Below are positions 1 to 64,000 of a stretch of 64,000 nucleotides of DNA, one piece after another; the stretch's first letter is position 1, and the number at the start of each line of letters is the position of its first letter. The notes under the pieces were generated by a model. The model worked only from the letters and a program-made list of their open reading frames with translations, did no database searches and was not told the origin of the DNA. This DNA is from Alteriqipengyuania lutimaris (GTDB lineage: Bacteria; Pseudomonadota; Alphaproteobacteria; Sphingomonadales; Sphingomonadaceae): positions 2,392,501 to 2,456,500 of the forward strand of contig NZ_QRBB01000001.1 of NCBI RefSeq assembly GCF_003363135.1, in the 5' to 3' direction. The position numbers and the translations under genes were made by a program.

Positions 1-94
1 CCTTCGCGATACCGGATTTGCCGACCCTCCTGCGCAATCCGGCCAAGCGCGCCCAAACCTGGACCCGATGGCTCGACTGGAACGAAAGCCCCCG

Positions 95-1843
95 ATGAAA
101 CGCATTCTCTTTCCGCTGGCAGCCATGCTCGCCCCCCTCGCCAGCGCTACGCCCGCCCTCGCGCAAAACTCCGCCGCCGACTATTTCCGTGCGCGCGCCG
201 CCAGCTCCAACATCCCGCAGGTGCTGACCGAGAGCGATCGCCAGTTCTATGCGCAGGTCTTCGCCGCGCTCGAAAGCGGTAACTGGGGCGAGGTCGAGAC
301 CCTGCTCGCGCAGCGCGGCGACGAGCCGCTCAAGCTGGTGGCGCAGGCGGAATACTACCTCGATGCCAACAGCCCGCGGATCGAGCTGCCTGCGCTGCAG
401 GAATGGCTCGCGAAGGGAAGCCAGCTCCCGCAGGCACAGCAGATCACGGACCTTGCCCTCAAGCGGGGTCTGATGAGCGCACCCTACCTTCCGCAGGAGC
501 AGAGCTTCCTCCCGCAAGGCTATGCCAGCAAGCGCATCCTGCCGCGCGATACCGACGACGGCACGATGCCGGGCGACATCAAGGCCGCGATTCTCGACCG
601 GATCAGCAACGACGATCCCGATGGCGCACGCGTGCTGCTCGACGGCGTCGATGCCGGGCTGAGCAGCGAAGCACGGGCCGAATGGCGCCGCCGCGTCGCG
701 TGGAGCTACTACATCGAGAACGACGATGCTGCCGCGCTCGCCATGGCGCGCACCGTACGCGATGGTTCGGGGCCCTGGGTCCCCGAGGGCGACTGGGTGA
801 TCGGCATTGCGGCATGGCGGATGGGCGATTGCGCCACTGCCGCCGACGGCTTCGACCGTGCCGCTGCGACCGCGATCAATCCCGAGCTTTCGGCTGCCAG
901 CTATTACTGGGCAAGCCGCGCCTATGTCCGCTGTCGCCAGCCCGAGAAAGCCGCCGAGAAGCTGCGCGGTGCGGCGATGATGGACGAGACGCTCTATGGC
1001 ATGCTCGCCCGCGAACAGCTGGGGCAGGCCCTGCCACGCGCGGGTGAGACGCCCGACCTCGACGAGGCCGACTGGCGGCGCCTGAACGGAGAGGCGAACG
1101 TCCGGGTCGCCGTCGCGCTGGCGCAGATCGGGCAGGACGACCTGGCCGACGAAGTGCTGCGCCACCAGGCGCGGATCGGCGATCCCTCGCAATTCACGGC
1201 CCTGTCGCGCCTCGCGCGCGAGCTGGGCCTGCCCTCCACCCAGTTGTGGATGGCGCACAACGCGCCGCGCGGCGGCACACCTGACCCGGCGCTGCGTTTC
1301 CCCGTGGCGCGGTGGGAGCCGGTGACCGGCTGGCAGGTGGACCCCGCGCTCGCCTATGCGCACGCCTTGCAGGAATCGAACTTCCGCGCCTCGGTCGTCA
1401 GCCCCGCTGGCGCGCGCGGGCTGATGCAGATCATGCCCGCCGCGGCGCAAGACCACGGCCCCAGCCTCGGCATCACCGGCAATCCGCGTGCGCTCAACCA
1501 GCCCGGCGTCAATCTCGCCTTCGGCCAGCGGCATCTGCAGATGCTGCGTGATCATCCCTCAACCGAGGGCAAGCTGCCCAAGATCATGGCCGCCTATAAT
1601 GCCGGACTGTCGCCGGTCGGGCGATGGAACACCGAGGTTCGCGACCAGGGCGACCCACTGCTCTACATGGAATCGATCCCCTATTGGGAAACCCGCGGCT
1701 ATGTGGCGATCGTCACACGTAACTACTGGATGTACGAGCGGCAGGCGGCCGCGCCCTCGCCCAGCCGGCAGGCGCTCGCCATGAACCGCTGGCCGGGCTT
1801 CCCCGAGGCCGCTCCGCCCTCGCAACGCTTCACGCAGCGCTGA
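95..1843 (+). CDS. Soluble lytic murein transglycosylase (SLT family)
   Basis: A periplasmic lytic transglycosylase that would cleave peptidoglycan glycan strands with formation of 1,6-anhydro-muramic ends. From the ATG at 95 the protein has 582 residues and opens with a signal peptide (MKRILFPLAAMLAPLAS... with an ALAQ-type cleavage site near residue 24). A long alpha-helical superhelical region follows, and the C-terminal SLT domain carries the catalytic Glu in ALQESNF (around residue 424) plus RGLMQIMP and AAYNAG. An in-frame ATG at 68 would place nine extra residues before the signal peptide, so 95 is preferred. moaB starts 7 nt downstream, which suggests co-transcription. Family assignment is firm; the paralogue type is not resolved. 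Confidence 0.93.
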   Translation: MKRILFPLAAMLAPLASATPALAQNSAADYFRARAASSNIPQVLTESDRQFYAQVFAALESGNWGEVETLLAQRGDEPLKLVAQAEYYLDANSPRIELPALQEWLAKGSQLPQAQQITDLALKRGLMSAPYLPQEQSFLPQGYASKRILPRDTDDGTMPGDIKAAILDRISNDDPDGARVLLDGVDAGLSSEARAEWRRRVAWSYYIENDDAAALAMARTVRDGSGPWVPEGDWVIGIAAWRMGDCATAADGFDRAAATAINPELSAASYYWASRAYVRCRQPEKAAEKLRGAAMMDETLYGMLAREQLGQALPRAGETPDLDEADWRRLNGEANVRVAVALAQIGQDDLADEVLRHQARIGDPSQFTALSRLARELGLPSTQLWMAHNAPRGGTPDPALRFPVARWEPVTGWQVDPALAYAHALQESNFRASVVSPAGARGLMQIMPAAAQDHGPSLGITGNPRALNQPGVNLAFGQRHLQMLRDHPSTEGKLPKIMAAYNAGLSPVGRWNTEVRDQGDPLLYMESIPYWETRGYVAIVTRNYWMYERQAAAPSPSRQALAMNRWPGFPEAAPPSQRFTQR

Positions 1844-1850
1844 CCGGAGA

Positions 1851-2378
1851 ATGGGTATCGACGAAACCCGCACCTTCCAGCCCATCGGCATCGCGCTGGT
1901 AACGGTGTCGGACACGCGCGATGCGTCGACGGACACGTCGGGCGATATCCTCGAGGCGCGCGTGCGCGAAGCCGGGCACGATCTGGTCGAACGCACGATC
2001 TGCCCGGACGATGCGGCCGAGATTTACGACGTTCTGCGCCGTTTCATCGCCAGCAAGGATGTCGATGCGGTCATCACAACGGGCGGAACGGGGCTGACCG
2101 GGCGCGACGTGACGCCCGAAGCGCTCGACCGGGTGAAGGACAAGGACATTCCCGGCTTCGGCGAACTGTTCCGCTGGATCAGCTATGACCAGATCGGCAC
2201 CTCCACCATCCAGAGCCGTGCCTGCGCGGTGCTGGCGGGAGACACCTTCATCTTCGCGCTGCCCGGCTCGAACGGCGCCGTGAAGGATGGATGGGACCGT
2301 ATCCTCAAGGACCAGCTCGACAGCCGCCACCGCCCCTGCAACTTCGTCGAGCTTATGCCCCGCTTGCTGGAACGATAG
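1851..2378 (+). CDS. moaB: Molybdenum cofactor biosynthesis protein B
   Basis: A cytosolic MoaB/MogA-fold protein of 175 residues that acts in molybdopterin maturation, adenylylating molybdopterin or serving as a MoaB homologue of uncertain activity. The fold signature is [16 protein letters not shown] (about residues 75-90), followed by [15 protein letters not shown] near the C terminus, as in MoaB. The start follows a GGAG only a few bases upstream and lies 7 nt after the transglycosylase stop. No other molybdopterin gene is visible in the window, so pathway context is missing. Confidence 0.92.
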
Positions 2379-2417
2379 GCGCACCTGCGGCCTTCTACCG
2401 GCAGGGAGGCCCGCACA

Positions 2418-3452
2418 ATCCCCGATATCCAGTCCCTGCCCCTGCCGTGGCTCGGCGCGCTGTTCGGCGCGAGCGCGCTGCTGATCGCGTTCTTCGGCAG
2501 CAAGATGGCGCGCATCGCGGACGTACTCGCGGACCGCACGGGCCTCGGCGAAGCGCTGGTCGGCGCGGTGCTGCTGGGCGCGGGGACCAGCATCTCGGGC
2601 ATCGTCACCTCGGTCACCACCGCCGCCGGCGGTGCGCCCGAGTTTGCCGTGTCCAACGCGCTCGGCGGGATCGCGGCGCAGACCATGTTTCTCGCGCTGG
2701 CCGACATCTTCTACCGCCACGTCAATCTTGAACATGCGGGCGCGAGCACGGTGAACCTGGGCCAGGCGACCGTCCTGATCCTGCTCTCGGTGATGCCCAT
2801 AATGGCCTACGCCGCGCCGGAAATCGCGTTCTACGGCGTCCACCCGATCAGTCCTATAATGATCGCGATCTACCTCGTCGGCCTGCACAACGCGCATGCG
2901 ATCAGGCAGGAGCCGATGTGGCAGCCCAAGGAAACGCCGGGCCTGCGCCTCGAAGAAGACGATCCGGAGGACGATCCGCGCTCCACCATGCTGCTGGCGG
3001 CATCCTTCGCCGGCCTCGTGCTGATCGTCGGCGGATGCGGCTGGGTGGTCGGCGAGACGGGGCTGGCCCTGAGCGCGGAATTGGGAATTTCGCAGGGCGT
3101 CGTGGGCGCGCTGGGCACTGCGGTGGTCACATCCCTGCCCGAACTTGTCACCACCATCGCGGCCGTGCGGCGTGGCGCGCTGCAGCTGGCGATCGGCGGG
3201 ATCATCGGCGGCAACATGTTCGACGCGCTGTTCGTTTCGGCAAGCGACATTGCCTATCGCGAGGGGTCGATCTTCCACGCAATCGGCGAACGCACGGTAT
3301 TCTGGATGGCGCTCGTCACGGTGATGACCGCGATCCTGCTGATGGGCCTTCTGCGGCGCGAGAAGCAGGGTCCGGCGGGTATCGGCTGGGAAAGCGTGCT
3401 GCTGCTGCTGGTCTGGCTCGGCGCGGCAGGCCTGCAGGTGGCGCTGGGCTGA
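2418..3452 (+). CDS. Sodium/calcium exchanger (CaCA) family membrane protein, non-standard start
   Basis: An inner-membrane cation exchanger with two homologous halves. The alpha repeats are visible as LGAGTSISGIVTSVTTAAGG and LGTAVVTSLPELVTTIAAV...GGIIGGNMFDALF. A cytosolic acidic loop (EEDDPEDDPRS) separates the halves, as in CaCA antiporters. The first ATG in frame is at 2505, but codons from about 2418 keep the frame open and encode a further transmembrane segment (LPLPWLGALFGASALLIAFF). A strong Shine-Dalgarno AGGGAGG at 2403-2409 is followed after 8 nt by ATC at 2418, with no ATG, GTG or TTG available. Either an unusual ATC start or a base change has occurred. The transported ion is unknown. 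Confidence 0.8.
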   Translation: MPDIQSLPLPWLGALFGASALLIAFFGSKMARIADVLADRTGLGEALVGAVLLGAGTSISGIVTSVTTAAGGAPEFAVSNALGGIAAQTMFLALADIFYRHVNLEHAGASTVNLGQATVLILLSVMPIMAYAAPEIAFYGVHPISPIMIAIYLVGLHNAHAIRQEPMWQPKETPGLRLEEDDPEDDPRSTMLLAASFAGLVLIVGGCGWVVGETGLALSAELGISQGVVGALGTAVVTSLPELVTTIAAVRRGALQLAIGGIIGGNMFDALFVSASDIAYREGSIFHAIGERTVFWMALVTVMTAILLMGLLRREKQGPAGIGWESVLLLLVWLGAAGLQVALG

Positions 3453-3460
3453 GCGCCACG

Positions 3461-3489
3461 CGGGGGGCTTGGCGGCCCCGTTTGTTCTT
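3461..3489 (+). terminator. Possible weak Rho-independent terminator after the CaCA gene
   Basis: Just after the exchanger stop, CGGGG and CCCCG flank a 10-nt loop at 3461-3480, followed by TTTGTTCTT. The stem is only 5 bp, so this is tentative. Confidence 0.35.
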
Positions 3490-3503
3490 ACTATGTTCCT
3501 CAC

Positions 3504-4610
3504 ATGGAAGAGACTCGGGAAACGGCGGTGAAGGCGCCCATTATTCGCGGAAGGGGCGCACAGAGTGGGGATGTGTCCGCTCGCTTCGGGCTGCATGAGC
3601 GCGAAGCCGATGGAGACTGGCGCGACGAGGCCGAGGCGATCGACGGTCCTGCTCCGAAGCTGCGCACCGAGGTGACGATCGAGCATCCGCGCTCGATCCT
3701 CAGTTTCAACCAGTCGCCCGATATCGGCTTCGACCGATCGGTGAATGCCTATCGTGGCTGCGAGCATGGCTGCATCTATTGCTTCGCACGCCCCACCCAC
3801 GCCTACCTCGACCTGTCGCCCGGGCTCGATTTCGAGAGCAAGCTCTTCGCCAAGCTCGACGCGGCGAAGCTGCTGGCGGAGACGCTGTCCAAGCCGGGCT
3901 ACCGGCCCCGCCCTATCGCGATGGGAACGAACACCGATCCCTACCAGCCAATCGAGGCGCGCTATCGAATCACGCGCGCAATGCTCGAAGTGTGCCTCGA
4001 CGCGCGCCACCCGGTAACCATCACCACCAAGTCCGACCGCGTACTGGCCGACCTCGACATCGTGCAGGAAATGGCGCGGAAGGAACTAATAGCGGTGGCG
4101 ATTTCGGTTACCTCGCTCGATCCGCGCCTCTCGCGCCTGATCGAACCGCGTGCGCCATCCCCGGCCAAGCGCCTTGCCGCGCTGGCCAAGCTGACCGAGG
4201 CGGGCGTACCGACCCATTGCTCGATTGCGCCCGTCATACCTGCGATCACCGACGATGCGATGGAGGGGATCGTCGAGCGGGCGGCCGAACTCGGAGTGAC
4301 CTCGGCCGGATGGATCCCGCTGCGCCTGCCGCACGAGGTTGCGCCGCTGTTCCGCGAATGGCTGGAAACGCATTTCCCCGATCGCAAGGACAAGGTGATG
4401 TCCATCGTCCGCTCGATCCGCAACGGGCGCGATAATGATCCCGATTTCTTCAGTCGGTTGAAGCCCACCGGCGTATGGGCCGACCTCTTCCGGGCGCGAT
4501 TCCGTGTCGCATGCAGGCGCGCCGGGATCGGCGATGGCAAGGTCAAATTCCAGCTCGATTGCTCGCACTTCCGCGCGCCTATGACCGGCGGGCAGATGCG
4601 CCTTCTATAG
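3504..4610 (+). CDS. PA0069 family radical SAM protein (SPL-related)
   Basis: A cytosolic radical S-adenosylmethionine protein of 368 residues. The [4Fe-4S]-binding triad is visible as YRGCEHGCIYCFARPTHAYL (CxxxCxxC, around residues 87-94). The LDFESKLFAKLDAAKLL segment and GTNTDPYQPIE are typical of the spore photoproduct lyase-like PA0069 group. A short basic N-terminal part (APIIRGRGAQSGDVSARF) is also characteristic. The substrate is not known for this family. The ATG at 3504 has no good Shine-Dalgarno, but no better start lies upstream. Confidence 0.88.
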   Translation: MEETRETAVKAPIIRGRGAQSGDVSARFGLHEREADGDWRDEAEAIDGPAPKLRTEVTIEHPRSILSFNQSPDIGFDRSVNAYRGCEHGCIYCFARPTHAYLDLSPGLDFESKLFAKLDAAKLLAETLSKPGYRPRPIAMGTNTDPYQPIEARYRITRAMLEVCLDARHPVTITTKSDRVLADLDIVQEMARKELIAVAISVTSLDPRLSRLIEPRAPSPAKRLAALAKLTEAGVPTHCSIAPVIPAITDDAMEGIVERAAELGVTSAGWIPLRLPHEVAPLFREWLETHFPDRKDKVMSIVRSIRNGRDNDPDFFSRLKPTGVWADLFRARFRVACRRAGIGDGKVKFQLDCSHFRAPMTGGQMRLL

Positions 4611-4712
4611 ACACGGTGTCTCAATGCTCAGGCGTACGATCCCGAAACGCCTACTTGTGCCGCATCATGCCGCTGATAGTGTTCGCGCGGGAAACCATGA
4701 CCGGGGGGAATT

Positions 4713-5216
4713 ATGAAATATTCGATCGCACTCGCGCTGATGTTTGCGGCGGGCAGCGCCACCATGGCGCAGGCGCAAACTTATGATGCGGATCGCCAGC
4801 TCGACCGTTTCACACGCGATGCGTTCAAGGCGACCCTGTCCGAATTGGATGCGACCGCCAGCGACGTGGACGGCGAACCCAACATGTCGGTGGAGTTCGC
4901 CAACGGGCTGAAAGCGGACGCGCTGCTGATGGCGTGCGCGGACCAGGCGACATCGGCCAATTGCATGGGCACCTCGATCCTCGCGACGTTCACGCGACCG
5001 GAGAATGCGACCGGCGCGCAGATCGCGGCCGCTATCAACGAATACAACTATCGGCAGAACTTCGGCCGCGCTTACGAGTCCCCGACGGGCGAGATCAGCC
5101 TGCGGATGTATATTATCGCCGATGGCGGAATCACGATGGAGAATTACGGCCGACAGCTGGGGCTGTTCTCTGCCTCGGCAGAGCGCTTCATCGGCTATCT
5201 GAACGGCGAAAATTAG
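4713..5216 (+). CDS. Secreted YbjN-like domain protein
   Basis: A 167-residue exported protein. Residues 1-21 form a signal peptide ending TMAQAQ, and the start is well supported by GGGGGGA just upstream. The mature part has the layout of a YbjN-like (type III chaperone-like) fold: an early acidic helix, two Cys residues (MACADQATSANC), then NEYNYRQNFGRAY...GEISLRMYIIADGGIT and a closing helix. No catalytic motif is apparent. The function is unknown; the YbjN assignment rests on pattern only. Confidence 0.72.
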   Translation: MKYSIALALMFAAGSATMAQAQTYDADRQLDRFTRDAFKATLSELDATASDVDGEPNMSVEFANGLKADALLMACADQATSANCMGTSILATFTRPENATGAQIAAAINEYNYRQNFGRAYESPTGEISLRMYIIADGGITMENYGRQLGLFSASAERFIGYLNGEN

Positions 5217-5560
5217 CGCCCCGGTTCGCCTGCCGATGCGGGATCGGCCCGTCTCGAAGTGCCACGCTACGCACGAGAGCGGGCCCTCGTGGGCCATGCG
5301 CTGTCCTACCTGGACCGGTTGCGCTACCGCCGGGGTGGCTCTTCGGCAGTGTGAATGCGCGCGTGATTTCGGCCCGCTCAAGGGGCGGAGTTTTTTTTGC
5401 CCTTGGACACTGTGTGAGGTGTGTCAGGCAACGCGGGAACTCCCCGCTAGCCGAACCCGCTTTCGCCCTCGCCTCCGGCGTCATTGGGCGGGAATGGGAC
5501 GAGGCGGCTGCTGGCGAGCGCGGCGGTCCTCGAAGTTCTCGGTGCTCGGTCGATGAGAAC
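5217..5560. other. Convergent intergenic region without a recognisable gene
   Basis: This 344-nt stretch separates two convergent genes. Reading frames across it have no family resemblance and no good ribosome binding site. It holds a run of eight T at 5391-5398 after a GC-rich 4-bp hairpin, which could terminate the plus-strand gene, and directly beside it the repeat at 5405-5428. I looked for a tRNA or structured RNA on both strands and found none. Confidence 0.5.
5405..5428 (-). repeat. 24-bp dispersed intergenic repeat, copy 1
   Basis: Read on the minus strand this begins CCTGACACACCT and continues CACACAGTGTCC. It matches the copy at 28085-28108 in 23 of 24 positions, and an A-rich run follows in both copies about ten bases later. 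The core contains two TGACAC/CACAC units 9 nt apart and a palindromic part around AGTGTC. Confidence 0.6.
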
Positions 5561-5779
5561 CTACTCCCTGTCGGATGGCGATGCGGGCGCGAGCCTTTTG
5601 GCGATCGCCCAGGCAGGCCGCGCTGCAACCAGCATGCAGCCAAGGCCGAGCACGCTGAGCGCCGTGGGCGTGAGGAACTCGGCCCCGCGCACCGCGCTCA
5701 GCGCGAGCGTCATCAGGAGAAACACGACCATCGCGAGACCGAGCCCGATCATGAGCGCAAAGGCGAGGCGTAGGTTCAC
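5561..5779 (-). CDS. Small two-helix membrane protein
   Basis: A 72-residue protein read from GTG at 5779, only 2 nt after the stop of the acyl-CoA ligase gene (5782), so probably co-transcribed with it. It has two hydrophobic segments ([21 protein letters not shown] and [20 protein letters not shown]) separated by a short polar loop and a basic tail. Homology was not recognised. The frame is supported by placement and by its hydrophobic pattern, not by a family. Confidence 0.6.
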
Positions 5780-5781
5780 CG

Positions 5782-7404
5782 CTAGGCGCCTGCGGCCTTT
5801 GCCTCGGGCAGCCGGTAATCTGCGAAACGCTCGCGCAGGTCCTTCTTGCTGATCTTGCCGGTGGCGGTGTGCGGGATGTCGTCCACGAACTCGACCGCGT
5901 CGGGCAGCCACCACTTGGCGACGTGATCCTTGAGGTAGTCGACAACGTCCTCGCCAGTCACGTCCTGTCCTTCCTTCCGGATACAGAACAGGACCGGCCG
6001 CTCGTCCCACTTGGGATGGTACATGCCGATCGCGGCCGCCTCGGCGATGGCGGGGTGGCCTGCCGCGGCATTCTCCAGCTCGACCGAGCTGATCCACTCG
6101 CCGCCCGACTTGATCACGTCCTTGGTCCGGTCGGTGATCTGCATGGTGCCGTCCGGGTGCAGGATCGCGACATCACCGGTGTCGAACCAGCCATCGGGCG
6201 TCAGCGCTTCTTCGTCGGCCTTGAAGTAGCGGCGAATGACCCACGGCCCGCGGATCTGCAATGCACCCGACGTCTCGCCATCGCGCGGCAGGACCTTGGT
6301 GGGATCGTCGAGATCCACCGTACGCAGCTCCACGCCGAATATCGGACGCCCCTGCATCGCGGCTTTGTCCACCTTCTGGTCGAGGGTGAGCTGGTCCCAG
6401 TCCCACGTCGGCCCGCCGAGCGTACCGATGGGCGAGGTTTCCGTCATGCCCCAAGCATGCTGGACGCGAATTCCCGCCTCCATCAGGCGGCGGATCATGA
6501 ACTTGGGCGCGGCAGAGCCGCCGATGGTCGCCGCGCGCAGCCTGGGCAGCGGCTTGTCGGTCGTGTCGCAATACTGGAAGGTTGCGAGCCACACGGTGGG
6601 CACGCCCGCACTGTCGGTTACGCCCTCGCGCTCCATCAATTCGTAGAGTACCGCCGGATCGTTGATCGCGGAGAACACGAACTTGATCCCCGCCATGCCA
6701 CCCGCGAAAGGCAGCCCCCAGCTCGCGGCGTGGAACATCGGGACCACCGGCAGCATCACCGAAGAGGCATCGAAATTGAAAGCGGGCGGCTGGATTGCGG
6801 CCATCGCGTGCAGCACGGTGGAGCGATGCTCGTACAGAACGCCCTTTGGATTGCCGGTCGTCCCGCTGGTGTAGCAGAGCATGCACGGATCGCGCTCTTC
6901 GATCCGCGGCCACTGATAATCGCCGCTTTGTGCGCCGATCCAGTCCTCGAAGCCCTGCACACCCGCATCTTCAGCCGGGTCGTAGCAGACGTAATGCTCG
7001 ATGCTGGTCCAGCGGTCCTTCATCTTGTCGACGATGGGCTGAAAAGCGGCGTCGTAGAGCAAGACCCGGTCTTCGGCATGATTGGCGATGTATTCGAGCT
7101 GATCCTCGAACAGGCGCGGGTTGATCGTGTGGAGCACCCCGCCCATTCCGGCTACCCCGTACCAGCTGACGAGGTGACGAGAATGGTTCATCGCAAGGCT
7201 GGCGACACGGTCGCCCTTCCTGATCCCGAGAGCCTCCAGCGCCTGCGCCATCTTCAGCGCGTCGCGCCTGATGCAGGACCAGTTCGTGCGCGTCTCGCTC
7301 CCGTCGGCCCAGTGGGTCACGATCTCGCGCGTCGGCGTCTCACGCGCGGCGTGATCGATCACGTGGGTAACCACGAGATCCCAGTCTTGCATCGCTCCGA
7401 GCAT
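5782..7404 (-). CDS. Long/medium-chain acyl-CoA ligase (AMP-binding)
   Basis: A 540-residue ATP-dependent fatty acid-CoA ligase of the ANL superfamily. The P-loop-like AMP-binding motif is [20 protein letters not shown], followed by [48 protein letters not shown] and the C-terminal catalytic Lys region [13 protein letters not shown]. The start at 7404 is preceded by GAAGGGAGAAAGA. Sequence style fits the AlkK/FadD3-like medium-chain group. It would activate free fatty acids for beta-oxidation. The chain-length preference cannot be read from sequence. Confidence 0.92.
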
Positions 7405-7484
7405 TCTTTCTCCCTTCTCGGTGAATTTTTTTGTCTTCGAGAATGCGCAGGAAATGCGACGCCCGCAAGACGTCGGGCGGAAAA

Positions 7485-10400
7485 TCAGGCGGCGCGGTGG
7501 AGTTTCGGGCCGGTTTTCGGGACCAGCACGATATTCGAAAGCCCTTCGATCCGGCCCAGCGTATCGGCCAGCTTGCCGTCGACCTTGTAGTCGTGACCGA
7601 GTCTGAGGACCGGATGGTCGGCAGTTCCGATGTCGAGAGCGACCTGCACTTCGCCGTGCCCCGGCGGCCCGGGCTGGAGCGCCAGCGCAAGTTCACCCAG
7701 TGCAGCCTCGGTCTCGACATCGAGCGTCAGCAGCATGCGCTGACCACCCGCAACCTGCGCCAGCGGGCGGGCCCCGCGAATGGTGACGCGCGGCGGCTCG
7801 TCGGGCGACGGCGAATCGAGCTCCACATCGAGCAGCACGCAAGCGCTTTCCTCGGCCCACTTGGTGAACTGCGGAACCAGGCTTTCCTCGAAACATGCCG
7901 CGCTGAACTGGCCCGACGTGTCCGAGAAATCGGCCCTGATGAAGTCCTTGCCACGGCGCGTCTGCCCCCGCTTCGCGCCTTCGACCATTGCCGCCACGAC
8001 CGCGCGGCTGCGCCCTTCGCCCGCAGGTCCGCCCCCCTCCATCAAGGAGGCGTAGCTGCGCGCGCCATTGGCGCTGGCCACATCGCGGAAGCCTTCTATT
8101 GGATGGGCGGAGAAATAGAAGCCGAAGGTCTCGCGCTCCTTCGCCATGCGCTCGGCACGCGGCCAGTCGTCGGCTTCCTTCATCCGGATGCGCTCGTTTG
8201 CGCCGTCGTCGCCGCCAAACAGCCCTTCCTGCCCGCTGCTACGTTCGCGGATCGCCGCGTCGGCCACCGCCAGCAGCAGGTCGACATTTTCCGCCAGCTT
8301 GCCGCGATTGGGTTCGAGGTGATCGAAAGCCCCCGCCGCAATCAACGCCTCGAGCTGGCGCGAGTTCATCGCGCCCTTGGGAAGGCGGCCGAAGAAATCG
8401 TCGAGGCTTTCGAACCAGCCATGCGCCTCGCGCTCGGCCACGACCGCTTCCATCGCTTTCTCGCCGACATTCCGCAGCCCGGCGAGTCCGTAGCGTACGG
8501 CATAGCCCTCGTCGGTCCGCTCGACCGTGAATTCGGCTTCGGAGCGATTGAGGTCCGGCGCCGCGACCGCGATCTCGTTGCGACGCGCATCGTCGACGAA
8601 CAGGGCGAGCTTTTCCGACTGGTCCATGTCAAAGCACATGGCCGCGGCATAGAATTCCTCGGGGTAATGCGCCTTGAGCCACGCGGTCTGGTAGGCGAGC
8701 AGCGCGTAGGCGGCGGCGTGCGACTTGTTGAAGCCGTAGCCCGCGAACTTGTCGATCAAGTCGAACAGCTCGTTGGCCTGCTGCGCCTCGATATCGGAGA
8801 CCTTCTTGCAGCCTTCGACGAAACGGCCGCGCTGCTTGTCCATCTCCGCCTGGACCTTCTTGCCCATCGCGCGGCGCAGCAGGTCGGCATCGCCGAGCGA
8901 ATATCCCGCAAGGATCTGCGCGGCCTGCATCACCTGTTCCTGGTAGACGAAGATCCCGTAGGTCTCTTCGAGGATCTCGGCGAGCTTGGGATGCGGGTAT
9001 TCGATCGGCTCGATCCCCGCCTTGCGCTTGCCGAACAGCGGGATGTTGTCCATCGGGCCGGGCCGGTAGAGCGAGACGAGCGCGATGATATCCTCGAACT
9101 TGGTCGGCTTCACCGCTGTCAGGGTCCGGCGCATGCCCTCCGATTCCAGCTGGAACACGCCGACCGTGTCGCCGCGCTGCATAAGATCGTAGACGGCCGT
9201 ATCGTCCCAGCTGATCGCGCCGAGATCGCAGGCAATGCCGCGCTTTTCCAGCAGGTCGACCGCCTTCTGCAGGACCGAAAGCGTCTTGAGGCCGAGGAAG
9301 TCGAACTTCACCAGCCCCGATCCTTCGACCACCTTCATGTCGAACTGGGTCACGGGCATGTCCGACCGGGGATCGCGATAGAGCGGCACCAGCTCGGCCA
9401 GCGGCCGGTCGCCGATCACCACCCCGGCGGCGTGAGTGGAGGAATTGCGCGGCAGACCCTCCAGCTGCATCGCGAGGTCGACCAGCGTCTTCACCGCGTT
9501 GTCGTTGGTGTATTCGGCCTTGAACTCGGCCGCACCGTTGAGCGCGCGCGGAAGGCTCCACGGGTCGGTCGGGTGATTGGGCACCATCTTGCACAGCCGG
9601 TCGACCTGGCCGTAGCTCATGTCCAGAATACGCCCGCAATCGCGCAGGACCGCGCGCGCCTTCATTTTTCCGAAGGTGATGATCTGCGCGACCTTGTCCG
9701 CCCCGTACTTCTCCTGGACGTAGCGGATCACCTCGCCGCGCCGCGTTTCGCAGAAGTCGATATCGAAATCGGGCATGGAAACGCGTTCGGGGTTGAGGAA
9801 GCGTTCGAACAGCAGGCCCAGCCGGATCGGATCGAGATCGGTGATCGTGAGCGCCCACGCGACGAGGCTGCCTGCGCCCGAACCGCGCCCCGGCCCCACC
9901 GGAATGCCCTGGTCCTTTGCCCACTTGATGAAGTCCGCAACGATCAGGAAGTAGCCGGGAAAACCCATGTTGGAGATGATGCCGACTTCCTTGTCGAGCC
10001 GGTCGCGGTATTCGAGAATTTCGTTCCAGTATCCGTTCGCCTTGAGCGCTTCGAAGGGCTGCGCCGCTTCTCGCAAGGCATCGGCATTTGGGAACGACAT
10101 GGCTTCGACCAGCTCGTCCCGAACGGTTTCGGGATAGAGCGGGATCAGCCGGTCGAGCAGCCCCTTGCGCGCATCCTCGGCCAGCATGCGCACCTCGCCC
10201 TCGATATCGCCGGCAAGGCTCGGCAAGATCGGCGCGCGTTCTGGCGGGGCGAAGGCGCAGCGGCGCGCGATGGTGAGCGTGTTGGCCAGCGCCTCGGGCA
10301 GATCGGCGAACAGTTCCGCCATCATCGGGGCCGATTTGACATAGGCGGCCTTGGCGGACTGCGGGCGATCCTCCTCCCACAGCTTGCGGCTGTTGGCGAT

Positions 10401-11051
10401 GCACAGCATCGCGTCGTGCGCCTTGTAGAAATGCGGTTCGGCAAAGTTGGCGGGGTTGGTCGCGACCAGCGGCAGGTCGCGTTCGTAGGCAAGGTCGAGC
10501 AGCGCCTCTTCTGCCGCTTGCTCGGTCCGAATGCCGCGCCGCGCGAGTTCGATGTAAAGCCTCTGCGGGAAGAGAGCTTCCAGCCGATCGAGATAGCGGG
10601 TGGCGTGCTCAATCTGGCCCTCTGCCAGCAGCTGCGTGACCGCGCCTTCGGCTGCCCCGGTCAGAGCAATCAGGCCATCCGTGTGGCCCTCCAGCGCATC
10701 CAGCGGAACATGCGGCACCAGTTCGAGCGGGCGATCGAGATGCGCGGCGCTGACGAGCTTGCACAGGTTCAGCCAGCCGGCGTCGTCCTGCACGAAAAGC
10801 GGCAGATGATCGATCGCCTCGCTGTCCGGCCGCGCCACGCCAAGCAGCGCGCCAACGATGGGCTGCACGCCATTCTCAAGGCACGCATTGGCGAAGGGCA
10901 CGCTGCCGTAAAGCCCGTTGCGGTCGCACATGGCGATGGCGGGAAAGCCGCGCTCTGTCGCCAATTTCGCTATCGCCTTGGGCTCGATCGCCCCTTCGAG
11001 CATCGAGTAGGCGGAGAGCACGCGCAGGGGAACGAATTGAGCGAAAGCCAT
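7485..11051 (-). CDS. dnaE: DNA polymerase III alpha subunit
   Basis: The replicative polymerase catalytic subunit, 1188 residues, full length for DnaE1. Order of parts: N-terminal PHP domain (1-270), palm with the catalytic aspartates in MPDFDIDFCETRRGE (around residue 427), fingers, helix-hairpin-helix, OB-fold and C-terminal region. In the PHP domain the first metal-binding HxH seen in E. coli (FVHLRVHSDYS) is replaced by Pro and Leu (FVPLRVLSAYSMLEGAI), so this PHP domain should not bind the usual metals and proofreading would depend on a separate DnaQ. It stands alone on the minus strand. Confidence 0.97.
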   Translation of the reverse strand: MAFAQFVPLRVLSAYSMLEGAIEPKAIAKLATERGFPAIAMCDRNGLYGSVPFANACLENGVQPIVGALLGVARPDSEAIDHLPLFVQDDAGWLNLCKLVSAAHLDRPLELVPHVPLDALEGHTDGLIALTGAAEGAVTQLLAEGQIEHATRYLDRLEALFPQRLYIELARRGIRTEQAAEEALLDLAYERDLPLVATNPANFAEPHFYKAHDAMLCIANSRKLWEEDRPQSAKAAYVKSAPMMAELFADLPEALANTLTIARRCAFAPPERAPILPSLAGDIEGEVRMLAEDARKGLLDRLIPLYPETVRDELVEAMSFPNADALREAAQPFEALKANGYWNEILEYRDRLDKEVGIISNMGFPGYFLIVADFIKWAKDQGIPVGPGRGSGAGSLVAWALTITDLDPIRLGLLFERFLNPERVSMPDFDIDFCETRRGEVIRYVQEKYGADKVAQIITFGKMKARAVLRDCGRILDMSYGQVDRLCKMVPNHPTDPWSLPRALNGAAEFKAEYTNDNAVKTLVDLAMQLEGLPRNSSTHAAGVVIGDRPLAELVPLYRDPRSDMPVTQFDMKVVEGSGLVKFDFLGLKTLSVLQKAVDLLEKRGIACDLGAISWDDTAVYDLMQRGDTVGVFQLESEGMRRTLTAVKPTKFEDIIALVSLYRPGPMDNIPLFGKRKAGIEPIEYPHPKLAEILEETYGIFVYQEQVMQAAQILAGYSLGDADLLRRAMGKKVQAEMDKQRGRFVEGCKKVSDIEAQQANELFDLIDKFAGYGFNKSHAAAYALLAYQTAWLKAHYPEEFYAAAMCFDMDQSEKLALFVDDARRNEIAVAAPDLNRSEAEFTVERTDEGYAVRYGLAGLRNVGEKAMEAVVAEREAHGWFESLDDFFGRLPKGAMNSRQLEALIAAGAFDHLEPNRGKLAENVDLLLAVADAAIRERSSGQEGLFGGDDGANERIRMKEADDWPRAERMAKERETFGFYFSAHPIEGFRDVASANGARSYASLMEGGGPAGEGRSRAVVAAMVEGAKRGQTRRGKDFIRADFSDTSGQFSAACFEESLVPQFTKWAEESACVLLDVELDSPSPDEPPRVTIRGARPLAQVAGGQRMLLTLDVETEAALGELALALQPGPPGHGEVQVALDIGTADHPVLRLGHDYKVDGKLADTLGRIEGLSNIVLVPKTGPKLHRAA

Positions 11052-11126
11052 CGGATCAAGCTAGCAACCGGCGTCGCCCGTTCAAGCGGCCGGAGCGATC
11101 GACAAGGGGATAAGCGGTGGAGTGTT

Positions 11127-11477
11127 TCAAGCGGCCGGAGGTACGCCCTCCGTGGCCTTGGCCGCCGCGATCTTGCGCCGCGTCTCGCGCACCTGCGACC
11201 ACGCGCCGTAGACGATGAGCGCGGCCAGGAATATCCATACCCACACGGGAATATCCTGCCCGAAGATGGCCAGATACAGATACGCGGAAACAAAGAAGAA
11301 CCCTGCCAGCATGGTCGGCAGCACCGTCGACCGGCCCGCCCGCGCCCGCTTCACCAACCACGCGATGGAGACGAGGAAGAACGGGATCGCGCCGACATAG
11401 ATCGCCACGAACACGTACGGGTTCACATTGTACTGCGCGCCCTGTGCAAGGATCCACTCGTTGATCGATTCGAGCAT
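11127..11477 (-). CDS. Small membrane protein with three transmembrane helices
   Basis: A 116-residue inner-membrane protein. The ATG at 11477 is chosen over the upstream one at 11510 because AAGGAG lies 7-9 nt before it. Three hydrophobic segments are visible (YVFVAIYVGAIPFFLVSIAW, VLPTMLAGFFFVSAYLYLAI and VWVWIFLAALIVYGAW), followed by a basic coiled tail (RETRRKIAAAKATEG). I do not recognise a characterised family. It may be co-transcribed with dnaE downstream (75 nt gap). Confidence 0.75.
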   Translation of the reverse strand: MLESINEWILAQGAQYNVNPYVFVAIYVGAIPFFLVSIAWLVKRARAGRSTVLPTMLAGFFFVSAYLYLAIFGQDIPVWVWIFLAALIVYGAWSQVRETRRKIAAAKATEGVPPAA

Positions 11478-11557
11478 GCACCCGCTCCTTGTCATGGTCT
11501 GCCCGACCATACGCGCGAAGGCGCAGGAGGGTTACAGCCGCACTGCACAGCGCTGCG

Positions 11558-11830
11558 TCAGCCCGGGAAGTCAGGCCTCTTGGAAAGCGCTTCCACTTCG
11601 GACGGCGTGTACATGCGATCGCCCAGCTTCTGGATCACGTGATTGCGCCGGTCGTCTTCCGGCATGGCCATCATCATCTTGACCATGTTGCTGAAGCTAC
11701 CTTCGTGCAGGCCCTTGGCCCCGTCGAACAGGCCCTGCCCGTCGTCTTTCACGTGAATCTCAGCCCGGTCGTCCCAGGCAATGCCGCCTTCGGCCGCTTC
11801 GCCGCCATAGGTCGTTGGGTGGTCGCTCAT
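11558..11830 (-). CDS. Conserved-looking small acidic protein, unknown function
   Basis: A 90-residue soluble protein from ATG at 11830, preceded by GGAGGCAAGAA. Composition is polar and acidic, with a helical middle (FSNMVKMMMAMPEDDRRNHVIQKLGDRMYTPSEVEALS, here abbreviated to its features: Met-rich, then DDRR and a C-terminal SEVEALSKRP). No cysteines, membrane segment or catalytic motif. Function unknown. It lies between lolD and the small membrane protein on the same strand. Confidence 0.72.
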   Translation of the reverse strand: MSDHPTTYGGEAAEGGIAWDDRAEIHVKDDGQGLFDGAKGLHEGSFSNMVKMMMAMPEDDRRNHVIQKLGDRMYTPSEVEALSKRPDFPG

Positions 11831-11897
11831 CTTTCTTGCCTCCTCTTTGCCCGTGCAACGCTACAAGCGTCGCGAGGGTCCGCAAAATTGCCGGGGA

Positions 11898-12599
11898 TCA
11901 CGCGCCGGGCACGTTCTCGAGCTTGCCGTCATGAAGGCGGACCACGCGGTCCATCTTCCGGGCAAGCCGTTCGTTATGGGTTGCGACCAGTGCCGCGCTG
12001 CCCTGCCCGCGCACGAGTTCGAGAAACTGCGCCAGCACTTTCTCGGACGTCGCCTCGTCCAGATTGCCCGTCGGCTCGTCGGCCAGCACGAGCTTGGGAC
12101 TGTTGGCGAGCGCGCGGGCCACGGCCACGCGCTGTTGCTCGCCGCCCGAAAGCTGGCTCGGGCGATGGTTCAGCCGTTGCGCCAGGCCGAGCGCATCGAG
12201 CAGGTCGCTAGCGCGTTTCTCGGCCGCATCGCGCGGCGTGCCGCCGACCAGTTGCGGCAGCACGACATTCTCGATCGCGCTGAAGTCGGGCAGGAGATGA
12301 TGGAACTGGTAGACGAAGCCCAGATGCTCGCGCCGCAGCGCGGTGCGCGCCTGGCTGTCCGACTTTTCCGCCGCCTGCCCCGCGAGCACGATGGTGCCGC
12401 CAAAGCCGCCTTCCAGCAGGCCGACCGCCTGCAGCATCGTCGACTTGCCCGAACCCGAGGGGCCGAGGAGCGCGACGAGCTCGCCCGGCATCACCTTCAG
12501 ATCGACACCGCGCAGCACGTCGATCCGCACTCCGCCCTGTTCGAAGCTGCGGGTGACGCCGCGCAATTCCACGACGGGTTGGACGCCCCGATCACTCAT
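11898..12599 (-). CDS. lolD: Lipoprotein-releasing ABC transporter ATP-binding protein
   Basis: The ATPase of the LolCDE machinery, which extracts outer-membrane lipoproteins from the inner membrane. From ATG at 12599 it has 233 residues with Walker A ([11 protein letters not shown]), Q-loop ([11 protein letters not shown], with the LolD-type FHHLLP), signature ([16 protein letters not shown]), Walker B ([12 protein letters not shown]) and H-loop. An upstream in-frame ATG at 12659 is rejected because it would run deep into lolC. The start overlaps the lolC stop by 8 nt, which implies translational coupling. Confidence 0.95.
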
Positions 12600-13833
12600 A
12601 GCGAAGCACCTGCACAGGGTCGGTATTGGCCGCCTTGAACGCGGGATAGAGCGTGGCAAGGAAGCTAAGTACGAGTGCGAGCATCACGATACCGAACACT
12701 TCCCACGGGTCGGTCTTCGCAGGCAGCGTCGTGAGGAAACGCACGGACGGGTCCCACAATTCCTGGCCGGTGACGAGGCCGATGAATTCGACGATTGGCT
12801 GGCGGAAAATCAGCACCAAAGCTCCCAGCAACAGACCCGCGAGCGTGCCGATGGCGCCGACCGTGAAGCCCGTCGTCACGAAGATCTTGAGGATCGACTG
12901 CCGCCCAGCGCCCATCGTGCGCATGATCGCAATGTCGCGCGTTTTGGAGCGGACCAGCATCACGAGGCTGGAAAGGATGTTGAACGCGGCGACCACGACC
13001 ATGAAGCTGAGCGCGAAGAACATCGCCACCCGTTCCACCTGCAAGGCCTCGAAGATCGAGCTGTTGATCTGCTGCCAGTTGCGCACGATCGCGGTGCCGG
13101 CGAGCTTCTGCTCCACCGGAGCCATGATCTCCTGCACCCGGTCCGGATCCTCGGTCGTCACGCGGATCATGCCGATCGTGTCGCCCGTCAGCAGCAAGGT
13201 CTGCGCCTGCGGGATCGGCATGACGATGAAGGCCCCGTCGTAATCGTACAGGCCGACTTCGAAGATCGCGCCGACTTCGTATCCGACCTGTCGGGGTACG
13301 GTGCCGAAGGGTGTGGAGCGCCCGGCCGGATTGATGACGGTGATCACGTCGCCCAGCCGCGCGCCGATATTCTCCGCCAGACGTGCACCGATCGCGACCT
13401 GATCCGCGCCTGGCTGAATCCGCCCCATATCGCCGAGCACCACCTTGTCCGAAAGTTCGGCGATCTCCTCCTGAGTCTGCCCGCGAACGACGACCGCTTC
13501 GGCGCGGCCATTGAAAGTCACGAGCAGCGGCTGGTCGATCAGCGGCGAGGCATCGGTGACGCCGTCGGTCGCCTCGATTTCCTTGAGTACGTCCTGCCAG
13601 CTGTCCAGCCGCCCGCCATAGGCCTGCACGATCGCGTGGCCGTTCAGCCCGACGATCTTGTCGAGCAGCTCGGCGCGAAAGCCGTTCATGACGCTCATCA
13701 CGATGACCAGCATGGCGACCGACAGCATCACCACGCCGATGGCGATTCCGGCGACCAGCTTGATGAACCCCTCGCCCTTTCCGGGCCAGAGGTAACGCTT
13801 GGCGATGGTCCATTCGAAGGCGCTGAGAAACAA
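12592..13833 (-). CDS. lolC: Lipoprotein-releasing ABC transporter permease
   Basis: The membrane subunit of the lipoprotein release complex, 413 residues. It begins [17 protein letters not shown], has one N-terminal transmembrane helix ([21 protein letters not shown]), a large periplasmic domain and three C-terminal helices with FtsX/MacB-type pattern. The start codon is TTG at 13833; there is no ATG in the frame before an upstream TAA. Only one permease gene is present, as in alphaproteobacteria where a single LolC/E-like (LolF) protein may form a homodimer with LolD. The downstream lolD overlaps it. Confidence 0.93.
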
Positions 13834-14060
13834 GGGGCCGTCCGCTATTATCGGTATTGGCCCAGCGCCTTAGGAAGGCGCGCATGACTGTGCAATGAAA
13901 AGGGGAATTTTCAGATTGCACGGCGCGGCGGGAATTCACCTGCCGAGCCCATGACGGCAAGGGACAAGCCTTGTAATTCCTCTGTCACATCGCCAATGGA
14001 GCCACGACCGGCACTGGCAACGGGCGCACCCCCCCAATGACCTCCCCCAGGAACCCCATC

Positions 14061-15548
14061 ATGAACCTGCACCATCCCTTCGATGATGAGGACGGAGACA
14101 GCCTGCACGAAGAATGCGGCGTATTCGGCGCGATCAACGTGACTGGCGAGGCAGCTGCCACTACCGCGCTGGGCCTGCATGCGCTCCAGCATCGCGGGCA
14201 GGAAGCGGCCGGGATCACCAGTTTCGACGGTTCGCAATTCTATACGCGGCGCGGGCTCGGCCATGTGGCGGAGAATTTCTCCAGCGCCGAAAGCATCGCC
14301 GAACTGCCCGGTTTCATGGCGGCAGGCCATGTGCGCTATTCGACCACCGGCGGAGCGGGCCTGCGCAATGTCCAGCCGCTCTATGCCGATCTTTCGACCG
14401 GCGGCTTCGCGATCGCGCACAATGGCAACATGTCGAATGCGGGCACCTTGCGCGAAGAACTGGTCGGCAAGGGCGCGATCTTCCAGTCTACCTCCGATAC
14501 CGAGGTCATCATCCACCTCGTCGCCACCAGCCGCTATCCCACGATGCTGGACAAGCTGACGGATGCGTTGCGTCTGGTCGAAGGGGCCTATGCGATCATC
14601 GTGATGACCCCGCGCGGGATGGCCGCCTGCCGCGATCCGCTCGGCATTCGTCCGCTGCAGATGGGTCGCATGGGCGATGCGGTCGTGTTCGCGAGCGAGA
14701 CCGTGGCATTCGACGTGGTCGGCGCGCAGTTCGAGCGTGAGGTCGAACCCGGGGAGCTGATCGAAGTCGACTTCGACGGCACGATCCGCACTCACCGGCC
14801 CTTCGGCAACAATCCCGCCCGCCCCTGCATCTTCGAGCATGTCTATTTCAGCCGCCCCGATTCGATCTTCGGCGGTCGCTCCGTCTACGAGGCGCGCAAG
14901 GCGATCGGGACCGAGCTTGCGAACGAGGCACCGTGCGATGCGGACCTGGTGGTGCCGGTGCCCGACAGCGGCGTGCCGGCCGCAATCGGCTATGCCCAGC
15001 AATCGGGCCTGCCCTTCGAGCTCGGCATCATCCGCAGCCACTATGTCGGGCGCACCTTCATCCAGCCTTCGGACGGCGCGCGGCATTCGGGCGTGCGACG
15101 CAAGCACAATGCAAACCGCGGCCTCGTCGAAGGCAAGCGGATCGTGCTGATCGACGATTCGATCGTGCGCGGGACCACCAGCATGAAGATCGTCGAGATG
15201 ATGCGCGATGCGGGCGCGACCGAGGTGCATTTCCGCGTCGCCAGCCCGCCGACCGCGCACAGCTGCTATTACGGGGTCGACACGCCCGAGCGGAGCAAGC
15301 TGCTTGCCGCCCGCATGGAACTCGAGCCGATGCGCGAGTTCATCAAGGCGGACAGTCTCGCCTTCATCTCGATCGACGGTCTTTATCGCGCGGTCGGCAA
15401 GGAATCGCGCGACAAGGCCTGCCCGCAATTTTGCGACGCCTGCTTCACCGGGGACTACCCGACCCGCCTGACCGACGTCTCGCGGCGCGACGCGGCATCG
15501 GCACAGCTCTCCTTCCCCGAAAACGAAACCGTCGACGAGCCTGCCTGA
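14061..15548 (+). CDS. purF: Amidophosphoribosyltransferase
   Basis: It catalyses the first committed step of de novo purine synthesis, PRPP plus glutamine to 5-phosphoribosylamine. The N-terminal class II amidotransferase domain has the nucleophile Cys in HEECGVFGAIN after a short propeptide, and the C-terminal phosphoribosyltransferase domain has RIVLIDDSIVRGTTS. The Cys pattern PCIFEHVYFSRPDS...CPQFCDACFTGDYP suggests an Fe-S containing form like that of Bacillus. The ATG at 14061 (495 aa) follows AGGAA at good spacing; an ATG at 14037 lacks one. An SDR gene begins 1 nt after the stop. Confidence 0.96.
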   Translation: MNLHHPFDDEDGDSLHEECGVFGAINVTGEAAATTALGLHALQHRGQEAAGITSFDGSQFYTRRGLGHVAENFSSAESIAELPGFMAAGHVRYSTTGGAGLRNVQPLYADLSTGGFAIAHNGNMSNAGTLREELVGKGAIFQSTSDTEVIIHLVATSRYPTMLDKLTDALRLVEGAYAIIVMTPRGMAACRDPLGIRPLQMGRMGDAVVFASETVAFDVVGAQFEREVEPGELIEVDFDGTIRTHRPFGNNPARPCIFEHVYFSRPDSIFGGRSVYEARKAIGTELANEAPCDADLVVPVPDSGVPAAIGYAQQSGLPFELGIIRSHYVGRTFIQPSDGARHSGVRRKHNANRGLVEGKRIVLIDDSIVRGTTSMKIVEMMRDAGATEVHFRVASPPTAHSCYYGVDTPERSKLLAARMELEPMREFIKADSLAFISIDGLYRAVGKESRDKACPQFCDACFTGDYPTRLTDVSRRDAASAQLSFPENETVDEPA

Positions 15549-15549
15549 C

Positions 15550-16263
15550 ATGAGCGAAAACAAGCCATTCGAAGGGCGCGTCGCGCTCGTCACCGGTGCA
15601 TCGCGCGGGATCGGCGCGGCCGTCGCGCAGGAACTGGCCGCGAAGGGCGCGCATGTGATCCTCACCGCGCGCGACGATGCGGCGCTGGAACAGGTCGAGG
15701 ATGCCATCCACAATGTCGGCGGCACGGCAACCATTGCCCCGGTCGATCTGGGCGAGAGCGACGGTGTCGCGCGCCTCGCACAGGCCATTGCCAGCCGCTG
15801 GGATGCGCTCGACTTTCTCGTCATCAGCGCCGCCTACCTGCCCACGCTCACTCCCGTGACGCAGATCGATCCCAAGCAGTTCAATACCGCGATCACGACC
15901 AACATCCTCGCCACCCAGGCCCTGCTGGCGGCATTCCACCCGTTGCTCAAGCGTGCCGACGCGGCCCGCGTGATCGGCCTGACCAGCAGCGTGGGAGAGG
16001 CTCCCCGCGCATATTGGGCGGCCTATGGATCGACCAAGGCGGCATTCGACAACCTGTTGCTCGCCTACGGGCAAGAGGTCGCCAACACCGGACCGGTCCG
16101 GGTCGCCGTCATCGATCCGGGCGCAACCCGTACGCAAATGCGGGCCAAGGCCTACCCGGGTGAGGACCCGCAGACGGTCAAGCCACCGCAAGAGGTCGCG
16201 GTGCACATCGCCCAGCTTCTCGAGAACGATTTCGAAACCGGGCATCGAGAGAGGGTTGGTTAA
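15550..16263 (+). CDS. Short-chain dehydrogenase/reductase
   Basis: A cytosolic NAD(P)-dependent oxidoreductase of 237 residues with the classical SDR layout: cofactor glycine motif TGASRGIGAAV (residues about 15-25), catalytic Ser in LTSSVG, and Tyr/Lys in YGSTKAAF. The usual NNAG is replaced by ISAAYLP. It is coupled to purF with a 1-nt gap. The pattern resembles the YciK-type group. Substrate unknown. Confidence 0.88.
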   Translation: MSENKPFEGRVALVTGASRGIGAAVAQELAAKGAHVILTARDDAALEQVEDAIHNVGGTATIAPVDLGESDGVARLAQAIASRWDALDFLVISAAYLPTLTPVTQIDPKQFNTAITTNILATQALLAAFHPLLKRADAARVIGLTSSVGEAPRAYWAAYGSTKAAFDNLLLAYGQEVANTGPVRVAVIDPGATRTQMRAKAYPGEDPQTVKPPQEVAVHIAQLLENDFETGHRERVG

Positions 16264-16347
16264 CCGCGCTTAGCCATCCCTACTCATAACCCGGCAACTC
16301 AATCCAGCCAAAATCGTTTTAGATTAATGGCTTGAACCGGGTTGGAC

Positions 16348-16710
16348 ATGAAACTTAATACAGACGCGCTCTATGAAGGAGCGGCGCAGGAAGACCGCTG
16401 CGCGCCGCGCACCAAGCTCGCGATCCCGGCTCAGATGCGGGTCAGCGGGGCACGCGCTTTCAAGACGGTGGTTCACGATCTCTCGATCGCCGGCTTCAGT
16501 GCATCGGCGATCGGCCGCCTGGAACCCGACCAGATCTGCTGGCTGACCATCCCCGGCATGCAATCGATCCAGGGCCGGATCGTATGGTGGGACCGCTCAA
16601 TCACCGGTGCCGCCTTCGACGATATGATCGACCCTGCGGTGCTCGACAACGTCCTGGCGCAGTGGCGGAGCCCGCTCGGCGGGGGCGTGACGCGGTCCTG
16701 CCTGTACTAA
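16348..16710 (+). CDS. PilZ domain protein (c-di-GMP receptor)
   Basis: A 120-residue single-domain PilZ protein. Both c-di-GMP-binding elements are present: RxxxR as DRCAPRTKL (around residue 17) and D-x-S-x-x-G as HDLSIAGFS (around residue 50). The ATG at 16348 is preferred to a TTG two codons upstream. The partner that it controls is not evident from its neighbours. A GGTTAACC palindrome lies upstream near 16258-16265. Confidence 0.86.
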   Translation: MKLNTDALYEGAAQEDRCAPRTKLAIPAQMRVSGARAFKTVVHDLSIAGFSASAIGRLEPDQICWLTIPGMQSIQGRIVWWDRSITGAAFDDMIDPAVLDNVLAQWRSPLGGGVTRSCLY

Positions 16711-16746
16711 GGCTCGCGTCCCTTCGCTCTGCTCGGGGCCGCCCAT

Positions 16747-16768
16747 CACTCGGGGCCGGCCCCGAGTG
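16747..16768. repeat. 22-nt perfect palindrome between convergent genes
   Basis: Half-site CACTCGGGGCC is followed directly by its exact reverse complement with no spacer. It sits between the stops of the PilZ gene (16710) and the minus-strand hydrolase (16774), with a partial copy of the same word (CTCGGGGCCG) just before it. Either strand of RNA could fold into a tight hairpin, but no T-run follows, so a classic terminator is not supported. Confidence 0.5.
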
Positions 16769-16773
16769 AAGCC

Positions 16774-17946
16774 TTAGAGGCCCGCCGCGATCGTCTCGAG
16801 CAGCTCGCGCCGTTCTGCGGTCAGTTCCGGACCCGTCGCGCGCGGCCAGTTGGACACCATGGCGATCACCGCGTTGCTCTCCGGCAACAGAGTGATCGAC
16901 TGGCCGAAAATGCCTTGCGCACCGTAGCTTTCGCCGGGGTAGCTCCACCACTGGTAGCCATATCCGTAGCCGTTACCGAAATCGACCTGCGGACTGCCCG
17001 CCTCTGCGAACCAGCCATCGGGCACCACGCCCCTGCCACCTTCGAGCACGAACTGGCCGAAGCGCGCGTAGTCCCGCAACGAGGCCGACAGACAGCAGCC
17101 GCCCACGCTGCGGCCCGACAGGTCGGTCTGCCAGAACAGCGGCTCCTCGAACCCCGCCGGATCGACGATCTTGCGCTTGGCATATTCGGCCAGCGTCTCG
17201 CCCACCGCATTTTCCACCAGCACGCCGATGAGGTTGGTCTCACCGGTCTTGTAGACCCATTTCTCGCCCGCCGGTGCCTCGCGCGGCAAGGTCTTCATAT
17301 ATTCGACCACCTGGTCCTCGCCCGGCTCGGGCGTGACGTTGAACATCTTTGCAACGTCCGAATCGGGGTCGGTGTAGTTCTCGTTCCATTTCACCCCGGA
17401 CGTCATGGTGGCGAGCTGTTCGACCGTGACATCGTCATACGCGCTGCCTGCGAGCCCGGGCACGTATTTGGACACCGGATCGTCCAGACTGTCGATGAAG
17501 CCGTCCCTCACCGCTGCACCCAGCAGGGTAGAGGTGAAGCTCTTGGCGACCGAGAAGCTGGTCCAACGCCCCTCAGGGCCGAAGCCCAGCGCATAATTCT
17601 CGTACCGGATCTTGCCGTCCTGAAGCACGATCAGGCCCGCCGTTCCCTGCGAGGCCATGTAGCTGTCTATCGCGGCCTGCGTGCCAGCGGGAAGCGACGT
17701 ATCCTGCGCGAGAGACCGCGCATCCGGACTGGCCTGCACTTCCTGGCCGGGGAAGTAGGTCTCCATCGAACGGAACCGCGCGGAGCGTGTCGCATCATCC
17801 CAGAAGAGCACCTCAGCGCCCACGACCGGCTTCGGATCGCTCGGCACGCTGGCGGTCACACCCGGCGTGGCGTCTATCGCCGGCACGGTGGAACACGCGG
17901 CGAGCGGCAGGGCCAGCGCGCCGAGCATCGCAAGATACTGTCTCAA
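16774..17946 (-). CDS. Lipoprotein serine hydrolase, class C beta-lactamase fold
   Basis: A membrane-anchored esterase or peptidase-like protein of 390 residues. The catalytic SxxK is SFSVAKSF near residue 131. The N-terminal lipobox LPLAAC makes it a lipoprotein. The start is TTG at 17946, preceded by AAGGAG that overlaps the end of cfa; an upstream frame extension to 17982 lies wholly inside cfa. Pattern GGCCLSASLRDYARFGQ is usual for the EstB/LACTB-like group. Antibiotic hydrolysis is not implied. Confidence 0.86.
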   Translation of the reverse strand: MRQYLAMLGALALPLAACSTVPAIDATPGVTASVPSDPKPVVGAEVLFWDDATRSARFRSMETYFPGQEVQASPDARSLAQDTSLPAGTQAAIDSYMASQGTAGLIVLQDGKIRYENYALGFGPEGRWTSFSVAKSFTSTLLGAAVRDGFIDSLDDPVSKYVPGLAGSAYDDVTVEQLATMTSGVKWNENYTDPDSDVAKMFNVTPEPGEDQVVEYMKTLPREAPAGEKWVYKTGETNLIGVLVENAVGETLAEYAKRKIVDPAGFEEPLFWQTDLSGRSVGGCCLSASLRDYARFGQFVLEGGRGVVPDGWFAEAGSPQVDFGNGYGYGYQWWSYPGESYGAQGIFGQSITLLPESNAVIAMVSNWPRATGPELTAERRELLETIAAGL

Positions 17947-17947
17947 A

Positions 17948-19204
17948 TCATCTCTCCTTGACCAGGGTGACCTGGTGAACATCGATCCCGCCGCCGCGGA
18001 ATCCGCCTTCGCAATACATCAGGTAGTAGCGCCACAGGGCCTTGAAGCGGTCGTCGAACCCCGGCGGCAGCAGGCCGTCGCTCGCCGCCCGCTCGAAATT
18101 CTCGCGCCACATCCGCAAGGTTTCGGCATAGTCCGTGCCGAAGCGCGTCTCCTCCCGCCAGGCGAGCCCGCGTTCTTCGGCGAGGCGGCGAAATTCGGAT
18201 GTGCGGATCAACAGCCCGCCGGGGAAGATATAGGCTTGGATGAAATCCGCGCTCGCCGCGTAGGCGTCGAACAGCGAGTCCTTCATGGAAATGAACTGGA
18301 TCGCGGCGCGCCCGCCCGGCTTCAGATTGCGCGCGACGCAGTCTATGAAAGTCGGCCAGTATTCGCGCCCCAACGCCTCGACCATCTCGACGCAGGCGAT
18401 CGCATCGTATTGTCCATCGGTGTCGCGGTAATCCTGCCTGAGGAAACGCGCATTGCCGCATCCCTGACGCCGCGCCCACGCCAGCTGTTCTTCGGACAGG
18501 CTGATCCCGTCGACCTGGCCCCCGCGATCCGCCGCCGCGCACGCCAGGGTGCCCCAGCCGCACCCGATTTCGAGCACGCGGTCGCCCGGTTCGATGTTCA
18601 GCCGGTCGAGGATCGAGGCGATCTTGGCACGCTGCGCCGCATTGAGAGTCTGCGCAGCGTTGCCGTCTGCAAAACAAGCGGCGGAATAGGTCATGGTTTC
18701 GCCGAGCCACGCGGCGTAGAAGTCGTTGCCGAGGTCGTAATGCGCGGAAATGTTCTTCGCCGCGCCCGCCTTCGTGTTGCGCTGCCGATTGTGCGCCGCC
18801 CGCAGCGCACGTTTCCCGGCCCCTTTCGCGCGCGCCGACTCGCCCAGCCTTTCGGCGTTCTGCATGAAGACCGCGAACAGCGGCACCGGATCGGGGCTGC
18901 TCCATTCGCCCGCTTCCCAGGCCTGATACCAGCCGACCGAGCCACCCGTCGCCACGCGCACCAGTGCGCGCCAGTTGTGGATATCGATCTCGGCCTCGAA
19001 ACCGGGCGCACGGCCTCCAAGAAGCCGCGTGGTGCCATCGGGCAGGCGGCCGAGAACCGCGCCGCGCGCCATACCAGTATCCATCCGGTCGAGGAGCTTA
19101 TGAAATCCGGGAGCCAGCAGGCGCGAAAGAAAGCCGGGACGCCGTTGGAAGCGCTGGCTGGCGGCAAGCAGTTCGCTCCCGCGTGGTTGTCCGGTTACCC
19201 CCAT
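17948..19204 (-). CDS. cfa: Cyclopropane-fatty-acyl-phospholipid synthase
   Basis: A 418-residue SAM-dependent methyltransferase that would add a methylene to unsaturated acyl chains of membrane phospholipids. Seen are the SAM site VLEIGCGWGTLA, ISLSEEQLAWA, the Cfa motif QFISMKDS and YIFPGGLLIRTSE. The N-terminal lipid-binding domain is complete. The stop lies 2 nt before the TTG start of the lipoprotein hydrolase, so the two are likely one transcript. Confidence 0.93.
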   Translation of the reverse strand: MGVTGQPRGSELLAASQRFQRRPGFLSRLLAPGFHKLLDRMDTGMARGAVLGRLPDGTTRLLGGRAPGFEAEIDIHNWRALVRVATGGSVGWYQAWEAGEWSSPDPVPLFAVFMQNAERLGESARAKGAGKRALRAAHNRQRNTKAGAAKNISAHYDLGNDFYAAWLGETMTYSAACFADGNAAQTLNAAQRAKIASILDRLNIEPGDRVLEIGCGWGTLACAAADRGGQVDGISLSEEQLAWARRQGCGNARFLRQDYRDTDGQYDAIACVEMVEALGREYWPTFIDCVARNLKPGGRAAIQFISMKDSLFDAYAASADFIQAYIFPGGLLIRTSEFRRLAEERGLAWREETRFGTDYAETLRMWRENFERAASDGLLPPGFDDRFKALWRYYLMYCEGGFRGGGIDVHQVTLVKER

Positions 19205-19296
19205 GCCGGGCCGTTTATGCCGAGACGACCGGGGAGCGACAACCCATTAGAATATAACTGGTCGCGCGACCGCCGACCAATGCCCGGTCCAGCACC

Positions 19297-20709
19297 TCAA
19301 TCGTCTTTCATGTCCCGATAGGCCTGCAGCGCCCGCTCGCGCCCTTCCTTGTGGCTGATGATCTTTTCGGGATAATCGTCGGGGCGGCATTGGTCGGATG
19401 GATCGTGAATTTCATCGTCGGACAGATCCGCCAGCTCGGGCACCCACTCGCGGATATAGCCTGCCGCATCGAACTTATCCGACTGCTTGAGCGGGGCCAT
19501 GATCCGCGGGAACATGTTCGAGTCGACGCCGGTGCCTGCGACCCATTGCCAGTTCGTGGCGTTGGACCCGTAGTCGCCGTCCACCAGCGTATCCCAGAAC
19601 CAGCGCTCGCCATGCCGCCAGTCGATCAGCAGGTGCTTGATGAGGAAGCTGGCCGCGATCATCCGCACACGGTTGTGCATCCAGCCGAGTGCCCAGAGCT
19701 GACGCATCCCTGCATCGACGATGGGGTAGCCGGTCCGGCCCTGCTGCCAGGCCTCCAGCTCTTCCTGGATGATGTGGCCGCGATTGGGATTGCGCCACAG
19801 CTTGTTGTCGTCGATCGCGTCGCGGTAGGTTTCGCGCGGATAGTCGGGAAACTGATAGATGATGTTCTGCGCGTAATCGCGCCAGATCAGCTCGCTCTCG
19901 TACGTCTTCCAACCCTCGCTGCGCTTGTCCTTCAGCGCATGCCAGATCGTCACCGGGGAGATTTCGCCCCAGTGCAGGTGCGGCGACAGCTGCGAGGTCT
20001 GGTCGACGCTGGGGAGATTGCGCCCGTCCTCGTACTCGCCGACATGTTCGGTCCACCACTTGAGCCGGTCATGCGCGGCGTCTTCGCCGACCTTCCAGAA
20101 ATCCTCCATTCGCGTGGCCCAGTTCGGGCTCGTCGGGAGCAGGTTCCAGTCGGACAGGTCGTCGCTCTCGGGCAGGTCGGATGGCTGCGAGATTGTGGGG
20201 GGCACAGGCAGCTCGTCGCGCGGCGGCATGATTTCAAGCATCGAGCGGTAGAACGGGGTGTAGATCTTGTACGGATCGCCGCTGCCGGTCGTCGCGGTGC
20301 CCGGCGGCATCAGGTAATTGCCATCGTGCAGGCAGAGCTCGCATCCCTCGGGAAGCGCGTCCCTGAGGTCCTCCTCCGCTTCGCGCCACCATGGCTCGTA
20401 ATGGCGGTTGGCGTGGATCGCTCCGGCGCCGAGCTGGTCCGCCAGCGAGGCGAGCACCGACACGCTGTCGCCCTTGCGCAGGACGATACGTGCGTTGTGC
20501 CGGCCGAAGCCTGTCGCCAGACTTTCCAGCGAGTGGTGCAGCCACCAGCGATGCGCACCGCCATAGGTGCGGTCGTCGTCGCCCCTGGGCCGCTCGTCGT
20601 CGAGCACGAAAACAGGGACCACCGGTCCGGCTTTCGCAGCGGTGTGGAGGGCGGGCTGATCGGCCAGGCGCAGGTCGCGCCGGAGCCAGACGATTTGGGG
20701 AGAAGCCAT
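19297..20709 (-). CDS. phrB: Deoxyribodipyrimidine photo-lyase (class I CPD photolyase)
   Basis: A light-driven flavoenzyme that splits cyclobutane pyrimidine dimers. From ATG at 20709 it has 470 residues: an N-terminal photolyase domain (MASPQIVWLRRDLRLADQPAL) with antenna site, then the FAD-binding domain with GYPIVDAGMRQLWALGWMHN, RMIAASFL, WFWDTLVDGDYGSNATNWQW and GVDSNMFPRIMAP. An alternative ATG at 20751 would add 14 residues without a good ribosome site. Its start codon overlaps, on the other strand, the start of the PAP2 gene. Confidence 0.94.
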   Translation of the reverse strand: MASPQIVWLRRDLRLADQPALHTAAKAGPVVPVFVLDDERPRGDDDRTYGGAHRWWLHHSLESLATGFGRHNARIVLRKGDSVSVLASLADQLGAGAIHANRHYEPWWREAEEDLRDALPEGCELCLHDGNYLMPPGTATTGSGDPYKIYTPFYRSMLEIMPPRDELPVPPTISQPSDLPESDDLSDWNLLPTSPNWATRMEDFWKVGEDAAHDRLKWWTEHVGEYEDGRNLPSVDQTSQLSPHLHWGEISPVTIWHALKDKRSEGWKTYESELIWRDYAQNIIYQFPDYPRETYRDAIDDNKLWRNPNRGHIIQEELEAWQQGRTGYPIVDAGMRQLWALGWMHNRVRMIAASFLIKHLLIDWRHGERWFWDTLVDGDYGSNATNWQWVAGTGVDSNMFPRIMAPLKQSDKFDAAGYIREWVPELADLSDDEIHDPSDQCRPDDYPEKIISHKEGRERALQAYRDMKDD

Positions 20710-21523
20710 GAGCAAGGAACCTCGATCGAAACGGGCTGTTCCAGATTGCATGGATCAGAGCCGCGCTGGCGCGACAACCGAGCCCAAAGCCCCCCTTCCC
20801 GCCGAATCGGTTTCGCTGCCTGCGCGTGGCTTCACCATCGACCGGGGAAAGGCACTGGCCGCTGCGGGAGTGCTCTGGGCAATCTGGGGTCTGATGGTCT
20901 GGCTCGTGACACAGGGTCGAACCGAAGGTTTCGACCATTCGGGCCTCCTGCTTTACCGGTCCGGTATCGATTACCACCCGCTCGGCGGCAACATGCTGCA
21001 GGAGGCGGTGCGCGACGTAACCGCCCTGGGCGGAATCCTGCTCTCGACCATCGCAGCGGGTGCGGCGGCGATTGCGTTGCTGTTCCTGCGCCTGCGCCGC
21101 GAAGCGATGCTGTTCACCATCACCGTGGTGCTCGGCTGGGGACTGAACGCAGGCATGAAGCTGCTCGTCGGGCGAGAGCGCCCTACCCTCGTCCCGCATC
21201 TGACCGAGGCAGCGGGGTTCAGCTTCCCCAGTGGTCACAGCTTTGCCTCGGCGATGATCTATATCGGCATGGCGCTGGCCTTCGCATCGCTCAGCAGCAG
21301 GCACAGTGTGCGCTACACGCTGATCGGCAGCGCGATGGTGATTTCGGCCATGATCGCATGGAGCCGGGTCATGCTGGGCGTGCATTTCCCCAGCGACGTG
21401 ATCGCGGGGTGGACGGGCGGCGCGGCCTGGGCCTTCACCGCCGCCGCGCTGCTATACGAATCGGCGAAGCGCGCCGCCGACAGCGATACCGCGCACCGGC
21501 TCGATCCGATGGAGCATCACTAG
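20708..21523 (+). CDS. PAP2 family membrane phosphatase
   Basis: A 271-residue inner-membrane phosphatase. All three PAP2 motifs are intact: KLLVGRERP, SFPSGHSFAS and SRVMLGVHFPSDVIAG. The start at 20708 has GGGGAG five bases upstream, the best site in the region. A later ATG at 20750 is possible. A basic N-terminal tail of about 45 residues precedes the first helix (ALAAAGVLWAIWGLMVWLV). Likely substrates are phosphatidylglycerophosphate, undecaprenyl pyrophosphate or similar lipid phosphates. Confidence 0.9.
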   Translation: MSKEPRSKRAVPDCMDQSRAGATTEPKAPLPAESVSLPARGFTIDRGKALAAAGVLWAIWGLMVWLVTQGRTEGFDHSGLLLYRSGIDYHPLGGNMLQEAVRDVTALGGILLSTIAAGAAAIALLFLRLRREAMLFTITVVLGWGLNAGMKLLVGRERPTLVPHLTEAAGFSFPSGHSFASAMIYIGMALAFASLSSRHSVRYTLIGSAMVISAMIAWSRVMLGVHFPSDVIAGWTGGAAWAFTAAALLYESAKRAADSDTAHRLDPMEHH

Positions 21524-22554
21524 ACCGGGTCCTGCGCCGAGCCGTCGACGGTCCAGGTCTGCCCGCCCGACAGCAGCTTGGCGAGGTTCGGCTCCTTGCC
21601 GCTGACCGAGGCTTCACGCTCGGCGATCACCGCGCTTTCGTAGGTCGGCGCGGGATCGTCGTAGAGGACGCCCAGCGGCATCGGGAACGGGTCGAACGGC
21701 AGTTCGGCCAGCATGTGCGCCATGACGCGGTTGGTCACATCGTGCACGCGGACGCCCGCAGCCTGCCAGTCGCCTTCGACGACATCGACCACGGTGAAGG
21801 CGAGCTTCTCGGGGTCGAACGCCAGGCCCTTCTCGCCCTTGTCGAACAGCATCGGCTCGCCATCGGCCAGCCACAGCTGCTGGCCTTCGGCACCCTTGGG
21901 CGCGGCGAAGGCGTCGAACACGTCCTTGTTGTAGACGATGCAGTTCTGGAAGATTTCGATGAACGCCGCACCCTTGTGCGCGTGTGCGGCCTTGAGCACA
22001 TCGGGCAGGTTCTTGGACACGTCGATCCCGCGCGCCACAAAACGCGCGCCCGACCCGAGCGCGAAGGCGCAGGGGTTGGCGGGGTGGTCGACCGAACCGA
22101 TCGGGCTGGTCGGCGTGCGCGTGCCCTCGCGGCTAGTGGGCGAATACTGGCCTTTGGTCAGGCCATAAATCTCGTTGTTGAACAGCATGATCTGCATGTT
22201 CACGTTGCGCCGGAGCACATGCATCATGTGGTTGCCGCCGATGCTGAGGCCATCGCCGTCGCCGGTCACCAGCCACACGTCGAGGTCCGGATTGGCGAGC
22301 TTGACGCCCGTGGCCACGGCAGGCGCGCGGCCGTGGATGGTGTGGAAGCCGTAGCTCTCGATATAATAGGGGAAGCGGCTGGAACAGCCGATGCCCGAGA
22401 TGAACACGGTGTTCGCCGGGTCGCAGCCGAGCTGCGGCAGCGTGCGCTGCACGGCCTTGAGGATCGCATAGTCCCCGCAACCCGGACACCAGCGGACCTC
22501 CTGGTCGGTTTCCCAGTCCTTGAGCGTGGTTTCGATCTTAACAGGTGCGTTCAT
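21520..22554 (-). CDS. korB: 2-oxoacid:ferredoxin oxidoreductase beta subunit
   Basis: The thiamine pyrophosphate subunit, 344 residues, pairing with the alpha subunit encoded upstream. TPP and Fe-S features seen are WCPGCGDYAILKA, GIGCSSRFPYY, HTIHGRAPAVATG, and the Mg-TPP loop TGDGDGLSIGGNH...LFNNEIYGLTKGQYSPTS. The probable reaction is oxidative decarboxylation of 2-oxoglutarate (or pyruvate) to acyl-CoA with ferredoxin reduction. The stop codon shares three bases (CTAG) with the convergent PAP2 stop. Confidence 0.93.
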   Translation of the reverse strand: MNAPVKIETTLKDWETDQEVRWCPGCGDYAILKAVQRTLPQLGCDPANTVFISGIGCSSRFPYYIESYGFHTIHGRAPAVATGVKLANPDLDVWLVTGDGDGLSIGGNHMMHVLRRNVNMQIMLFNNEIYGLTKGQYSPTSREGTRTPTSPIGSVDHPANPCAFALGSGARFVARGIDVSKNLPDVLKAAHAHKGAAFIEIFQNCIVYNKDVFDAFAAPKGAEGQQLWLADGEPMLFDKGEKGLAFDPEKLAFTVVDVVEGDWQAAGVRVHDVTNRVMAHMLAELPFDPFPMPLGVLYDDPAPTYESAVIAEREASVSGKEPNLAKLLSGGQTWTVDGSAQDPV

Positions 22555-22578
22555 TGGACCATTCCTTCAGCCCACGAC

Positions 22579-22669
22579 CCGCTCGCTCTGAGCTTGTCGG
22601 AGGGCCGCACTTTCTTTTGAACTGATTGCCCGAAGAAGGACGATCCTTCGACAAGCTCAGGATGAGCGG
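22579..22669. repeat. Inverted-repeat element of the CTGAGCTTGTCGA family, copy 1
   Basis: Left arm 22579-22607 contains CTGAGCTTGTCGGAGG. Right arm 22641-22669 contains its near reverse complement CCTTCGACAAGCTCAGGA. The 33-nt centre is T-rich then GAAGAAGG. It fills the korB-korA gap and could form a long hairpin within the transcript. The same arrangement recurs at 35336-35452. Confidence 0.8.
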
Positions 22670-22678
22670 TGAGAGAGG

Positions 22679-24613
22679 TCACTCGGACGCCTCCACCCTA
22701 CTCGGCAGTTGCTGGTCGTTGGCGGCGACCTGACCGCCCTCGTTGCCTACGATGTCGTCGAAGTAAGCGCAGATCGCCTCTTCCAGTTCGGCGATCTGGA
22801 ACGGCTGGCCGCTGGTCTTGGTCAGGCTTTCCGCGTCCACGAGCAACTGGTCGCGCAGCACGGTCTTGAACTGGCCGGTGTTCATCTCGGGCACCAGCAC
22901 GCGCTCGAACCCGCTGAGCAGCTCGCCGAGGTTCTTCGGCAGCGGCCAGATATGGCGGACGTGGATGTGGCTGACCGAGCATCCCTTGTCGATGCTGCGG
23001 CGGACTGCCTGCTTGATCGGGCCGTAGGTCGAACCCCAGCCGACCACCGCCAACTTCCCGCTCTGCTCACCCCAGGCGACTTCCTGATCGGGCACTTCGA
23101 TATTCGCGATCTTGTTCTTGCGCGTATCGGTCATGTGCTGGTGGTTGGCCGGATCGTAGGAGATGTTGCCGGTGCCGGCATCCTTCTCGATCCCGCCGAT
23201 GCGGTGCATCATGCCGGGCGTGCCAGGCTTGATCCACGGGCGCGAACCCTTTGCGTCACGCTTGTAGGGCAGCAGTTCTTCGCCGCGCGGTTCGGTCAGG
23301 AACTCCGCGGGGAACGGCGTGAAGCTTTCCGGATCGGGCACCTTCCACGGCTCGGCGGCATTGGCGATGTAGCCATCGGTCAGCAGCATAACCGGGGTCA
23401 TGTACTGGGTCGCCATACGGCACGCCTCGATCGCGACCTCGAAGGCGTCGGCGGGCGAGCGCGCAGCGATCACCGGCATCGGCGCATCGCCGTTGCGGCC
23501 ATAGACCGCCTGATAGAGATCGCTCTGCTCGGTCTTGGTTGGCAGGCCGGTGGACGGGCCACCGCGCTGTGAATTGACCACCACCAGCGGCAGTTCGGTC
23601 ATGATGCCGAGGCCCAGCGCCTCGGTCTTGAGTGCGATGCCGGGGCCGGAGGACGAGGTGACGCCCAGCTGGCCCGCATAGCTCGCGCCGATGGCGGCGC
23701 ACACCGCGGCAATCTCGTCTTCCGCCTGGAAGGTCGTGACGCCGAACTCCTTCAGCCGCGCCAGGTGATGCAGGATCGCCGAGGCAGGCGTGATCGGGTA
23801 GCCGCCGAAGAACATCGGCAGCTGCGCCAGCTGCGCGCCGGCCACGAGGCCGAGCGAGACGGCTTCAGCACCGGTAATCGTGCGGTAGAGCCCCGGCTCT
23901 GACGGCGCAGGCGGCAGATGGACCTGCTTCAATGGTGCGGAAAGCTCCGCCGTCTCGCCATAGGCGTGCCCTGCGTCGAGCGCGGCGATATTGGCGGCGG
24001 CGATGTCGGGCGCCTTGGCGAATTTCCTGTTCAGCCAGTCGTGCAGCGGCTCGCGCGGACGGTCGAACATCCACAGCGCGAGGCCCAGCGTCCACATGTT
24101 CTTGCAGCGCAGTCCGTCCTTCTTGCCGAGCCCATAGGGCTCCACGGCTTCGAGCGTGCGCGCGCTGATGTCGAAGGCCAGCACGTCGAAAGGCGCGAGG
24201 CTGTCGTCCTCGAGCGGGTTGGCGTCGTACTTCGCCTTGTCGAGATTGCGCTTGGTGAACTCGCCCGTGTCCGCAATGATCAGGCCGCCGGGCTTCAAGG
24301 CCGCGATGTTCACCTTGAGCGCGGCGGGGTTCATCGCAACCAGCACATCGGGCGCGTCGCCCGCGGTGTTGATCGCTCTGGAGCCGAAATTGATCTGGAA
24401 GGCGGACACACCGAACAGCGTTCCCTGTGGCGCCCGGATCTCCGCCGGGAAGTCCGGGAAGGTCGCGAGATCGTTGCCCGCGAGCGCGGTGGAGAGCGTG
24501 AACTGCCCGCCCGTCAGCTGCATGCCGTCGCCGGAATCGCCGGCGAAGCGCACCACGATTGCGTCGGGCGCATCGGAGGGGTTGCTGGTAGCTTGAGGCG
24601 CCTGAGTCGCCAT
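22679..24613 (-). CDS. korA: 2-oxoacid:acceptor oxidoreductase alpha subunit (gamma-alpha fusion)
   Basis: A 644-residue subunit with the N-terminal gamma domain (RFAGDSGDGMQLTGGQF, about residues 22-38) fused to the alpha pyrimidine-binding domain (FFGGYPITPASAILHHLA, QAEDEIAAVCAAIGASYAG, GLMTEL-type TSSSGPGIALKTEALGLG) and a C-terminal transketolase-like domain. The ATG at 24613 has AAGGA upstream and begins MATQAPQATS; the longer frame to 24697 has no homology. Works with korB, separated by the repeat at 22579-22669. Confidence 0.93.
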   Translation of the reverse strand: MATQAPQATSNPSDAPDAIVVRFAGDSGDGMQLTGGQFTLSTALAGNDLATFPDFPAEIRAPQGTLFGVSAFQINFGSRAINTAGDAPDVLVAMNPAALKVNIAALKPGGLIIADTGEFTKRNLDKAKYDANPLEDDSLAPFDVLAFDISARTLEAVEPYGLGKKDGLRCKNMWTLGLALWMFDRPREPLHDWLNRKFAKAPDIAAANIAALDAGHAYGETAELSAPLKQVHLPPAPSEPGLYRTITGAEAVSLGLVAGAQLAQLPMFFGGYPITPASAILHHLARLKEFGVTTFQAEDEIAAVCAAIGASYAGQLGVTSSSGPGIALKTEALGLGIMTELPLVVVNSQRGGPSTGLPTKTEQSDLYQAVYGRNGDAPMPVIAARSPADAFEVAIEACRMATQYMTPVMLLTDGYIANAAEPWKVPDPESFTPFPAEFLTEPRGEELLPYKRDAKGSRPWIKPGTPGMMHRIGGIEKDAGTGNISYDPANHQHMTDTRKNKIANIEVPDQEVAWGEQSGKLAVVGWGSTYGPIKQAVRRSIDKGCSVSHIHVRHIWPLPKNLGELLSGFERVLVPEMNTGQFKTVLRDQLLVDAESLTKTSGQPFQIAELEEAICAYFDDIVGNEGGQVAANDQQLPSRVEASE

Positions 24614-24791
24614 TGAAACACATCCTTCGGTCTTCTTTGGCGTCGTTGTGGAAACGCCTTTGAGCCGCGGCCTACGTGGCTGCGGCGCAACCATCAATCA
24701 AGTTTTTCTAGCCGCCCTGATGGTCATCAGTGGACAGCCCGAGCGCGCAGGGCGTATCCAGCGCGGCCCATTCGAGAGGAAGACGATACCG

Positions 24792-25763
24792 ATGGCCGAT
24801 GCCCCTGCCCCCGACACCCAGGCGGAGCCTTTCGTACGCGACGACGTGCGCGGTCTGCTCGACATGCTCAAGGCGATGGGCCGCCCGCCGGTCGAGGAAG
24901 CGGGCGCGGTCGCCGGGCGCGAGGGGATGCGCATGCTGGCACAGCTGGCCGACCCTCAGCCGCACGATCTGGCGGTCATCCGGGATGTGACCTGCCCCGG
25001 CCCGGCAGGAGACATTCCGTGCCGCTTCTACGATTCGCGCGAGTCGCGCGACGCGGGCCCGGCGGTGCTGTTCCTCCATGGCGGGGGCTTCGTGATCGGC
25101 GATCTCGAAGTCTATCACGCCCTGTGTACCGAATTCGCCCAGCGACTCGACCTGCCGGTGCTCTCGGTCGATTACCGCCTCGCCCCCGAACACCCCTTCC
25201 CCGCCGCGCCCGACGATTGCGAGGCCGCCGCGCGCTGGCTTGCGTCCTCCCCCGCAGAGCTCGGCCGCAAGATCACCGGGCTGGTCGTCACCGGCGACAG
25301 CGCGGGCGGCAACCTGACCATCGTCGTCACCAATGCGCTGCGCGACCAACCGGCGGACGTGCCGGTGCTGGTGCAGGCGCCGATCTATCCGGTGGCGGAC
25401 GAGGCCGGGAAGCACGAGAGCTTTCGCCAGTTCAAGGACGGCTATTTTCTTACCGGCGACACGATGGCCTTCTTTACCAAGAGTTACGCCGCCGATCCGG
25501 CATCGGCCCGCAACCTGCCGATGCTGGGCGATTGCTCCAACGCGCCGGCAACCGTGCTGTGCACCGCCGGGCTCGACCCTTTGCGCGATTCGGGGCGTGC
25601 CTATGCGAAATGCATGGTCGGGAACGGGACGCAGCTTACCTATCTCGAGTTTCCCGGAATCATCCACGGTTTCTTCACCATGCGAAAGGCAATTCCCAGT
25701 GGCCAAGCCGATGTCGAAGCCTTTATCGATGCGGTGGGGGCAGCATTGGAACGGCAGCTATGA
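24792..25763 (+). CDS. Alpha/beta hydrolase, hormone-sensitive lipase (family IV) esterase
   Basis: A 323-residue esterase. The oxyanion motif FLHGGGFVIGD, nucleophile elbow VTGDSAGGN, catalytic Asp in TAGLDPLRDSG and His in FPGIIHGFF are all present. The ATG at 24792 follows AGAGGAAG; the frame extends upstream to 24648 but without a ribosome site. It overlaps rppH by 4 nt (ATGA). The natural substrate is unknown; short-chain acyl esters are usual for this family. Confidence 0.9.
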   Translation: MADAPAPDTQAEPFVRDDVRGLLDMLKAMGRPPVEEAGAVAGREGMRMLAQLADPQPHDLAVIRDVTCPGPAGDIPCRFYDSRESRDAGPAVLFLHGGGFVIGDLEVYHALCTEFAQRLDLPVLSVDYRLAPEHPFPAAPDDCEAAARWLASSPAELGRKITGLVVTGDSAGGNLTIVVTNALRDQPADVPVLVQAPIYPVADEAGKHESFRQFKDGYFLTGDTMAFFTKSYAADPASARNLPMLGDCSNAPATVLCTAGLDPLRDSGRAYAKCMVGNGTQLTYLEFPGIIHGFFTMRKAIPSGQADVEAFIDAVGAALERQL

Positions 25764-26257
25764 CCATGACCACAGACCGTGACATCAGCGAACTCGGCTA
25801 CCGCCCCTGCGTCGGCGTGATGCTCGTCAACCACACCGGCGAGGTCTTCGTCGGGCGGCGGATCGACACCAAGGAAGGCGACTTCTGGCAGATGCCGCAG
25901 GGCGGGATCGACGAGGGCGAGGACCCGCGCGAGGCACTGTTCCGCGAGCTGTGGGAAGAGACCGGCGTCACGCGCGACAAGGTCGCGGTGATCGGCCAGA
26001 CGCGCGAGCCGCTGCGCTACGACCTGCCAGACGAACTGATCGGCAAGCTGTGGGGCGGGCATTATCGCGGGCAGGAGCAGAACTGGTTTCTCGCCCGGTT
26101 CGAGGGCACCGACGAGGATGTGAATCTTGAGGCCCACGAACACCCCGAATTCTGCGAGTTTCGCTGGGTCACCGCAAGCACCGTTCCCGACCTGATCGTG
26201 CCCTTCAAGAAGCGCGTCTACCGCTCGGTCGTCGCGGAATTCGCCGAGCTGATCTAG
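25760..26257 (+). CDS. rppH: RNA pyrophosphohydrolase (Nudix)
   Basis: A 165-residue Nudix enzyme that removes pyrophosphate from RNA 5' ends and so starts mRNA decay, or cleaves Ap4A. It shows YRPCVGVMLVNHTGEVFVGRR, the complete Nudix box GGIDEGEDPREALFRELWEETG and the RppH-type WQMPQGGID and LPDEL...YRGQEQNWFL. The start at 25760 overlaps the esterase stop; a second ATG lies at 25766. Confidence 0.94.
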   Translation: MTMTTDRDISELGYRPCVGVMLVNHTGEVFVGRRIDTKEGDFWQMPQGGIDEGEDPREALFRELWEETGVTRDKVAVIGQTREPLRYDLPDELIGKLWGGHYRGQEQNWFLARFEGTDEDVNLEAHEHPEFCEFRWVTASTVPDLIVPFKKRVYRSVVAEFAELI

Positions 26258-26267
26258 CCGACGGGCT

Positions 26268-26789
26268 TCAGTTCTTCTCGGTCAGGTTCTGCGTCACCAC
26301 TGCGTCGGGCATGACCGCTTCGGCCCGCAGCACGCTTGAATTGCGCGGACCCTGCGCGATCGCGGTCGCGAGGCCCTGCGTTTCGGGGCAGCCCGACCCG
26401 CACAGCGATTCGAGCTGCGCCAGGTTACGCTCCGCACGCTCGATCGCGCCCTTTTCGACCAGCGCCGCGCCCTCGCCCGCGATCGCCGCGAAATTGCCCG
26501 GATCGCGGGTCAGCGCCTCGCGGTAATAGCGGATCGCCTTGCCCTGCAGCCCTTCGCGCCGCGCCGCTTCGGCGAGGTCGATCAGGATGGGCGTATATTG
26601 CGGATCGATCGCGAAGGCCGCTTCGAGCGCGTCGACCGCGCGCTGCGGCTGGCCCGCTTCGAGCGCGGCGTGCGCCTGCGCGATCAGCGTTCCGGCGCGC
26701 GGATCGACCTGCGATTCCTGCGCCGAACCCACGCTCGCCGTCACCGCGACCATCAGCGAAAGAGCGGCGGCGGCAGGGGCGAAACGCAT
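26268..26789 (-). CDS. Secreted tetratricopeptide-repeat protein
   Basis: A 173-residue exported protein. AAGGAG stands 6 nt before the ATG at 26789, followed by a signal peptide (MRFAPAAAALSLMVAVTASV, cleavage after GSA). About three TPR-like helix pairs follow (LIAQAHAALEAGQPQRAVDALEAA, and LIDLAEAARREGLQGKAIRY). Near the C terminus CGSGC may form a disulphide. A Psp- or Pal-type partner is not evident; the role is unknown. Confidence 0.82.
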   Translation of the reverse strand: MRFAPAAAALSLMVAVTASVGSAQESQVDPRAGTLIAQAHAALEAGQPQRAVDALEAAFAIDPQYTPILIDLAEAARREGLQGKAIRYYREALTRDPGNFAAIAGEGAALVEKGAIERAERNLAQLESLCGSGCPETQGLATAIAQGPRNSSVLRAEAVMPDAVVTQNLTEKN

Positions 26790-26884
26790 GAACATCTCCT
26801 TGGAGGAAACCAGCAACCCGGCCCGGTCATCGGTCCGATATGGGGGTGCCTGATCGTTTGGGTGCGCGACCATAGGCCCCAAGG

Positions 26885-28066
26885 TTAACACGGCAAATGC
26901 GCGCGCGCGACGAAAAATCCATCCGTACCGTCATGAAACGGCGACAGGCGCATTCCCGCACCGCGCTCTCGCCCGAGCGGAAGCTGCGGCGCGTCCGCAC
27001 GCCAGCCCTCGTGACTTGCAAGGAAGGCCGCAATGCGCGCCGCGCCCTCTTCGTCGAGCAGCGAGCATGTGACGAAGACCAGCCGCCCGCCGGGCTTCAC
27101 CAGCCTCGCGCCGAGCGTCAGCAGATCGTCCTGCACGCCCGCGAAGCGCGCCAGCCGCTCGGGCGTGAGCCGCCATTTCGCCTCGGGCTTGCGCCGCCAT
27201 GTGCCCACGCCCGAACAGGGCGCGTCGATCAGCACGCAGTCCGCCTGCCCTGCCAGCTCGCCGAGCGTGTCCATCTCCCTGCCGGGATCGAGCAGGCGTT
27301 CCTCGATAATGGTCGCGCCCGCGCGCTGCGCCCGGGGGCCAAGCTGCGAGAGCCGCCGCCGGTCGGTGTCCGAGGCGATCAGCCGCCCGCGGTTCTCCAT
27401 CGCGGCGGCCAGTGCCAGCGTCTTGCCGCCCGCGCCCGCACAAAGGTCCACAACCGTCTCACCCGCGCGCACAGCGGCAGCAAGGCAGGCCATCTGGCTG
27501 CCGTGATCCTGCACCTCGATCCGCCCTTCGCGATAGGCGCTCCACTGGTCGACCTGCGTGCCCGCATCGAAGCGAAGGGCATTGGGCGCGGCGAGGTGCT
27601 CGCCCGGTTCGGGCAGATCGATAGCGTCACGCTCCGCCCTGAGTGTGTTGACCCGGATGTCGAGCGGTGCGCGGCCCATCAGCGCGGCAGCTTCCTCGCC
27701 CTCGATCCCCGAGGCCGCAAGCCGCTCGACCAGCCAGCCGGGCGCGATGCCCGCCTGCGCAACCGGCTCGCCCTCGGCGATCGGCTCCGGCCCGTATTGC
27801 GATCCGTCGAACAGGTTGGCGAGCGTATCGTCCTGCGCCACGAGCGCGAGCATCGCGGCGCGGCCCGAGACGGGCACCTCGCCGCAATGGCGGATCGCAT
27901 CATAGACAAGCTCGCGCACCGCCCGGCGGTCCTTCGATCCCGCGTAGCGGTTGGCCTTGGCCCATTCGGCCACGATCCGGTCCGCAGGCGCGCCCTGCCC
28001 CTTCGCGGCCTCGATCACGCGGTCGAGGATGTCGATTGCAGCTTTTGCACGTGCGGCGGGTGTCAT
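26885..28066 (-). CDS. RsmB/NOP family rRNA cytosine-C5 methyltransferase
   Basis: A 393-residue SAM-dependent RNA methyltransferase, most likely modifying 16S rRNA. The SAM site VVDLCAGAGGKTLALAA and the two catalytic cysteines, in IDAPCSGVGTWRRKPEAKWR (motif IV) and VFVTCSLLDEEG (motif VI), are intact. The N-terminal 150 residues are RNA-binding in this family. The exact target base cannot be assigned. The repeat at 28085-28108 lies 18 nt upstream of the start. Confidence 0.9.
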   Translation of the reverse strand: MTPAARAKAAIDILDRVIEAAKGQGAPADRIVAEWAKANRYAGSKDRRAVRELVYDAIRHCGEVPVSGRAAMLALVAQDDTLANLFDGSQYGPEPIAEGEPVAQAGIAPGWLVERLAASGIEGEEAAALMGRAPLDIRVNTLRAERDAIDLPEPGEHLAAPNALRFDAGTQVDQWSAYREGRIEVQDHGSQMACLAAAVRAGETVVDLCAGAGGKTLALAAAMENRGRLIASDTDRRRLSQLGPRAQRAGATIIEERLLDPGREMDTLGELAGQADCVLIDAPCSGVGTWRRKPEAKWRLTPERLARFAGVQDDLLTLGARLVKPGGRLVFVTCSLLDEEGAARIAAFLASHEGWRADAPQLPLGRERGAGMRLSPFHDGTDGFFVARAHLPC

Positions 28067-28084
28067 CGCGCAGTTTTCCGTCGG

Positions 28085-28108
28085 CCTGACACACCTGACA
28101 CAGTGTCC
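28085..28108 (+). repeat. 24-bp dispersed intergenic repeat, copy 2
   Basis: It begins CCTGACACACCT and continues GACACAGTGTCC. It differs from the copy at 5405-5428 at one position. TGACAC occurs twice, 9 nt apart, and GACACAGTGTC is an 11-nt palindrome. It lies at about -19 to -42 relative to the start codon of the rsmB-like gene, where a promoter or operator would be. Confidence 0.6.
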
Positions 28109-28381
28109 AGAGCGTAAAAAGCCGGCTCACCTTCGGCGGCCGGAAACGTGGGGTAGCGAAGGGGTATGGGGGGCAAGGTCATACACCGCCCATGGCACGG
28201 TGCGGCCCGGTAGGAAACGGGCAAGCGGAGCCTCCCCCGATAAGCCTCCCCCTGATCACAGAAGAGGATTCGGGGTGGTGCACTGCGCGATCAGACCCCT
28301 GCGGGTTTGTTATCAATCCGCGATCTCACCCTTTGAAGACGAGGGGAGAAGGAAATCTGGCGTGTTCCGTGAGGCGGACCC
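28109..28381. other. Intergenic stretch with no recognisable gene
   Basis: About 270 nt between the divergent repeat and the GNAT gene end. I compared it by eye with SRP RNA, RNase P RNA, tmRNA, 6S RNA and cobalamin riboswitches and found no match. It contains the words CCGGTAGGAAACGGGCAAGCGG and two near copies of CCTCCCCC(G/T)GAT at about 28231-28256. Content unknown. Confidence 0.3.
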
Positions 28382-29034
28382 TTACCGCGCCCGCTCTTTC
28401 ACCGGTCGCCAAAACGCCGTCGAATACGGCGAAAGAACCTCCCAGCCGAGCGAGTGATAGAGCAATCGGCCCTCCGCCGTCGCGACCAGCAATTGCGGTG
28501 TGGTATCATCGCGCCAATGCTGGCCGATGAGTCCCATCAATCCCCTGCCCAGCCCACAGCGACGAAACCCCGGCTCGACCACAATCCGATCATAGACGAA
28601 CGCATCTGAGTCCTGACCCCAGAAACCGCGTGCCGCCAGTTCGCCCGCCTCGTCGGTAATCTCCACCATCCCCGCTGCGCCACGATCCTCGACCCGAGCT
28701 ACAAAACCGTCGGGCACCGGTGCCGCAGCAGGGCGATCGCAAAAACGCATAAAATAGCCGGACGCCTGTACATCCCATTGCGACGGCAGAAAGCCGGCGA
28801 GGTCTGTCGCGAGGATGCAGGCTTTTATCGGTTCGCGCGGGTTGGCAATTATGCGCGCGAGCCTCGCGATGTCCGGGTCACCGGCGGGAAAAACCCACCG
28901 ACGCAGCTCGGCCTCGCTATCCGTCTCGACCCGGAACCCGCTTCCAGCCGCGACGGGCGAAGGCAATTGCCGGGCCAGTGACCGCCCGGCAAGCCATGCT
29001 CGCAGCAGGTCGGGCGATATCCCGCCCGCGCCCA

Positions 29035-29035
<1 letters not shown>
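28382..29035 (-). CDS. GNAT family N-acetyltransferase
   Basis: A 217-residue protein whose C-terminal half is a GNAT domain: IVVEPGFRRCGLGRGLMGLIGQHW carries the acetyl-CoA pyrophosphate-binding R-x-x-G-x-G, and LLYHSLGWEVLSPYST is the closing segment. The N-terminal 100 residues are unlike common GNATs. Its ATG overlaps the guaB stop by one base (TGATG), so it is translated with guaB. Substrate unknown. Confidence 0.85.
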
Positions 29036-31692
<2,657 letters not shown>

Positions 31693-31744
31693 GACCGGAA
31701 TATAGCGTCCAACCCCAAGCCTTGGCAATTCTCACCACATTGCT

Positions 31745-31765
31745 GTTCGTCGATTTTCTGCGAAC
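31745..31765. promoter_or_regulatory. Candidate PspF upstream activating site
   Basis: GTTCG and CGAAC flank 11 nt in the pspF-psp intergenic region, about 30-45 bp upstream of the sigma-54 element. Position and symmetry fit an enhancer site, but it is close to the promoter and unproven. Confidence 0.35.
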
Positions 31766-31791
31766 CCACGCAATTGCGCCAAATTCGCAGT

Positions 31792-31809
31792 TTGGCACGC
31801 CGGTTGCAA
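31792..31809 (+). promoter_or_regulatory. Sigma-54 (-24/-12) promoter of the psp operon
   Basis: TTGGCACGCCGGTTGCAA matches the -24/-12 consensus TGGCAC-N5-TTGCA. GG at 31794-31795 and GC at 31806-31807 have the required 10-bp spacing. Transcription would begin near 31819, ahead of the GAGGAGG ribosome site. It lies between pspF and the first psp operon gene. Confidence 0.88.
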
Positions 31810-31841
31810 TAATGAGGGCAAGCAAACGAGGAGGACCGATA

Positions 31842-31997
31842 ATGCACGAACAAGCCCACCCCAAACGCCACGCCGTCGGCAAGGCCGTGCTGGTCACCAT
31901 CCTCGCCGCGGGCACACTCGTCGCATTGAATCCGCTGCCTGCCGATGGCGCGCAGATCGACGGCCCGATTATGATACAGGTAACCGAAATCGCATGA
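31842..31997 (+). CDS. 51-aa membrane ORF leading the psp operon
   Basis: A short protein with an excellent ribosome site (GAGGAGG, 9 nt before ATG). The basic N terminus (MHEQAHPKRHAVGK) is followed by a hydrophobic stretch AVLVTILAAGTLVALNPL and a short tail. It may be a single transmembrane helix or a cleaved signal peptide (ADGA). Its stop overlaps an ATG at 31994 by 4 nt. No family was recognised. As first gene after the sigma-54 promoter it should be strongly induced by envelope stress. Confidence 0.7.
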   Translation: MHEQAHPKRHAVGKAVLVTILAAGTLVALNPLPADGAQIDGPIMIQVTEIA

Positions 31998-32185
31998 CCG
32001 ACCATACTGACCCGCCCGGCCGCAACGGCCGCCTCTCGCGCCTCGACAACGAGGTCGAGCGTCTGCGCCGCAGCCCGACCCCGACGCAGGAGCGTCGCTC
32101 GAGCGCGGAACGCGCCGCGGACTGGACAAACCCGGACCGGGTCAACGAGAAGCTCACCGATTTCATTTCATACGGAGCACCCTTT
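31994..32185 (+). other. In-frame 64-codon leader fused to pspA
   Basis: From ATG at 31994 (overlapping the previous stop as ATGA) the frame is open with no stop into pspA. It encodes a basic, Arg- and Pro-rich segment (NEVERLRRSPTPTQERRSSA). Codons up to about 32155 have the GC-rich third positions of real genes; the last eight codons before 32186 (ATT TCA TAC GGA GCA...) do not and contain a GGAG ribosome site. PspA could thus exist in a long (295 aa) and a normal (231 aa) form. Confidence 0.5.
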
Positions 32186-32881
32186 ATGGGCATTTTCAGC
32201 CGCACGCGAGACATCATCGCGGCCAATTTCAACGAAATGCTCGACAAGGCGGACGACCCTTCGAAGATGATCCGCATGATCATCCTCGAAATGGAGGAGA
32301 CGCTGGTCGAGGTTCGCGCGAGTGCCGCGCGTACGATCGCCGACCAGAAGGAAATGCACCGCCACTCGGTCAAGCTCGACAAGCTGCAGACCGACTGGGC
32401 CGAAAAGGCGCAGCTGGCGCTGAGCAAGGACCGCGAGGACCTCGCGCGCGCCGCGCTGGTCGAAAAGAAGAAGGCCGCCGACATGAGCGAGCAGCTCAAG
32501 GCGGAAATCAGCGTGCTCGACGATTCGCTGCGCGCCTACGAGGAAGACATCCACAAGCTGCAGAGCCGCCTGCGCGAGGCGCGCAGCCGCCAGTCGCAGA
32601 TCGCCGCCCGGCTCGAAAGCGCGGAAAACCGCGTGAAGCTGCGCAGCCTGATGACGACCGAGCGCGTGGACGAGGCGCTGACGCGCTTCGACGCGCTCGA
32701 GCGCCGGGTCGACTACGCGGAAGGACGCGCCGACCAGCTCAAGATGGAAAGCGAGAACTCCAAGCTCTCCCTGTCCGACGAAATCGCCGCGCTCGGCGGA
32801 TCGGACAAGGTCGACGAGGAACTCGAAGAAATGAAGCGCGCGCTCGGCAAGGGTGCCGACGACGCCAAGAAGGGAGACTGA
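32186..32881 (+). CDS. pspA: Phage shock protein A (IM30/Vipp1 family)
   Basis: A peripheral membrane coiled-coil protein that stabilises damaged inner membrane and inhibits PspF. It opens with the family amphipathic helix MGIFSRTRDIIAANFNEMLD and the conserved EDTLVE-like segment EMEETLVEVRASAART, then long helices. 231 residues from ATG at 32186, close to the E. coli length of 222. GGAG stands 9 nt before this ATG. See the separate entry for the in-frame extension from 31994. pspB follows 3 nt after the stop. Confidence 0.92.
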   Translation: MGIFSRTRDIIAANFNEMLDKADDPSKMIRMIILEMEETLVEVRASAARTIADQKEMHRHSVKLDKLQTDWAEKAQLALSKDREDLARAALVEKKKAADMSEQLKAEISVLDDSLRAYEEDIHKLQSRLREARSRQSQIAARLESAENRVKLRSLMTTERVDEALTRFDALERRVDYAEGRADQLKMESENSKLSLSDEIAALGGSDKVDEELEEMKRALGKGADDAKKGD

Positions 32882-32884
32882 CCC

Positions 32885-33199
32885 ATGGAAGATGTATTTC
32901 TACCGATCATCATCGTCGGCATGCTGTTCATCGGGCTGCCGTGGGTCATCCTGCACTACATTACCAAGTGGAAGACCTCGAACGGCGGCATCACAACCGA
33001 CGACGAAGCGCTGCTGGAAGAGCTCTACGCGCTCACCAAGCGGCTCGACGACCGGATGGATACGGTCGAGCGGCTGGTCGCCCACGACCATGCGGACTTC
33101 AAGCCCGCCCGGCTGATTGCCGACAATCCATCGGACAACGAGGAACTGGCCGAGCTGGAAGCACTGCTCGCCCAGAAGAGGAAGGAAACCCGCGCATGA
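32885..33199 (+). CDS. pspB: Phage shock protein B
   Basis: A 104-residue inner-membrane protein. One N-terminal helix (FLPIIIVGMLFIGLPWVILHYITKW) with the typical LPWxxxHY is followed by a cytosolic coiled coil containing RLDDRMDTVERLVAHDHADFK, equivalent to the E. coli PspB end ERIQALESILDAEHPNW. With PspC it senses stress and relieves PspA inhibition of PspF. It is longer than E. coli PspB (74) by an acidic C-terminal tail. Its stop overlaps the pspC start (ATGA). Confidence 0.9.
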   Translation: MEDVFLPIIIVGMLFIGLPWVILHYITKWKTSNGGITTDDEALLEELYALTKRLDDRMDTVERLVAHDHADFKPARLIADNPSDNEELAELEALLAQKRKETRA

Positions 33200-33576
33200 A
33201 CACGCCCCGCACCACGCTCTACAAGGACAAGCAGAACGCGAAGCTGATGGGCGTCTGCTCGGGCCTCGCGGACTATACCGGGGTCGACGCGCTCTGGTGG
33301 CGGCTCGGCATGCTGTTCATGGTCTTTGCGACCAGCGGCCTCGTCCTGCCGATCTATCTCTTGGCCGGCCTGCTGCTCGATGCCAAGCCGCACCACCTCT
33401 ACACCGAGGACAAGCAGGAACAGAGATACTGGCAGGGCGTGCGCGCCAATCCGAACCGCACCGCCCGCGAAATCCGCGGCAAGCTGCGCGAGATCGACCG
33501 CCGGCTGGCGAATGTGGAGGAGCACTACGTGAGCTCCAACCCGCGCCTCGACGCCGAAATCGAACGCCTGCGCTGA
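33196..33576 (+). CDS. pspC: Phage shock protein C
   Basis: A 126-residue membrane protein with the PspC domain: LYKDKQNAKLMGVCSGLADYTGVD, then one or two hydrophobic segments (LWWRLGMLFMVFATSGLVLPI and YLLAGLLLDAKP). The C-terminal helix EIRGKLREIDRRLANVEEHYVSSNPRLD would project into the periplasm or cytosol. The sensor partner of PspB. Starts at ATG 33196 with GGAAA upstream. Confidence 0.92.
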   Translation: MNTPRTTLYKDKQNAKLMGVCSGLADYTGVDALWWRLGMLFMVFATSGLVLPIYLLAGLLLDAKPHHLYTEDKQEQRYWQGVRANPNRTAREIRGKLREIDRRLANVEEHYVSSNPRLDAEIERLR

Positions 33577-33603
33577 ACCAGTTAACAAGGGAAGGAGGAA
33601 AAA

Positions 33604-33915
33604 ATGGGCGAACTGATCCCCATTGCCGGCATTATCATGGGCTGCATGATCCCGATCACCGCATTGTGGACCAAGCACCAGCAGAAGCTGGCAGAGATGC
33701 AGATCGAGACCACCGCCAGCGCCAGCGCCGAAAAGGCCGCGCAATACGCCTCTCAGATCCAGCGGCTCGAAGACCGGGTCCAGGTGCTCGAACGGATCGT
33801 GACCGACAAGGGCTACGACGTCGCCACCCAGATCGAGGCACTGCGCGATGCGCGCAGTCACGATAAAGCCGCCAGCGGTACGCCGTTGGGCTTCGAAAGC
33901 CGGGAGAAGGCGTGA
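33604..33915 (+). CDS. PspB-like membrane coiled-coil protein, paralogue 1
   Basis: A 103-residue protein with a strong ribosome site (GGAGG). N-terminal hydrophobic segment IPIAGIIMGCMIPITALWT, then a charged coiled coil (KHQQKLAEMQIETTASASAEKAAQYASQ, abbreviated) and the motif DRVQVLERIVTDKGYDVATQIEALRD. The motif aligns with PspB (RIQALESILDAEHPNW). A plausible extra PspB-type sensor or PspA/PspC partner; no function is established. Starts 27 nt after pspC. Confidence 0.82.
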   Translation: MGELIPIAGIIMGCMIPITALWTKHQQKLAEMQIETTASASAEKAAQYASQIQRLEDRVQVLERIVTDKGYDVATQIEALRDARSHDKAASGTPLGFESREKA

Positions 33916-34250
33916 TGGATTTCGGCGGACCAACCTTCGTTATCGCGATCATCGCGCTGTGCACTGCCGGATGGCTCATCAACAACTGGATCCGCGCCAA
34001 GCACGGTTACGACCTGGAGGACGAATGGGGCGGCAAGACGCCCCGGGCCGACAAGTCCGCAGAAACCGACGCGCTGCGGGCCGAAAACGCCAAGCTCGTC
34101 GACCGGCTGGACGACCACGCGCAGCGCCTCAAAGTGCTGGAGCGGATCGTGACCGAGCGCGGCTATTCGCTCTCCGACGAGATCGAAGCGCTACGGCGCG
34201 ACGAAAGCAGCGGTGTCCCGATCGACACCGGCAGAAAGGAACGTGTCTGA
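33915..34250 (+). CDS. PspB-like membrane coiled-coil protein, paralogue 2
   Basis: A 111-residue protein. The ATG at 33915 overlaps the previous stop (TGATG); a GTG one codon earlier is possible. Helix FVIAIIALCTAGWLINNWI, then RAKHGYDLEDEWGG, a coiled coil (ALRAENAKLVDRLDDHAQRL) and LKVLERIVTERGYSLSDEIEALRR. It shares the KHGY-[DP]-LE segment with paralogue 3, so these two are the closest pair. Confidence 0.82.
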   Translation: MDFGGPTFVIAIIALCTAGWLINNWIRAKHGYDLEDEWGGKTPRADKSAETDALRAENAKLVDRLDDHAQRLKVLERIVTERGYSLSDEIEALRRDESSGVPIDTGRKERV

Positions 34251-34567
34251 TGCCTTTCGCAATGACATCCGAAGTGATCGCCATCGTCGGCCTCGCCGGT
34301 GTGGCAGGCTGGGTCCTCACCACCTGGATGCGGATCAAGCACGGCTACCCGCTCGAAAACAGCTGGGGCAAGGCGATCTATCCCAAGGGCAGCGAAGAGC
34401 GGGTGAAACTGCTGACGCAGGAAAACGCGCAGCTTCGCGCAGAGCTCGGATCGATCAAGGACCGGCTCGGCAATGTGGAGCGGATCGTGACCGACAGCGG
34501 CTACCAGCTGACCCACGAGATCGAGACGCTGAGAGAGACCGGACGCGACAAGCAGGAGGCACACTGA
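34250..34567 (+). CDS. PspB-like membrane coiled-coil protein, paralogue 3
   Basis: A 105-residue protein whose start overlaps the previous stop (TGATG). Helix VIAIVGLAGVAGWVLTTWM, then RIKHGYPLENSWGKAIYPKG, coiled coil LLTQENAQLRAELGSIKDRL and the motif GNVERIVTDSGYQLTHEIETLRE. Likely a tandem duplicate of paralogue 2, from the shared KHGY-x-LE-x-x-WG segment. Confidence 0.82.
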   Translation: MPFAMTSEVIAIVGLAGVAGWVLTTWMRIKHGYPLENSWGKAIYPKGSEERVKLLTQENAQLRAELGSIKDRLGNVERIVTDSGYQLTHEIETLRETGRDKQEAH

Positions 34568-34863
34568 TGAGTTTCTGGAGCGCCATCGTCCTGATCGTCC
34601 TGATCGGTGCCGCCGCCAGCATTCTGCGCGCGCGCTACAACGCACAGGCGGGGATCACCGAAGACATGATGGGCAACCAGACCATCACCCACCGCCCCGA
34701 TCCGGAGCCGCGGGCGGACCCGGAGGCCGAGCGCGAGATTGCCGCGCTCAAGGAGCGGATCGCGGTGCTCGAACGCATCGCCTACGACAAGAACAGCGCC
34801 ACCGCGCAGGAGCGTGCACGCATCTCCGCCGAGATCGACGCGCTGCGCGAAGAGCAGGACTAG
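34567..34863 (+). CDS. PspB-like membrane coiled-coil protein, paralogue 4
   Basis: A 98-residue protein whose start again overlaps the preceding stop (TGATG). Helix MSFWSAIVLIVLIGAAASILRA, a Pro/Arg linker (HRPDPEPRADPEAE), then IAALKERIAVLERIAYDKNSATAQERARIS. The GY of the motif is lost (DKNSA), and an insertion separates it from the closing EIDALRE. The most divergent of the four adjacent copies. Confidence 0.8.
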   Translation: MSFWSAIVLIVLIGAAASILRARYNAQAGITEDMMGNQTITHRPDPEPRADPEAEREIAALKERIAVLERIAYDKNSATAQERARISAEIDALREEQD

Positions 34864-34910
34864 CGCCCGCACTGCGGCACACCCGAACCCGACCACACAG
34901 GATTGAAGTC

Positions 34911-35144
34911 ATGGAGCCGACACTCGTTATCGCCGCCGCCGCGCTTCTGGGCCTCGGCATGGTTGCCGCCGCGCTGCTTCGCGCCTGGGAAGGCTGGCTG
35001 GCGTATAAGCGCCGCGAGCTGGATGCGGTCGCCCGGGGCGACCGGGCGCTGGAGGATGCACGCGGCACCGCACCCATCGCCATCGCCGACCTGCGCGAAC
35101 GCATCCGCAAGCTCGAAGCCATCGCGAGCGGCGTCGACCTGTGA
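34911..35144 (+). CDS. Short PspB-like membrane protein, paralogue 5
   Basis: A 77-residue protein, close to E. coli PspB in length. Helix LVIAAAALLGLGMVAAALLRAWEGWLAY, then a helix with ELDAVARGDRALEDARG and the terminal IADLRERIRKLEAIASGVDL, which keeps the PspB-like R-E-R-I-x-x-L-E-x-I pattern but lacks the D-x-G-Y. AGGA stands 9 nt before ATG 34911. The next ORF overlaps its stop. Confidence 0.75.
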   Translation: MEPTLVIAAAALLGLGMVAAALLRAWEGWLAYKRRELDAVARGDRALEDARGTAPIAIADLRERIRKLEAIASGVDL

Positions 35145-35317
35145 GCGGCGCGCGCAGCCAGGCGGCACAGGCAGGCATCGGGCTCGGCAGCGCGATCGCC
35201 GTCGCCATCTCCTGGTCGCTCCACCAGTCGATCGTCTGGGCGATCGTCCACGGCTTTCTTTCGTGGTTATACGTGATCTATTATGCGCTGACGCGCGAAG
35301 GCGGGCTTGCGGGTTGA
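35141..35317 (+). CDS. 58-aa hydrophobic ORF closing the psp operon
   Basis: Read from GTG at 35141, overlapping the previous stop (GTGA). It encodes a mostly hydrophobic protein with two likely helices (GIGLGSAIAVAISWSLHQSIV and WAIVHGFLSWLYVIYYALT) and a short polar tail. Too short for reliable homology, but codon use and coupling support it. Downstream follows an inverted-repeat element. Confidence 0.62.
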   Translation: MSGARSQAAQAGIGLGSAIAVAISWSLHQSIVWAIVHGFLSWLYVIYYALTREGGLAG

Positions 35318-35335
35318 TCGCGCCTTCCACCAGAC

Positions 35336-35452
35336 CCGCTCGTCCTGAGCTTGTCGAAGGACCGTATTTTCTTCTAGCGAGCGGACGAAGAAGAAGGACG
35401 AGCGTTGGGGCATCCTGCCCCCTCTGCGAGTCCGACAAGCTCAGGGTGAGCG
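35336..35452. repeat. Inverted-repeat element of the CTGAGCTTGTCGA family, copy 2
   Basis: The left arm (from 35336) contains GTCCTGAGCTTGTCGAAGGA, and the right arm ends at 35452 with GACAAGCTCAGGGTGAGCGG. The 60-nt centre carries TTTTCTTCT and GAAGAAGGACGAGCG as in copy 1 at 22579-22669. Its right end, GAGCGGAG, supplies the only Shine-Dalgarno-like sequence before the sufE start. Confidence 0.8.
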
Positions 35453-35461
35453 GAGCATAAT

Positions 35462-35869
35462 TTGAGATCTCTCGACGATATCCGCGAAGAATACGAATTC
35501 CTCGAAGGCGACGAACGCTATCGCCTGCTGATCGAGCTGGGGCGCGAGCTGGAGGACATGCCAGACGCGCTCAAGACCGACGCCACGCTGGTGCGCGGCT
35601 GTTCGGCGGCGGTGTGGGTCTATCCCACCGGAGAAGGCGAGAAGCTGCATTTTCTCGCCGATAGCAACGCCGCGATCACCAAGGGCATCGTCGCGCTGGT
35701 GATCGCCGCAGTGCAGGACCGCCCGGCTGCCGAGGTGGCCGGGATGGATGTGGTCGGCGCGCTCGAACCCTTCGACCTCAAGAACCAGCTTTCGAGCAAC
35801 CGGACGCAGGGCGTGCCCAATATGATCGCACTGGTGAAGGAACACGCCGCGCGGATCGCGGCTGGCTGA
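35462..35869 (+). CDS. sufE: SufE family cysteine desulfuration protein
   Basis: A 135-residue sulfur acceptor for the SufS cysteine desulfurase in Fe-S cluster assembly. The active Cys lies in LVRGCSAAVWVYPT (around residue 50), and LTGNRTQGVPNM-like SSNRTQGVPNMIALVKEHA closes the fold. The start is TTG at 35462, with GGAG nine bases upstream from the flanking repeat element. No other suf gene lies here. Confidence 0.9.
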   Translation: MRSLDDIREEYEFLEGDERYRLLIELGRELEDMPDALKTDATLVRGCSAAVWVYPTGEGEKLHFLADSNAAITKGIVALVIAAVQDRPAAEVAGMDVVGALEPFDLKNQLSSNRTQGVPNMIALVKEHAARIAAG

Positions 35870-35947
35870 CCGACCGGCGTCTCGCGCGGTCGCACCCCTG
35901 ACCTGCTAAAGCACCATGCGAGCGGGAGCGCCCCGGGGGGCCGCCCA

Positions 35948-36772
35948 TCACCGCCTCGTATAGTCGATCCGGATCCGGACCCAGCTGCCGATCTGCGGCT
36001 TTCCCCCCAGCGACGGCGGATGCACCCGGAACTGCCATGCGGCGGCCAGGATCGCGCGGTTCATCATCGAGCCCTGGGGGTATTCTTCGATCGGCACGCA
36101 ATCGACCACCCGAAAGTCCGGCGCGGTGCGGCATGCGATCAGGCCCCAGCCCGGACCCGTCGCGGTGGAGAGATAGCCGGCCAGTTCGCTGTCGCGCGGC
36201 TCGCGATACCAGCGCGCGGCATAGAGCGGCTGCCCATCGGGCGCGGTGCCGACCACATCGGAATCCCTGACGCCCGATCGCGAGCCGCTGTCGACCGGCC
36301 CGTAGACATCCCTCGGCGCATCCTGCTTCGATGGGCGCGCCGGAGCCCGGGGAGCGGCCTGCGGCGCGGGCAGCTGGAACGGCGTCGGAATGATCGGCTG
36401 CGGCCTCGGCGCAGCGGGCACGGCCTCGGGCTGCACGACTTGCGGGCGTTCGATCGGCGGGCGCTCGATCTGCGGGTCGGAAGGGTCCGGCGGCTGCGCG
36501 GCCGTGGGCGCGGTATCGCTCGGCTCCTGCTCGGCCCGCTCCGCATCGTCCGGGGAATCGTTCCGTGCCTTGAGGTCGACCACCGTGACACCGCCCGCCG
36601 GGGCCGCCGGATCGTCATGCATGTTCAGCGTCAGGAGGACGATCAGCAGGATCGCCTCGATCAGCAGCGCGGCGACGATCCCGATCAGCCGCCGCCCGCG
36701 CTCGCTGCGCAAAGGCGCGAAGTGCGGGTGATCGTCGAGGGAGTCTGCTGGGGGCAATTGTGCCAGGGGCAA
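35948..36772 (-). CDS. TonB-like membrane-anchored protein
   Basis: A 274-residue protein with one N-terminal transmembrane helix (RLIGIVAALLIEAILLIVLLTL, about residues 28-49), a Pro-rich acidic then PAP-type linker (PPIERPQVVQPEAVPAAPRP) and a C-terminal globular domain with two Cys (IACRTAPDFRVVDC) ending VRIRIDYTRR, as in TonB energy-transducer domains. The start is TTG at 36772 with GAGG five bases before it. No exbB or exbD is adjacent, so partner and role are inferred only. Confidence 0.72.
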   Translation of the reverse strand: MPLAQLPPADSLDDHPHFAPLRSERGRRLIGIVAALLIEAILLIVLLTLNMHDDPAAPAGGVTVVDLKARNDSPDDAERAEQEPSDTAPTAAQPPDPSDPQIERPPIERPQVVQPEAVPAAPRPQPIIPTPFQLPAPQAAPRAPARPSKQDAPRDVYGPVDSGSRSGVRDSDVVGTAPDGQPLYAARWYREPRDSELAGYLSTATGPGWGLIACRTAPDFRVVDCVPIEEYPQGSMMNRAILAAAWQFRVHPPSLGGKPQIGSWVRIRIDYTRR

Positions 36773-36877
36773 CGGGGCCTCAGGGGAAATGGATCGGGCG
36801 CAAGCGTTACACCGGAGGCGATGTCATAGGTTGCCCGGGTGGGTGGGACAAGCGCAGGCACGCCCGAGGGCGGTGAC

Positions 36878-37442
<565 letters not shown>

Positions 37443-37446
<4 letters not shown>

Positions 37447-38231
37447 GTTGCGTCCTCCTTCACCGCTCCCGAGCGTGCTCGCCCCGGTTCCGCTCGCATG
37501 GAGCGTCGTGCGGCGGGCAATGCCCACCATGGCAACTGGGGGCGGTGGTGATGTTCAAGATGATAGCCGAAATGGAAACAGGTGAACAAGCTTGCAAGCG
37601 TGCCGAAATCGTCGCTGCGCGCATTGTGCCGGTCGGGGAACGGCTCCGCCGCGTGGCGGTGCGGGCGGTAGGTGCCGAAATAGAAGAGCTGGAACGAGCT
37701 GGCGATCGCCGGCAGGCCGTAGAGCAGCACCAGCTGCGCCATCGGCACGTCGAACACCAGCCAGTAGAGCGCCACCACGCCGTTGACCCACACAAGCGAG
37801 CTCCAGCCGAAATAGCGCTTCAGGAAAGTGCCGTACCAGCGCAGCACGTCGCGCGGATTGCCGGCGTCGAAATCGGGATCGCCGTTCGTACCGACATGGC
37901 GGTGATGCGCGAAATGCGCCTCGCGCATCCGCTTCCACGGAAAACCGGCGTAGAGGAACAGGAGAGCCGCACCGATCGCGGCATTGGCGCGCGGCCTGCC
38001 GGGCACCAGCGATCCGTGCATCGCATCGTGGCTGACGATGAAAAGCCCGACCGACAGCCAGCATTGCACGGCCGCCATCGTCAGCGCGAGCGGCAGGCTC
38101 GCCCAGGTCAGCTCGAAGACGAACAGCGCGTAGATGTGCAGCGCCAGCCATCCGCCGAAGACGGCCGCAGCCAGCGCCAGGCCGGTAACGGCCTGCCGGG
38201 TGCGATCGGTGCTGGGATGGGTGTGGTCCAC
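37443..38231 (-). CDS. crtW: Beta-carotene ketolase
   Basis: A 262-residue membrane di-iron oxygenase introducing 4-keto groups in beta-carotene or zeaxanthin. His clusters are HDAMHGSL, HFAHHRHVG and YHLEHHHRPQLPWW, with several hydrophobic helices between. The start codon is GTG at 38231. It is coupled to crtZ downstream. Other carotenoid genes (crtI, crtB, crtY) are not in this window. Confidence 0.93.
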
Positions 38232-38274
38232 CCAGACGCGCTAGATGACTGGCGCGCCTATGAAAAGGCGGACC

Positions 38275-38706
38275 TTAGCCCGCCTGCCCCTGGCACTGTT
38301 CGTCGGGCGCGCCCTTGGGGAAGAAATACTCTGCGATTTCCTCGCCGATCCGCGCCGGACGCAGCGTTTCGGCATCGATGCAGCACCAGCTCGACTTGAC
38401 CTCCGCCAGCACTTCCTCGCCCCGCTCGATCACGGTGTGATAGAATGCGCGGGCGCCGCGCGTGCTTTCCAGCACGGTGCGGGCGATCACGTCGTCTTCG
38501 AGGAAGGCGGGCTTGCGATAGGTGATCTCGTGCTTGAGAGCGACCCACGCCCGCTCCGCCACAGCCTCTGCAGGCGCGAATTTCTGCCAGTGCGCCAGCA
38601 CCGCGTCCTGCACCCAGCCAAGGTAGCGCGCGTTGTTCACGTGCCCCATGAAATCGATATCGGCAGGCTTGATGTCGATCGGGTGAGCGAAGGGTTTTGC
38701 TGACAT
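38275..38706 (-). CDS. Acyl-CoA thioesterase (4HBT hotdog fold)
   Basis: A 143-residue hotdog-fold thioesterase. The 4-hydroxybenzoyl-CoA thioesterase-type motif DIDFMGHVNNARYLGWVQDA contains the catalytic Asp equivalent. The rest follows the YbgC/FadM-like layout. It stands 43 nt upstream of crtW on the same strand. Substrate unknown; long-chain or aromatic acyl-CoA are candidates. Confidence 0.88.
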   Translation of the reverse strand: MSAKPFAHPIDIKPADIDFMGHVNNARYLGWVQDAVLAHWQKFAPAEAVAERAWVALKHEITYRKPAFLEDDVIARTVLESTRGARAFYHTVIERGEEVLAEVKSSWCCIDAETLRPARIGEEIAEYFFPKGAPDEQCQGQAG

Positions 38707-38828
38707 GACTGTAAGTTAGACCCGAAGCCCTTACAATACCATGACCAACGCGGCCCATTGCGCGGATTTTTTCCCGCGGCGCAGTCTGCGTGTTGCAACG
38801 AAATCGCGCGCCATGCACTAGAGTGGGC

Positions 38829-39011
38829 ATGAGCAAGAGCAACAAGAGCCTGTCCGGCGCCGCCATCGCAGCCGGTGCCGCCATCGGGTCCGCCGCGATC
38901 GCCGCGGGCCTGCTATACGCCGGGAAACGGCGCAAATCCTCGGAAGACAAGGACGGGAAAGGCCGTCAGCTGCCGCCAATCCCGTCGGGCGAAGACCCAC
39001 AGACCGACTAG
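38829..39011 (+). CDS. Small basic-hydrophobic protein, unknown
   Basis: A 60-residue ORF from ATG at 38829 with an Ala/Gly-rich hydrophobic segment (AAIAAGAAIGSAAIAAGLLYAG), then a basic and polar tail (KRRKSSEDKDGKGRQ). A single membrane anchor or glycine-zipper-like helix is likely. The ribosome site is weak. It precedes the quinone reductase gene by 31 nt. Confidence 0.55.
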   Translation: MSKSNKSLSGAAIAAGAAIGSAAIAAGLLYAGKRRKSSEDKDGKGRQLPPIPSGEDPQTD

Positions 39012-39042
39012 ACCCAATCTGACAACATCGAGGGAGAGACCC

Positions 39043-40044
39043 ATGAAAGCCGTGCTGACCAAGGAAGTGGGCGGGCCCGAAACGCTCGTCGTGGAACAGA
39101 TCGACAGCCCAGCGCCCGGCAAGGGCGAAGTGCTGGTCGATGTCGCAGCCTGCGCGATCAACTTCCCCGACACGCTGATGATCCGCGACCTGTACCAGTT
39201 CAAGCCCGAGCGTCCCTATTCGCCCGGTGGCGAGATTTCGGGCACGATCACGGCCGTCGGCGAAGGTGTCGACGGCTGGAAGGTCGGCGACCGGGTGCTG
39301 TCGGGCATCGGCAGCGGTGGCCTGCGCGAACAGGTCGCGGTCGAGGCCGGACGCCTGTTCAAGGTGCCCGAAGGCGTCAACCTGGTCGATGCATCCGCAT
39401 TGCTGATGACCTACGGCACCATGATCCACGCGCTCAAGGATCGCGGCGACATCAAGCCGGGCGAGACCGTGCTGGTGCTCGGTGCGGCAGGCGGCGTGGG
39501 CCTCGCCTCGATCGAGCTGGCCAAGGCCTACGGCGCGAAGGTCGTCGCTGCCGTCTCCAGCGACGACAAGGCCAAGGCCGCCGTGGAAGCGGGCGCGGAC
39601 GAGACCGTCGTCTACCCCCGCGCGCCCTTCGACAAGGAGCAGTCCAAGGCGCTCGCCGGCGATTTCAAGAACGCCGTGGGTCCCAACGGCGCCGACATCG
39701 TCGTCGATATCGTCGGCGGCGACTATTCGGAGCCCGCGCTGCGCTCGATCGCGTGGGAGGGCCGCTTCCTCGTGATTGGCTTCCCCGCAGGGATCGCCAA
39801 GATGCCGCTCAACCTCACGCTCCTGAAAAGCTGCGACATTCGCGGCGTCTTCTGGGGCGCCTTCGCCGCGCGCGATCCGAAAGCCAATGCGCAGAACATC
39901 GCCGACCTGTTCGAGTTCTGGAAGGACGGCAAGATCGCCCCGCGGATCAGCGAGACCTTCAGCCTCGACGAAGCGCACACCGCGATCCAGAAGCTCGAAA
40001 ACCGCGAGGCGGTCGGCAAGCTCGTGGTGGTGATGGACAGCTAA
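39043..40044 (+). CDS. NADPH:quinone oxidoreductase, MDR family
   Basis: A 333-residue zinc-free medium-chain dehydrogenase/reductase. GroES-like N-terminal half (MKAVLTKEVGGPETLVVEQI... INFPDTLMIRDLYQ) and Rossmann half with LVLGAAGGVGLASIELAKAYGAKVVAAVSSD. AGGGAGAG gives a good ribosome site. The MDR cysteine/His zinc ligands are absent, as usual for the QOR group. It would reduce quinones or enones with NADPH. Confidence 0.9.
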   Translation: MKAVLTKEVGGPETLVVEQIDSPAPGKGEVLVDVAACAINFPDTLMIRDLYQFKPERPYSPGGEISGTITAVGEGVDGWKVGDRVLSGIGSGGLREQVAVEAGRLFKVPEGVNLVDASALLMTYGTMIHALKDRGDIKPGETVLVLGAAGGVGLASIELAKAYGAKVVAAVSSDDKAKAAVEAGADETVVYPRAPFDKEQSKALAGDFKNAVGPNGADIVVDIVGGDYSEPALRSIAWEGRFLVIGFPAGIAKMPLNLTLLKSCDIRGVFWGAFAARDPKANAQNIADLFEFWKDGKIAPRISETFSLDEAHTAIQKLENREAVGKLVVVMDS

Positions 40045-40113
40045 GGGCCGGGCTCTGCCCGGTCGGCAGCGCCCCACCCTACCCACCTGTGCGGGCCTTG
40101 GTGAAACGAAGTC

Positions 40114-40131
40114 CGGCAAGCTCGCTTGCCG
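40114..40131. other. Short perfect hairpin in the gap before the DUF1476 gene
   Basis: CGGCAAGC and its complement GCTTGCCG are separated by TC. Another hairpin, CCGGGC-TCT-GCCCGG, lies at 40048-40062 right after the previous stop. No T-run follows either, so termination is uncertain. Confidence 0.4.
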
Positions 40132-40189
40132 CACGGCGGCCACGCGACTATCTGCAAGCGCGAGCAAGACACAAGAAGGCACCTGTTCG

Positions 40190-40513
40190 ATGACCGATTT
40201 CAACGACCGCCGTCGAGGCGAAGAAGCCAAGTATGCGATGGACGAGGAAACCGCCTTCAAGGTCGCCGCGCGCCGTAACCGGCTGCTCGGCGAATGGGCG
40301 GCGGATCTCATGAACCTGACCGAGGAAGAAACCGACAGCTACCGCAAGGCGGTGGTCCAGGCCGATTTCGAGGAAGCGGGCGACGAAGACGTGATCCGCA
40401 AGGTTCTGGGCGATCTGACCGCGGCAAGCTGCGATGTCGACGAAGCCAAGGTCCGCGCCAAGCTCGCCGAATGCGGTGTCGAGGCGCGTCGCCAGCTGAT
40501 CGGCGGGGTGTAA
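40190..40513 (+). CDS. DUF1476 protein, F1-ATPase zeta-subunit family
   Basis: A 107-residue, all-helical soluble protein. It begins MTDFNDRRRGEEAKYAMDEETAFKV and continues RRNRLLGEWAA, the DUF1476 signature. In Paracoccus this family is the natural inhibitor (zeta) of the F1Fo-ATP synthase. Coupled to bolA (5 nt gap). Whether inhibition occurs here is inferred from the family only. Confidence 0.88.
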   Translation: MTDFNDRRRGEEAKYAMDEETAFKVAARRNRLLGEWAADLMNLTEEETDSYRKAVVQADFEEAGDEDVIRKVLGDLTAASCDVDEAKVRAKLAECGVEARRQLIGGV

Positions 40514-40518
40514 GACCA

Positions 40519-40752
40519 ATGCCGATGGCTGCGGACGAAATCGAGGCGATGATCAAGGACGCGTTGCCCGGTGCCGAGGTCGAAATGCGCGATCTCGCCG
40601 GGGACAACGACCACTGGGCGGCGAAAGTCGTCGCCCCGCAATTCGCGGGCAAGAGCCGCGTGCAGCAGCACAAGATGGTCTACGAAGCGCTCGACGGAAA
40701 GATGGGGGGCGTCCTGCACGCCTTGCAACTCACGACCGAGCCTCCCAAGTGA
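40519..40752 (+). CDS. BolA family protein
   Basis: A 77-residue BolA-like protein with the conserved FAGKSRVQQHKMVYEALDGKMGG, including the Fe-S ligand His. Followed after 37 nt by the monothiol glutaredoxin, its known partner in [2Fe-2S] cluster binding. The ATG at 40519 lies just after the zeta-type gene stop. Confidence 0.93.
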   Translation: MPMAADEIEAMIKDALPGAEVEMRDLAGDNDHWAAKVVAPQFAGKSRVQQHKMVYEALDGKMGGVLHALQLTTEPPK

Positions 40753-40789
40753 CGATCAATAGCTAAAAGCAAACGGCGGTTTATTCAAA

Positions 40790-41119
40790 ATGGCAGATAC
40801 CAAAGAACGCATTTCCGGCATCGTCGGCGAAAACGAGGTCGTCCTTTTCATGAAGGGCACGCCCCTGTTTCCGCAATGCGGCTTTTCCAGCCGGGCGGTC
40901 CATATTCTCGACCATTGCGGCGTGGCCTACGAAAGCGTCGACGTGTTACAGGACATGGAAATTCGGCAGGGCATCAAGACCTTTTCGGACTGGCCCACGA
41001 TCCCGCAGCTCTACGTGAAGGGCGAGTTCGTCGGCGGCAGCGACATCATGACCGAGATGTTCGAAGCGGGCGAATTGCAGCAGATGTTCACCGAAAAGGG
41101 TGTGAAGACCGCCGACTGA
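40790..41119 (+). CDS. grxD: Monothiol glutaredoxin (Grx4 type)
   Basis: A 109-residue CGFS glutaredoxin (PLFPQCGFSSRAVHIL), with GSH-binding DWPTIPQLYVKGEFVGGSDI. It carries [2Fe-2S] clusters with BolA in iron homeostasis. The start follows a spaced leader with no strong Shine-Dalgarno (CGGTTTATTCAAA). Confidence 0.95.
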   Translation: MADTKERISGIVGENEVVLFMKGTPLFPQCGFSSRAVHILDHCGVAYESVDVLQDMEIRQGIKTFSDWPTIPQLYVKGEFVGGSDIMTEMFEAGELQQMFTEKGVKTAD

Positions 41120-41270
41120 CCGGCGGCCCCGTCGACCGACGCGCAGGGGGGACGGCGCATCGGTCGTTTCGGTATCGGCCCCGGGAGACGTGGGGTCGAC
41201 GGGTGGCCATCAAGCTTCGGGGAGGCGGCGCCGGGAGACTATCGGCCCCGCCTCGTTACGAAGATCAGGA

Positions 41271-41308
41271 TGCGACAAGATATGCACCACGCGTGCCAGT
41301 TTGTCGCA
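41271..41308. promoter_or_regulatory. Inverted repeat upstream of the Nudix gene
   Basis: TGCGACAA and its exact complement TTGTCGCA are 22 nt apart in the 279-nt gap after grxD. The centre contains CACCACGCGTG. It could be an operator or the stem of a small RNA. The rest of the gap, 41120-41398, shows no gene. Confidence 0.4.
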
Positions 41309-41398
41309 CCCACGCTGATATAGGCATACCAATGGTTAACGCCTTCCCCGCCCCATCCCCGATTGTAAGAATTCCCGACACAAGGCGAGGCATGGCTC

Positions 41399-42184
41399 GT
41401 GGCTGAGGGCCAAGCGCAGGATACGCGCGACGTGGGCATCCCCGCCGCGACGGTCGTGATCTTCCGCAATGCGCCCGACGGCGGCGCTCCTCATATCCTG
41501 ATGCAGGTCCGCTCGCGCGCGCTCGCCTTTGCGGGCGGCATGGCGGTCTTTCCCGGTGGGCGCGTGGATGCCGCGGACCATGCCCTCGCCCAGACGACCG
41601 GGACGCCCGACCCCGACGAGGCGGCGCACAGGATCGCCGCGATCCGCGAAACGCTGGAAGAAACGGGGCTCGCGCTGGGCCTGCGCGGCGCCATCGATGC
41701 GACGCGCGCGAAGGAGGCGCGCGCGCTCCTCCTGAAAGAAGGAACGCTCGCGGCGGTGCTGGATCGGTTCGACTGGTCACTCGCGCCCGAGGATCTCGTG
41801 CCCTTCGCCCGCTGGTATCCGAAGAACGAGCGCCTGCCCCGCCTGTTCGACACGCGCTTCTATCTCGCCGATCTCGGCACCGGCGCGGTCGACATCGAAG
41901 TCGACGCGCAGGAGAACACGTGCCTGTTCTGGACCAGCGCGCGCGATGCGCTGGCGAATGCCGATCGCGGCGAGATCGAGGTGATCTTTCCCACCCGCCG
42001 CAACCTGGAGCGGCTGGCGCAGTTCGAGACCTTCGCCGATGCGCGCGCGCATGCCGAAACCACGCCGGTCCGCACGATCGTCCCGTGGATCGAGGAGCGG
42101 CTCGAAGGCCGCAGCCTTTGCATTCCCGACGATTGCGGCTATCCGGTTACTTCGGTGCCGCTGGACGACGCGAAGCGGGGCTGA
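41399..42184 (+). CDS. Nudix hydrolase with extended Nudix box
   Basis: A 261-residue protein from GTG at 41399 (GAGG nine bases upstream). The box is FPGGRVDAAD, an insert of about 17 residues, then AAIRETLEETGL, so the glycine part and REx2EExG are farther apart than in MutT. This spacing is known in NUDT19-like CoA-diphosphatase relatives. Catalytic residues RETLEETG are intact. Substrate inferred, not proven. Confidence 0.83.
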   Translation: MAEGQAQDTRDVGIPAATVVIFRNAPDGGAPHILMQVRSRALAFAGGMAVFPGGRVDAADHALAQTTGTPDPDEAAHRIAAIRETLEETGLALGLRGAIDATRAKEARALLLKEGTLAAVLDRFDWSLAPEDLVPFARWYPKNERLPRLFDTRFYLADLGTGAVDIEVDAQENTCLFWTSARDALANADRGEIEVIFPTRRNLERLAQFETFADARAHAETTPVRTIVPWIEERLEGRSLCIPDDCGYPVTSVPLDDAKRG

Positions 42185-42247
42185 GGCCCGCGATTATCGG
42201 AAAGCCTCCGGTTGCGATCAAGACTCGAACTCGGATGACCGACAATC

Positions 42248-42286
42248 AAAAAGCCCCGGCACCCTTGCGGGACCGGGGCTTTTTTA
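42248..42286. terminator. Bidirectional Rho-independent terminator
   Basis: AAAAAGCCCCGG and CCGGGGCTTTTT pair across a 13-nt loop, flanked by A-run and T-run. It terminates the Nudix gene on the plus strand and the tRNA on the minus strand, whose 3' end is at 42288. Confidence 0.95.
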
Positions 42287-42287
42287 A

Positions 42288-42364
42288 TGGCGCGCCCGAA
42301 AGGATTCGAACCTCTGACCCCCAGATTCGTAGTCTGGTGCTCTATCCAGCTGAGCTACGGGCGC
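42288..42364 (-). tRNA. tRNA-Arg (anticodon ACG)
   Basis: The minus strand reads GCGCCCGTAGCTCAGCTGGA..., with an acceptor stem GCGCCCG/CGGGCGC, anticodon loop CTACGAA, T-loop GGTTCGAATCC, and an encoded G discriminator plus CCA (42288-42290). 77 nt. Reads CGN codons after A-to-I editing. Confidence 0.97.
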
Positions 42365-42377
42365 CCGTGAGGCGCCG

Positions 42378-42406
42378 CACATAGGTGGGGTGCCCGGGCT
42401 TGGCAA
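42378..42406 (-). promoter_or_regulatory. Candidate sigma-70 promoter of the tRNA-Arg gene
   Basis: TTGCCA at 42406-42401 and TATGTG at 42383-42378 are separated by 17 bp. The transcript would begin near 42371, 7 nt before the mature tRNA 5' end. Confidence 0.5.
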
Positions 42407-42436
42407 TGCTTTTGTCGCGAAATCCGGGATAAGTCT

Positions 42437-42871
42437 TCACCTATCCGGCATTTGATCGAAAAACTGCGCGTGAAGCCGCGCATCCAGCGGCGGCTTGGGC
42501 AAGTCGGCGATCGCGTCGGGGGCGAACCAGGCCCATTCGCCGCCTTCGAGCGAGGCTGCCTCACCGCGCCATTGCGGGCAGTGGAACAGCAGCAGGAGGA
42601 TCGGCCTGCCGTTCTCGCCTGTCGGCCCCGGGTCGGCGGCGAAGCCTGCCTCGCTCATCGCTTCCGCAGCCAGGCTCAGTCCCGACTCCTCCGCGATCTC
42701 GCGGACCAGCGCCTCGCGCAGCCCTTCCCCAGGTTCGACCTTGCCGCCCGGAAATTCCCACAAACCGCCGTGATGCTTGCCCGCCGGGCGGCGGTGCATC
42801 AGCCACCGACCGGCCCGATCCGGACCGATCGCGGCGGCGACGACGGGGAGATATGTCGGAAAATTTTCCAT
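42437..42871 (-). CDS. mutT: 8-oxo-dGTP diphosphatase (MutT)
   Basis: A 144-residue Nudix enzyme that removes 8-oxo-dGTP from the nucleotide pool. LMHRRPAGKHHGGLWEFPGGKVEPGEG carries the MutT-specific residues, and the box continues REALVREIAEESGL, complete. The C-terminal WFAPDAIADLPKPPLDA fits the family. Confidence 0.93.
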   Translation of the reverse strand: MENFPTYLPVVAAAIGPDRAGRWLMHRRPAGKHHGGLWEFPGGKVEPGEGLREALVREIAEESGLSLAAEAMSEAGFAADPGPTGENGRPILLLLFHCPQWRGEAASLEGGEWAWFAPDAIADLPKPPLDARLHAQFFDQMPDR

Positions 42872-42983
42872 CTTGCTCGCCCGGTTTTACCCGGCCTTAA
42901 CCCTGATCGACGAGATGTGCCGCACCCTCGGGCAAATGCGGTCGCGGGGAAAGACGCGAAGTGCATATTCCTGGGGGCCGACA

Positions 42984-43166
42984 GTGATCCGATTTCTCAA
43001 ACGGCTGCACCGCGATCGCAGGGGCGCGACAGCGGTGGAGTACGGCCTCATCCTCGCCCTGATCTTTCTCGCGATGGTCGGCGCGATAGGCCGTTTCGCG
43101 AACTCGGTGGTCAACACCTGGGATACGGTGATCGACACCTCGCAGGCGGCGGTCGAGCGATCCTGA
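42984..43166 (+). CDS. Flp/Fap type IVb pilin
   Basis: A 60-residue prepilin from GTG at 42984 (GGGGG six bases upstream). The prepilin site is RDRRGATAVEYGLILALIFLAMVG, cleaved after Gly with Glu at mature +5, and a hydrophobic helix follows. No tad secretion gene is in the window; a TadV-type peptidase and TadA elsewhere are implied. Confidence 0.86.
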   Translation: MIRFLKRLHRDRRGATAVEYGLILALIFLAMVGAIGRFANSVVNTWDTVIDTSQAAVERS

Positions 43167-43276
43167 GCCCGGCGACTTAGGAAATTCTCAACCCTTACCG
43201 CCTAGACCGGGACCCAGCTCAATCCAAGGGGACGTGGAGCGAGCCGGGTAACGAAGACGATAACAGGAGACCGATT

Positions 43277-43453
43277 ATGAAGTTTTTCAAGGAATTGCTG
43301 AACGACGAACAGGGCGCGACCGCCATCGAATATGGCCTCATCGCAGCTCTTATCGCCGTCGCCGCGATCACTGCCATGGGCAGCCTCGGCAACCAGCTGA
43401 GCAACACCTTCAACGCAGTCGAAGACGACATGGCGCCCAAGAAGGCCGGCTAA
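43277..43453 (+). CDS. Flp family type IVb pilin
   Basis: A 58-residue prepilin, typical Flp: MKFFKELLNDEQGATAIEYGLIAALIAVAAI, cleaved between G and A. ATG at 43277 follows CAGGAGA. A strong terminator follows at 43482. It differs from the pilin at 42984 outside the GATAxEYGL core, so the two are distinct paralogues. Confidence 0.95.
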   Translation: MKFFKELLNDEQGATAIEYGLIAALIAVAAITAMGSLGNQLSNTFNAVEDDMAPKKAG

Positions 43454-43481
43454 GACCGGTCGCTCTAGAGCGAAACAAAGG

Positions 43482-43513
43482 AAACGGCGGGGAGCGATCC
43501 CCGCCGTTTTCTT
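43482..43513 (+). terminator. Rho-independent terminator after the Flp pilin gene
   Basis: AAACGGCGGGGA and TCCCCGCCGTTT form a 12-bp stem with loop GCGA, followed by TCTTTT. It also precedes the convergent protease gene end. Confidence 0.93.
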
Positions 43514-43527
43514 TTGTGCGGTATCCC

Positions 43528-45012
43528 TCAGCGCCCCCGCACGACGAGCTTCACCTGCTCGCCTGCCCGCAGGCCTTCGTTGGACCCGAGGCTGTTGAGA
43601 ACGCGGAAGCGGGCCTCCTGCCCGTTGTCGTAGGCCATCCGGCGCGAAAGTGATGCAACGGTGTCGCCCGGCTGGACGGTGACGATATCGATCACGCGCG
43701 GGACGACCTGCGCGGCTTCGCTGGCGCTGATCCGGCGGAAGGATTCGAACATCGGCGTGAACACGCCCGACCGGCCCGCAGGCGTGATCGCCTGGTAATA
43801 ATAGGTCTGGTTCCCGCCCATGTCGTAGGCGAACACGACCACGTCGACCTGGCTGTTACCCGAGGTCGCCCGCCCGATACCATATGCGGCGGGCAAGCCG
43901 TTGACGGTCGTGGTCTGGATCTGCGGGCGGATCGCCTGCCCCTGGCCCTGGCCCGAGAGCGACTGGAACGCGCTGCTCACGAATTGCGACAGGCTGCCGC
44001 TCGACTGGGCCACGCGCAGCTCGGCCTGCCCCGACTGGCCGTTGATCGTGACCTGCTGTGTGCCGTTGACGAGATAGAAGCCCTGCGGCGCGGTGAAGGC
44101 GAAGCGCAGATCGGGATGGATGAACTGCCGCCCTTCGACCACTCCCTGCTCGGGATCGTCGCCATAGGTCAGTCCGTCGATATTGCGCAGGAAGACCTCC
44201 CGATTGAGGACATTGCCCGTCCGACCCTGGGCGAGCGCGGCGGTGTCGCGCACGCGGCCTGCCGGATCGGGGTGGGTGGACGCCCATTCGGGAAGGCTGG
44301 CATTGTCGCGGCCCTGCAGCTGCGCATCGAGCGAGGATTGCTGCGCGAGGCTCGCCAGCACCGTGCTCATCGCGCGCGGATCGTATCCGGCGCTTTCGAG
44401 GTAGTTGACGCCGAGCACGTCGGCCTCTTCCTCCTGGCTGCGCGAAAAGCTGAGCGTGAGGAGCTGCGAGCCCTGCAGCGCGGCACGGCCGAGCGTGGAG
44501 CCGAGCTGGCTGTCGCCGAGCAGGATGCCCGAAAGGATCGCGCCCGCTGCGCCCAGCAAGGTGTTCTGCTGCTGCGTCTGCTGGCGGCGCTGGGCATGGC
44601 GGGCGGCGACGTGGCCGACCTCGTGGCCGAGCACGGCGGCCAGTTCCGCCTCGTTGTCCATCAGCGTGACGAGCTGCCGCGTCGTGTAGACGTAGCCGCC
44701 GGTGGTCGCGAAGGCATTGTTGACCGAGCTGTTGAGCAGCGAGACGGTGAAGGCGCCCTCGCTATTGGCGAGGCCCGACTGGACCGCGATCTTCTGGCCG
44801 ACACCGCGAACATAGGTCGCCGTATTGCCCTGCATGGCGCCGCCGAATTCCTGCAGAATCTGCGAATGGTACTCGCGGCCCTGCTGTGCCTCGTTCTGCG
44901 TGATCGGCGTGTTCGGGCTGGGGATGTTTCCACCCCCCACGGCGGCGCATCCGGCGAGGCCGAACGCGAGGGCCACGGGCGAGGCAAAGGCAAGAATCTT
45001 ACGGCGGCTCAT
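43528..45012 (-). CDS. M48 family metalloprotease lipoprotein with LysM domain
   Basis: A 494-residue zinc protease, likely an envelope quality-control enzyme of the BepA/YcaL type. The lipobox is FGLAGC after MSRRKILAFASPV. The zinc site is AAVLGHEVGHVAARHAQR (HExxH) with the third ligand in EEEADVLGVNYL. C-terminally IDIVTVQPGDTVASLSRRM resembles a LysM-like domain. The ATG at 45012 has AGGGGAG upstream; the frame stays open to 45906 inside accA by chance. Confidence 0.9.
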   Translation of the reverse strand: MSRRKILAFASPVALAFGLAGCAAVGGGNIPSPNTPITQNEAQQGREYHSQILQEFGGAMQGNTATYVRGVGQKIAVQSGLANSEGAFTVSLLNSSVNNAFATTGGYVYTTRQLVTLMDNEAELAAVLGHEVGHVAARHAQRRQQTQQQNTLLGAAGAILSGILLGDSQLGSTLGRAALQGSQLLTLSFSRSQEEEADVLGVNYLESAGYDPRAMSTVLASLAQQSSLDAQLQGRDNASLPEWASTHPDPAGRVRDTAALAQGRTGNVLNREVFLRNIDGLTYGDDPEQGVVEGRQFIHPDLRFAFTAPQGFYLVNGTQQVTINGQSGQAELRVAQSSGSLSQFVSSAFQSLSGQGQGQAIRPQIQTTTVNGLPAAYGIGRATSGNSQVDVVVFAYDMGGNQTYYYQAITPAGRSGVFTPMFESFRRISASEAAQVVPRVIDIVTVQPGDTVASLSRRMAYDNGQEARFRVLNSLGSNEGLRAGEQVKLVVRGR

Positions 45013-45128
45013 TTGGGCATACTCCCCTGATGCATGTGTCACGAAGGACGCATGCATGCCTCCCTTCGCGGTCTGGCCTGTAAACAGGCAAGAGCGCGGC
45101 GGGGTTCCCGCAGAGCTGTTGTTGAGGG

Positions 45129-46073
45129 TCAGCCGCCGATGGCGAGGAAGCGTTCCGCGCGGGTTTCCTGCAACCGCAGCATGTCCTGCCCGGCGAGCTT
45201 GCCAAGCTCGTCGTCGATCGTGTCGGCGAGGTTGCGGATCGCGGTTGCGGGGTCCCTGTGCGCGCCGCCCACAGGCTCGGGCACGATCCGGTCGATTACG
45301 CCGAGCTCTTTCAGGTCCTGCGCCGTGACTTTCATCGCTTCTGCGGCATCGGCCGCCTTTTCCGCGGTGCGCCACAGGATCGAGGCGCAGCCTTCGGGCG
45401 AGATCACCGAATAGATCGCGTGTTCGAACATCAGCACCCGCTCGGCACTCGCCAGCGCAACCGCGCCGCCCGATCCGCCCTCGCCCACGATGGTCGCGAC
45501 CATCGGCACGGGCAGCGCAAGACATGCCTCGGTCGAGCGGGCGATGGCTTCGGCCTGGCCGCGCTCTTCCGCCTCGATCCCGGGAAATGCGCCCGAGGTA
45601 TCGACCAGCGTGACCACCGGCAGGCCGAATCGCCCGGCCAGGTCCATCAGGCGGATCGCCTTGCGATAGCCTTCCGGCTTGCCCATCCCGAAATTGTGCT
45701 TGAGTCGGCTTTGCGTGTCGTGGCCCTTTTCGTGCCCGATAAGCATCACCTGGCGTCCGCGCAAGGTCGCGAAGCCGCCGATGATCGCGTGATCCTCGCC
45801 GAAATAGCGATCCCCGCCCAGCGGCATGAAGTCGGTGAAGGCCTGTTCCACGTAGTCGCGGAAATGCGGCCGCTGCGGATGGCGCGCGACCTGCGTCTTC
45901 CGCCACGGGCTCAGCCCCTCGTAGAGGTTTCTGAGCAGGTCCGCGCTCTTCGCCTCGAGCTTCGCGAGCTCGTCGGCGATGTCGACCCCGCCGTCCTCAT
46001 TGGCGGCGCGCAGTTCGGCGATTTGGGCCTGCAGCTGTGCCACAGGCTTCTCGAAGTCGAGAAAAGTCAGCAT
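45129..46073 (-). CDS. accA: Acetyl-CoA carboxylase carboxyltransferase subunit alpha
   Basis: A 314-residue subunit of the ACC carboxyltransferase, fatty acid synthesis. It starts [18 protein letters not shown] and shows [48 protein letters not shown] and [12 protein letters not shown]. The ATG overlaps the xerD stop (TAATG). Confidence 0.96.
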
Positions 46074-46981
46074 TACTCCGCGCTATCGGGGTGTCGCCCC
46101 GCGCGCAAGCCGCCTTCGCGCGCCAGAGGGTGTCTTTCGTTCACAAGTACGACCAGCCGCGCCGATTCGACATGGGTGTAGATCTGCGTCGTTGCGATAT
46201 CCGCATGGCCGAGCAGCGTCTGGAGCGCGCGCAGGTCCGCCCCGCCTTCAAGCAGGTGGGTCGCAAAGGCATGGCGCAGGACGTGCGGGCTGATCTTCGC
46301 AGGCGTAATGCCTGCCCGCCCGGCCAGCGCCTTGATGAGCTGGTAGAGCCGGATGCGCGTCAGGTGGCTGCTGCGCGAGGGGAACAGCCAGGGCGAACCC
46401 TCGGGACGCACGACCAGCCAGCGCGAGAGGACGGCGCGCGCGCGGGTGCCCATCGGCACCAGCCGCTCCTTCCCGCCCTTGCCCGTGATCGTGAGGAAAG
46501 GCGCGTCGCGCGGTACGCTCGCCAGCGGCAGCGCCACCAGTTCGGTGGCGCGCAGGCCCGATCCGTACAGCAGCTCGAGCATGGCGAGCAGGCGCAACGG
46601 CCCGGGGGTGTCGTCCTGCGCCTCTTCCTCGGCCTGCGCGAAAAGCGCGGCGATCTGCGCATGGTCGAGCACCTTGGGCAGGTTGCGGCGCGGCGTGGGG
46701 CGCGGCAGCGCGGCGGAGGGATTGTCGCTGCGCAGGCCTTCGTCCTCGAGAAAGCCGAAGAACTGGCGCAGCGCCGAGGCCTTGCGCGCGACGGTTGCGG
46801 GGGCGAGGTCCGCCCAGGCTTCGCCCAGCCGTGCCAGCGCCTCGCGTGGGGCATCCTCCAGCGGGCCGACAATCTCGGCCGCGCCATCCAGATCGCGGCG
46901 ATAGGCTGCTAGCGTGTTGGCCGCAGCCCCGCGATCGACGGCCAGAGCGGCAAGGAAATCTTCGATCGCGGTGCTCGCCAT
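46073..46981 (-). CDS. xerD: Site-specific tyrosine recombinase (XerC/XerD type)
   Basis: A 302-residue recombinase for dimer resolution at dif. N-terminal SAM-like domain, then the catalytic domain with Arg in [27 protein letters not shown] (HxxR), [16 protein letters not shown] (H and Tyr). Placement before accA and near aroK/aroB is the common alphaproteobacterial xerD setting; assignment as XerD over XerC is inferred. Confidence 0.88.
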
Positions 46982-46985
46982 GGCG

Positions 46986-48848
46986 CTATCCGCGCGCGAT
47001 CGCCTCCGCCGCGATCATCCGTGCCTCGGCTTCCATGCCGCTGCGATGGAGCGCGGAGACGATGTGATAGAGGTGGCGCGGGGTCATGCGGTTCCAGTCG
47101 TCGCCCTGTATGCCCAGCCCCATCAGGAAGGCGACAAGCGCGGCATTCTCTACCTCTGCAGCACGGTCGATCATCGCGCTCCAGCGGGTTTCGCGCGATA
47201 GACCAAGGTCGAGCTCGCGATCCCAGGAATTGCGCGTTCCACTGGAAATCCGGCCCAGCCCGGCAAGACCCGCGACCAGCAGGCCGGTGCGCGCCTGGCC
47301 TGCGCTGCCATCATTGTCGCGGAAATCGTCGATCTCGTTGCGGGAGACCTCGTCCCACTCGGGCAGGCCGACCGCCAGCATCGCCCAGCCGGCATCGCCC
47401 TCATCCACGACATCGCGCCAGCGGGCCGCGTCGAGATCGAGCCCGGCGGTGAACATCGAAGCGATCAGCGGCGCGGCGTCGCCCACGAACTGATCGGTGG
47501 CGGGGATGCGCGCGGCGGCATAGGCGGTCAGCACCTGCCGGTCGTGCGGGATCGCGGCACCGTCGCCCCACAGGCTGCGGATCGCCGCGAGCCGTGCGGC
47601 GGGATCGGGATCGACATAGGCAGCGCGAAGCTGCGCCGCGTCGGTGCCGATCGCACCTTCGTTGCCGCTGGTGGCGTAGGCCTGCGAATAGAGATCGATC
47701 AGCGCCGAGGAGGAGAAAATCCCCTCCCGCGCGGCGCGGCGCGCGCCATCGAGGCGCAGCGCGAGGGGCAGCGACGGCAGCGATGCGGCGGCGCGCTGGT
47801 AATAGGGCCCGGCATCGTCGACCAGCCGTTCGGGTAGCGAAATGCCGAGCGCGTTGGCGAGACCGTAGCGCCACGGCGTCAGTTCCTCGACCTCGTCCCA
47901 CTCGATCGTGACCGCGCTGTTTCCGAGCCCCGCCGCGCCCGCGAACCGCTGCGCCAGCAGAACGTCGATCAGGTCGAAATCTCCCTGCCCCGAGGAGTCG
48001 CGCATCCGCAGCAGGTCGCTGCGCGCACGCGAGGCCTCGCCCGCATAGGCATCGCAGATCGAGCGGACCATGCGCCACTGCGCATCCTCGCGATAATCGC
48101 CGCGCAACACGGCAAGCGGGCATGCGCCGACGATATCGCCGGTCGCGATGTAGGCGTCGACCGCCGCATTCGCGAGACGCGCATTCCACGCATCGATGTC
48201 GACGTCCTGCGCAAGCGCGCGCGCCGCGCCGAATTCTCCCATCCGGTTGAGCAATTGCGCGCGCAGGCCAGCGAACTCTGCACCGCTCATATTCGCAGGC
48301 GGCGCAAGGCGACTGGCCAGCGCACGGCGCAGGGTGATGTGCCCCCAGCGCGACACGAGCCGCCCCTGCGTGCCCGAGATCGCCGCGCGGACCAGCGATT
48401 CGGGCTGGTTGGCGAGCGAGGCGGCGGGCAGCCCGCCCTCACCCTCGGCAAGAATCCCCACACGGCTCGTTTCGCGGCGCTGCGCGGGCGGAATATCGAA
48501 GCTCGGCCGCAGGCCCAGAAGTTCGTCCAGCTCGTCGGTATCGAGCGCTTCGAGTTCTTCCAGCGTGGGCAGGCGTCCGCGACCGCTGCCAGAGGATTCG
48601 TCGGCGGAATCGCTCTGTCCGGCCCCGGTACCTTCATTCTCCTGCACAGCGGGCGACGCGGTGGGTGAAGGTGCCGCGCTCGGCGAAGGTGCCGGTGCGG
48701 GAGCCGGGGCCGGGGCCGGGCTCGGTGCAGGGTCCTGCGTCTCAGGCGGAAGCAGCGACTGCGGATTGCCTGCAGCCAGCGCGATCGGCGCGGCGAGAAC
48801 CGCCAGGGCGACGCCGGCGAGCAGTCCGCGGTTCGAACGCGGCCTCAT
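46986..48848 (-). CDS. Large secreted helical-repeat protein, unknown function
   Basis: A 620-residue protein from ATG at 48848. Signal peptide (MRPRSNRGLLAGVALAVLAAP, cleavage near IALAAG), then a Pro/Ala linker (residues about 35-65), an acidic EELEALDTDELDELLGL segment, and an all-helical body with TPR/SLR-like helix pairs (RMGEFGAARALAQDVD, HIVSALHRSGMEAEA). No catalytic motif. Its start overlaps a 50-aa membrane ORF, and its end is 4 nt from xerD. I do not recognise a characterised family. Confidence 0.82.
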   Translation of the reverse strand: MRPRSNRGLLAGVALAVLAAPIALAAGNPQSLLPPETQDPAPSPAPAPAPAPAPSPSAAPSPTASPAVQENEGTGAGQSDSADESSGSGRGRLPTLEELEALDTDELDELLGLRPSFDIPPAQRRETSRVGILAEGEGGLPAASLANQPESLVRAAISGTQGRLVSRWGHITLRRALASRLAPPANMSGAEFAGLRAQLLNRMGEFGAARALAQDVDIDAWNARLANAAVDAYIATGDIVGACPLAVLRGDYREDAQWRMVRSICDAYAGEASRARSDLLRMRDSSGQGDFDLIDVLLAQRFAGAAGLGNSAVTIEWDEVEELTPWRYGLANALGISLPERLVDDAGPYYQRAAASLPSLPLALRLDGARRAAREGIFSSSALIDLYSQAYATSGNEGAIGTDAAQLRAAYVDPDPAARLAAIRSLWGDGAAIPHDRQVLTAYAAARIPATDQFVGDAAPLIASMFTAGLDLDAARWRDVVDEGDAGWAMLAVGLPEWDEVSRNEIDDFRDNDGSAGQARTGLLVAGLAGLGRISSGTRNSWDRELDLGLSRETRWSAMIDRAAEVENAALVAFLMGLGIQGDDWNRMTPRHLYHIVSALHRSGMEAEARMIAAEAIARG

Positions 48849-48997
48849 TGCGCGCCCTCGGGCAGGTCGACGCTCTGCACGACCGGTCGCAGCGGCTCTT
48901 CGCCGCCATCCCACCAGGCCCAGACAAGCACTGCGAGGATCACGAGCGCCCCCGCACCGATACGCCGCCAGGTGCTCTGCGAAATCTCTATCTGCAC
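48845..48997 (-). CDS. 50-aa single-pass membrane protein coupled to the 620-aa gene
   Basis: From GTG at 48997 it encodes MQIEISQSTWRRIG, a helix AGALVILAVLVWAWW, and a short acidic C-terminal part (DGGEEPLRPVVQSVDLPEG). The stop overlaps the next ATG (ATGA at 48848). An in-frame TAA precedes the start by one codon, so the frame is closed upstream. AAGGG lies 11 nt before it. The pairing with the 620-aa secreted protein suggests a membrane partner. Unknown family. Confidence 0.62.
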   Translation of the reverse strand: MQIEISQSTWRRIGAGALVILAVLVWAWWDGGEEPLRPVVQSVDLPEGAQ

Positions 48998-49052
48998 GCG
49001 TTACGATACCCTTTGTTGCCTTCGCCCTAGCCCATCTCTACGCCGCCGAGCA

Positions 49053-49622
49053 ATGGAGCCCGTGCGAACCAATGCGGCCATGGCCCGGATCGACGCGCTG
49101 AGCGCGCGGCTCGATCGCCCCATCGCGCTCGTCGGACTGATGGGCGTGGGCAAGTCCACCGTGGGCAAGCGGCTCGCCGACATGCTTGGCCGCGGCTTCG
49201 TGGATGCCGACGACGCGATCGAGGACGCAGCGCAGCTTTCCATCGCCGAGATCTTCAGCGAATTCGGCGAGGACTATTTTCGCGACGGTGAACGGCGGGT
49301 GATCGCGCGGCTGATCGAGGAAAAGCACGGCGTGATTGCCACGGGCGGCGGCGCCTTCGTCAATGCGGAGACGCGCGCGCTGCTGCTGGAGAAAGCGGTG
49401 ACGGTGTGGATCGACTGCGATCTCGCCACCTTGGTGGAGCGGACCGGACGGCGCGACCATCGCCCACTCCTGCGCAACGGCGATCCCGAGGAAATCCTCG
49501 GCCGCCTGCTGCGCGAACGCGCGCCGCTCTACGCACAGGCGCATATTCGGGTGGAAGGCCAGAAAGGCCCGCACAACCGCACCGCATGGGCGATTATCGA
49601 AGGGATCGAGCAATGGCTGTGA
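49053..49622 (+). CDS. aroK: Shikimate kinase
   Basis: A 189-residue shikimate-pathway kinase. Walker A GLMGVGKSTVGKRLAD, shikimate-binding DADDAIE, FRDGERR, and ATGGGAFV are intact, with the lid RRDHRPLL. Start at 49053 or 49080 (ATG); neither has a strong ribosome site. It overlaps aroB by 10 nt. Confidence 0.93.
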   Translation: MEPVRTNAAMARIDALSARLDRPIALVGLMGVGKSTVGKRLADMLGRGFVDADDAIEDAAQLSIAEIFSEFGEDYFRDGERRVIARLIEEKHGVIATGGGAFVNAETRALLLEKAVTVWIDCDLATLVERTGRRDHRPLLRNGDPEEILGRLLRERAPLYAQAHIRVEGQKGPHNRTAWAIIEGIEQWL

Positions 49623-50731
49623 TCGACGTGGCGCTGGCAGGGCGCAGCTACGAGGTGCGGGTGGGCACCGGCCTGCTCGATCGTATCCATGCAGAAGCGC
49701 ATGGCTTCCTCGAACCCTTCGGCAAGCGGGCGGTGCCGATCGTCGCGGACGCCGAGGCTCGCCGCCTGCATGGCGAGCGATTGCAGGCTTCCTTTCGCTC
49801 CGCCGGACACGCGATCGACTGGTACGAGGTGACGCCCGGCGAATGCTCGAAAAGCTGGGCCGAGCTCGAGCGGCTGACCGACTGGCTGCTGGAGCGCGGC
49901 GTTACGCGGAGCGATCATGTCTTCGCGCTGGGCGGCGGTGTGGTCGGCGACCTCGTCGGCTTTGCCTGTGCGATCCTCAAGCGCGGTTGCGGCTTCGTGC
50001 AATTGCCCACCACGCTGCTGGCGCAGGTCGATTCGAGCGTCGGCGGCAAGACCGCGATCAATGCGAATGCTGGCAAGAACCTGATCGGCGCGTTCCACCA
50101 GCCCTCGCTGGTGCTGGCCGACACGAAATGCCTCGCCACCCTACCGCAGCGCGAGATGCGCGCGGGACTCGCGGAGGTCTTTAAATACGGCCTGCTGGGC
50201 GATGCCGGGTTCTTCGCCCGCGTCGATGAGCAGAGCACCGCGATCCTTGCCTGCGACGTCGGTGTGCTCGAACCCGTCATCGCCCACTGTGTGGGCATGA
50301 AGGCACGGATCGTCGCCGAGGACGAGCGAGAGACGAAGGATGCCCGCGCGCTGCTAAACCTCGGCCACACCTTCGGCCATGCGCTGGAGGCAGAGACCGG
50401 CTTTTCGGACAAGCTGCTGCACGGCGAGGCGGTGGCGCTGGGCATGGTGCTCGCGGCGCGTTTCTCCGCCCGGCGCGAGCTGGTTGCGCTGGCGGATGCG
50501 GAAGCCGTGGCCGATGCACTGGCACGCGCCGGCCTGCCGACCGAGATTGCCGCGCTGGGCCTCGACTGCGACGGCACCACCCTCGCCCGTCACATGCGCA
50601 ACGACAAGAAGGCCGAGGCGAGCACGGTGCCCTTCATCCTGCTGCGCGCCATCGGCGAGGCTTTCGTCGCGCGCGATGTCGACTTGGCCGATGTCGCGGC
50701 GTTCATGGACGAGCAGCTGCAGGCGCATTAG
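49613..50731 (+). CDS. aroB: 3-dehydroquinate synthase
   Basis: A 372-residue enzyme converting DAHP to 3-dehydroquinate. NAD and metal-binding parts are FALGGGVVGDLVGFACAILKRG, STVGGKTAIN-like SSVGGKTAINANAGKNLIGAFHQP, AEVFKYGLLGD, and HTFGHALEAE (zinc ligands). ATG at 49613 lies inside the aroK end. Its stop shares bases with the convergent DUF421 gene (TTAG). Confidence 0.95.
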   Translation: MAVIDVALAGRSYEVRVGTGLLDRIHAEAHGFLEPFGKRAVPIVADAEARRLHGERLQASFRSAGHAIDWYEVTPGECSKSWAELERLTDWLLERGVTRSDHVFALGGGVVGDLVGFACAILKRGCGFVQLPTTLLAQVDSSVGGKTAINANAGKNLIGAFHQPSLVLADTKCLATLPQREMRAGLAEVFKYGLLGDAGFFARVDEQSTAILACDVGVLEPVIAHCVGMKARIVAEDERETKDARALLNLGHTFGHALEAETGFSDKLLHGEAVALGMVLAARFSARRELVALADAEAVADALARAGLPTEIAALGLDCDGTTLARHMRNDKKAEASTVPFILLRAIGEAFVARDVDLADVAAFMDEQLQAH

Positions 50732-51282
50732 GCGCGCCGCTTCGCCTCCTCCGGCTCTCGCGGATGGTCGAGAGAGTGCATCGCGCTCGCATCGCCAAGC
50801 AGATCCCTAGGAATGACGGACATCGAACCGTCCGATTCCAAGACTACATAGGCGATCAGGGAGCGATCGCCGAAGCCGCGCATCCGGATCGCGATGTCCA
50901 CCTCCACCTCGGTTACCCGCTCGGAAATCATGGCTTCGGCATCGAGTTCACCATGCCGCAGCAGGACCGCCGGATCGGACCGGACGAAACGTCTCCATGG
51001 CTCGAAACTGACAGATGCCTTGGAGACCAGCCATTGCATCCCGATCAGCATAATTACCGCAACCAGCCCTTCGGCCAATGCCACATCCTCGCTCAGCAGG
51101 ATGCTCGCCAGGGTCGAACCCAGCGCGACCGTCACGACATAATCGAACACATGCAGTTTGGAGAGCGCGTGCTTGCCTGCCATCCGCAGAACCAGCGTCA
51201 TGCTCCCATATGCGAATACCGCGGCGGCCATGGTGCGCAGCAAGCCGGGGCTGCCGGTATAGAAGACCTGGCTCCAGTCCAT
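50728..51282 (-). CDS. DUF421 family membrane protein
   Basis: A 184-residue protein of the YetF/YcaP type. Three N-terminal helices (TMAAAVFAYGSMTLVLRMAG, FDYVVTVALGSTLASILL, ALAEGLVAVIMLIGMQWLV), then the cytosolic DUF421 domain (PAVLLRHGELDAEAM...RMRGFGDRSLIAYVVLESDGSMSVI). From ATG 51282; the frame extends to 51444 without homology. Function unknown; linked to acid or membrane stress in some bacteria. Confidence 0.86.
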   Translation of the reverse strand: MDWSQVFYTGSPGLLRTMAAAVFAYGSMTLVLRMAGKHALSKLHVFDYVVTVALGSTLASILLSEDVALAEGLVAVIMLIGMQWLVSKASVSFEPWRRFVRSDPAVLLRHGELDAEAMISERVTEVEVDIAIRMRGFGDRSLIAYVVLESDGSMSVIPRDLLGDASAMHSLDHPREPEEAKRRA

Positions 51283-51370
51283 CGGAGTTACTCGCGCCGC
51301 GACGCCGGGCGCGGCGTCCGAAGGGTGCAACGCACGACGGCGATCCGGGTGCCGGTTCAGGTCCGGTGGG

Positions 51371-51742
51371 CTAAAACAGCCTTGAGCCGTCTGGCACTTG
51401 TCTGTCAGGCGCAAACAGCACGACCTCCCCCGCCTCGTCCGCAAAGCCCAGCGTCAGCACTTCGGACATGACCGGGCCGATCTGGCGCGGCGGAAAGTTG
51501 ACCACTGCCGCGACCTGCCGCCCGACCAGTTCGTCGCGCGAGTAATTCGCGGTGATCTGAGCGCTGGTCTTCTTCACGCCGATTGTTGGCCCGAAGTCGA
51601 TTTCCAGCCGATAGGCAGGCTTGCGCGCCTCGGGAAACTCATGCGCCGCGACCACGGTGCCGATACGGATATCGACCTTCAGGAACTGGTCGAAACTCGT
51701 TTCCTCCGCTGCGGGCGCATTGGGTTCGTGCGAGAAGTGCAC
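51371..51742 (-). CDS. csaA: CsaA-type tRNA-binding-domain protein
   Basis: A 123-residue protein starting with GTG at 51742, which overlaps the pccA stop (TAGTG). It has the OB-fold EMAP domain: FLKVDIRIGTVVAAHEFPEARKPAYRLEIDFG and AVVNFPPRQIGPVMSEVLTLGF. CsaA is a chaperone-like or tRNA-binding protein. Its role beside a carboxylase is unclear. Confidence 0.88.
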   Translation of the reverse strand: MHFSHEPNAPAAEETSFDQFLKVDIRIGTVVAAHEFPEARKPAYRLEIDFGPTIGVKKTSAQITANYSRDELVGRQVAAVVNFPPRQIGPVMSEVLTLGFADEAGEVVLFAPDRQVPDGSRLF

Positions 51743-53778
51743 TATTCCAGCTCCAGGATCACCTCGTCCACCGCAAGGCTGTCGCCTTCCGCGGCGTTGA
51801 TCTTCGAGATCGTGCCTTCCTTCTCGGCGCGGAGGATGTTCTCCATCTTCATCGCCTCGACCGTGGCGAGCGGCTGGCCCGGCTGGACCTCCTCGCCCTC
51901 TTCCACATGCAGTTTCACCAGCAGGCCGGGCATCGGGCAGATCAGCATCTTGGAAAGATCGGGCGGCTCCTTCTCGATCATGTGATCGAGCAGCGGGGCG
52001 AGCCGCGCGGGGATCGCGAGGCCCTTGTGCGTCTTGCCGCGCGTGGTCAGCGCCCAGGTGCTGCTGCTTGTCCGGCGCAGCTGGATGGCGAGGTTCTCGC
52101 CATTCCCGCTCGCCGCCGCGAGGACCATGCCGGGCTGCCAGTCGGTCGTGCCCGCAATCCACTCGCCATCGACGGTCGCCCCGCCCTCGCCCAGTTCGAC
52201 TTCGAACTTCCTGCCATCGATCTTGACCAGCCAGTCGCGCGGCGGCTTGGGCGCTCCGTCCAGCCGCCCCGAAATCTGCCCCTCGTGCGCCATCAGGCTG
52301 AACTGCGCGCCCGCCATCAGCGCCGCGACCAGCCGCAGGCGCGGCTCTTCCACCGCCGCGCCCTGGAAGCCGTCGGGATATTCCTCGGCAATAAAGCCCG
52401 TCGTCAGCTCGCCCGAACGGAAGCGTCGATGCTGCATGATCGCGCTGAGGAAATCGATATTGTGCCCCGGCCCCTCGACGCGGAAGGCGTCTAGCGCTTC
52501 GACCTGCAGATCCGCCGCGGCATCGCGCGTTGGCCCCCAGGTGATCAGCTTGGCGATCATCGGGTCGTAGAAGATCGAAACCTCGCCGCCTTCGAACACG
52601 CCATCGTCGACGCGTACGCCGCCGCCGCCGGTTTCGTAGCCGCGCCGCCCGGCAGGGCCGCTGTCGCCCGTCCAGCCGGGCACCGGCGGTTCGTAGCGGA
52701 CCAGCCGCCCAATGCTGGGCAGGAAGTTGCGGTAGGGGTCTTCGGCATAGACGCGCGTTTCGATCGACCAGCCGTCGATCCCGATTTCGTCCTGGCCGAA
52801 GGGCAGTTCCTCGCCCGCTGCCACGCGGATCATCCATTCGACTAGGTCGACGCCCGTGATCGCCTCGGTCACCGGGTGTTCGACCTGCAGGCGGGTGTTC
52901 ATTTCGAGGAAGTAGAAGCTCTCGCCGGTCTTGTCCGCGCCGCTGACGATCAGCTCGACCGTCCCGGCAGAGAAATAGCCGACCGCTTTCGACAGCGCGA
53001 CCGCCTGCTCGCCCATCGCCTTGCGCATTTCGGGCGTCACGAAGGGCGATGGCGCTTCCTCGACCACCTTCTGGTGGCGGCGCTGGATACTGCACTCACG
53101 CTCGTTCAGGTAGAGCGTGTTGCCCTGCCTGTCGGCGAGGATCTGGATCTCGATGTGCCGCGGGTCTTCGATGAACTTTTCGATGAAGACGCGGTCGTCG
53201 CCAAACGAGTTGAGGCCCTCGCGCTTGGTCGCCTCGAACCCTTCCTCGACATCCGTGTCGTTCCAGGCGAGACGCATGCCCTTGCCGCCGCCCCCGGCGG
53301 AGGCCTTCATCATCACCGGGTAACCAATTTCGTTGGCGATCTTCAGCGCGTCTTGCGTGGTGTCGATCGCGCCTTCGGAGCCCGGCACGATGTTCACGCC
53401 CGCTTTGTGGGCCAGCTTCTTCGATTCGATCTTGTCGCCCATCGCGGCGATCGCCTTGGCCGGCGGCCCGATGAAGACGATGCCTTCCTTGTCGAGCGCT
53501 TTGACGAAGCTCGCGCGTTCGGACAGGAAGCCGTAGCCCGGGTGAACCGCCTCGGCGCCGGTCGCCTTGCACGCCTCGATGATCTTGTCAGCCAGCAGGT
53601 AGGACTCAGCGGCGGGCGCGGGGCCGATATGCACCGCCTCGTCCGCCATCTTCACGAAGGGCGCGCGCGCATCGGCATCGGAATAGACCGCGACGGTGGC
53701 GATCCCCATGCGCTTGGCGGTCTGGATGACGCGGCAGGCGATTTCGCCGCGATTGGCAATAAGGATTTTCTTGAACAT
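51742..53778 (-). CDS. pccA: Propionyl-CoA carboxylase (acyl-CoA carboxylase) alpha subunit
   Basis: A 678-residue biotin carboxylase plus biotin carrier subunit. ATP-grasp features: MFKKILIANRGEIACRVI, GPPAKAIAAMGDKIESKKLA, KASAGGGGKGMRL, EMNTRLQVEHPVTE. The C-terminal biotinyl Lys is in VEAMKMENILRA. Beta partner likely encoded by pccB at 62890. Its ATG overlaps the LprI-like gene stop (TGATG). Assignment to propionyl-CoA is supported by the mutase and epimerase in the same region. Confidence 0.92.
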   Translation of the reverse strand: MFKKILIANRGEIACRVIQTAKRMGIATVAVYSDADARAPFVKMADEAVHIGPAPAAESYLLADKIIEACKATGAEAVHPGYGFLSERASFVKALDKEGIVFIGPPAKAIAAMGDKIESKKLAHKAGVNIVPGSEGAIDTTQDALKIANEIGYPVMMKASAGGGGKGMRLAWNDTDVEEGFEATKREGLNSFGDDRVFIEKFIEDPRHIEIQILADRQGNTLYLNERECSIQRRHQKVVEEAPSPFVTPEMRKAMGEQAVALSKAVGYFSAGTVELIVSGADKTGESFYFLEMNTRLQVEHPVTEAITGVDLVEWMIRVAAGEELPFGQDEIGIDGWSIETRVYAEDPYRNFLPSIGRLVRYEPPVPGWTGDSGPAGRRGYETGGGGVRVDDGVFEGGEVSIFYDPMIAKLITWGPTRDAAADLQVEALDAFRVEGPGHNIDFLSAIMQHRRFRSGELTTGFIAEEYPDGFQGAAVEEPRLRLVAALMAGAQFSLMAHEGQISGRLDGAPKPPRDWLVKIDGRKFEVELGEGGATVDGEWIAGTTDWQPGMVLAAASGNGENLAIQLRRTSSSTWALTTRGKTHKGLAIPARLAPLLDHMIEKEPPDLSKMLICPMPGLLVKLHVEEGEEVQPGQPLATVEAMKMENILRAEKEGTISKINAAEGDSLAVDEVILELE

Positions 53779-54173
53779 CAATTGGGTCCGTCGGTCAGTT
53801 CACGGAGTTTTACGGTGCGCTCGCGCGTCAGCTTCGCCTTGCAGCCGCTGATGAGCATCGGTTCCATCGAACCACCGCGCGCGAGATAGCCTTCGCTGCG
53901 GCAATGCGTGTCGCGATAGACGAGCCACGCACGCTGCGCCGTAAGCAGGGTCTGGAAATAGCCGGGGCGACCGTCCTCGTAGTCGGTATCCTTGTCGAGC
54001 CGCTTCATTTCGGCCGAGGCCTTGTCCCACGCCGCGTTCAGCTTCCGGTCGGCGGCCGCGTAGTCGCGGCCCGCACAGATGTTCATCGCCGACTGGGTCG
54101 TCGGTTCTTTGCAATCGACCTTCGGCTCGGCGGCCTGCGCGCCCGAAAGCAGCAGCATTGCGGTCAATATCAT
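53778..54173 (-). CDS. LprI-like (DUF1311) secreted protein
   Basis: A 131-residue exported protein with an N-terminal signal (MILTAMLLLSGAQA). The DUF1311 / lysozyme-inhibitor LprI pattern is DCKEPTTQSAMNICAGRDYAAADRKLNAAW, then LTAQRAWLVYRDTHCRSEGY and GGSMEPMLISGC with four Cys likely in two disulphides. Start overlaps the DUF3445 gene stop (ATGA). Confidence 0.86.
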   Translation of the reverse strand: MILTAMLLLSGAQAAEPKVDCKEPTTQSAMNICAGRDYAAADRKLNAAWDKASAEMKRLDKDTDYEDGRPGYFQTLLTAQRAWLVYRDTHCRSEGYLARGGSMEPMLISGCKAKLTRERTVKLRELTDGPN

Positions 54174-54970
54174 GGTCCGGCCTCCTCTATCGTGGCATCC
54201 GCATAGCCGATTAACGCATGAGCGTAAGCCCTTGTGCCCCGCCGTTCCCCCTCGCCATCGAGAAGGCTGCGCATGGCACTGGCGAGCCGCTGCACATTGG
54301 CGCGCGAAAGGCTGCCGAGCGGCGCGACGTAGACGCCGATGGTGAACAGGATCGCGCCCGTCTGCGGCAAGCGGCGCAAGGTCTGCCGTTCGGACCGGAC
54401 GAAGAGCGTTTCGCCTGCATTTGCGGACGTGACATGCTCGAAAGCCTTGTCTGGCGGCGCGGCGACCCAGCGCATGTCCGGCGTGGCTGCGATGAACCAG
54501 TTGGCGCGGCCGTAGATCGGCCCGGGTTCGAGCTTGGTCATGAAATGGTCGACGCCGCTCGCAAGTTGTTCCTCGTAGCCCTGGATCGGCGCATGCAGCG
54601 CGCGCAGCGGCAGGCCCAGCTTGTCGGCGGGGGTCCAGTCGGATGGCCAGGCGACGGCAGCGCCGATCAGGCGGTATTGATCCTCGTCCGGATGGCGGGT
54701 GAGCAGGCACATGTCCTCGTGCCGGGCGGCGGCGACTTCGGCAAGCGCACCTTCGACGCCGAGCATGGCGGCGAGTTCGCGGCCCGGCGCATCGGCTTCG
54801 GGCGTCAGCTGGATACCTTGCGCAAAGGCCGCAAAACCCTGCACCCGCGCGGCAGGATCGGGATCGGGCTGGAGCCACTCGCTTTCATCGAGCTTCGCGA
54901 GCCCCATCTTGAGCTGCCCTCCGCCACGCGCCTTGGGGAGCAGTTCGTCGACCGAAAAGCCGAGGGTCAT
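54170..54970 (-). CDS. DUF3445 heme-dependent N-demethylase-like protein
   Basis: A 266-residue cytosolic protein of the DUF3445 family (heme-dependent oxidative N-demethylase alpha-like). Features include [63 protein letters not shown] and RSERQTLRRLPQTGAILFTIGVYV. Start at ATG 54970, overlapping the esterase stop. Substrate unknown. Confidence 0.84.
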   Translation of the reverse strand: MTLGFSVDELLPKARGGGQLKMGLAKLDESEWLQPDPDPAARVQGFAAFAQGIQLTPEADAPGRELAAMLGVEGALAEVAAARHEDMCLLTRHPDEDQYRLIGAAVAWPSDWTPADKLGLPLRALHAPIQGYEEQLASGVDHFMTKLEPGPIYGRANWFIAATPDMRWVAAPPDKAFEHVTSANAGETLFVRSERQTLRRLPQTGAILFTIGVYVAPLGSLSRANVQRLASAMRSLLDGEGERRGTRAYAHALIGYADATIEEAGP

Positions 54971-55818
54971 TCTGCGGCAGTATCGGGACCGCCGCCCTCG
55001 CACCTCAGCACCAGTCCGTACTCCGCCAGCCAGTCCGCCTCGGTCGGGAGCAGGTATTGCAGCGCCTCGGGCATCAGGCCGTGCAGGCTATTGGCGTGGT
55101 GCAGGTCGGCGCGCCGGTCGGAGAAGCAGTAGGGCTGCCCCTCCCCCATCTTGGCGAGCAGCGTGAACATGCCCTGTTCGGTCTCGCCACCCTCGTCGGC
55201 CAGCGACAGGTAGAGCGGCGGACGACCGCCGACCGGTCGGCTCGCATCGAGGGCCAGCGATTGCCCGTCCCATTGCAGGCTGGGAGAAATCGCCGCGTAG
55301 CCGGTGAAAAGCTCGGGCCGATCAAGCCAGGTCTCGACCACGAAATGCCCCGCCGCGCTTTCGCCCAGCAGGATGATCGTGCCATCATTGCGATAGCGCT
55401 CACGCAAGAGCGGCAGCACCTTGTCCGCGAGCCATGTGCGAAAGGCCTCGCTCTCGCCTGCGGTGGGATATTCCGCTTTTTCACCCGCAACGGAGGTCTC
55501 GGGCAACAGCTCGCGCTGCCGATCCACGGTCTGGATGCCGACCAGAATTGCAGGCTGGCTGCGGCCCCACAAGCGGTTCCATTTCTCCAGCCCGTTGCCG
55601 AGGAAAAGGTCCTGATCCACCCCGCCGTCGAGCTGCACGATAATCGGCCAGCTTGTGTCGGGCTGGTCAGCGTAATCGGGCGGAAGGATGACGTTGACCG
55701 CGCGGTCCTCCCCCAAAGCTTCGAGAGTGTAGCTCTCACCCACCACGATCGGCTCGGGCTCCGGTACAGCCGCAGGCTGGCCGGATGCGAGCAGCAGCGC
55801 GGCGAGCGCGCCGATCAC
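54967..55818 (-). CDS. Putative esterase, alpha/beta hydrolase fold (Fes/IroE-like)
   Basis: A 283-residue exported hydrolase. Short signal ([16 protein letters not shown]). Nucleophile elbow [11 protein letters not shown] and late His in [12 protein letters not shown]; the domain is PF00756-like ([20 protein letters not shown]). Start GTG at 55818, overlapping the bioB stop (GTGA), with GGAG eight bases upstream. Substrate unknown. Confidence 0.8.
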
Positions 55819-56825
55819 TCCGCAGGCTCCGCCACCTTGCACACCCGGGCAGGCTCTTCCTGCATCAGCGGCGTGACCCCCAGCTTGGCGAACAGCGCAC
55901 CGTCGCTGTCGTCGCCCGCATTGGGCGCGGTCAGCAGCTTGTCGCCGGTGAAGATCGAGTTCGCGCCCGCGAGGAAGCACAGCGCCTGTGTAGCCTCGGA
56001 CATGCTCTCGCGGCCCGCAGAGAGCCGGACCATGCTCATCGGCATGCAGATACGCGCCACCGCCACGGTGCGGACGAATTCGATATCGTCGATCTTGGCG
56101 AGCGGCGTATCGGCCAGCATATCGCCCAGCACGGTGCCCTTGACCGGGACCAGCGCGTTGACCGGCACGCTCTCGGGATGCCGCTCCAGCGTGGCGAGCG
56201 TGTGGACGAAGCCGACGCGATCCTCGCGCGTCTCGCCCATGCCAACGATCCCGCCGCTGCACACGTTGATGCCCGCATCGCGCACGTGTCGCAGCGTATC
56301 GAGCCGGTCCTGATAGTTACGGGTGGAGATCACCCGCTCGTAATATTCCGGCCCGGTGTCGATATTGTGGTTGTAGTAGTCGAGCCCCGCCTCTTTCAGC
56401 ATATCCGCCTGTTTCGGCGTCAGCATGCCGAGCGTCATGCAGGTCTCCAGCCCCATGTCGCGCACGCCCTTCACGATCTCGACGATTGCGGGCATGTCGC
56501 GGTCCTTGGGGTTGCGCCACGCGGCGCCCATGCAGAAGCGCTGGCTGCCCGCATCCTTCGCCTGCGCTGCGGTTTGCAGCACGGCGCGCACATCCATCAG
56601 CTTGGTCGCCTCGACGCCGCTATCGGCCTTCACCGATTGCGAACAATAGCCGCAATCCTCAGGGCACCCGCCGGTCTTGATGCTAAGCAGCGTGCACAGC
56701 TGAACCTGTTCGGGCGGATGGTTCTCCCGGTGCACGCTCGCGGCCTGGAATAGCAACTCGGTGAAGGGAAGGTCGAAGAGGTCCGCGATTTCCTCGCGGG
56801 ACCAGTCGGTTCGGATTGGGGTCAT
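55815..56825 (-). CDS. bioB: Biotin synthase
   Basis: A 336-residue radical SAM enzyme that inserts sulfur into dethiobiotin. [14 protein letters not shown] is the cluster motif; also [35 protein letters not shown], and [13 protein letters not shown]. Coupled on both sides. In a cluster with the biotin-dependent pccA, which fits supply of the cofactor. Confidence 0.97.
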
Positions 56826-57331
56826 GGAACAAGGCTCAATAGAAAGGTGGAGAGAAAGGCGCCGATTCCGAGCCCGAAGCCGGTGGAGCTTACGCTCTTG
56901 TAGAATGCGATGCGTTTGGGACGATGTTCTTGCCGACCTTCCGCTTCGACGATTTCCAGCATCCCCGAATAGGCTGCCGCGCCGCCGAGCGCGAGGAAGG
57001 CCACGACGATCGCCATGGGTAGCGGCTCGATCACGATGTCAGTCTGACTGCCGATCGAGAGAACGCCTCCCAGCGTAATCAGCGAGAGCGTGGTCAGATG
57101 CTTGAAAAAATCGAACAGCCGGTCGTTTGGCAAGTCGACAGGGTGGCGTGTCGGATCGTCCTGAAGCTCGTCCGATGCGGGATCGGCAGCCTCGGCGCTA
57201 GTCGCGCCAGATCGTCCAGCATCGCGATAGTCGGTGCAATCGCAGCCCTTCACCGCGCAGGCGAGCTCCTCGTCACCCCGGGCGTGGTGCGTGCCTTTGG
57301 GATGGCCGCAACGGATACAGTCGGCTGACAT
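56822..57331 (-). CDS. Zinc-ribbon membrane protein, unknown
   Basis: A 169-residue protein. The N terminus has Cys/His pairs ([12 protein letters not shown] and CAVKGCDC), likely zinc-binding. After an acidic linker come about three helices ([57 protein letters not shown]). ATGA overlap with bioB; 7 nt after metY. Function unknown. Confidence 0.78.
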
Positions 57332-57338
57332 CCCGCCC

Positions 57339-58631
57339 TCAGCCCGCGGCCGCCAGTGCCTGGTCGAGGTCGGCCTTGATGTCCTCGATATTCTCGATCC
57401 CGACCGACACGCGGACCACGTCCGGCCCCGCCCCCGCCGCGATCAGCTCGGTTTCGCCGAGCTGGCTGTGCGTGGTCGAGGCCGGGTGGATGATGAGCGA
57501 GCGGGTGTCGCCGATATTCGCGAGGTGGCTGAACAGCTTCACCTTGGAGACCAGCGCCCGGCCCGCCTCGAAGCCGCCCTTCAGCCCGAAGGTGAACACC
57601 GCGCCGCCGCGCCCGCCGAGATATTTCTGCGCCAGTTCGTGATAGTCGCTATCGGGCAGCCCGGCGTAGGAGACCCAAGCGACCTTCTCGTGCGCCTTGA
57701 GCCATTCGGCCAGCTCCAGCGCGTTGTCGCAATGCCGGTCCATCCGCAGGTGCAGCGTTTCCATGCCGGTCAGCGCGAGGAAGGCGTTCATCGGCGCGAG
57801 CGCGGGGCCGAGATCGCGCAGGCCCAGTACACGGCAGGCGATGATGAAGGCGATCGGGCCGACCGGCTCGAGCGCATCGACCAGCACCGCGCCGTGGTAC
57901 GACCCGTTGGGCCGGGTGAGCGAGGCGAACTTGTCGCCTTGCGCCTTCCAGTCGAACTTCCCGCTGTCGACGATCACCCCGCCGACTGCATTGCCGTGGC
58001 CGTTCAAGAACTTGGTGGTCGAATGCGTGACGATGTCCGCACCGAAATCGAACGGCCTGCACAGCGCGGGCGTCGCCATGGTGTTGTCCACGATCAGCGG
58101 CACGCCGCCCGCGTGGGCGACATCGGCAATCGCGGAAATATCGCTGACCACGCCGCCCGGATTGGCGAGGCTTTCGATGAAAACGCAGCGCGTCTTGTCG
58201 TCCATCGCGGCGCGGATGTTCTCGGGATCGTCGGCATCGACGAAGCGCGTCTCCCAGCCGAACTTGAGGAACGCCTCGCCCATCTGGTTGAGTGACCCGC
58301 CGTACAGCTTCCTCGCCGCGACGATGTTGCACCCCGGCTCCATCAGCGTGTGGAACGCGATCAGCTGCGCCGCATGGCCCGACGCGACGCCCAGCGCACC
58401 GACACCACCCTCCAGCGCCGCGACCTTCTTCTCCAGCGCGTCGTTGGTCGGGTTCATGATCCGCGAATAGATGTTCCCGAACTCGGAGAGCGAGAACAGG
58501 TTGGCCGCGTGATCGGGGCTGTCGAACACATAGCCCGCTGTCTGGTAGATCGGCGTGATGCGCGCATTCGTGGTCGGATCGGGCTCGCACCCGGCGTGGA
58601 CGGCGAGCGTTTCGGGGTGGAGGTCGGTCAT
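57339..58631 (-). CDS. metY: O-acetylhomoserine aminocarboxypropyltransferase (Cys/Met PLP enzyme)
   Basis: A 430-residue PLP enzyme making homocysteine from O-acetylhomoserine and sulfide. It opens MTDLHPETLAVHAG, has YSRIMNPTNDALEKKVAALEGG, IVDNTMATPALCRPFDFGADIVTHSTTKFLNGHG with the PLP Lys, and closes SVGIENIEDIKADLDQAL. ATG at 58631 with GGAG seven bases upstream. No SAM riboswitch was recognised upstream. Confidence 0.94.
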   Translation of the reverse strand: MTDLHPETLAVHAGCEPDPTTNARITPIYQTAGYVFDSPDHAANLFSLSEFGNIYSRIMNPTNDALEKKVAALEGGVGALGVASGHAAQLIAFHTLMEPGCNIVAARKLYGGSLNQMGEAFLKFGWETRFVDADDPENIRAAMDDKTRCVFIESLANPGGVVSDISAIADVAHAGGVPLIVDNTMATPALCRPFDFGADIVTHSTTKFLNGHGNAVGGVIVDSGKFDWKAQGDKFASLTRPNGSYHGAVLVDALEPVGPIAFIIACRVLGLRDLGPALAPMNAFLALTGMETLHLRMDRHCDNALELAEWLKAHEKVAWVSYAGLPDSDYHELAQKYLGGRGGAVFTFGLKGGFEAGRALVSKVKLFSHLANIGDTRSLIIHPASTTHSQLGETELIAAGAGPDVVRVSVGIENIEDIKADLDQALAAAG

Positions 58632-58804
58632 GTGCGGACTCCGTGTGGTCGGTTTAGGGGATCGTCGACGGGGATCGACAACTGCGATGGGTGGGACCGG
58701 CCGGTGCGGGTCGCGCTCGGCATCGGACATTCCTCATTTTCACAACCGATGCGGCTGAACTGGTAATGATCTGCGGATAGGTCACGAAATCTATCGAACA
58801 TCGA

Positions 58805-59050
58805 TCAACCACTCGCAACGTGTCGCATCCGTGCCGATTGGCCCATGCTTTCTGACCTTGTACCTCCATCTATCGCCTGTAGCATAAAGACAGCGGACCT
58901 CCGCCTCGTCACATACGCGATCGTTTGCTTGCCTGTCAGCAAACCCTTGTCGGTCACGGCCAATACCACCTGACCAGTCCAACAAAGCATCAGGCAGCTG
59001 ATACCGACCTTCTGCCAAGCGGTCGACTTGGACCGCCCCCTGGACTTCAC
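58805..59050 (-). CDS. Possible small secreted protein, low GC, uncertain
   Basis: An 81-codon frame from GTG at 59050 that overlaps the mutase stop (GTGA). It begins with a basic stretch and a hydrophobic segment ([21 protein letters not shown]) like a signal peptide. The remainder shows no family. Base composition is clearly lower in GC than the neighbours. A second frame through the same region, ending TAG near 58797, encodes a protein-like tail ([19 protein letters not shown]), so a frameshifted remnant is possible. Confidence 0.35.
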
Positions 59051-61206
59051 TCCGCCGCTTCCTCGATCTCATCGTCGGCAGGCGGCATATTGTGGCCGAG
59101 CAGGCGCAGCATGTCCGCCGCGCATTCGACCACGTTGCTGCCCGGGCCGTAGATGCCCTGCACGCCTGCATCGCGCAGGAACTGGTAGTCGCTCTGCGGG
59201 ATCACGCCGCCGGCGGTCACCTTGATGTCCGCGCGGCCAGCATCCTTGAGCAGGTTGATCAGCTCCGGGATCAGCGTCTTGTGGCCTGCCGCCAGCGAGG
59301 ATGCCCCGATCGCGTCGACATTCTCTGCCAGCGCCATCTCCAGCGTTTCATGCGGGGTCTGGAACAGCGGACCGCTGACCACATCGAAGCCCATGTCGGC
59401 AAAGGCGCTCGCGACCACGTTCGCGCCGCGGTCGTGCCCGTCCTGGCCCATCTTCGCGATCATGATCTTCGGCTTGCGGCCCAGCCGCTGCTCGACCGCG
59501 TCGACGCCCTCAACCACCTGCTGGTAGCGGTTATCCTCGGCATAGGCCTTGGAATAGACGCCCTTCACCGGGGTCGGCTTGGTGTCGTAGCGGCCGAAGA
59601 CGTCTTCCATCGCGCTGGAAATCTCGCCCAGCGTGGCATCCTGCCGCGCGGCCTCCACCGCAAGCGCCAGCAGATTGCCCTGCTTCTGCGCCGCACCGCG
59701 CGACAGCGCGTCGAGCGCGGCCTGGCAGGCCATCTCGTCACGCTCGGCACGCACGCGCTCGATCCGTTCGATCTGCGACTTGCGGACCTTGTGGTTGTCG
59801 ATATCGAGCGTGTCGATCTCGTCTTCCTTGTCACGCCGGTACTTGTTCACGCCGACGATCACCGTCTCGCCGCGGTCGACATTGGTCTGCTTTTCGGCGG
59901 CCGCCTGCTCGATCCGGCGCTTGGGTTCGCCGGACGCGACATATTTGGTCATGCCGCCCGCCGCATCGACTTCCTCGATGATCTTTTTCGCTTCCTCGAC
60001 CAGCTTCGCGGTCAGCGCCTCGACATAATACGACCCGCCCAGCGGATCGGCGACATTGGTGATGCCGGTCTCTTCCTCCAGCACCAGCTGCGTGTTGCGC
60101 GCGATGCGGGCGGAGAAGTCGGTCGGCAGCGCGATCGCTTCGTCGAGCGCATTGGTGTGGAGCGACTGCGTGCCGCCCAGCACCGCCGCCATCGCCTCGA
60201 TCGTGGTGCGGATGACGTTGTTGTAGGGGTCCTGCTCTTGCAAGCTCACGCCCGAGGTCTGGCAGTGCGTGCGCAGCATCTTGGATTTGGGGTCCTGCGC
60301 GCCCAGCCCTTCCATCACGTCGTGCCACAATGCACGCGCGGCGCGCATCTTGGCGATCTCCATGAAGAAGTTCATCCCGATGCCCCAGAAGAACGAAAGG
60401 CGCGGGGCGAAGGCGTCGATATCGAGGCCGGTGTCCATCGCGCGCTGGGCATATTCCTTGCCGTCGGCGATGGTGAAGGCGAGTTCCTGCACCGCCGTCG
60501 CGCCCGCTTCGTGCATGTGATAGCCGCTGATGGAAATGCTGTTGAAGCGCGGCATGTGGTCGGATGTGTACGCGATGATATCGCTCACGATCCGCATGCT
60601 CGGCTCGGGTGGGTAGATGTAGGTGTTGCGGACCATGAACTCCTTGAGGATGTCGTTCTGGATGGTCCCCGACAGGTCCTTCTGCGCCACGCCGCTGCGC
60701 TCGCCCGCGACAATGTAGAACGCCATCACCGGGATCACGGCGCCGTTCATCGTCATCGAGACGGACATTTCGTTGAGCGGGATCTGGTCGAACAGCACCT
60801 GCATGTCCGCCACGGTGTCGATCGCGACGCCCGCCTTGCCGACATCGCCGACCACGCGCGGGTGGTCGGAATCATAGCCCCGGTGGGTGGCGAGGTCGAA
60901 GGCGACGCTCAGCCCCTTCTGCCCCGCGGCGAGGTTGCGACGGTAGAAGGCGTTGGATTCCTCGGCGGTGGAGAAGCCTGCATACTGGCGGATCGTCCAC
61001 GGGCGGCCGGTATACATGCTGGCGTAGGGCCCGCGCGTGAACGGCTCGAAACCGGGGACGCCGGGGTCGAGCCCCTCGGCATCCGCGCTGGTGTAGAGCG
61101 GCTTTACATCGAAGCCTTCAGGGGTGTGCCACGTGAGATCGCGGCCTTTCACTTCCTTGTCGGCCTTGGCTTTCCAGTCGTCGTATGTGGGGGTCTTGTC
61201 GGTCAT
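59047..61206 (-). CDS. scpA: Methylmalonyl-CoA mutase
   Basis: A 719-residue adenosylcobalamin enzyme interconverting methylmalonyl-CoA and succinyl-CoA. N-terminal TIM-barrel ([23 protein letters not shown]), and the C-terminal B12 domain with [19 protein letters not shown]. Follows epimerase and pccB in the propionate route. Long enough to be the single-chain catalytic subunit. Confidence 0.97.
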
Positions 61207-61257
61207 GCCCCTCCCCTAGCGCCTCGGGTAGATCGAAGTCGAGACACCTTGCACCGA

Positions 61258-61869
61258 TCAGGCGGCGGCGCTTTCCCTAGAGGAAACGAGCTTGTGCCAG
61301 CGCGATAGGTTTTCGAGCCCGTCGGTCGTATCGAGACCGATAAAGCTGGCGAAATCGACCGTGGTCAGCAGCAGGATATCGGCGGCGGTGTAGCTGTCGC
61401 CTGCGAGATATTCGCTCTCCGCCAGCGAGGCGTCGAAGAACCGCAGCGCCTCGGCGACGCGCGGGCGGTTGGCCTCGCCCCACTCGGCATTGCGCCCGGG
61501 GAGCGCGGCGGTGAAGGGATGCGTGTGGACCCACACCTGCGCGACCGGCGGCATCAGGATCATCTCGACCCGTCGGCACCACATTTCGATCTGCGCGATC
61601 TCGACCGGGCCGGTGCCGAACAGCGGCGGCTCGGGATGCTCGGCCTCGAGATAGCGCATGATCGCGACGCTTTCGGCGATGACGGTGCCATCATCGAGCT
61701 CGAGGATCGGCGTCTGCCCGCGCGGGTTCTTGGCGAGGTATTCGGGCGCCTTCTGTTCGCGCTGCGGGATCGACACCTCTTTGGAGGGCAGCTCGACGCC
61801 CTTCTCGGCAGCGAAAATGCGCACCCGGCGCGGGTTCGGCGCGGGATTGGGGCTATCGTAGAACAGCAT
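61258..61869 (-). CDS. Glutathione S-transferase family protein
   Basis: A 203-residue GST. N-terminal thioredoxin-like domain (MLFYDSPNPAPNPRRVRIF) with NPRGQTPILELDDGTVIAESVAIMRYLE, then the helical domain (SYTAADILLLTTVDFASFIG). ATG at 61869 with GAGAGGAA upstream. Substrate not assigned. Confidence 0.92.
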   Translation of the reverse strand: MLFYDSPNPAPNPRRVRIFAAEKGVELPSKEVSIPQREQKAPEYLAKNPRGQTPILELDDGTVIAESVAIMRYLEAEHPEPPLFGTGPVEIAQIEMWCRRVEMILMPPVAQVWVHTHPFTAALPGRNAEWGEANRPRVAEALRFFDASLAESEYLAGDSYTAADILLLTTVDFASFIGLDTTDGLENLSRWHKLVSSRESAAA

Positions 61870-61887
61870 CGAAGTTCCTCTCCTCTT

Positions 61888-62018
61888 CCCTCTCCCCGTG
61901 CGGGGAGAGGATAGCAAAGCCTGGTCGCGAAGCGGCCTGGCGACGCTTGGAGAGGGGCGCACAGGGTACGACGCGTCGAACTCCCCTCTCCCAACCCTCT
62001 CCCCACATGGGGAGAGGG
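61888..62018. repeat. Intergenic element bounded by CCCTCTCCCC hairpins
   Basis: 61888-61910 and 61995-62018 are two hairpins of the type CCCTCTCCCC-loop-GGGGAGAGG. Between them lies about 84 nt of GC-rich sequence. The type is common as a dispersed repeat in sphingomonads. It fills the gap between the GST and the epimerase gene. Confidence 0.7.
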
Positions 62019-62026
62019 CTATTGGG

Positions 62027-62482
62027 TCAGTTCGACCAGTGTGCGCCGTCCTTCGGCGTCTCCATGATCTCGGTCAGCTGGCCCATCATGTCCTTGGGGT
62101 GGAGGAAAAAGATCGGCGTGCCGTGCGCACCGATGCGCGTGGGGCCGAGAATGCGCTTGCCCTTCCCCTCGAACCACTCGCGCGCCGCCTCGATATCTTC
62201 CACCTCGTAGCAGACATGGTGCTGGCCGCCGGCGGGGTTCTTGGCGAGGAAGCCGTTGATCGGGCTCGCCTCGTCGAACGGCTCGATCAGCTCGATCTGC
62301 GTGCCCTTGCCGACTTCGCCCGTGCTGTCGGGCGTATCGACGAAGCAGACCTTCACGCCCTGTTCGGGCAGGTCGAAAGGCTCGGTGATCCGCACCGCGC
62401 CCATCGTGTCGCGGTAGTAGGCAATCGAGTCCGCGATCGAAGGCGTCGCGACGCCGATATGGTTGAGACGGCCGAGTTTCAT
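62027..62482 (-). CDS. mce: Methylmalonyl-CoA epimerase
   Basis: A 151-residue glyoxalase-fold enzyme: MKLGRLNHIGVATPSIADSIAYYRDTMG (metal His), QIELIEPFDEASPINGFLAKNPAGGQHHVCYEVEDIEAA and GTPIFFLHPKDMMGQLTEIME. It interconverts (S)- and (R)-methylmalonyl-CoA, between PCC and the mutase. Its ATG immediately follows the stop of the 131-aa gene (TGAATG). Confidence 0.96.
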   Translation of the reverse strand: MKLGRLNHIGVATPSIADSIAYYRDTMGAVRITEPFDLPEQGVKVCFVDTPDSTGEVGKGTQIELIEPFDEASPINGFLAKNPAGGQHHVCYEVEDIEAAREWFEGKGKRILGPTRIGAHGTPIFFLHPKDMMGQLTEIMETPKDGAHWSN

Positions 62483-62878
62483 TCAATCTACTCCGTTCTC
62501 CCGGAGGATGGTTTCCATAGCACGAGCTTCAGCCTCGCTCACGCCATGCTCCTCCAAAAACGCGCGATCATCTTCGTTAAAACCGTAGGAATTGGGGTCA
62601 GAGGCCCATTCCTCCCGTTCTTGGGGGAGCAAAGTCCGGTTCACCCGGTCAATCGTGTTCGAAGGGTTGTCCGCATCAGCGGCATACTCGGCTGTCCCTG
62701 ATTCCATGACGTCATAGTCTAACGCCTCATTCGCAACGCTTTGGGTTTCAGGTTCATACGCTGCGCGAGGCTGGTCCTCGCCCCAGGAAACGTAAACCAC
62801 AAACACTAGAGCGAGCACGCCCAACAAAATGATTGGTGCCTTCTCTAGCGCTTCGTCTTCATCGTCATGCCGCTGCAT
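62483..62878 (-). CDS. Single-pass membrane protein with acidic tail, unknown
   Basis: A 131-residue protein from ATG at 62878, with AGGGAGG five bases upstream. N-terminal acidic residues (DDEDEALEKA), one helix (PIILLGVLALVFVVYVSW), then a long acidic extracytoplasmic tail (DRAFLEEHGVSEAEARAMET). Base composition is less GC-rich than its pccB and mce neighbours. It lies inside the propionyl-CoA cluster. Function unknown. Confidence 0.74.
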   Translation of the reverse strand: MQRHDDEDEALEKAPIILLGVLALVFVVYVSWGEDQPRAAYEPETQSVANEALDYDVMESGTAEYAADADNPSNTIDRVNRTLLPQEREEWASDPNSYGFNEDDRAFLEEHGVSEAEARAMETILRENGVD

Positions 62879-62889
62879 CAGAACCTCCC

Positions 62890-64000
62890 TCACAAGGGAA
62901 TATTGTCATGCTTCTTCCACGGGTTGCTCAGCTCTTTCCCGCGCAGCTTGCGCAGTCCCAGCGCGATCCGCCGCCGGGTCGAGTGCGGGTAGATGACCTC
63001 GTCGATATAGCCGCGTGAGGCGGCGACGAAGGGGTTGGCGAAGCGGTCTTCGTATTCCTTGGTCTTCTCGGCGATCTTTTCGGGATCGTCGCGGTCCTGG
63101 CGGAAGATGATCTCCACCGCGCCCTTCGCGCCCATCACCGCGATCTCCGCAGTCGGCCAGGCGTAGTTGAGGTCGCCGCGCAAGTGCTTGGACGCCATCA
63201 CGTCGTACGCGCCGCCATAGGCCTTGCGGGTGATGACGGTGATCTTGGGTACGGTCGCCTCGGCGTAGGCGAACAGCAGCTTCGCGCCGTGCTTGATGAT
63301 ACCGCCGAGTTCCTGGCTGGTGCCGGGGAGGAAGCCGGGCACGTCGACGAAGGTCACGATCGGGATGTCGAACGCATCGCAAAAACGCACGAAACGCGCG
63401 GCTTTCTTCGACGAGTTGATGTCGAGCACGCCCGCCAGCACCATCGGCTGGTTGGCGACCACGCCCACGGTGCGGCCCTCGACCCGGCCGAAGCCGCAGA
63501 TGATGTTCGCGGCATGCTTGGGCTGGACCTCGAAGAAGTCGCCGTCGTCGAGCGTTTTCGCGATCACCTCGTGCATGTCGTAGGGCTGGTTCGCATTGTC
63601 GGGGATCAGCGTGTCGAGGCTGGTCTCCTCGCGATCCCACGGGTCATTGCTCGGCATTTCGGGCACCGGCTCGCGGTTCGACAGCGGCAGGAAGTCGAAG
63701 AAGCGGCGCGTCGCCATCAGCGTTTCGATATCGTTCTCGAACGCATCGTCGGCCACGCTGGTCTTGGTGGTGTGCGTCACCGCGCCGCCCAGCTCTTCCT
63801 GCGTGACGACCTCGTTGGTGACGGTCTTCACCACCTCGGGCCCGGTGACGAACATGTAGGAGCTGTCCTTCACCATGAAGATGAAGTCGGTCATCGCGGG
63901 GCTATAGACCGCGCCTCCCGCGCACGGGCCCATGATGACGCTGATCTGCGGGATGACGCCCGACGCGAGCACGTTGCGCTGGAACACCTCGGCATAGCCG
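62890..64000 (-). CDS. pccB: Propionyl-CoA carboxylase beta subunit, 5' end beyond the window
   Basis: A carboxyltransferase subunit truncated at the window edge. At least 370 residues are present, beginning in frame [20 protein letters not shown], with [47 protein letters not shown] and [23 protein letters not shown]. Works with pccA (51742) to make methylmalonyl-CoA. The stop is 11 nt before the ATG of the 131-aa gene. Confidence 0.96.

Follow-up and report, generated by a model that had tools for sequence, protein, structure and literature searches.

The psp unit of the analyzed window, i.e., the whole 64,000-nt stretch of Alteriqipengyuania lutimaris DNA, continues after pspC with an array of five genes for small membrane proteins, and a genomic-context search for pspABC followed by several such genes showed that this row is not local, at least one array gene being present in 87 of 89 sampled psp loci, all belonging to a single GTDB family (Sphingomonadaceae). 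The first-pass annotation had taken the five genes for a set of PspB duplicates; they are not a fresh duplication but old paralogues kept in conserved slots. Judging from the sequences, their closing tail is best read as a module that PspB has as its tail and PspC as its C-terminus, most evident in genes 1–3, and we lean slightly towards the view that the array proteins are membrane-anchored tail adaptors, which may serve as docking sites for PspA, act as competitors inside the PspBC complex, or both.

Organization of the psp Unit

All five coupled open reading frames previously proposed to follow pspA-pspB-pspC were recovered (Table 1), together with the five closing motif strings ascribed to them. 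They are joined by 1-nt overlaps of the TGATG type (junctions 1/2, 2/3, and 3/4) or by short gaps of 27 nt between pspC and gene 1 and 47 nt between genes 4 and 5. The earlier gene list was correct for these five but missed a coupled sixth gene and left the first gene of the unit undescribed. For the latter, neither Pfam nor NCBIfam gave a match at E ≤ 1, and profile comparison detected no relation of gene 6 to the array family.

Table 1. Coordinates of the psp unit and its flanking activator in the window.
Feature	Position	Strand	Remarks
pspF, divergent activator	30658..31728	-	TIGR02974, 471.6 bits (cut-off 443.55); start codon uncertain
Sigma-54 type -24/-12 element	31793..31807	+	TGGCAC-N5-TTGC, no mismatch; psp unit promoter element
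First gene, single-helix protein of 51 aa	31842..31997	+	Corresponds in position to Z. mobilis ZMO1062 ('putative pspD')
In-frame 64-codon stretch extending pspA at the N-terminus	31994..32185	+	ATGA-coupled to the first gene
pspA	32186..32881	+	TIGR02977, 267.4 bits (cut-off 242.95)
pspB	32885..33199	+	TIGR02976, 82.6 bits (cut-off 51.7)
pspC	33196..33576	+	TIGR02978, 119.1 bits (cut-off 104)
Array gene 1	33604..33915	+	Helix, coil, and tail LERIVTDKGYDV...IEALRD
Array gene 2	33915..34250	+	Helix, KHGYDLEDEWGG segment, coil, and tail LERIVTERGYSL; the mechanical ORF begins 3 nt upstream, at a GTG (33912)
Array gene 3	34250..34567	+	Helix, KHGYPLENSWG segment, coil, and tail VERIVTDSGYQL
Array gene 4	34567..34863	+	Helix, coil, and tail LERIAYDKNSAT
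Array gene 5	34911..35144	+	Most distant array member, tail LRERIRKLEAIASGVDL
Gene 6, 58-aa small membrane protein	35141..35317	+	4-nt overlap with gene 5

The assignment of the array genes to the Psp unit is borne out by this layout, which also suggests that the unit is co-transcribed. Both features expected of a PspF regulon member, pspF and a sigma-54 element before the unit, were found in the window. Among related loci having at least 300 nt upstream of pspA, all 79 carry the element with at most one mismatch within 600 nt of that gene (71 of them perfectly), and the pspB-to-gene 5 stretches, 175,678 nt in total, contain a single sigma-54 site. In the portions of the literature covered by our search, neither published RNA evidence on the array nor interaction, expression, or phenotype results for any of its genes were found. 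The motif of the N-terminal extension of pspA is present in 72 of 78 related loci, and a long PspA may be its product.

Predicted Topology and Structure

A hydrophobicity scan supported the single N-terminal membrane helix that had been described for each of the five proteins: all of them show a single strongly hydrophobic segment (17-residue mean 2.08–2.48), located at the N-terminus. Family-wide, a helix-grade segment is present in 360 of 376 array proteins, none of which has another one, and K/R residues are richer after the helix than before it in 358 of the 360 proteins with a clear helix. The predicted topology places the short N-terminus outside and the coil inside the cell, and the PspB-type build (single N-terminal helix, inner-side K/R, coil) was found in window genes 1–5. 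For E. coli, a passage of PMC3068692 regards the PspC end as putatively periplasmic and allows two topologies, and the inside/outside picture is therefore debated.

Two AF2 models were obtained with middling confidence (pLDDT 71 and 67, pTM 0.32 and 0.35), the former, of gene 3, having helices at 7–31 and 48–104; this confidence was too low for fold comparison, for which the models were dropped. Searches of solved structures gave weak matches only, the best at E 0.011 (a potassium channel) and the following ones mostly to viral fusion-protein chains, and these were taken as generic coil matches.

The Closing Tail Resembles Both PspB and PspC

In the HMM search against PspB, no window array gene passed the Pfam (PF06667) or the NCBIfam (TIGR02976) cut-off, the best scores being those of gene 1 (E 0.084 and 13.4 bits vs. 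25.6 in Pfam; 18.7 bits vs. 51.7 in NCBIfam). When 40 array proteins were compared with the NCBIfam models at E ≤ 0.01, PspC matched 19 and PspB 10 of them, none near the cut-off; PspB matches at this threshold numbered 4 for Pfam (best E 0.00012) and 10 for TIGR02976 (best 9.9e-6), and an IS1182 transposase model matched 4 of the same 40 proteins. Of the first-pass annotation, the PspB-like build is upheld but not the specificity of the closing motif for PspB: the PspC end matches at least as well, and the motif was therefore rejected as a mark of PspB alone.

Within the window, the PspC model TIGR02978 matched gene 1 (positions 46–121, E 2.2e-4), gene 2 (85–121, E 0.033), and gene 3 (82–121, E 0.0016) and gave no match in genes 4 and 5, which in an HMM of the PspC end scored 0.7 and 5.6 bits, respectively, i.e., barely a match. 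The PspC domain itself (PF04024) had no match at E ≤ 1 in genes 1–6. Tail HMMs built solely from non-family PspB tails and PspC ends were run on 296 array proteins. Scores exceeding the 99th percentile of shuffles with kept composition were obtained for 270 with the PspB tail and for 257 with the PspC end, and the PspC model outscored the PspB model in only 142 of the 296.

Profile-profile alignment confirmed that the array groups are interrelated (98–99.9% probability), while the direct link to PspB reached at most 56% (gene-2 group; 0.6–34% for the other groups). The gene-3 group matched the PspC end at 94.6% (E 7.4e-8), the first-slot group matched PspC at 2.7%, and the mid-slot group matched PspA at 24.6%. 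As coils attract weak matches, exemplified by the IS1182 model and the PspA profile, probabilities of 25–60% mean little here.

A bridge between the two tail types was found outside the family, where 26 of 28 fetched stretches were retained as psp loci (L236, not a psp locus, and L262, with pspC not recognized, were dropped after the data had been viewed). In two genomes of one outside genus, L250 and L251, pspC is followed, with start codons picked by script, by a gene with a PspC-type tail (TIGR02978 at E 5.6e-7 and 1.1e-6, positions 81/82–121) and a PspB-type gene (PspB model at E 3.8e-10 and 3.4e-11) with similar anchors. The bridging gene of L251 scores 43.2 bits against the PspB model, below the 51.7 cut-off, and matches the first-slot array protein of locus L009 over 60 residues including the anchor at a single-pair E-value of 4e-12.

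The cytoplasmic part of PspB keeps the PspC end shut. The array might act in the same manner, buffering PspC and raising the induction threshold instead of docking PspA, and both the closeness of the L250/L251 bridging gene to true PspB and the 270 proteins passing the PspB tail threshold would fit such a role. We regard it as rather unlikely: in window genes 1–3 the tail runs beyond the PspB match (13–25 residues) into a PspC-like one of 28–37 residues, which reaches the PspC end.

Relatives outside the Family Co-Occur with PspC

PspC is present in all 28 sampled outside-family genomes with a strong relative vs. 29 of the 301 others. Relatives were counted as strong at E < 1e-8, a limit set once the table had been viewed, and two genomes with weak matches (G605 and G650, E about 8.6e-5), both without PspC, were counted among the 301. 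Within the order, the corresponding values are 44 of 44 vs. 12 of 17.

The outside relatives that were inspected lie away from psp, among unrelated neighbors. They were considered as pspG-like PspF targets, and this was rejected, with the sigma-54 element found in 0 of 20 at ≤1 mismatch (at ≤2 mismatches, 7 of 20 vs. 14% of background windows). The search for a common neighbor was likewise abandoned, as it yielded only a short ORF recurring in four loci, two of which have it at 66 aa, and general synteny among three.

The lack of a common theme among the neighbors that were inspected, the position of the array at the end of the psp unit, and the putative nature of PspA contact would also be compatible with stress-made structural coils that support the membrane and neither signal nor bind PspA. 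The tail shared with the PspA-contacting PspC end and the co-occurrence with PspC were counted against a purely structural role, although an effector could also follow PspC, and we judge this alternative improbable.

Conservation and Slot Order of the Array

Window genes 1–4 constitute one family, to which gene 5 is a weak relative. A search of its own genome with gene 3 recovers gene 2 (E 2.9e-17) and gene 1 (E 7.9e-5), a similarity beyond chance, and the gene 5 profile matches three array groups at 15–24% and two at 93.4% and 95.7%. At E ≤ 1e-3, gene 1 has 5092 homologues. Matches to gene 3 reach E ≤ 0.01 in 79 of the 99 family genomes, its own being one of them.

Counting only genes downstream of the best pspC, the array comprises 0 to 7 genes (8 with the gene-5 type) across the 89 family loci, most commonly 3–4 genes and the gene-5 type. 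Loci L239 and L241 scored 0 because of this counting rule; inside their operons, an extra pspC-like gene and an array/PspB-like gene were observed. A separate count across 76 close loci gave 3 to 9 genes. One set of 80 loci was taken from the top of 300 detected with the window PspA and therefore leans to close relatives. With start codons picked by script, genes from pspB on overlap by 1 or 4 nt at 286 of 527 junctions, and those inside the array at 218 of 332. Gaps of 47 nt number 41, of which 40 separate pspB from pspC, where the script probably settled on a late ATG.

A better match in another genus than to any paralogue of the own array was found for 372 of 376 array proteins, which identifies them as old paralogues; against one random other genome, this still holds for 72%. 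The order of slots is also kept (start codons again picked by script), the gene-5 type being the last array gene in all 80 loci that carry it and the gene-3 type preceding the gene-4 type in 46 of 46. Median dN/dS values, calculated from 10–15 pairs among six genomes, are 0.19–0.42 for genes 1–5 vs. 0.19 for pspB and 0.27 for pspC. A neutral or dosage expansion, with tandem copies drifting without separate roles, would agree with the variable array size but is highly improbable in view of these cross-genus matches, the kept slot order, and the dN/dS values.

Proposed Role of the Array Proteins

As tail adaptors, the array proteins would be expressed from the PspF/sigma-54 promoter along with PspA and would form membrane assemblies among themselves and with PspB and PspC; they would then bind PspA and/or rival PspC for it, assembly and PspA binding both being putative steps. 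This binding or competition could set the amount of membrane-held PspA and the timing of the response switch-off, and the differing anchors and juxtamembrane segments (such as KHGYPLExxWG) might assign a separate partner or membrane cue to every slot.

More broadly, and only tentatively, small (about 65–110 aa) PspB/PspC-tailed membrane proteins may form a general but so far unrecognized class of Psp partners across Pseudomonadota, scattered singly or paired in several lineages and brought together in Sphingomonadaceae as an ordered operon array with as many as eight or nine specialized adaptors, which would compete for PspA and PspBC and let one repair machine read several membrane cues. Most studies of PspA steering to membrane damage and of Psp tuning have dealt with a single PspB and a single PspC. 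An extra row of anchored sensor-tail copies might allow many adaptors to tune one stress system, and a family-wide ordered set apparently carrying the PspA-gripping end on separate anchors would make the docking step dissectable gene by gene. The co-occurrence with PspC also offers a first functional hypothesis for proteins of Thalassotalea, Colwellia, and Pseudoalteromonas that are mostly annotated as hypothetical.

Comparison with Known Systems

In E. coli and Yersinia, according to published work, the PspC end grips PspA under membrane stress, and PspF is thereby released. Residues 69–119 of E. coli PspC are described, in an excerpt of PMC3068692, as being in contact with PspA, and in the on state PspA is bound by the PspC C-terminal cytoplasmic domain (in a section of PMC5596341). 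The array proteins lack the PspC domain itself. Genes 2 and 3 match TIGR02978 only at the PspC end (about 82–121), gene 1 over a longer part; the ending around E-R-x-V-T, followed by L..E(I/F)..L, is common to this end and the array tails.

With PspB (PF06667, TIGR02976) they share the small single-pass form, the N-terminal helix, the basic residues on the inner side, a coil with LExR..LERI(L/V), and encoding in the psp unit. They differ from it in that the window proteins (77–111 aa) fall under both cut-offs and have other juxtamembrane segments, and genes 1–3 add a PspC-like ending.

The enterobacterial PspG and PspD are extra small proteins of the PspF regulon. In Pfam and NCBIfam, no array gene matched such families.

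A 2024 survey mentions, in one sentence, 'PspB duplicates' in psp operons (example AOL22920.1), and notes that PspC can bear a divergent C-terminal PspB (PMC11237479, in the portion consulted). More than one PspB per pspABC operon is the same kind of observation, and the array is therefore a variant of something known in kind; in that portion, the account of the duplicates does not extend to copy number, slot order, separately anchored PspC-type tails, outside relatives, or co-occurrence. Broad literature searches on psp in sphingomonads yielded no listed item on the array.

Among the closest known systems is also the unit of Zymomonas mobilis (ZMO1062-1065), from the same family and with the same gene order (passages of PMC3495753, PMC8645129, and PMC8237431). 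According to the same partial sources, ZMO1062-1065 are up-regulated in xylose media (PMC8645129), and pspA, pspB, and pspC under ethanol (PMC3495753). This unit differs from that of the window in having just one array gene after pspC (locus L146), situated between pspC and sufE, which by count should be ZMO1066, a tag of which no mention was found in the literature searched. Z. mobilis, a harmless species of industrial use for which gene-deletion and CRISPRi work has been published (extracts of PMC8543907 and PMC10746277), represents a minimal version of the system, with a single array gene.

Organization and distribution of the psp unit

The five small ORFs that the first-pass annotation placed after pspC were found in the sequence at their coordinates and with the motifs quoted there, but the unit is bigger than was described, since it also comprises pspF, a sigma-54 element, a 51-aa gene and a sixth small gene. 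A hydrophobicity scan showed one helix-grade stretch near the start of each of array genes 1-5. The downstream sufE-like gene was left out of the unit, because sufE of Zymomonas mobilis was assigned to another transcription unit, ZMO1067-1068 (PMC10746277).

Features of the psp unit of A. lutimaris in their order (positions of the whole stretch)
Feature	Position	Strand	Remarks
pspF			divergent from the psp unit; 471.6 bits, above cut-off
Sigma-54 element	31793		perfect
51-aa gene	31842-31997		single helix
pspA			with in-frame N-terminal extension
pspB
pspC
Array genes 1-5	33604-35144	+
Gene 6	35141-35317	+	small membrane gene
sufE-like gene			Pfam SufE, 114 bits

Among the best 80 of 300 loci found with the PspA of the window as a query (close loci), pspB, pspC and array genes were present in 80/80. 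In the 76 of these that reach sufE, the arrays, including the gene-5 type, numbered three genes in 2 loci, four in 14, five in 35, six in 18, seven in 5, eight in 1 and nine in 1. In a less biased sample of 99 genomes (94 genera) of the GTDB family Sphingomonadaceae, PspC exceeded its cut-off in 90. The 89 family loci remaining after exclusion of the window's own carried, without the gene-5 type, no array gene in 2, one in 10, two in 7, three in 31, four in 23, five in 10, six in 5 and seven in 1; the gene-5 type was found in 80/89 and sufE downstream in 79/89. The locus of Z. mobilis, recognized by six published primers matching it alone among all loci compared, has one array gene.

Leader region and gene 6

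Perfect sigma-54 sites lie 331-550 nt upstream of pspA in 71 of 79 leaders (loci L006-L085). A candidate ORF of about 50 aa with a conserved single-helix sequence was present in 77/78 loci examined, and its position is that of ZMO1062 of Z. mobilis, a gene up-regulated together with pspA on xylose media (PMC8645129) and included with pspA in a table on temperature (PMC8237431). The region 31994-32185, whose start codon is ATGA-coupled to the 51-aa gene, shares the reading frame of pspA and would lengthen PspA by 64 residues. The motif SRLDxEVERLRRSPTPT of this extension (median dN/dS 0.62) was found in 72/78 loci; the extension is coupled and in frame in 46. As the usual short start of pspA is preceded by a GGAG/AGGA box of its own in 78/78 loci, two PspA forms, long and short, are possible.

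Gene 6 encodes a membrane protein of 58 aa that is strongly constrained (median dN/dS 0.10) and occurs in 33 of the best 80 of 300 loci and in 6/89 family loci. It showed no relation to the array groups in profile comparison and no Pfam match.

Relatedness and constraint of the array genes

With gene 3 as a query, sequence search retrieved gene 2 (E 2.9e-17) and gene 1 (E 7.9e-5). Profiles of the array groups (first slot, mid-slot, gene-2 to gene-5 types) match one another at 98-99.9%. Matches of gene 5 are weaker, at 95.7% with mid-slot, 93.4% with gene 4 and 15-24% with the remaining three groups (first slot, gene-2 and gene-3). The gene-5 type closes the array in 80/80 cases, and in 46/46 the gene-3 type lies ahead of the gene-4 type. 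Median dN/dS values of genes 1-5 (0.42, 0.20, 0.19, 0.27 and 0.23; 10-15 pairs from six genomes), compared with 0.19 for pspB and 0.27 for pspC, show that the array genes are under purifying selection, as pspB and pspC are.

The array had been interpreted as a set of PspB duplicates. However, for 372 of the 376 proteins of the array, gene-5 type included, a protein of another genus is a better match than any in their own array, which marks them as old paralogues rather than fresh copies; recent duplication is possible for the other four. To allow for the larger number of chances that 87 other genomes give, the comparison was repeated with single other genomes drawn at random, and the other genome still won in 72% of draws (gene-5 type 93%, gene-4 82%, gene-3 71%, first slot 66%, the rest 55%).

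Similarity of the tails to PspB and PspC

The closing motif had been aligned with PspB. When 40 array proteins were scanned singly with NCBIfam models (E ≤ 0.01), PspC matched 19 and PspB 10, none near the cut-off, against a background of four matched by an IS1182 transposase model; Pfam PspB matched 4/40. HMMs were also built solely from PspB tails and PspC ends outside the family, with composition-preserving shuffles as a control. Of 296 array proteins, the 99th percentile of shuffles was exceeded by 270 with the PspB-tail HMM and by 257 with the PspC-end HMM, and the best shuffle by 126 and 140, respectively. There is no overall winner (PspC-end HMM better in 142/296). The alignment of window genes 1-3 with the PspC-end HMM spans 28-37 residues and reaches the PspC end, that with the PspB-tail HMM 13-25; genes 4 and 5 match both HMMs poorly. 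Profile matches to the PspC end reached 94.6% (gene-3 group), 72.5% (mid-slot), 61% (gene-2), 56% (gene-4) and 2.7% (first slot); for PspB the values were 56% (gene 2) and 0.6-34% (other groups), against 24.6% for an unrelated pair (mid-slot and PspA).

Outside the family, extra genes follow pspC in 2/26 usable psp loci, L250 and L251, both of one genus, and these are the clearest link that the sequences offer between the array, PspB and the PspC end. The first gene after pspC has a PspC-type tail (TIGR02978, E 5.6e-7 and 1.1e-6) and the second is of PspB type (TIGR02976, E 3.8e-10 and 3.4e-11; 43% over 60 residues with a first-slot protein of family locus L009). Since these tails sit on similar anchors (11/20 residues alike in L251), there appears to be a single family, uniting PspB and the PspC end, in which anchor and tail type are combined. 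Both loci also have a long N-terminal extension on PspC, 5' of the two anchor-tail genes. Another route to psp operon enlargement is found in L239 and L241 of one outside genus, where pspB and pspC are separated by an additional pspC-like gene and an array/PspB-like gene.

Relatives outside the family

Of 289 genomes in a class sample, 16 were matched by the array profile (E ≤ 1e-3), five of the same family with 3-5 matches each, while ten of the eleven others had one. In a phylum sample, relatives occurred in 49/348 genomes (E ≤ 1e-4), 30 of them outside the family and 28 of these strong (best E < 1e-8); every best match of the 28 lies >78 kb from pspC or on a different contig. PspC (E ≤ 1e-15) was present in 28/28 of these genomes versus 29/301 other outside genomes (Fisher p 4.9e-25, in a test that takes no account of shared descent). 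Among genomes of the order that do not belong to the family, PspC occurred in 44/44 genomes with a relative versus 12/17 without; the two samples overlap by four genomes (three with a relative, one without). At 20 loci the relatives are 64-99 aa long, apart from one of 135 aa with a doubtful start, and have the same tail; their neighbours are unrelated as far as examined, and no clear sigma-54 element was found there. The 117 homologues of one relative are mostly named "hypothetical protein" in source databases, some "phage shock protein B" or "C".

Putative function and comparison with described systems

In E. coli, PspC residues 69-119 with a zipper at 77-98 are required for PspA contact and induction, and this end is regarded as putatively periplasmic, with two topologies suggested (PMC3068692); in the Yersinia on state, PspA is bound by the C-terminal cytoplasmic domain of PspC and PspF is freed (PMC5596341). 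The tails of genes 2 and 3 align with the final 37-40 positions of the NCBIfam PspC model. As K/R residues are more numerous after the helix than before it in 358/360 helix-bearing family proteins (16/376 had no clear helix), the array tail is expected on the cytoplasmic side of the membrane, the side of PspA. This predicted orientation and the likeness to the PspA-contacting PspC end suggest that the array proteins may be membrane-anchored adaptors whose tails would reach PspA in the cytoplasm and/or compete within PspBC. Their effect could be of either sign, with PspA recruited or PspC held shut, as PspB may do.

In the open-access literature searched, including passages of PMC11237479 and PMC9239133, no description of the ordered array, its slots or its relatives outside the family was found. 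The nearest published description is a single line on PspB duplicates within the operon in a 2024 survey (PMC11237479), which also reports that PspC can bear a divergent C-terminal PspB; both statements agree with a family joining PspB and the PspC end.
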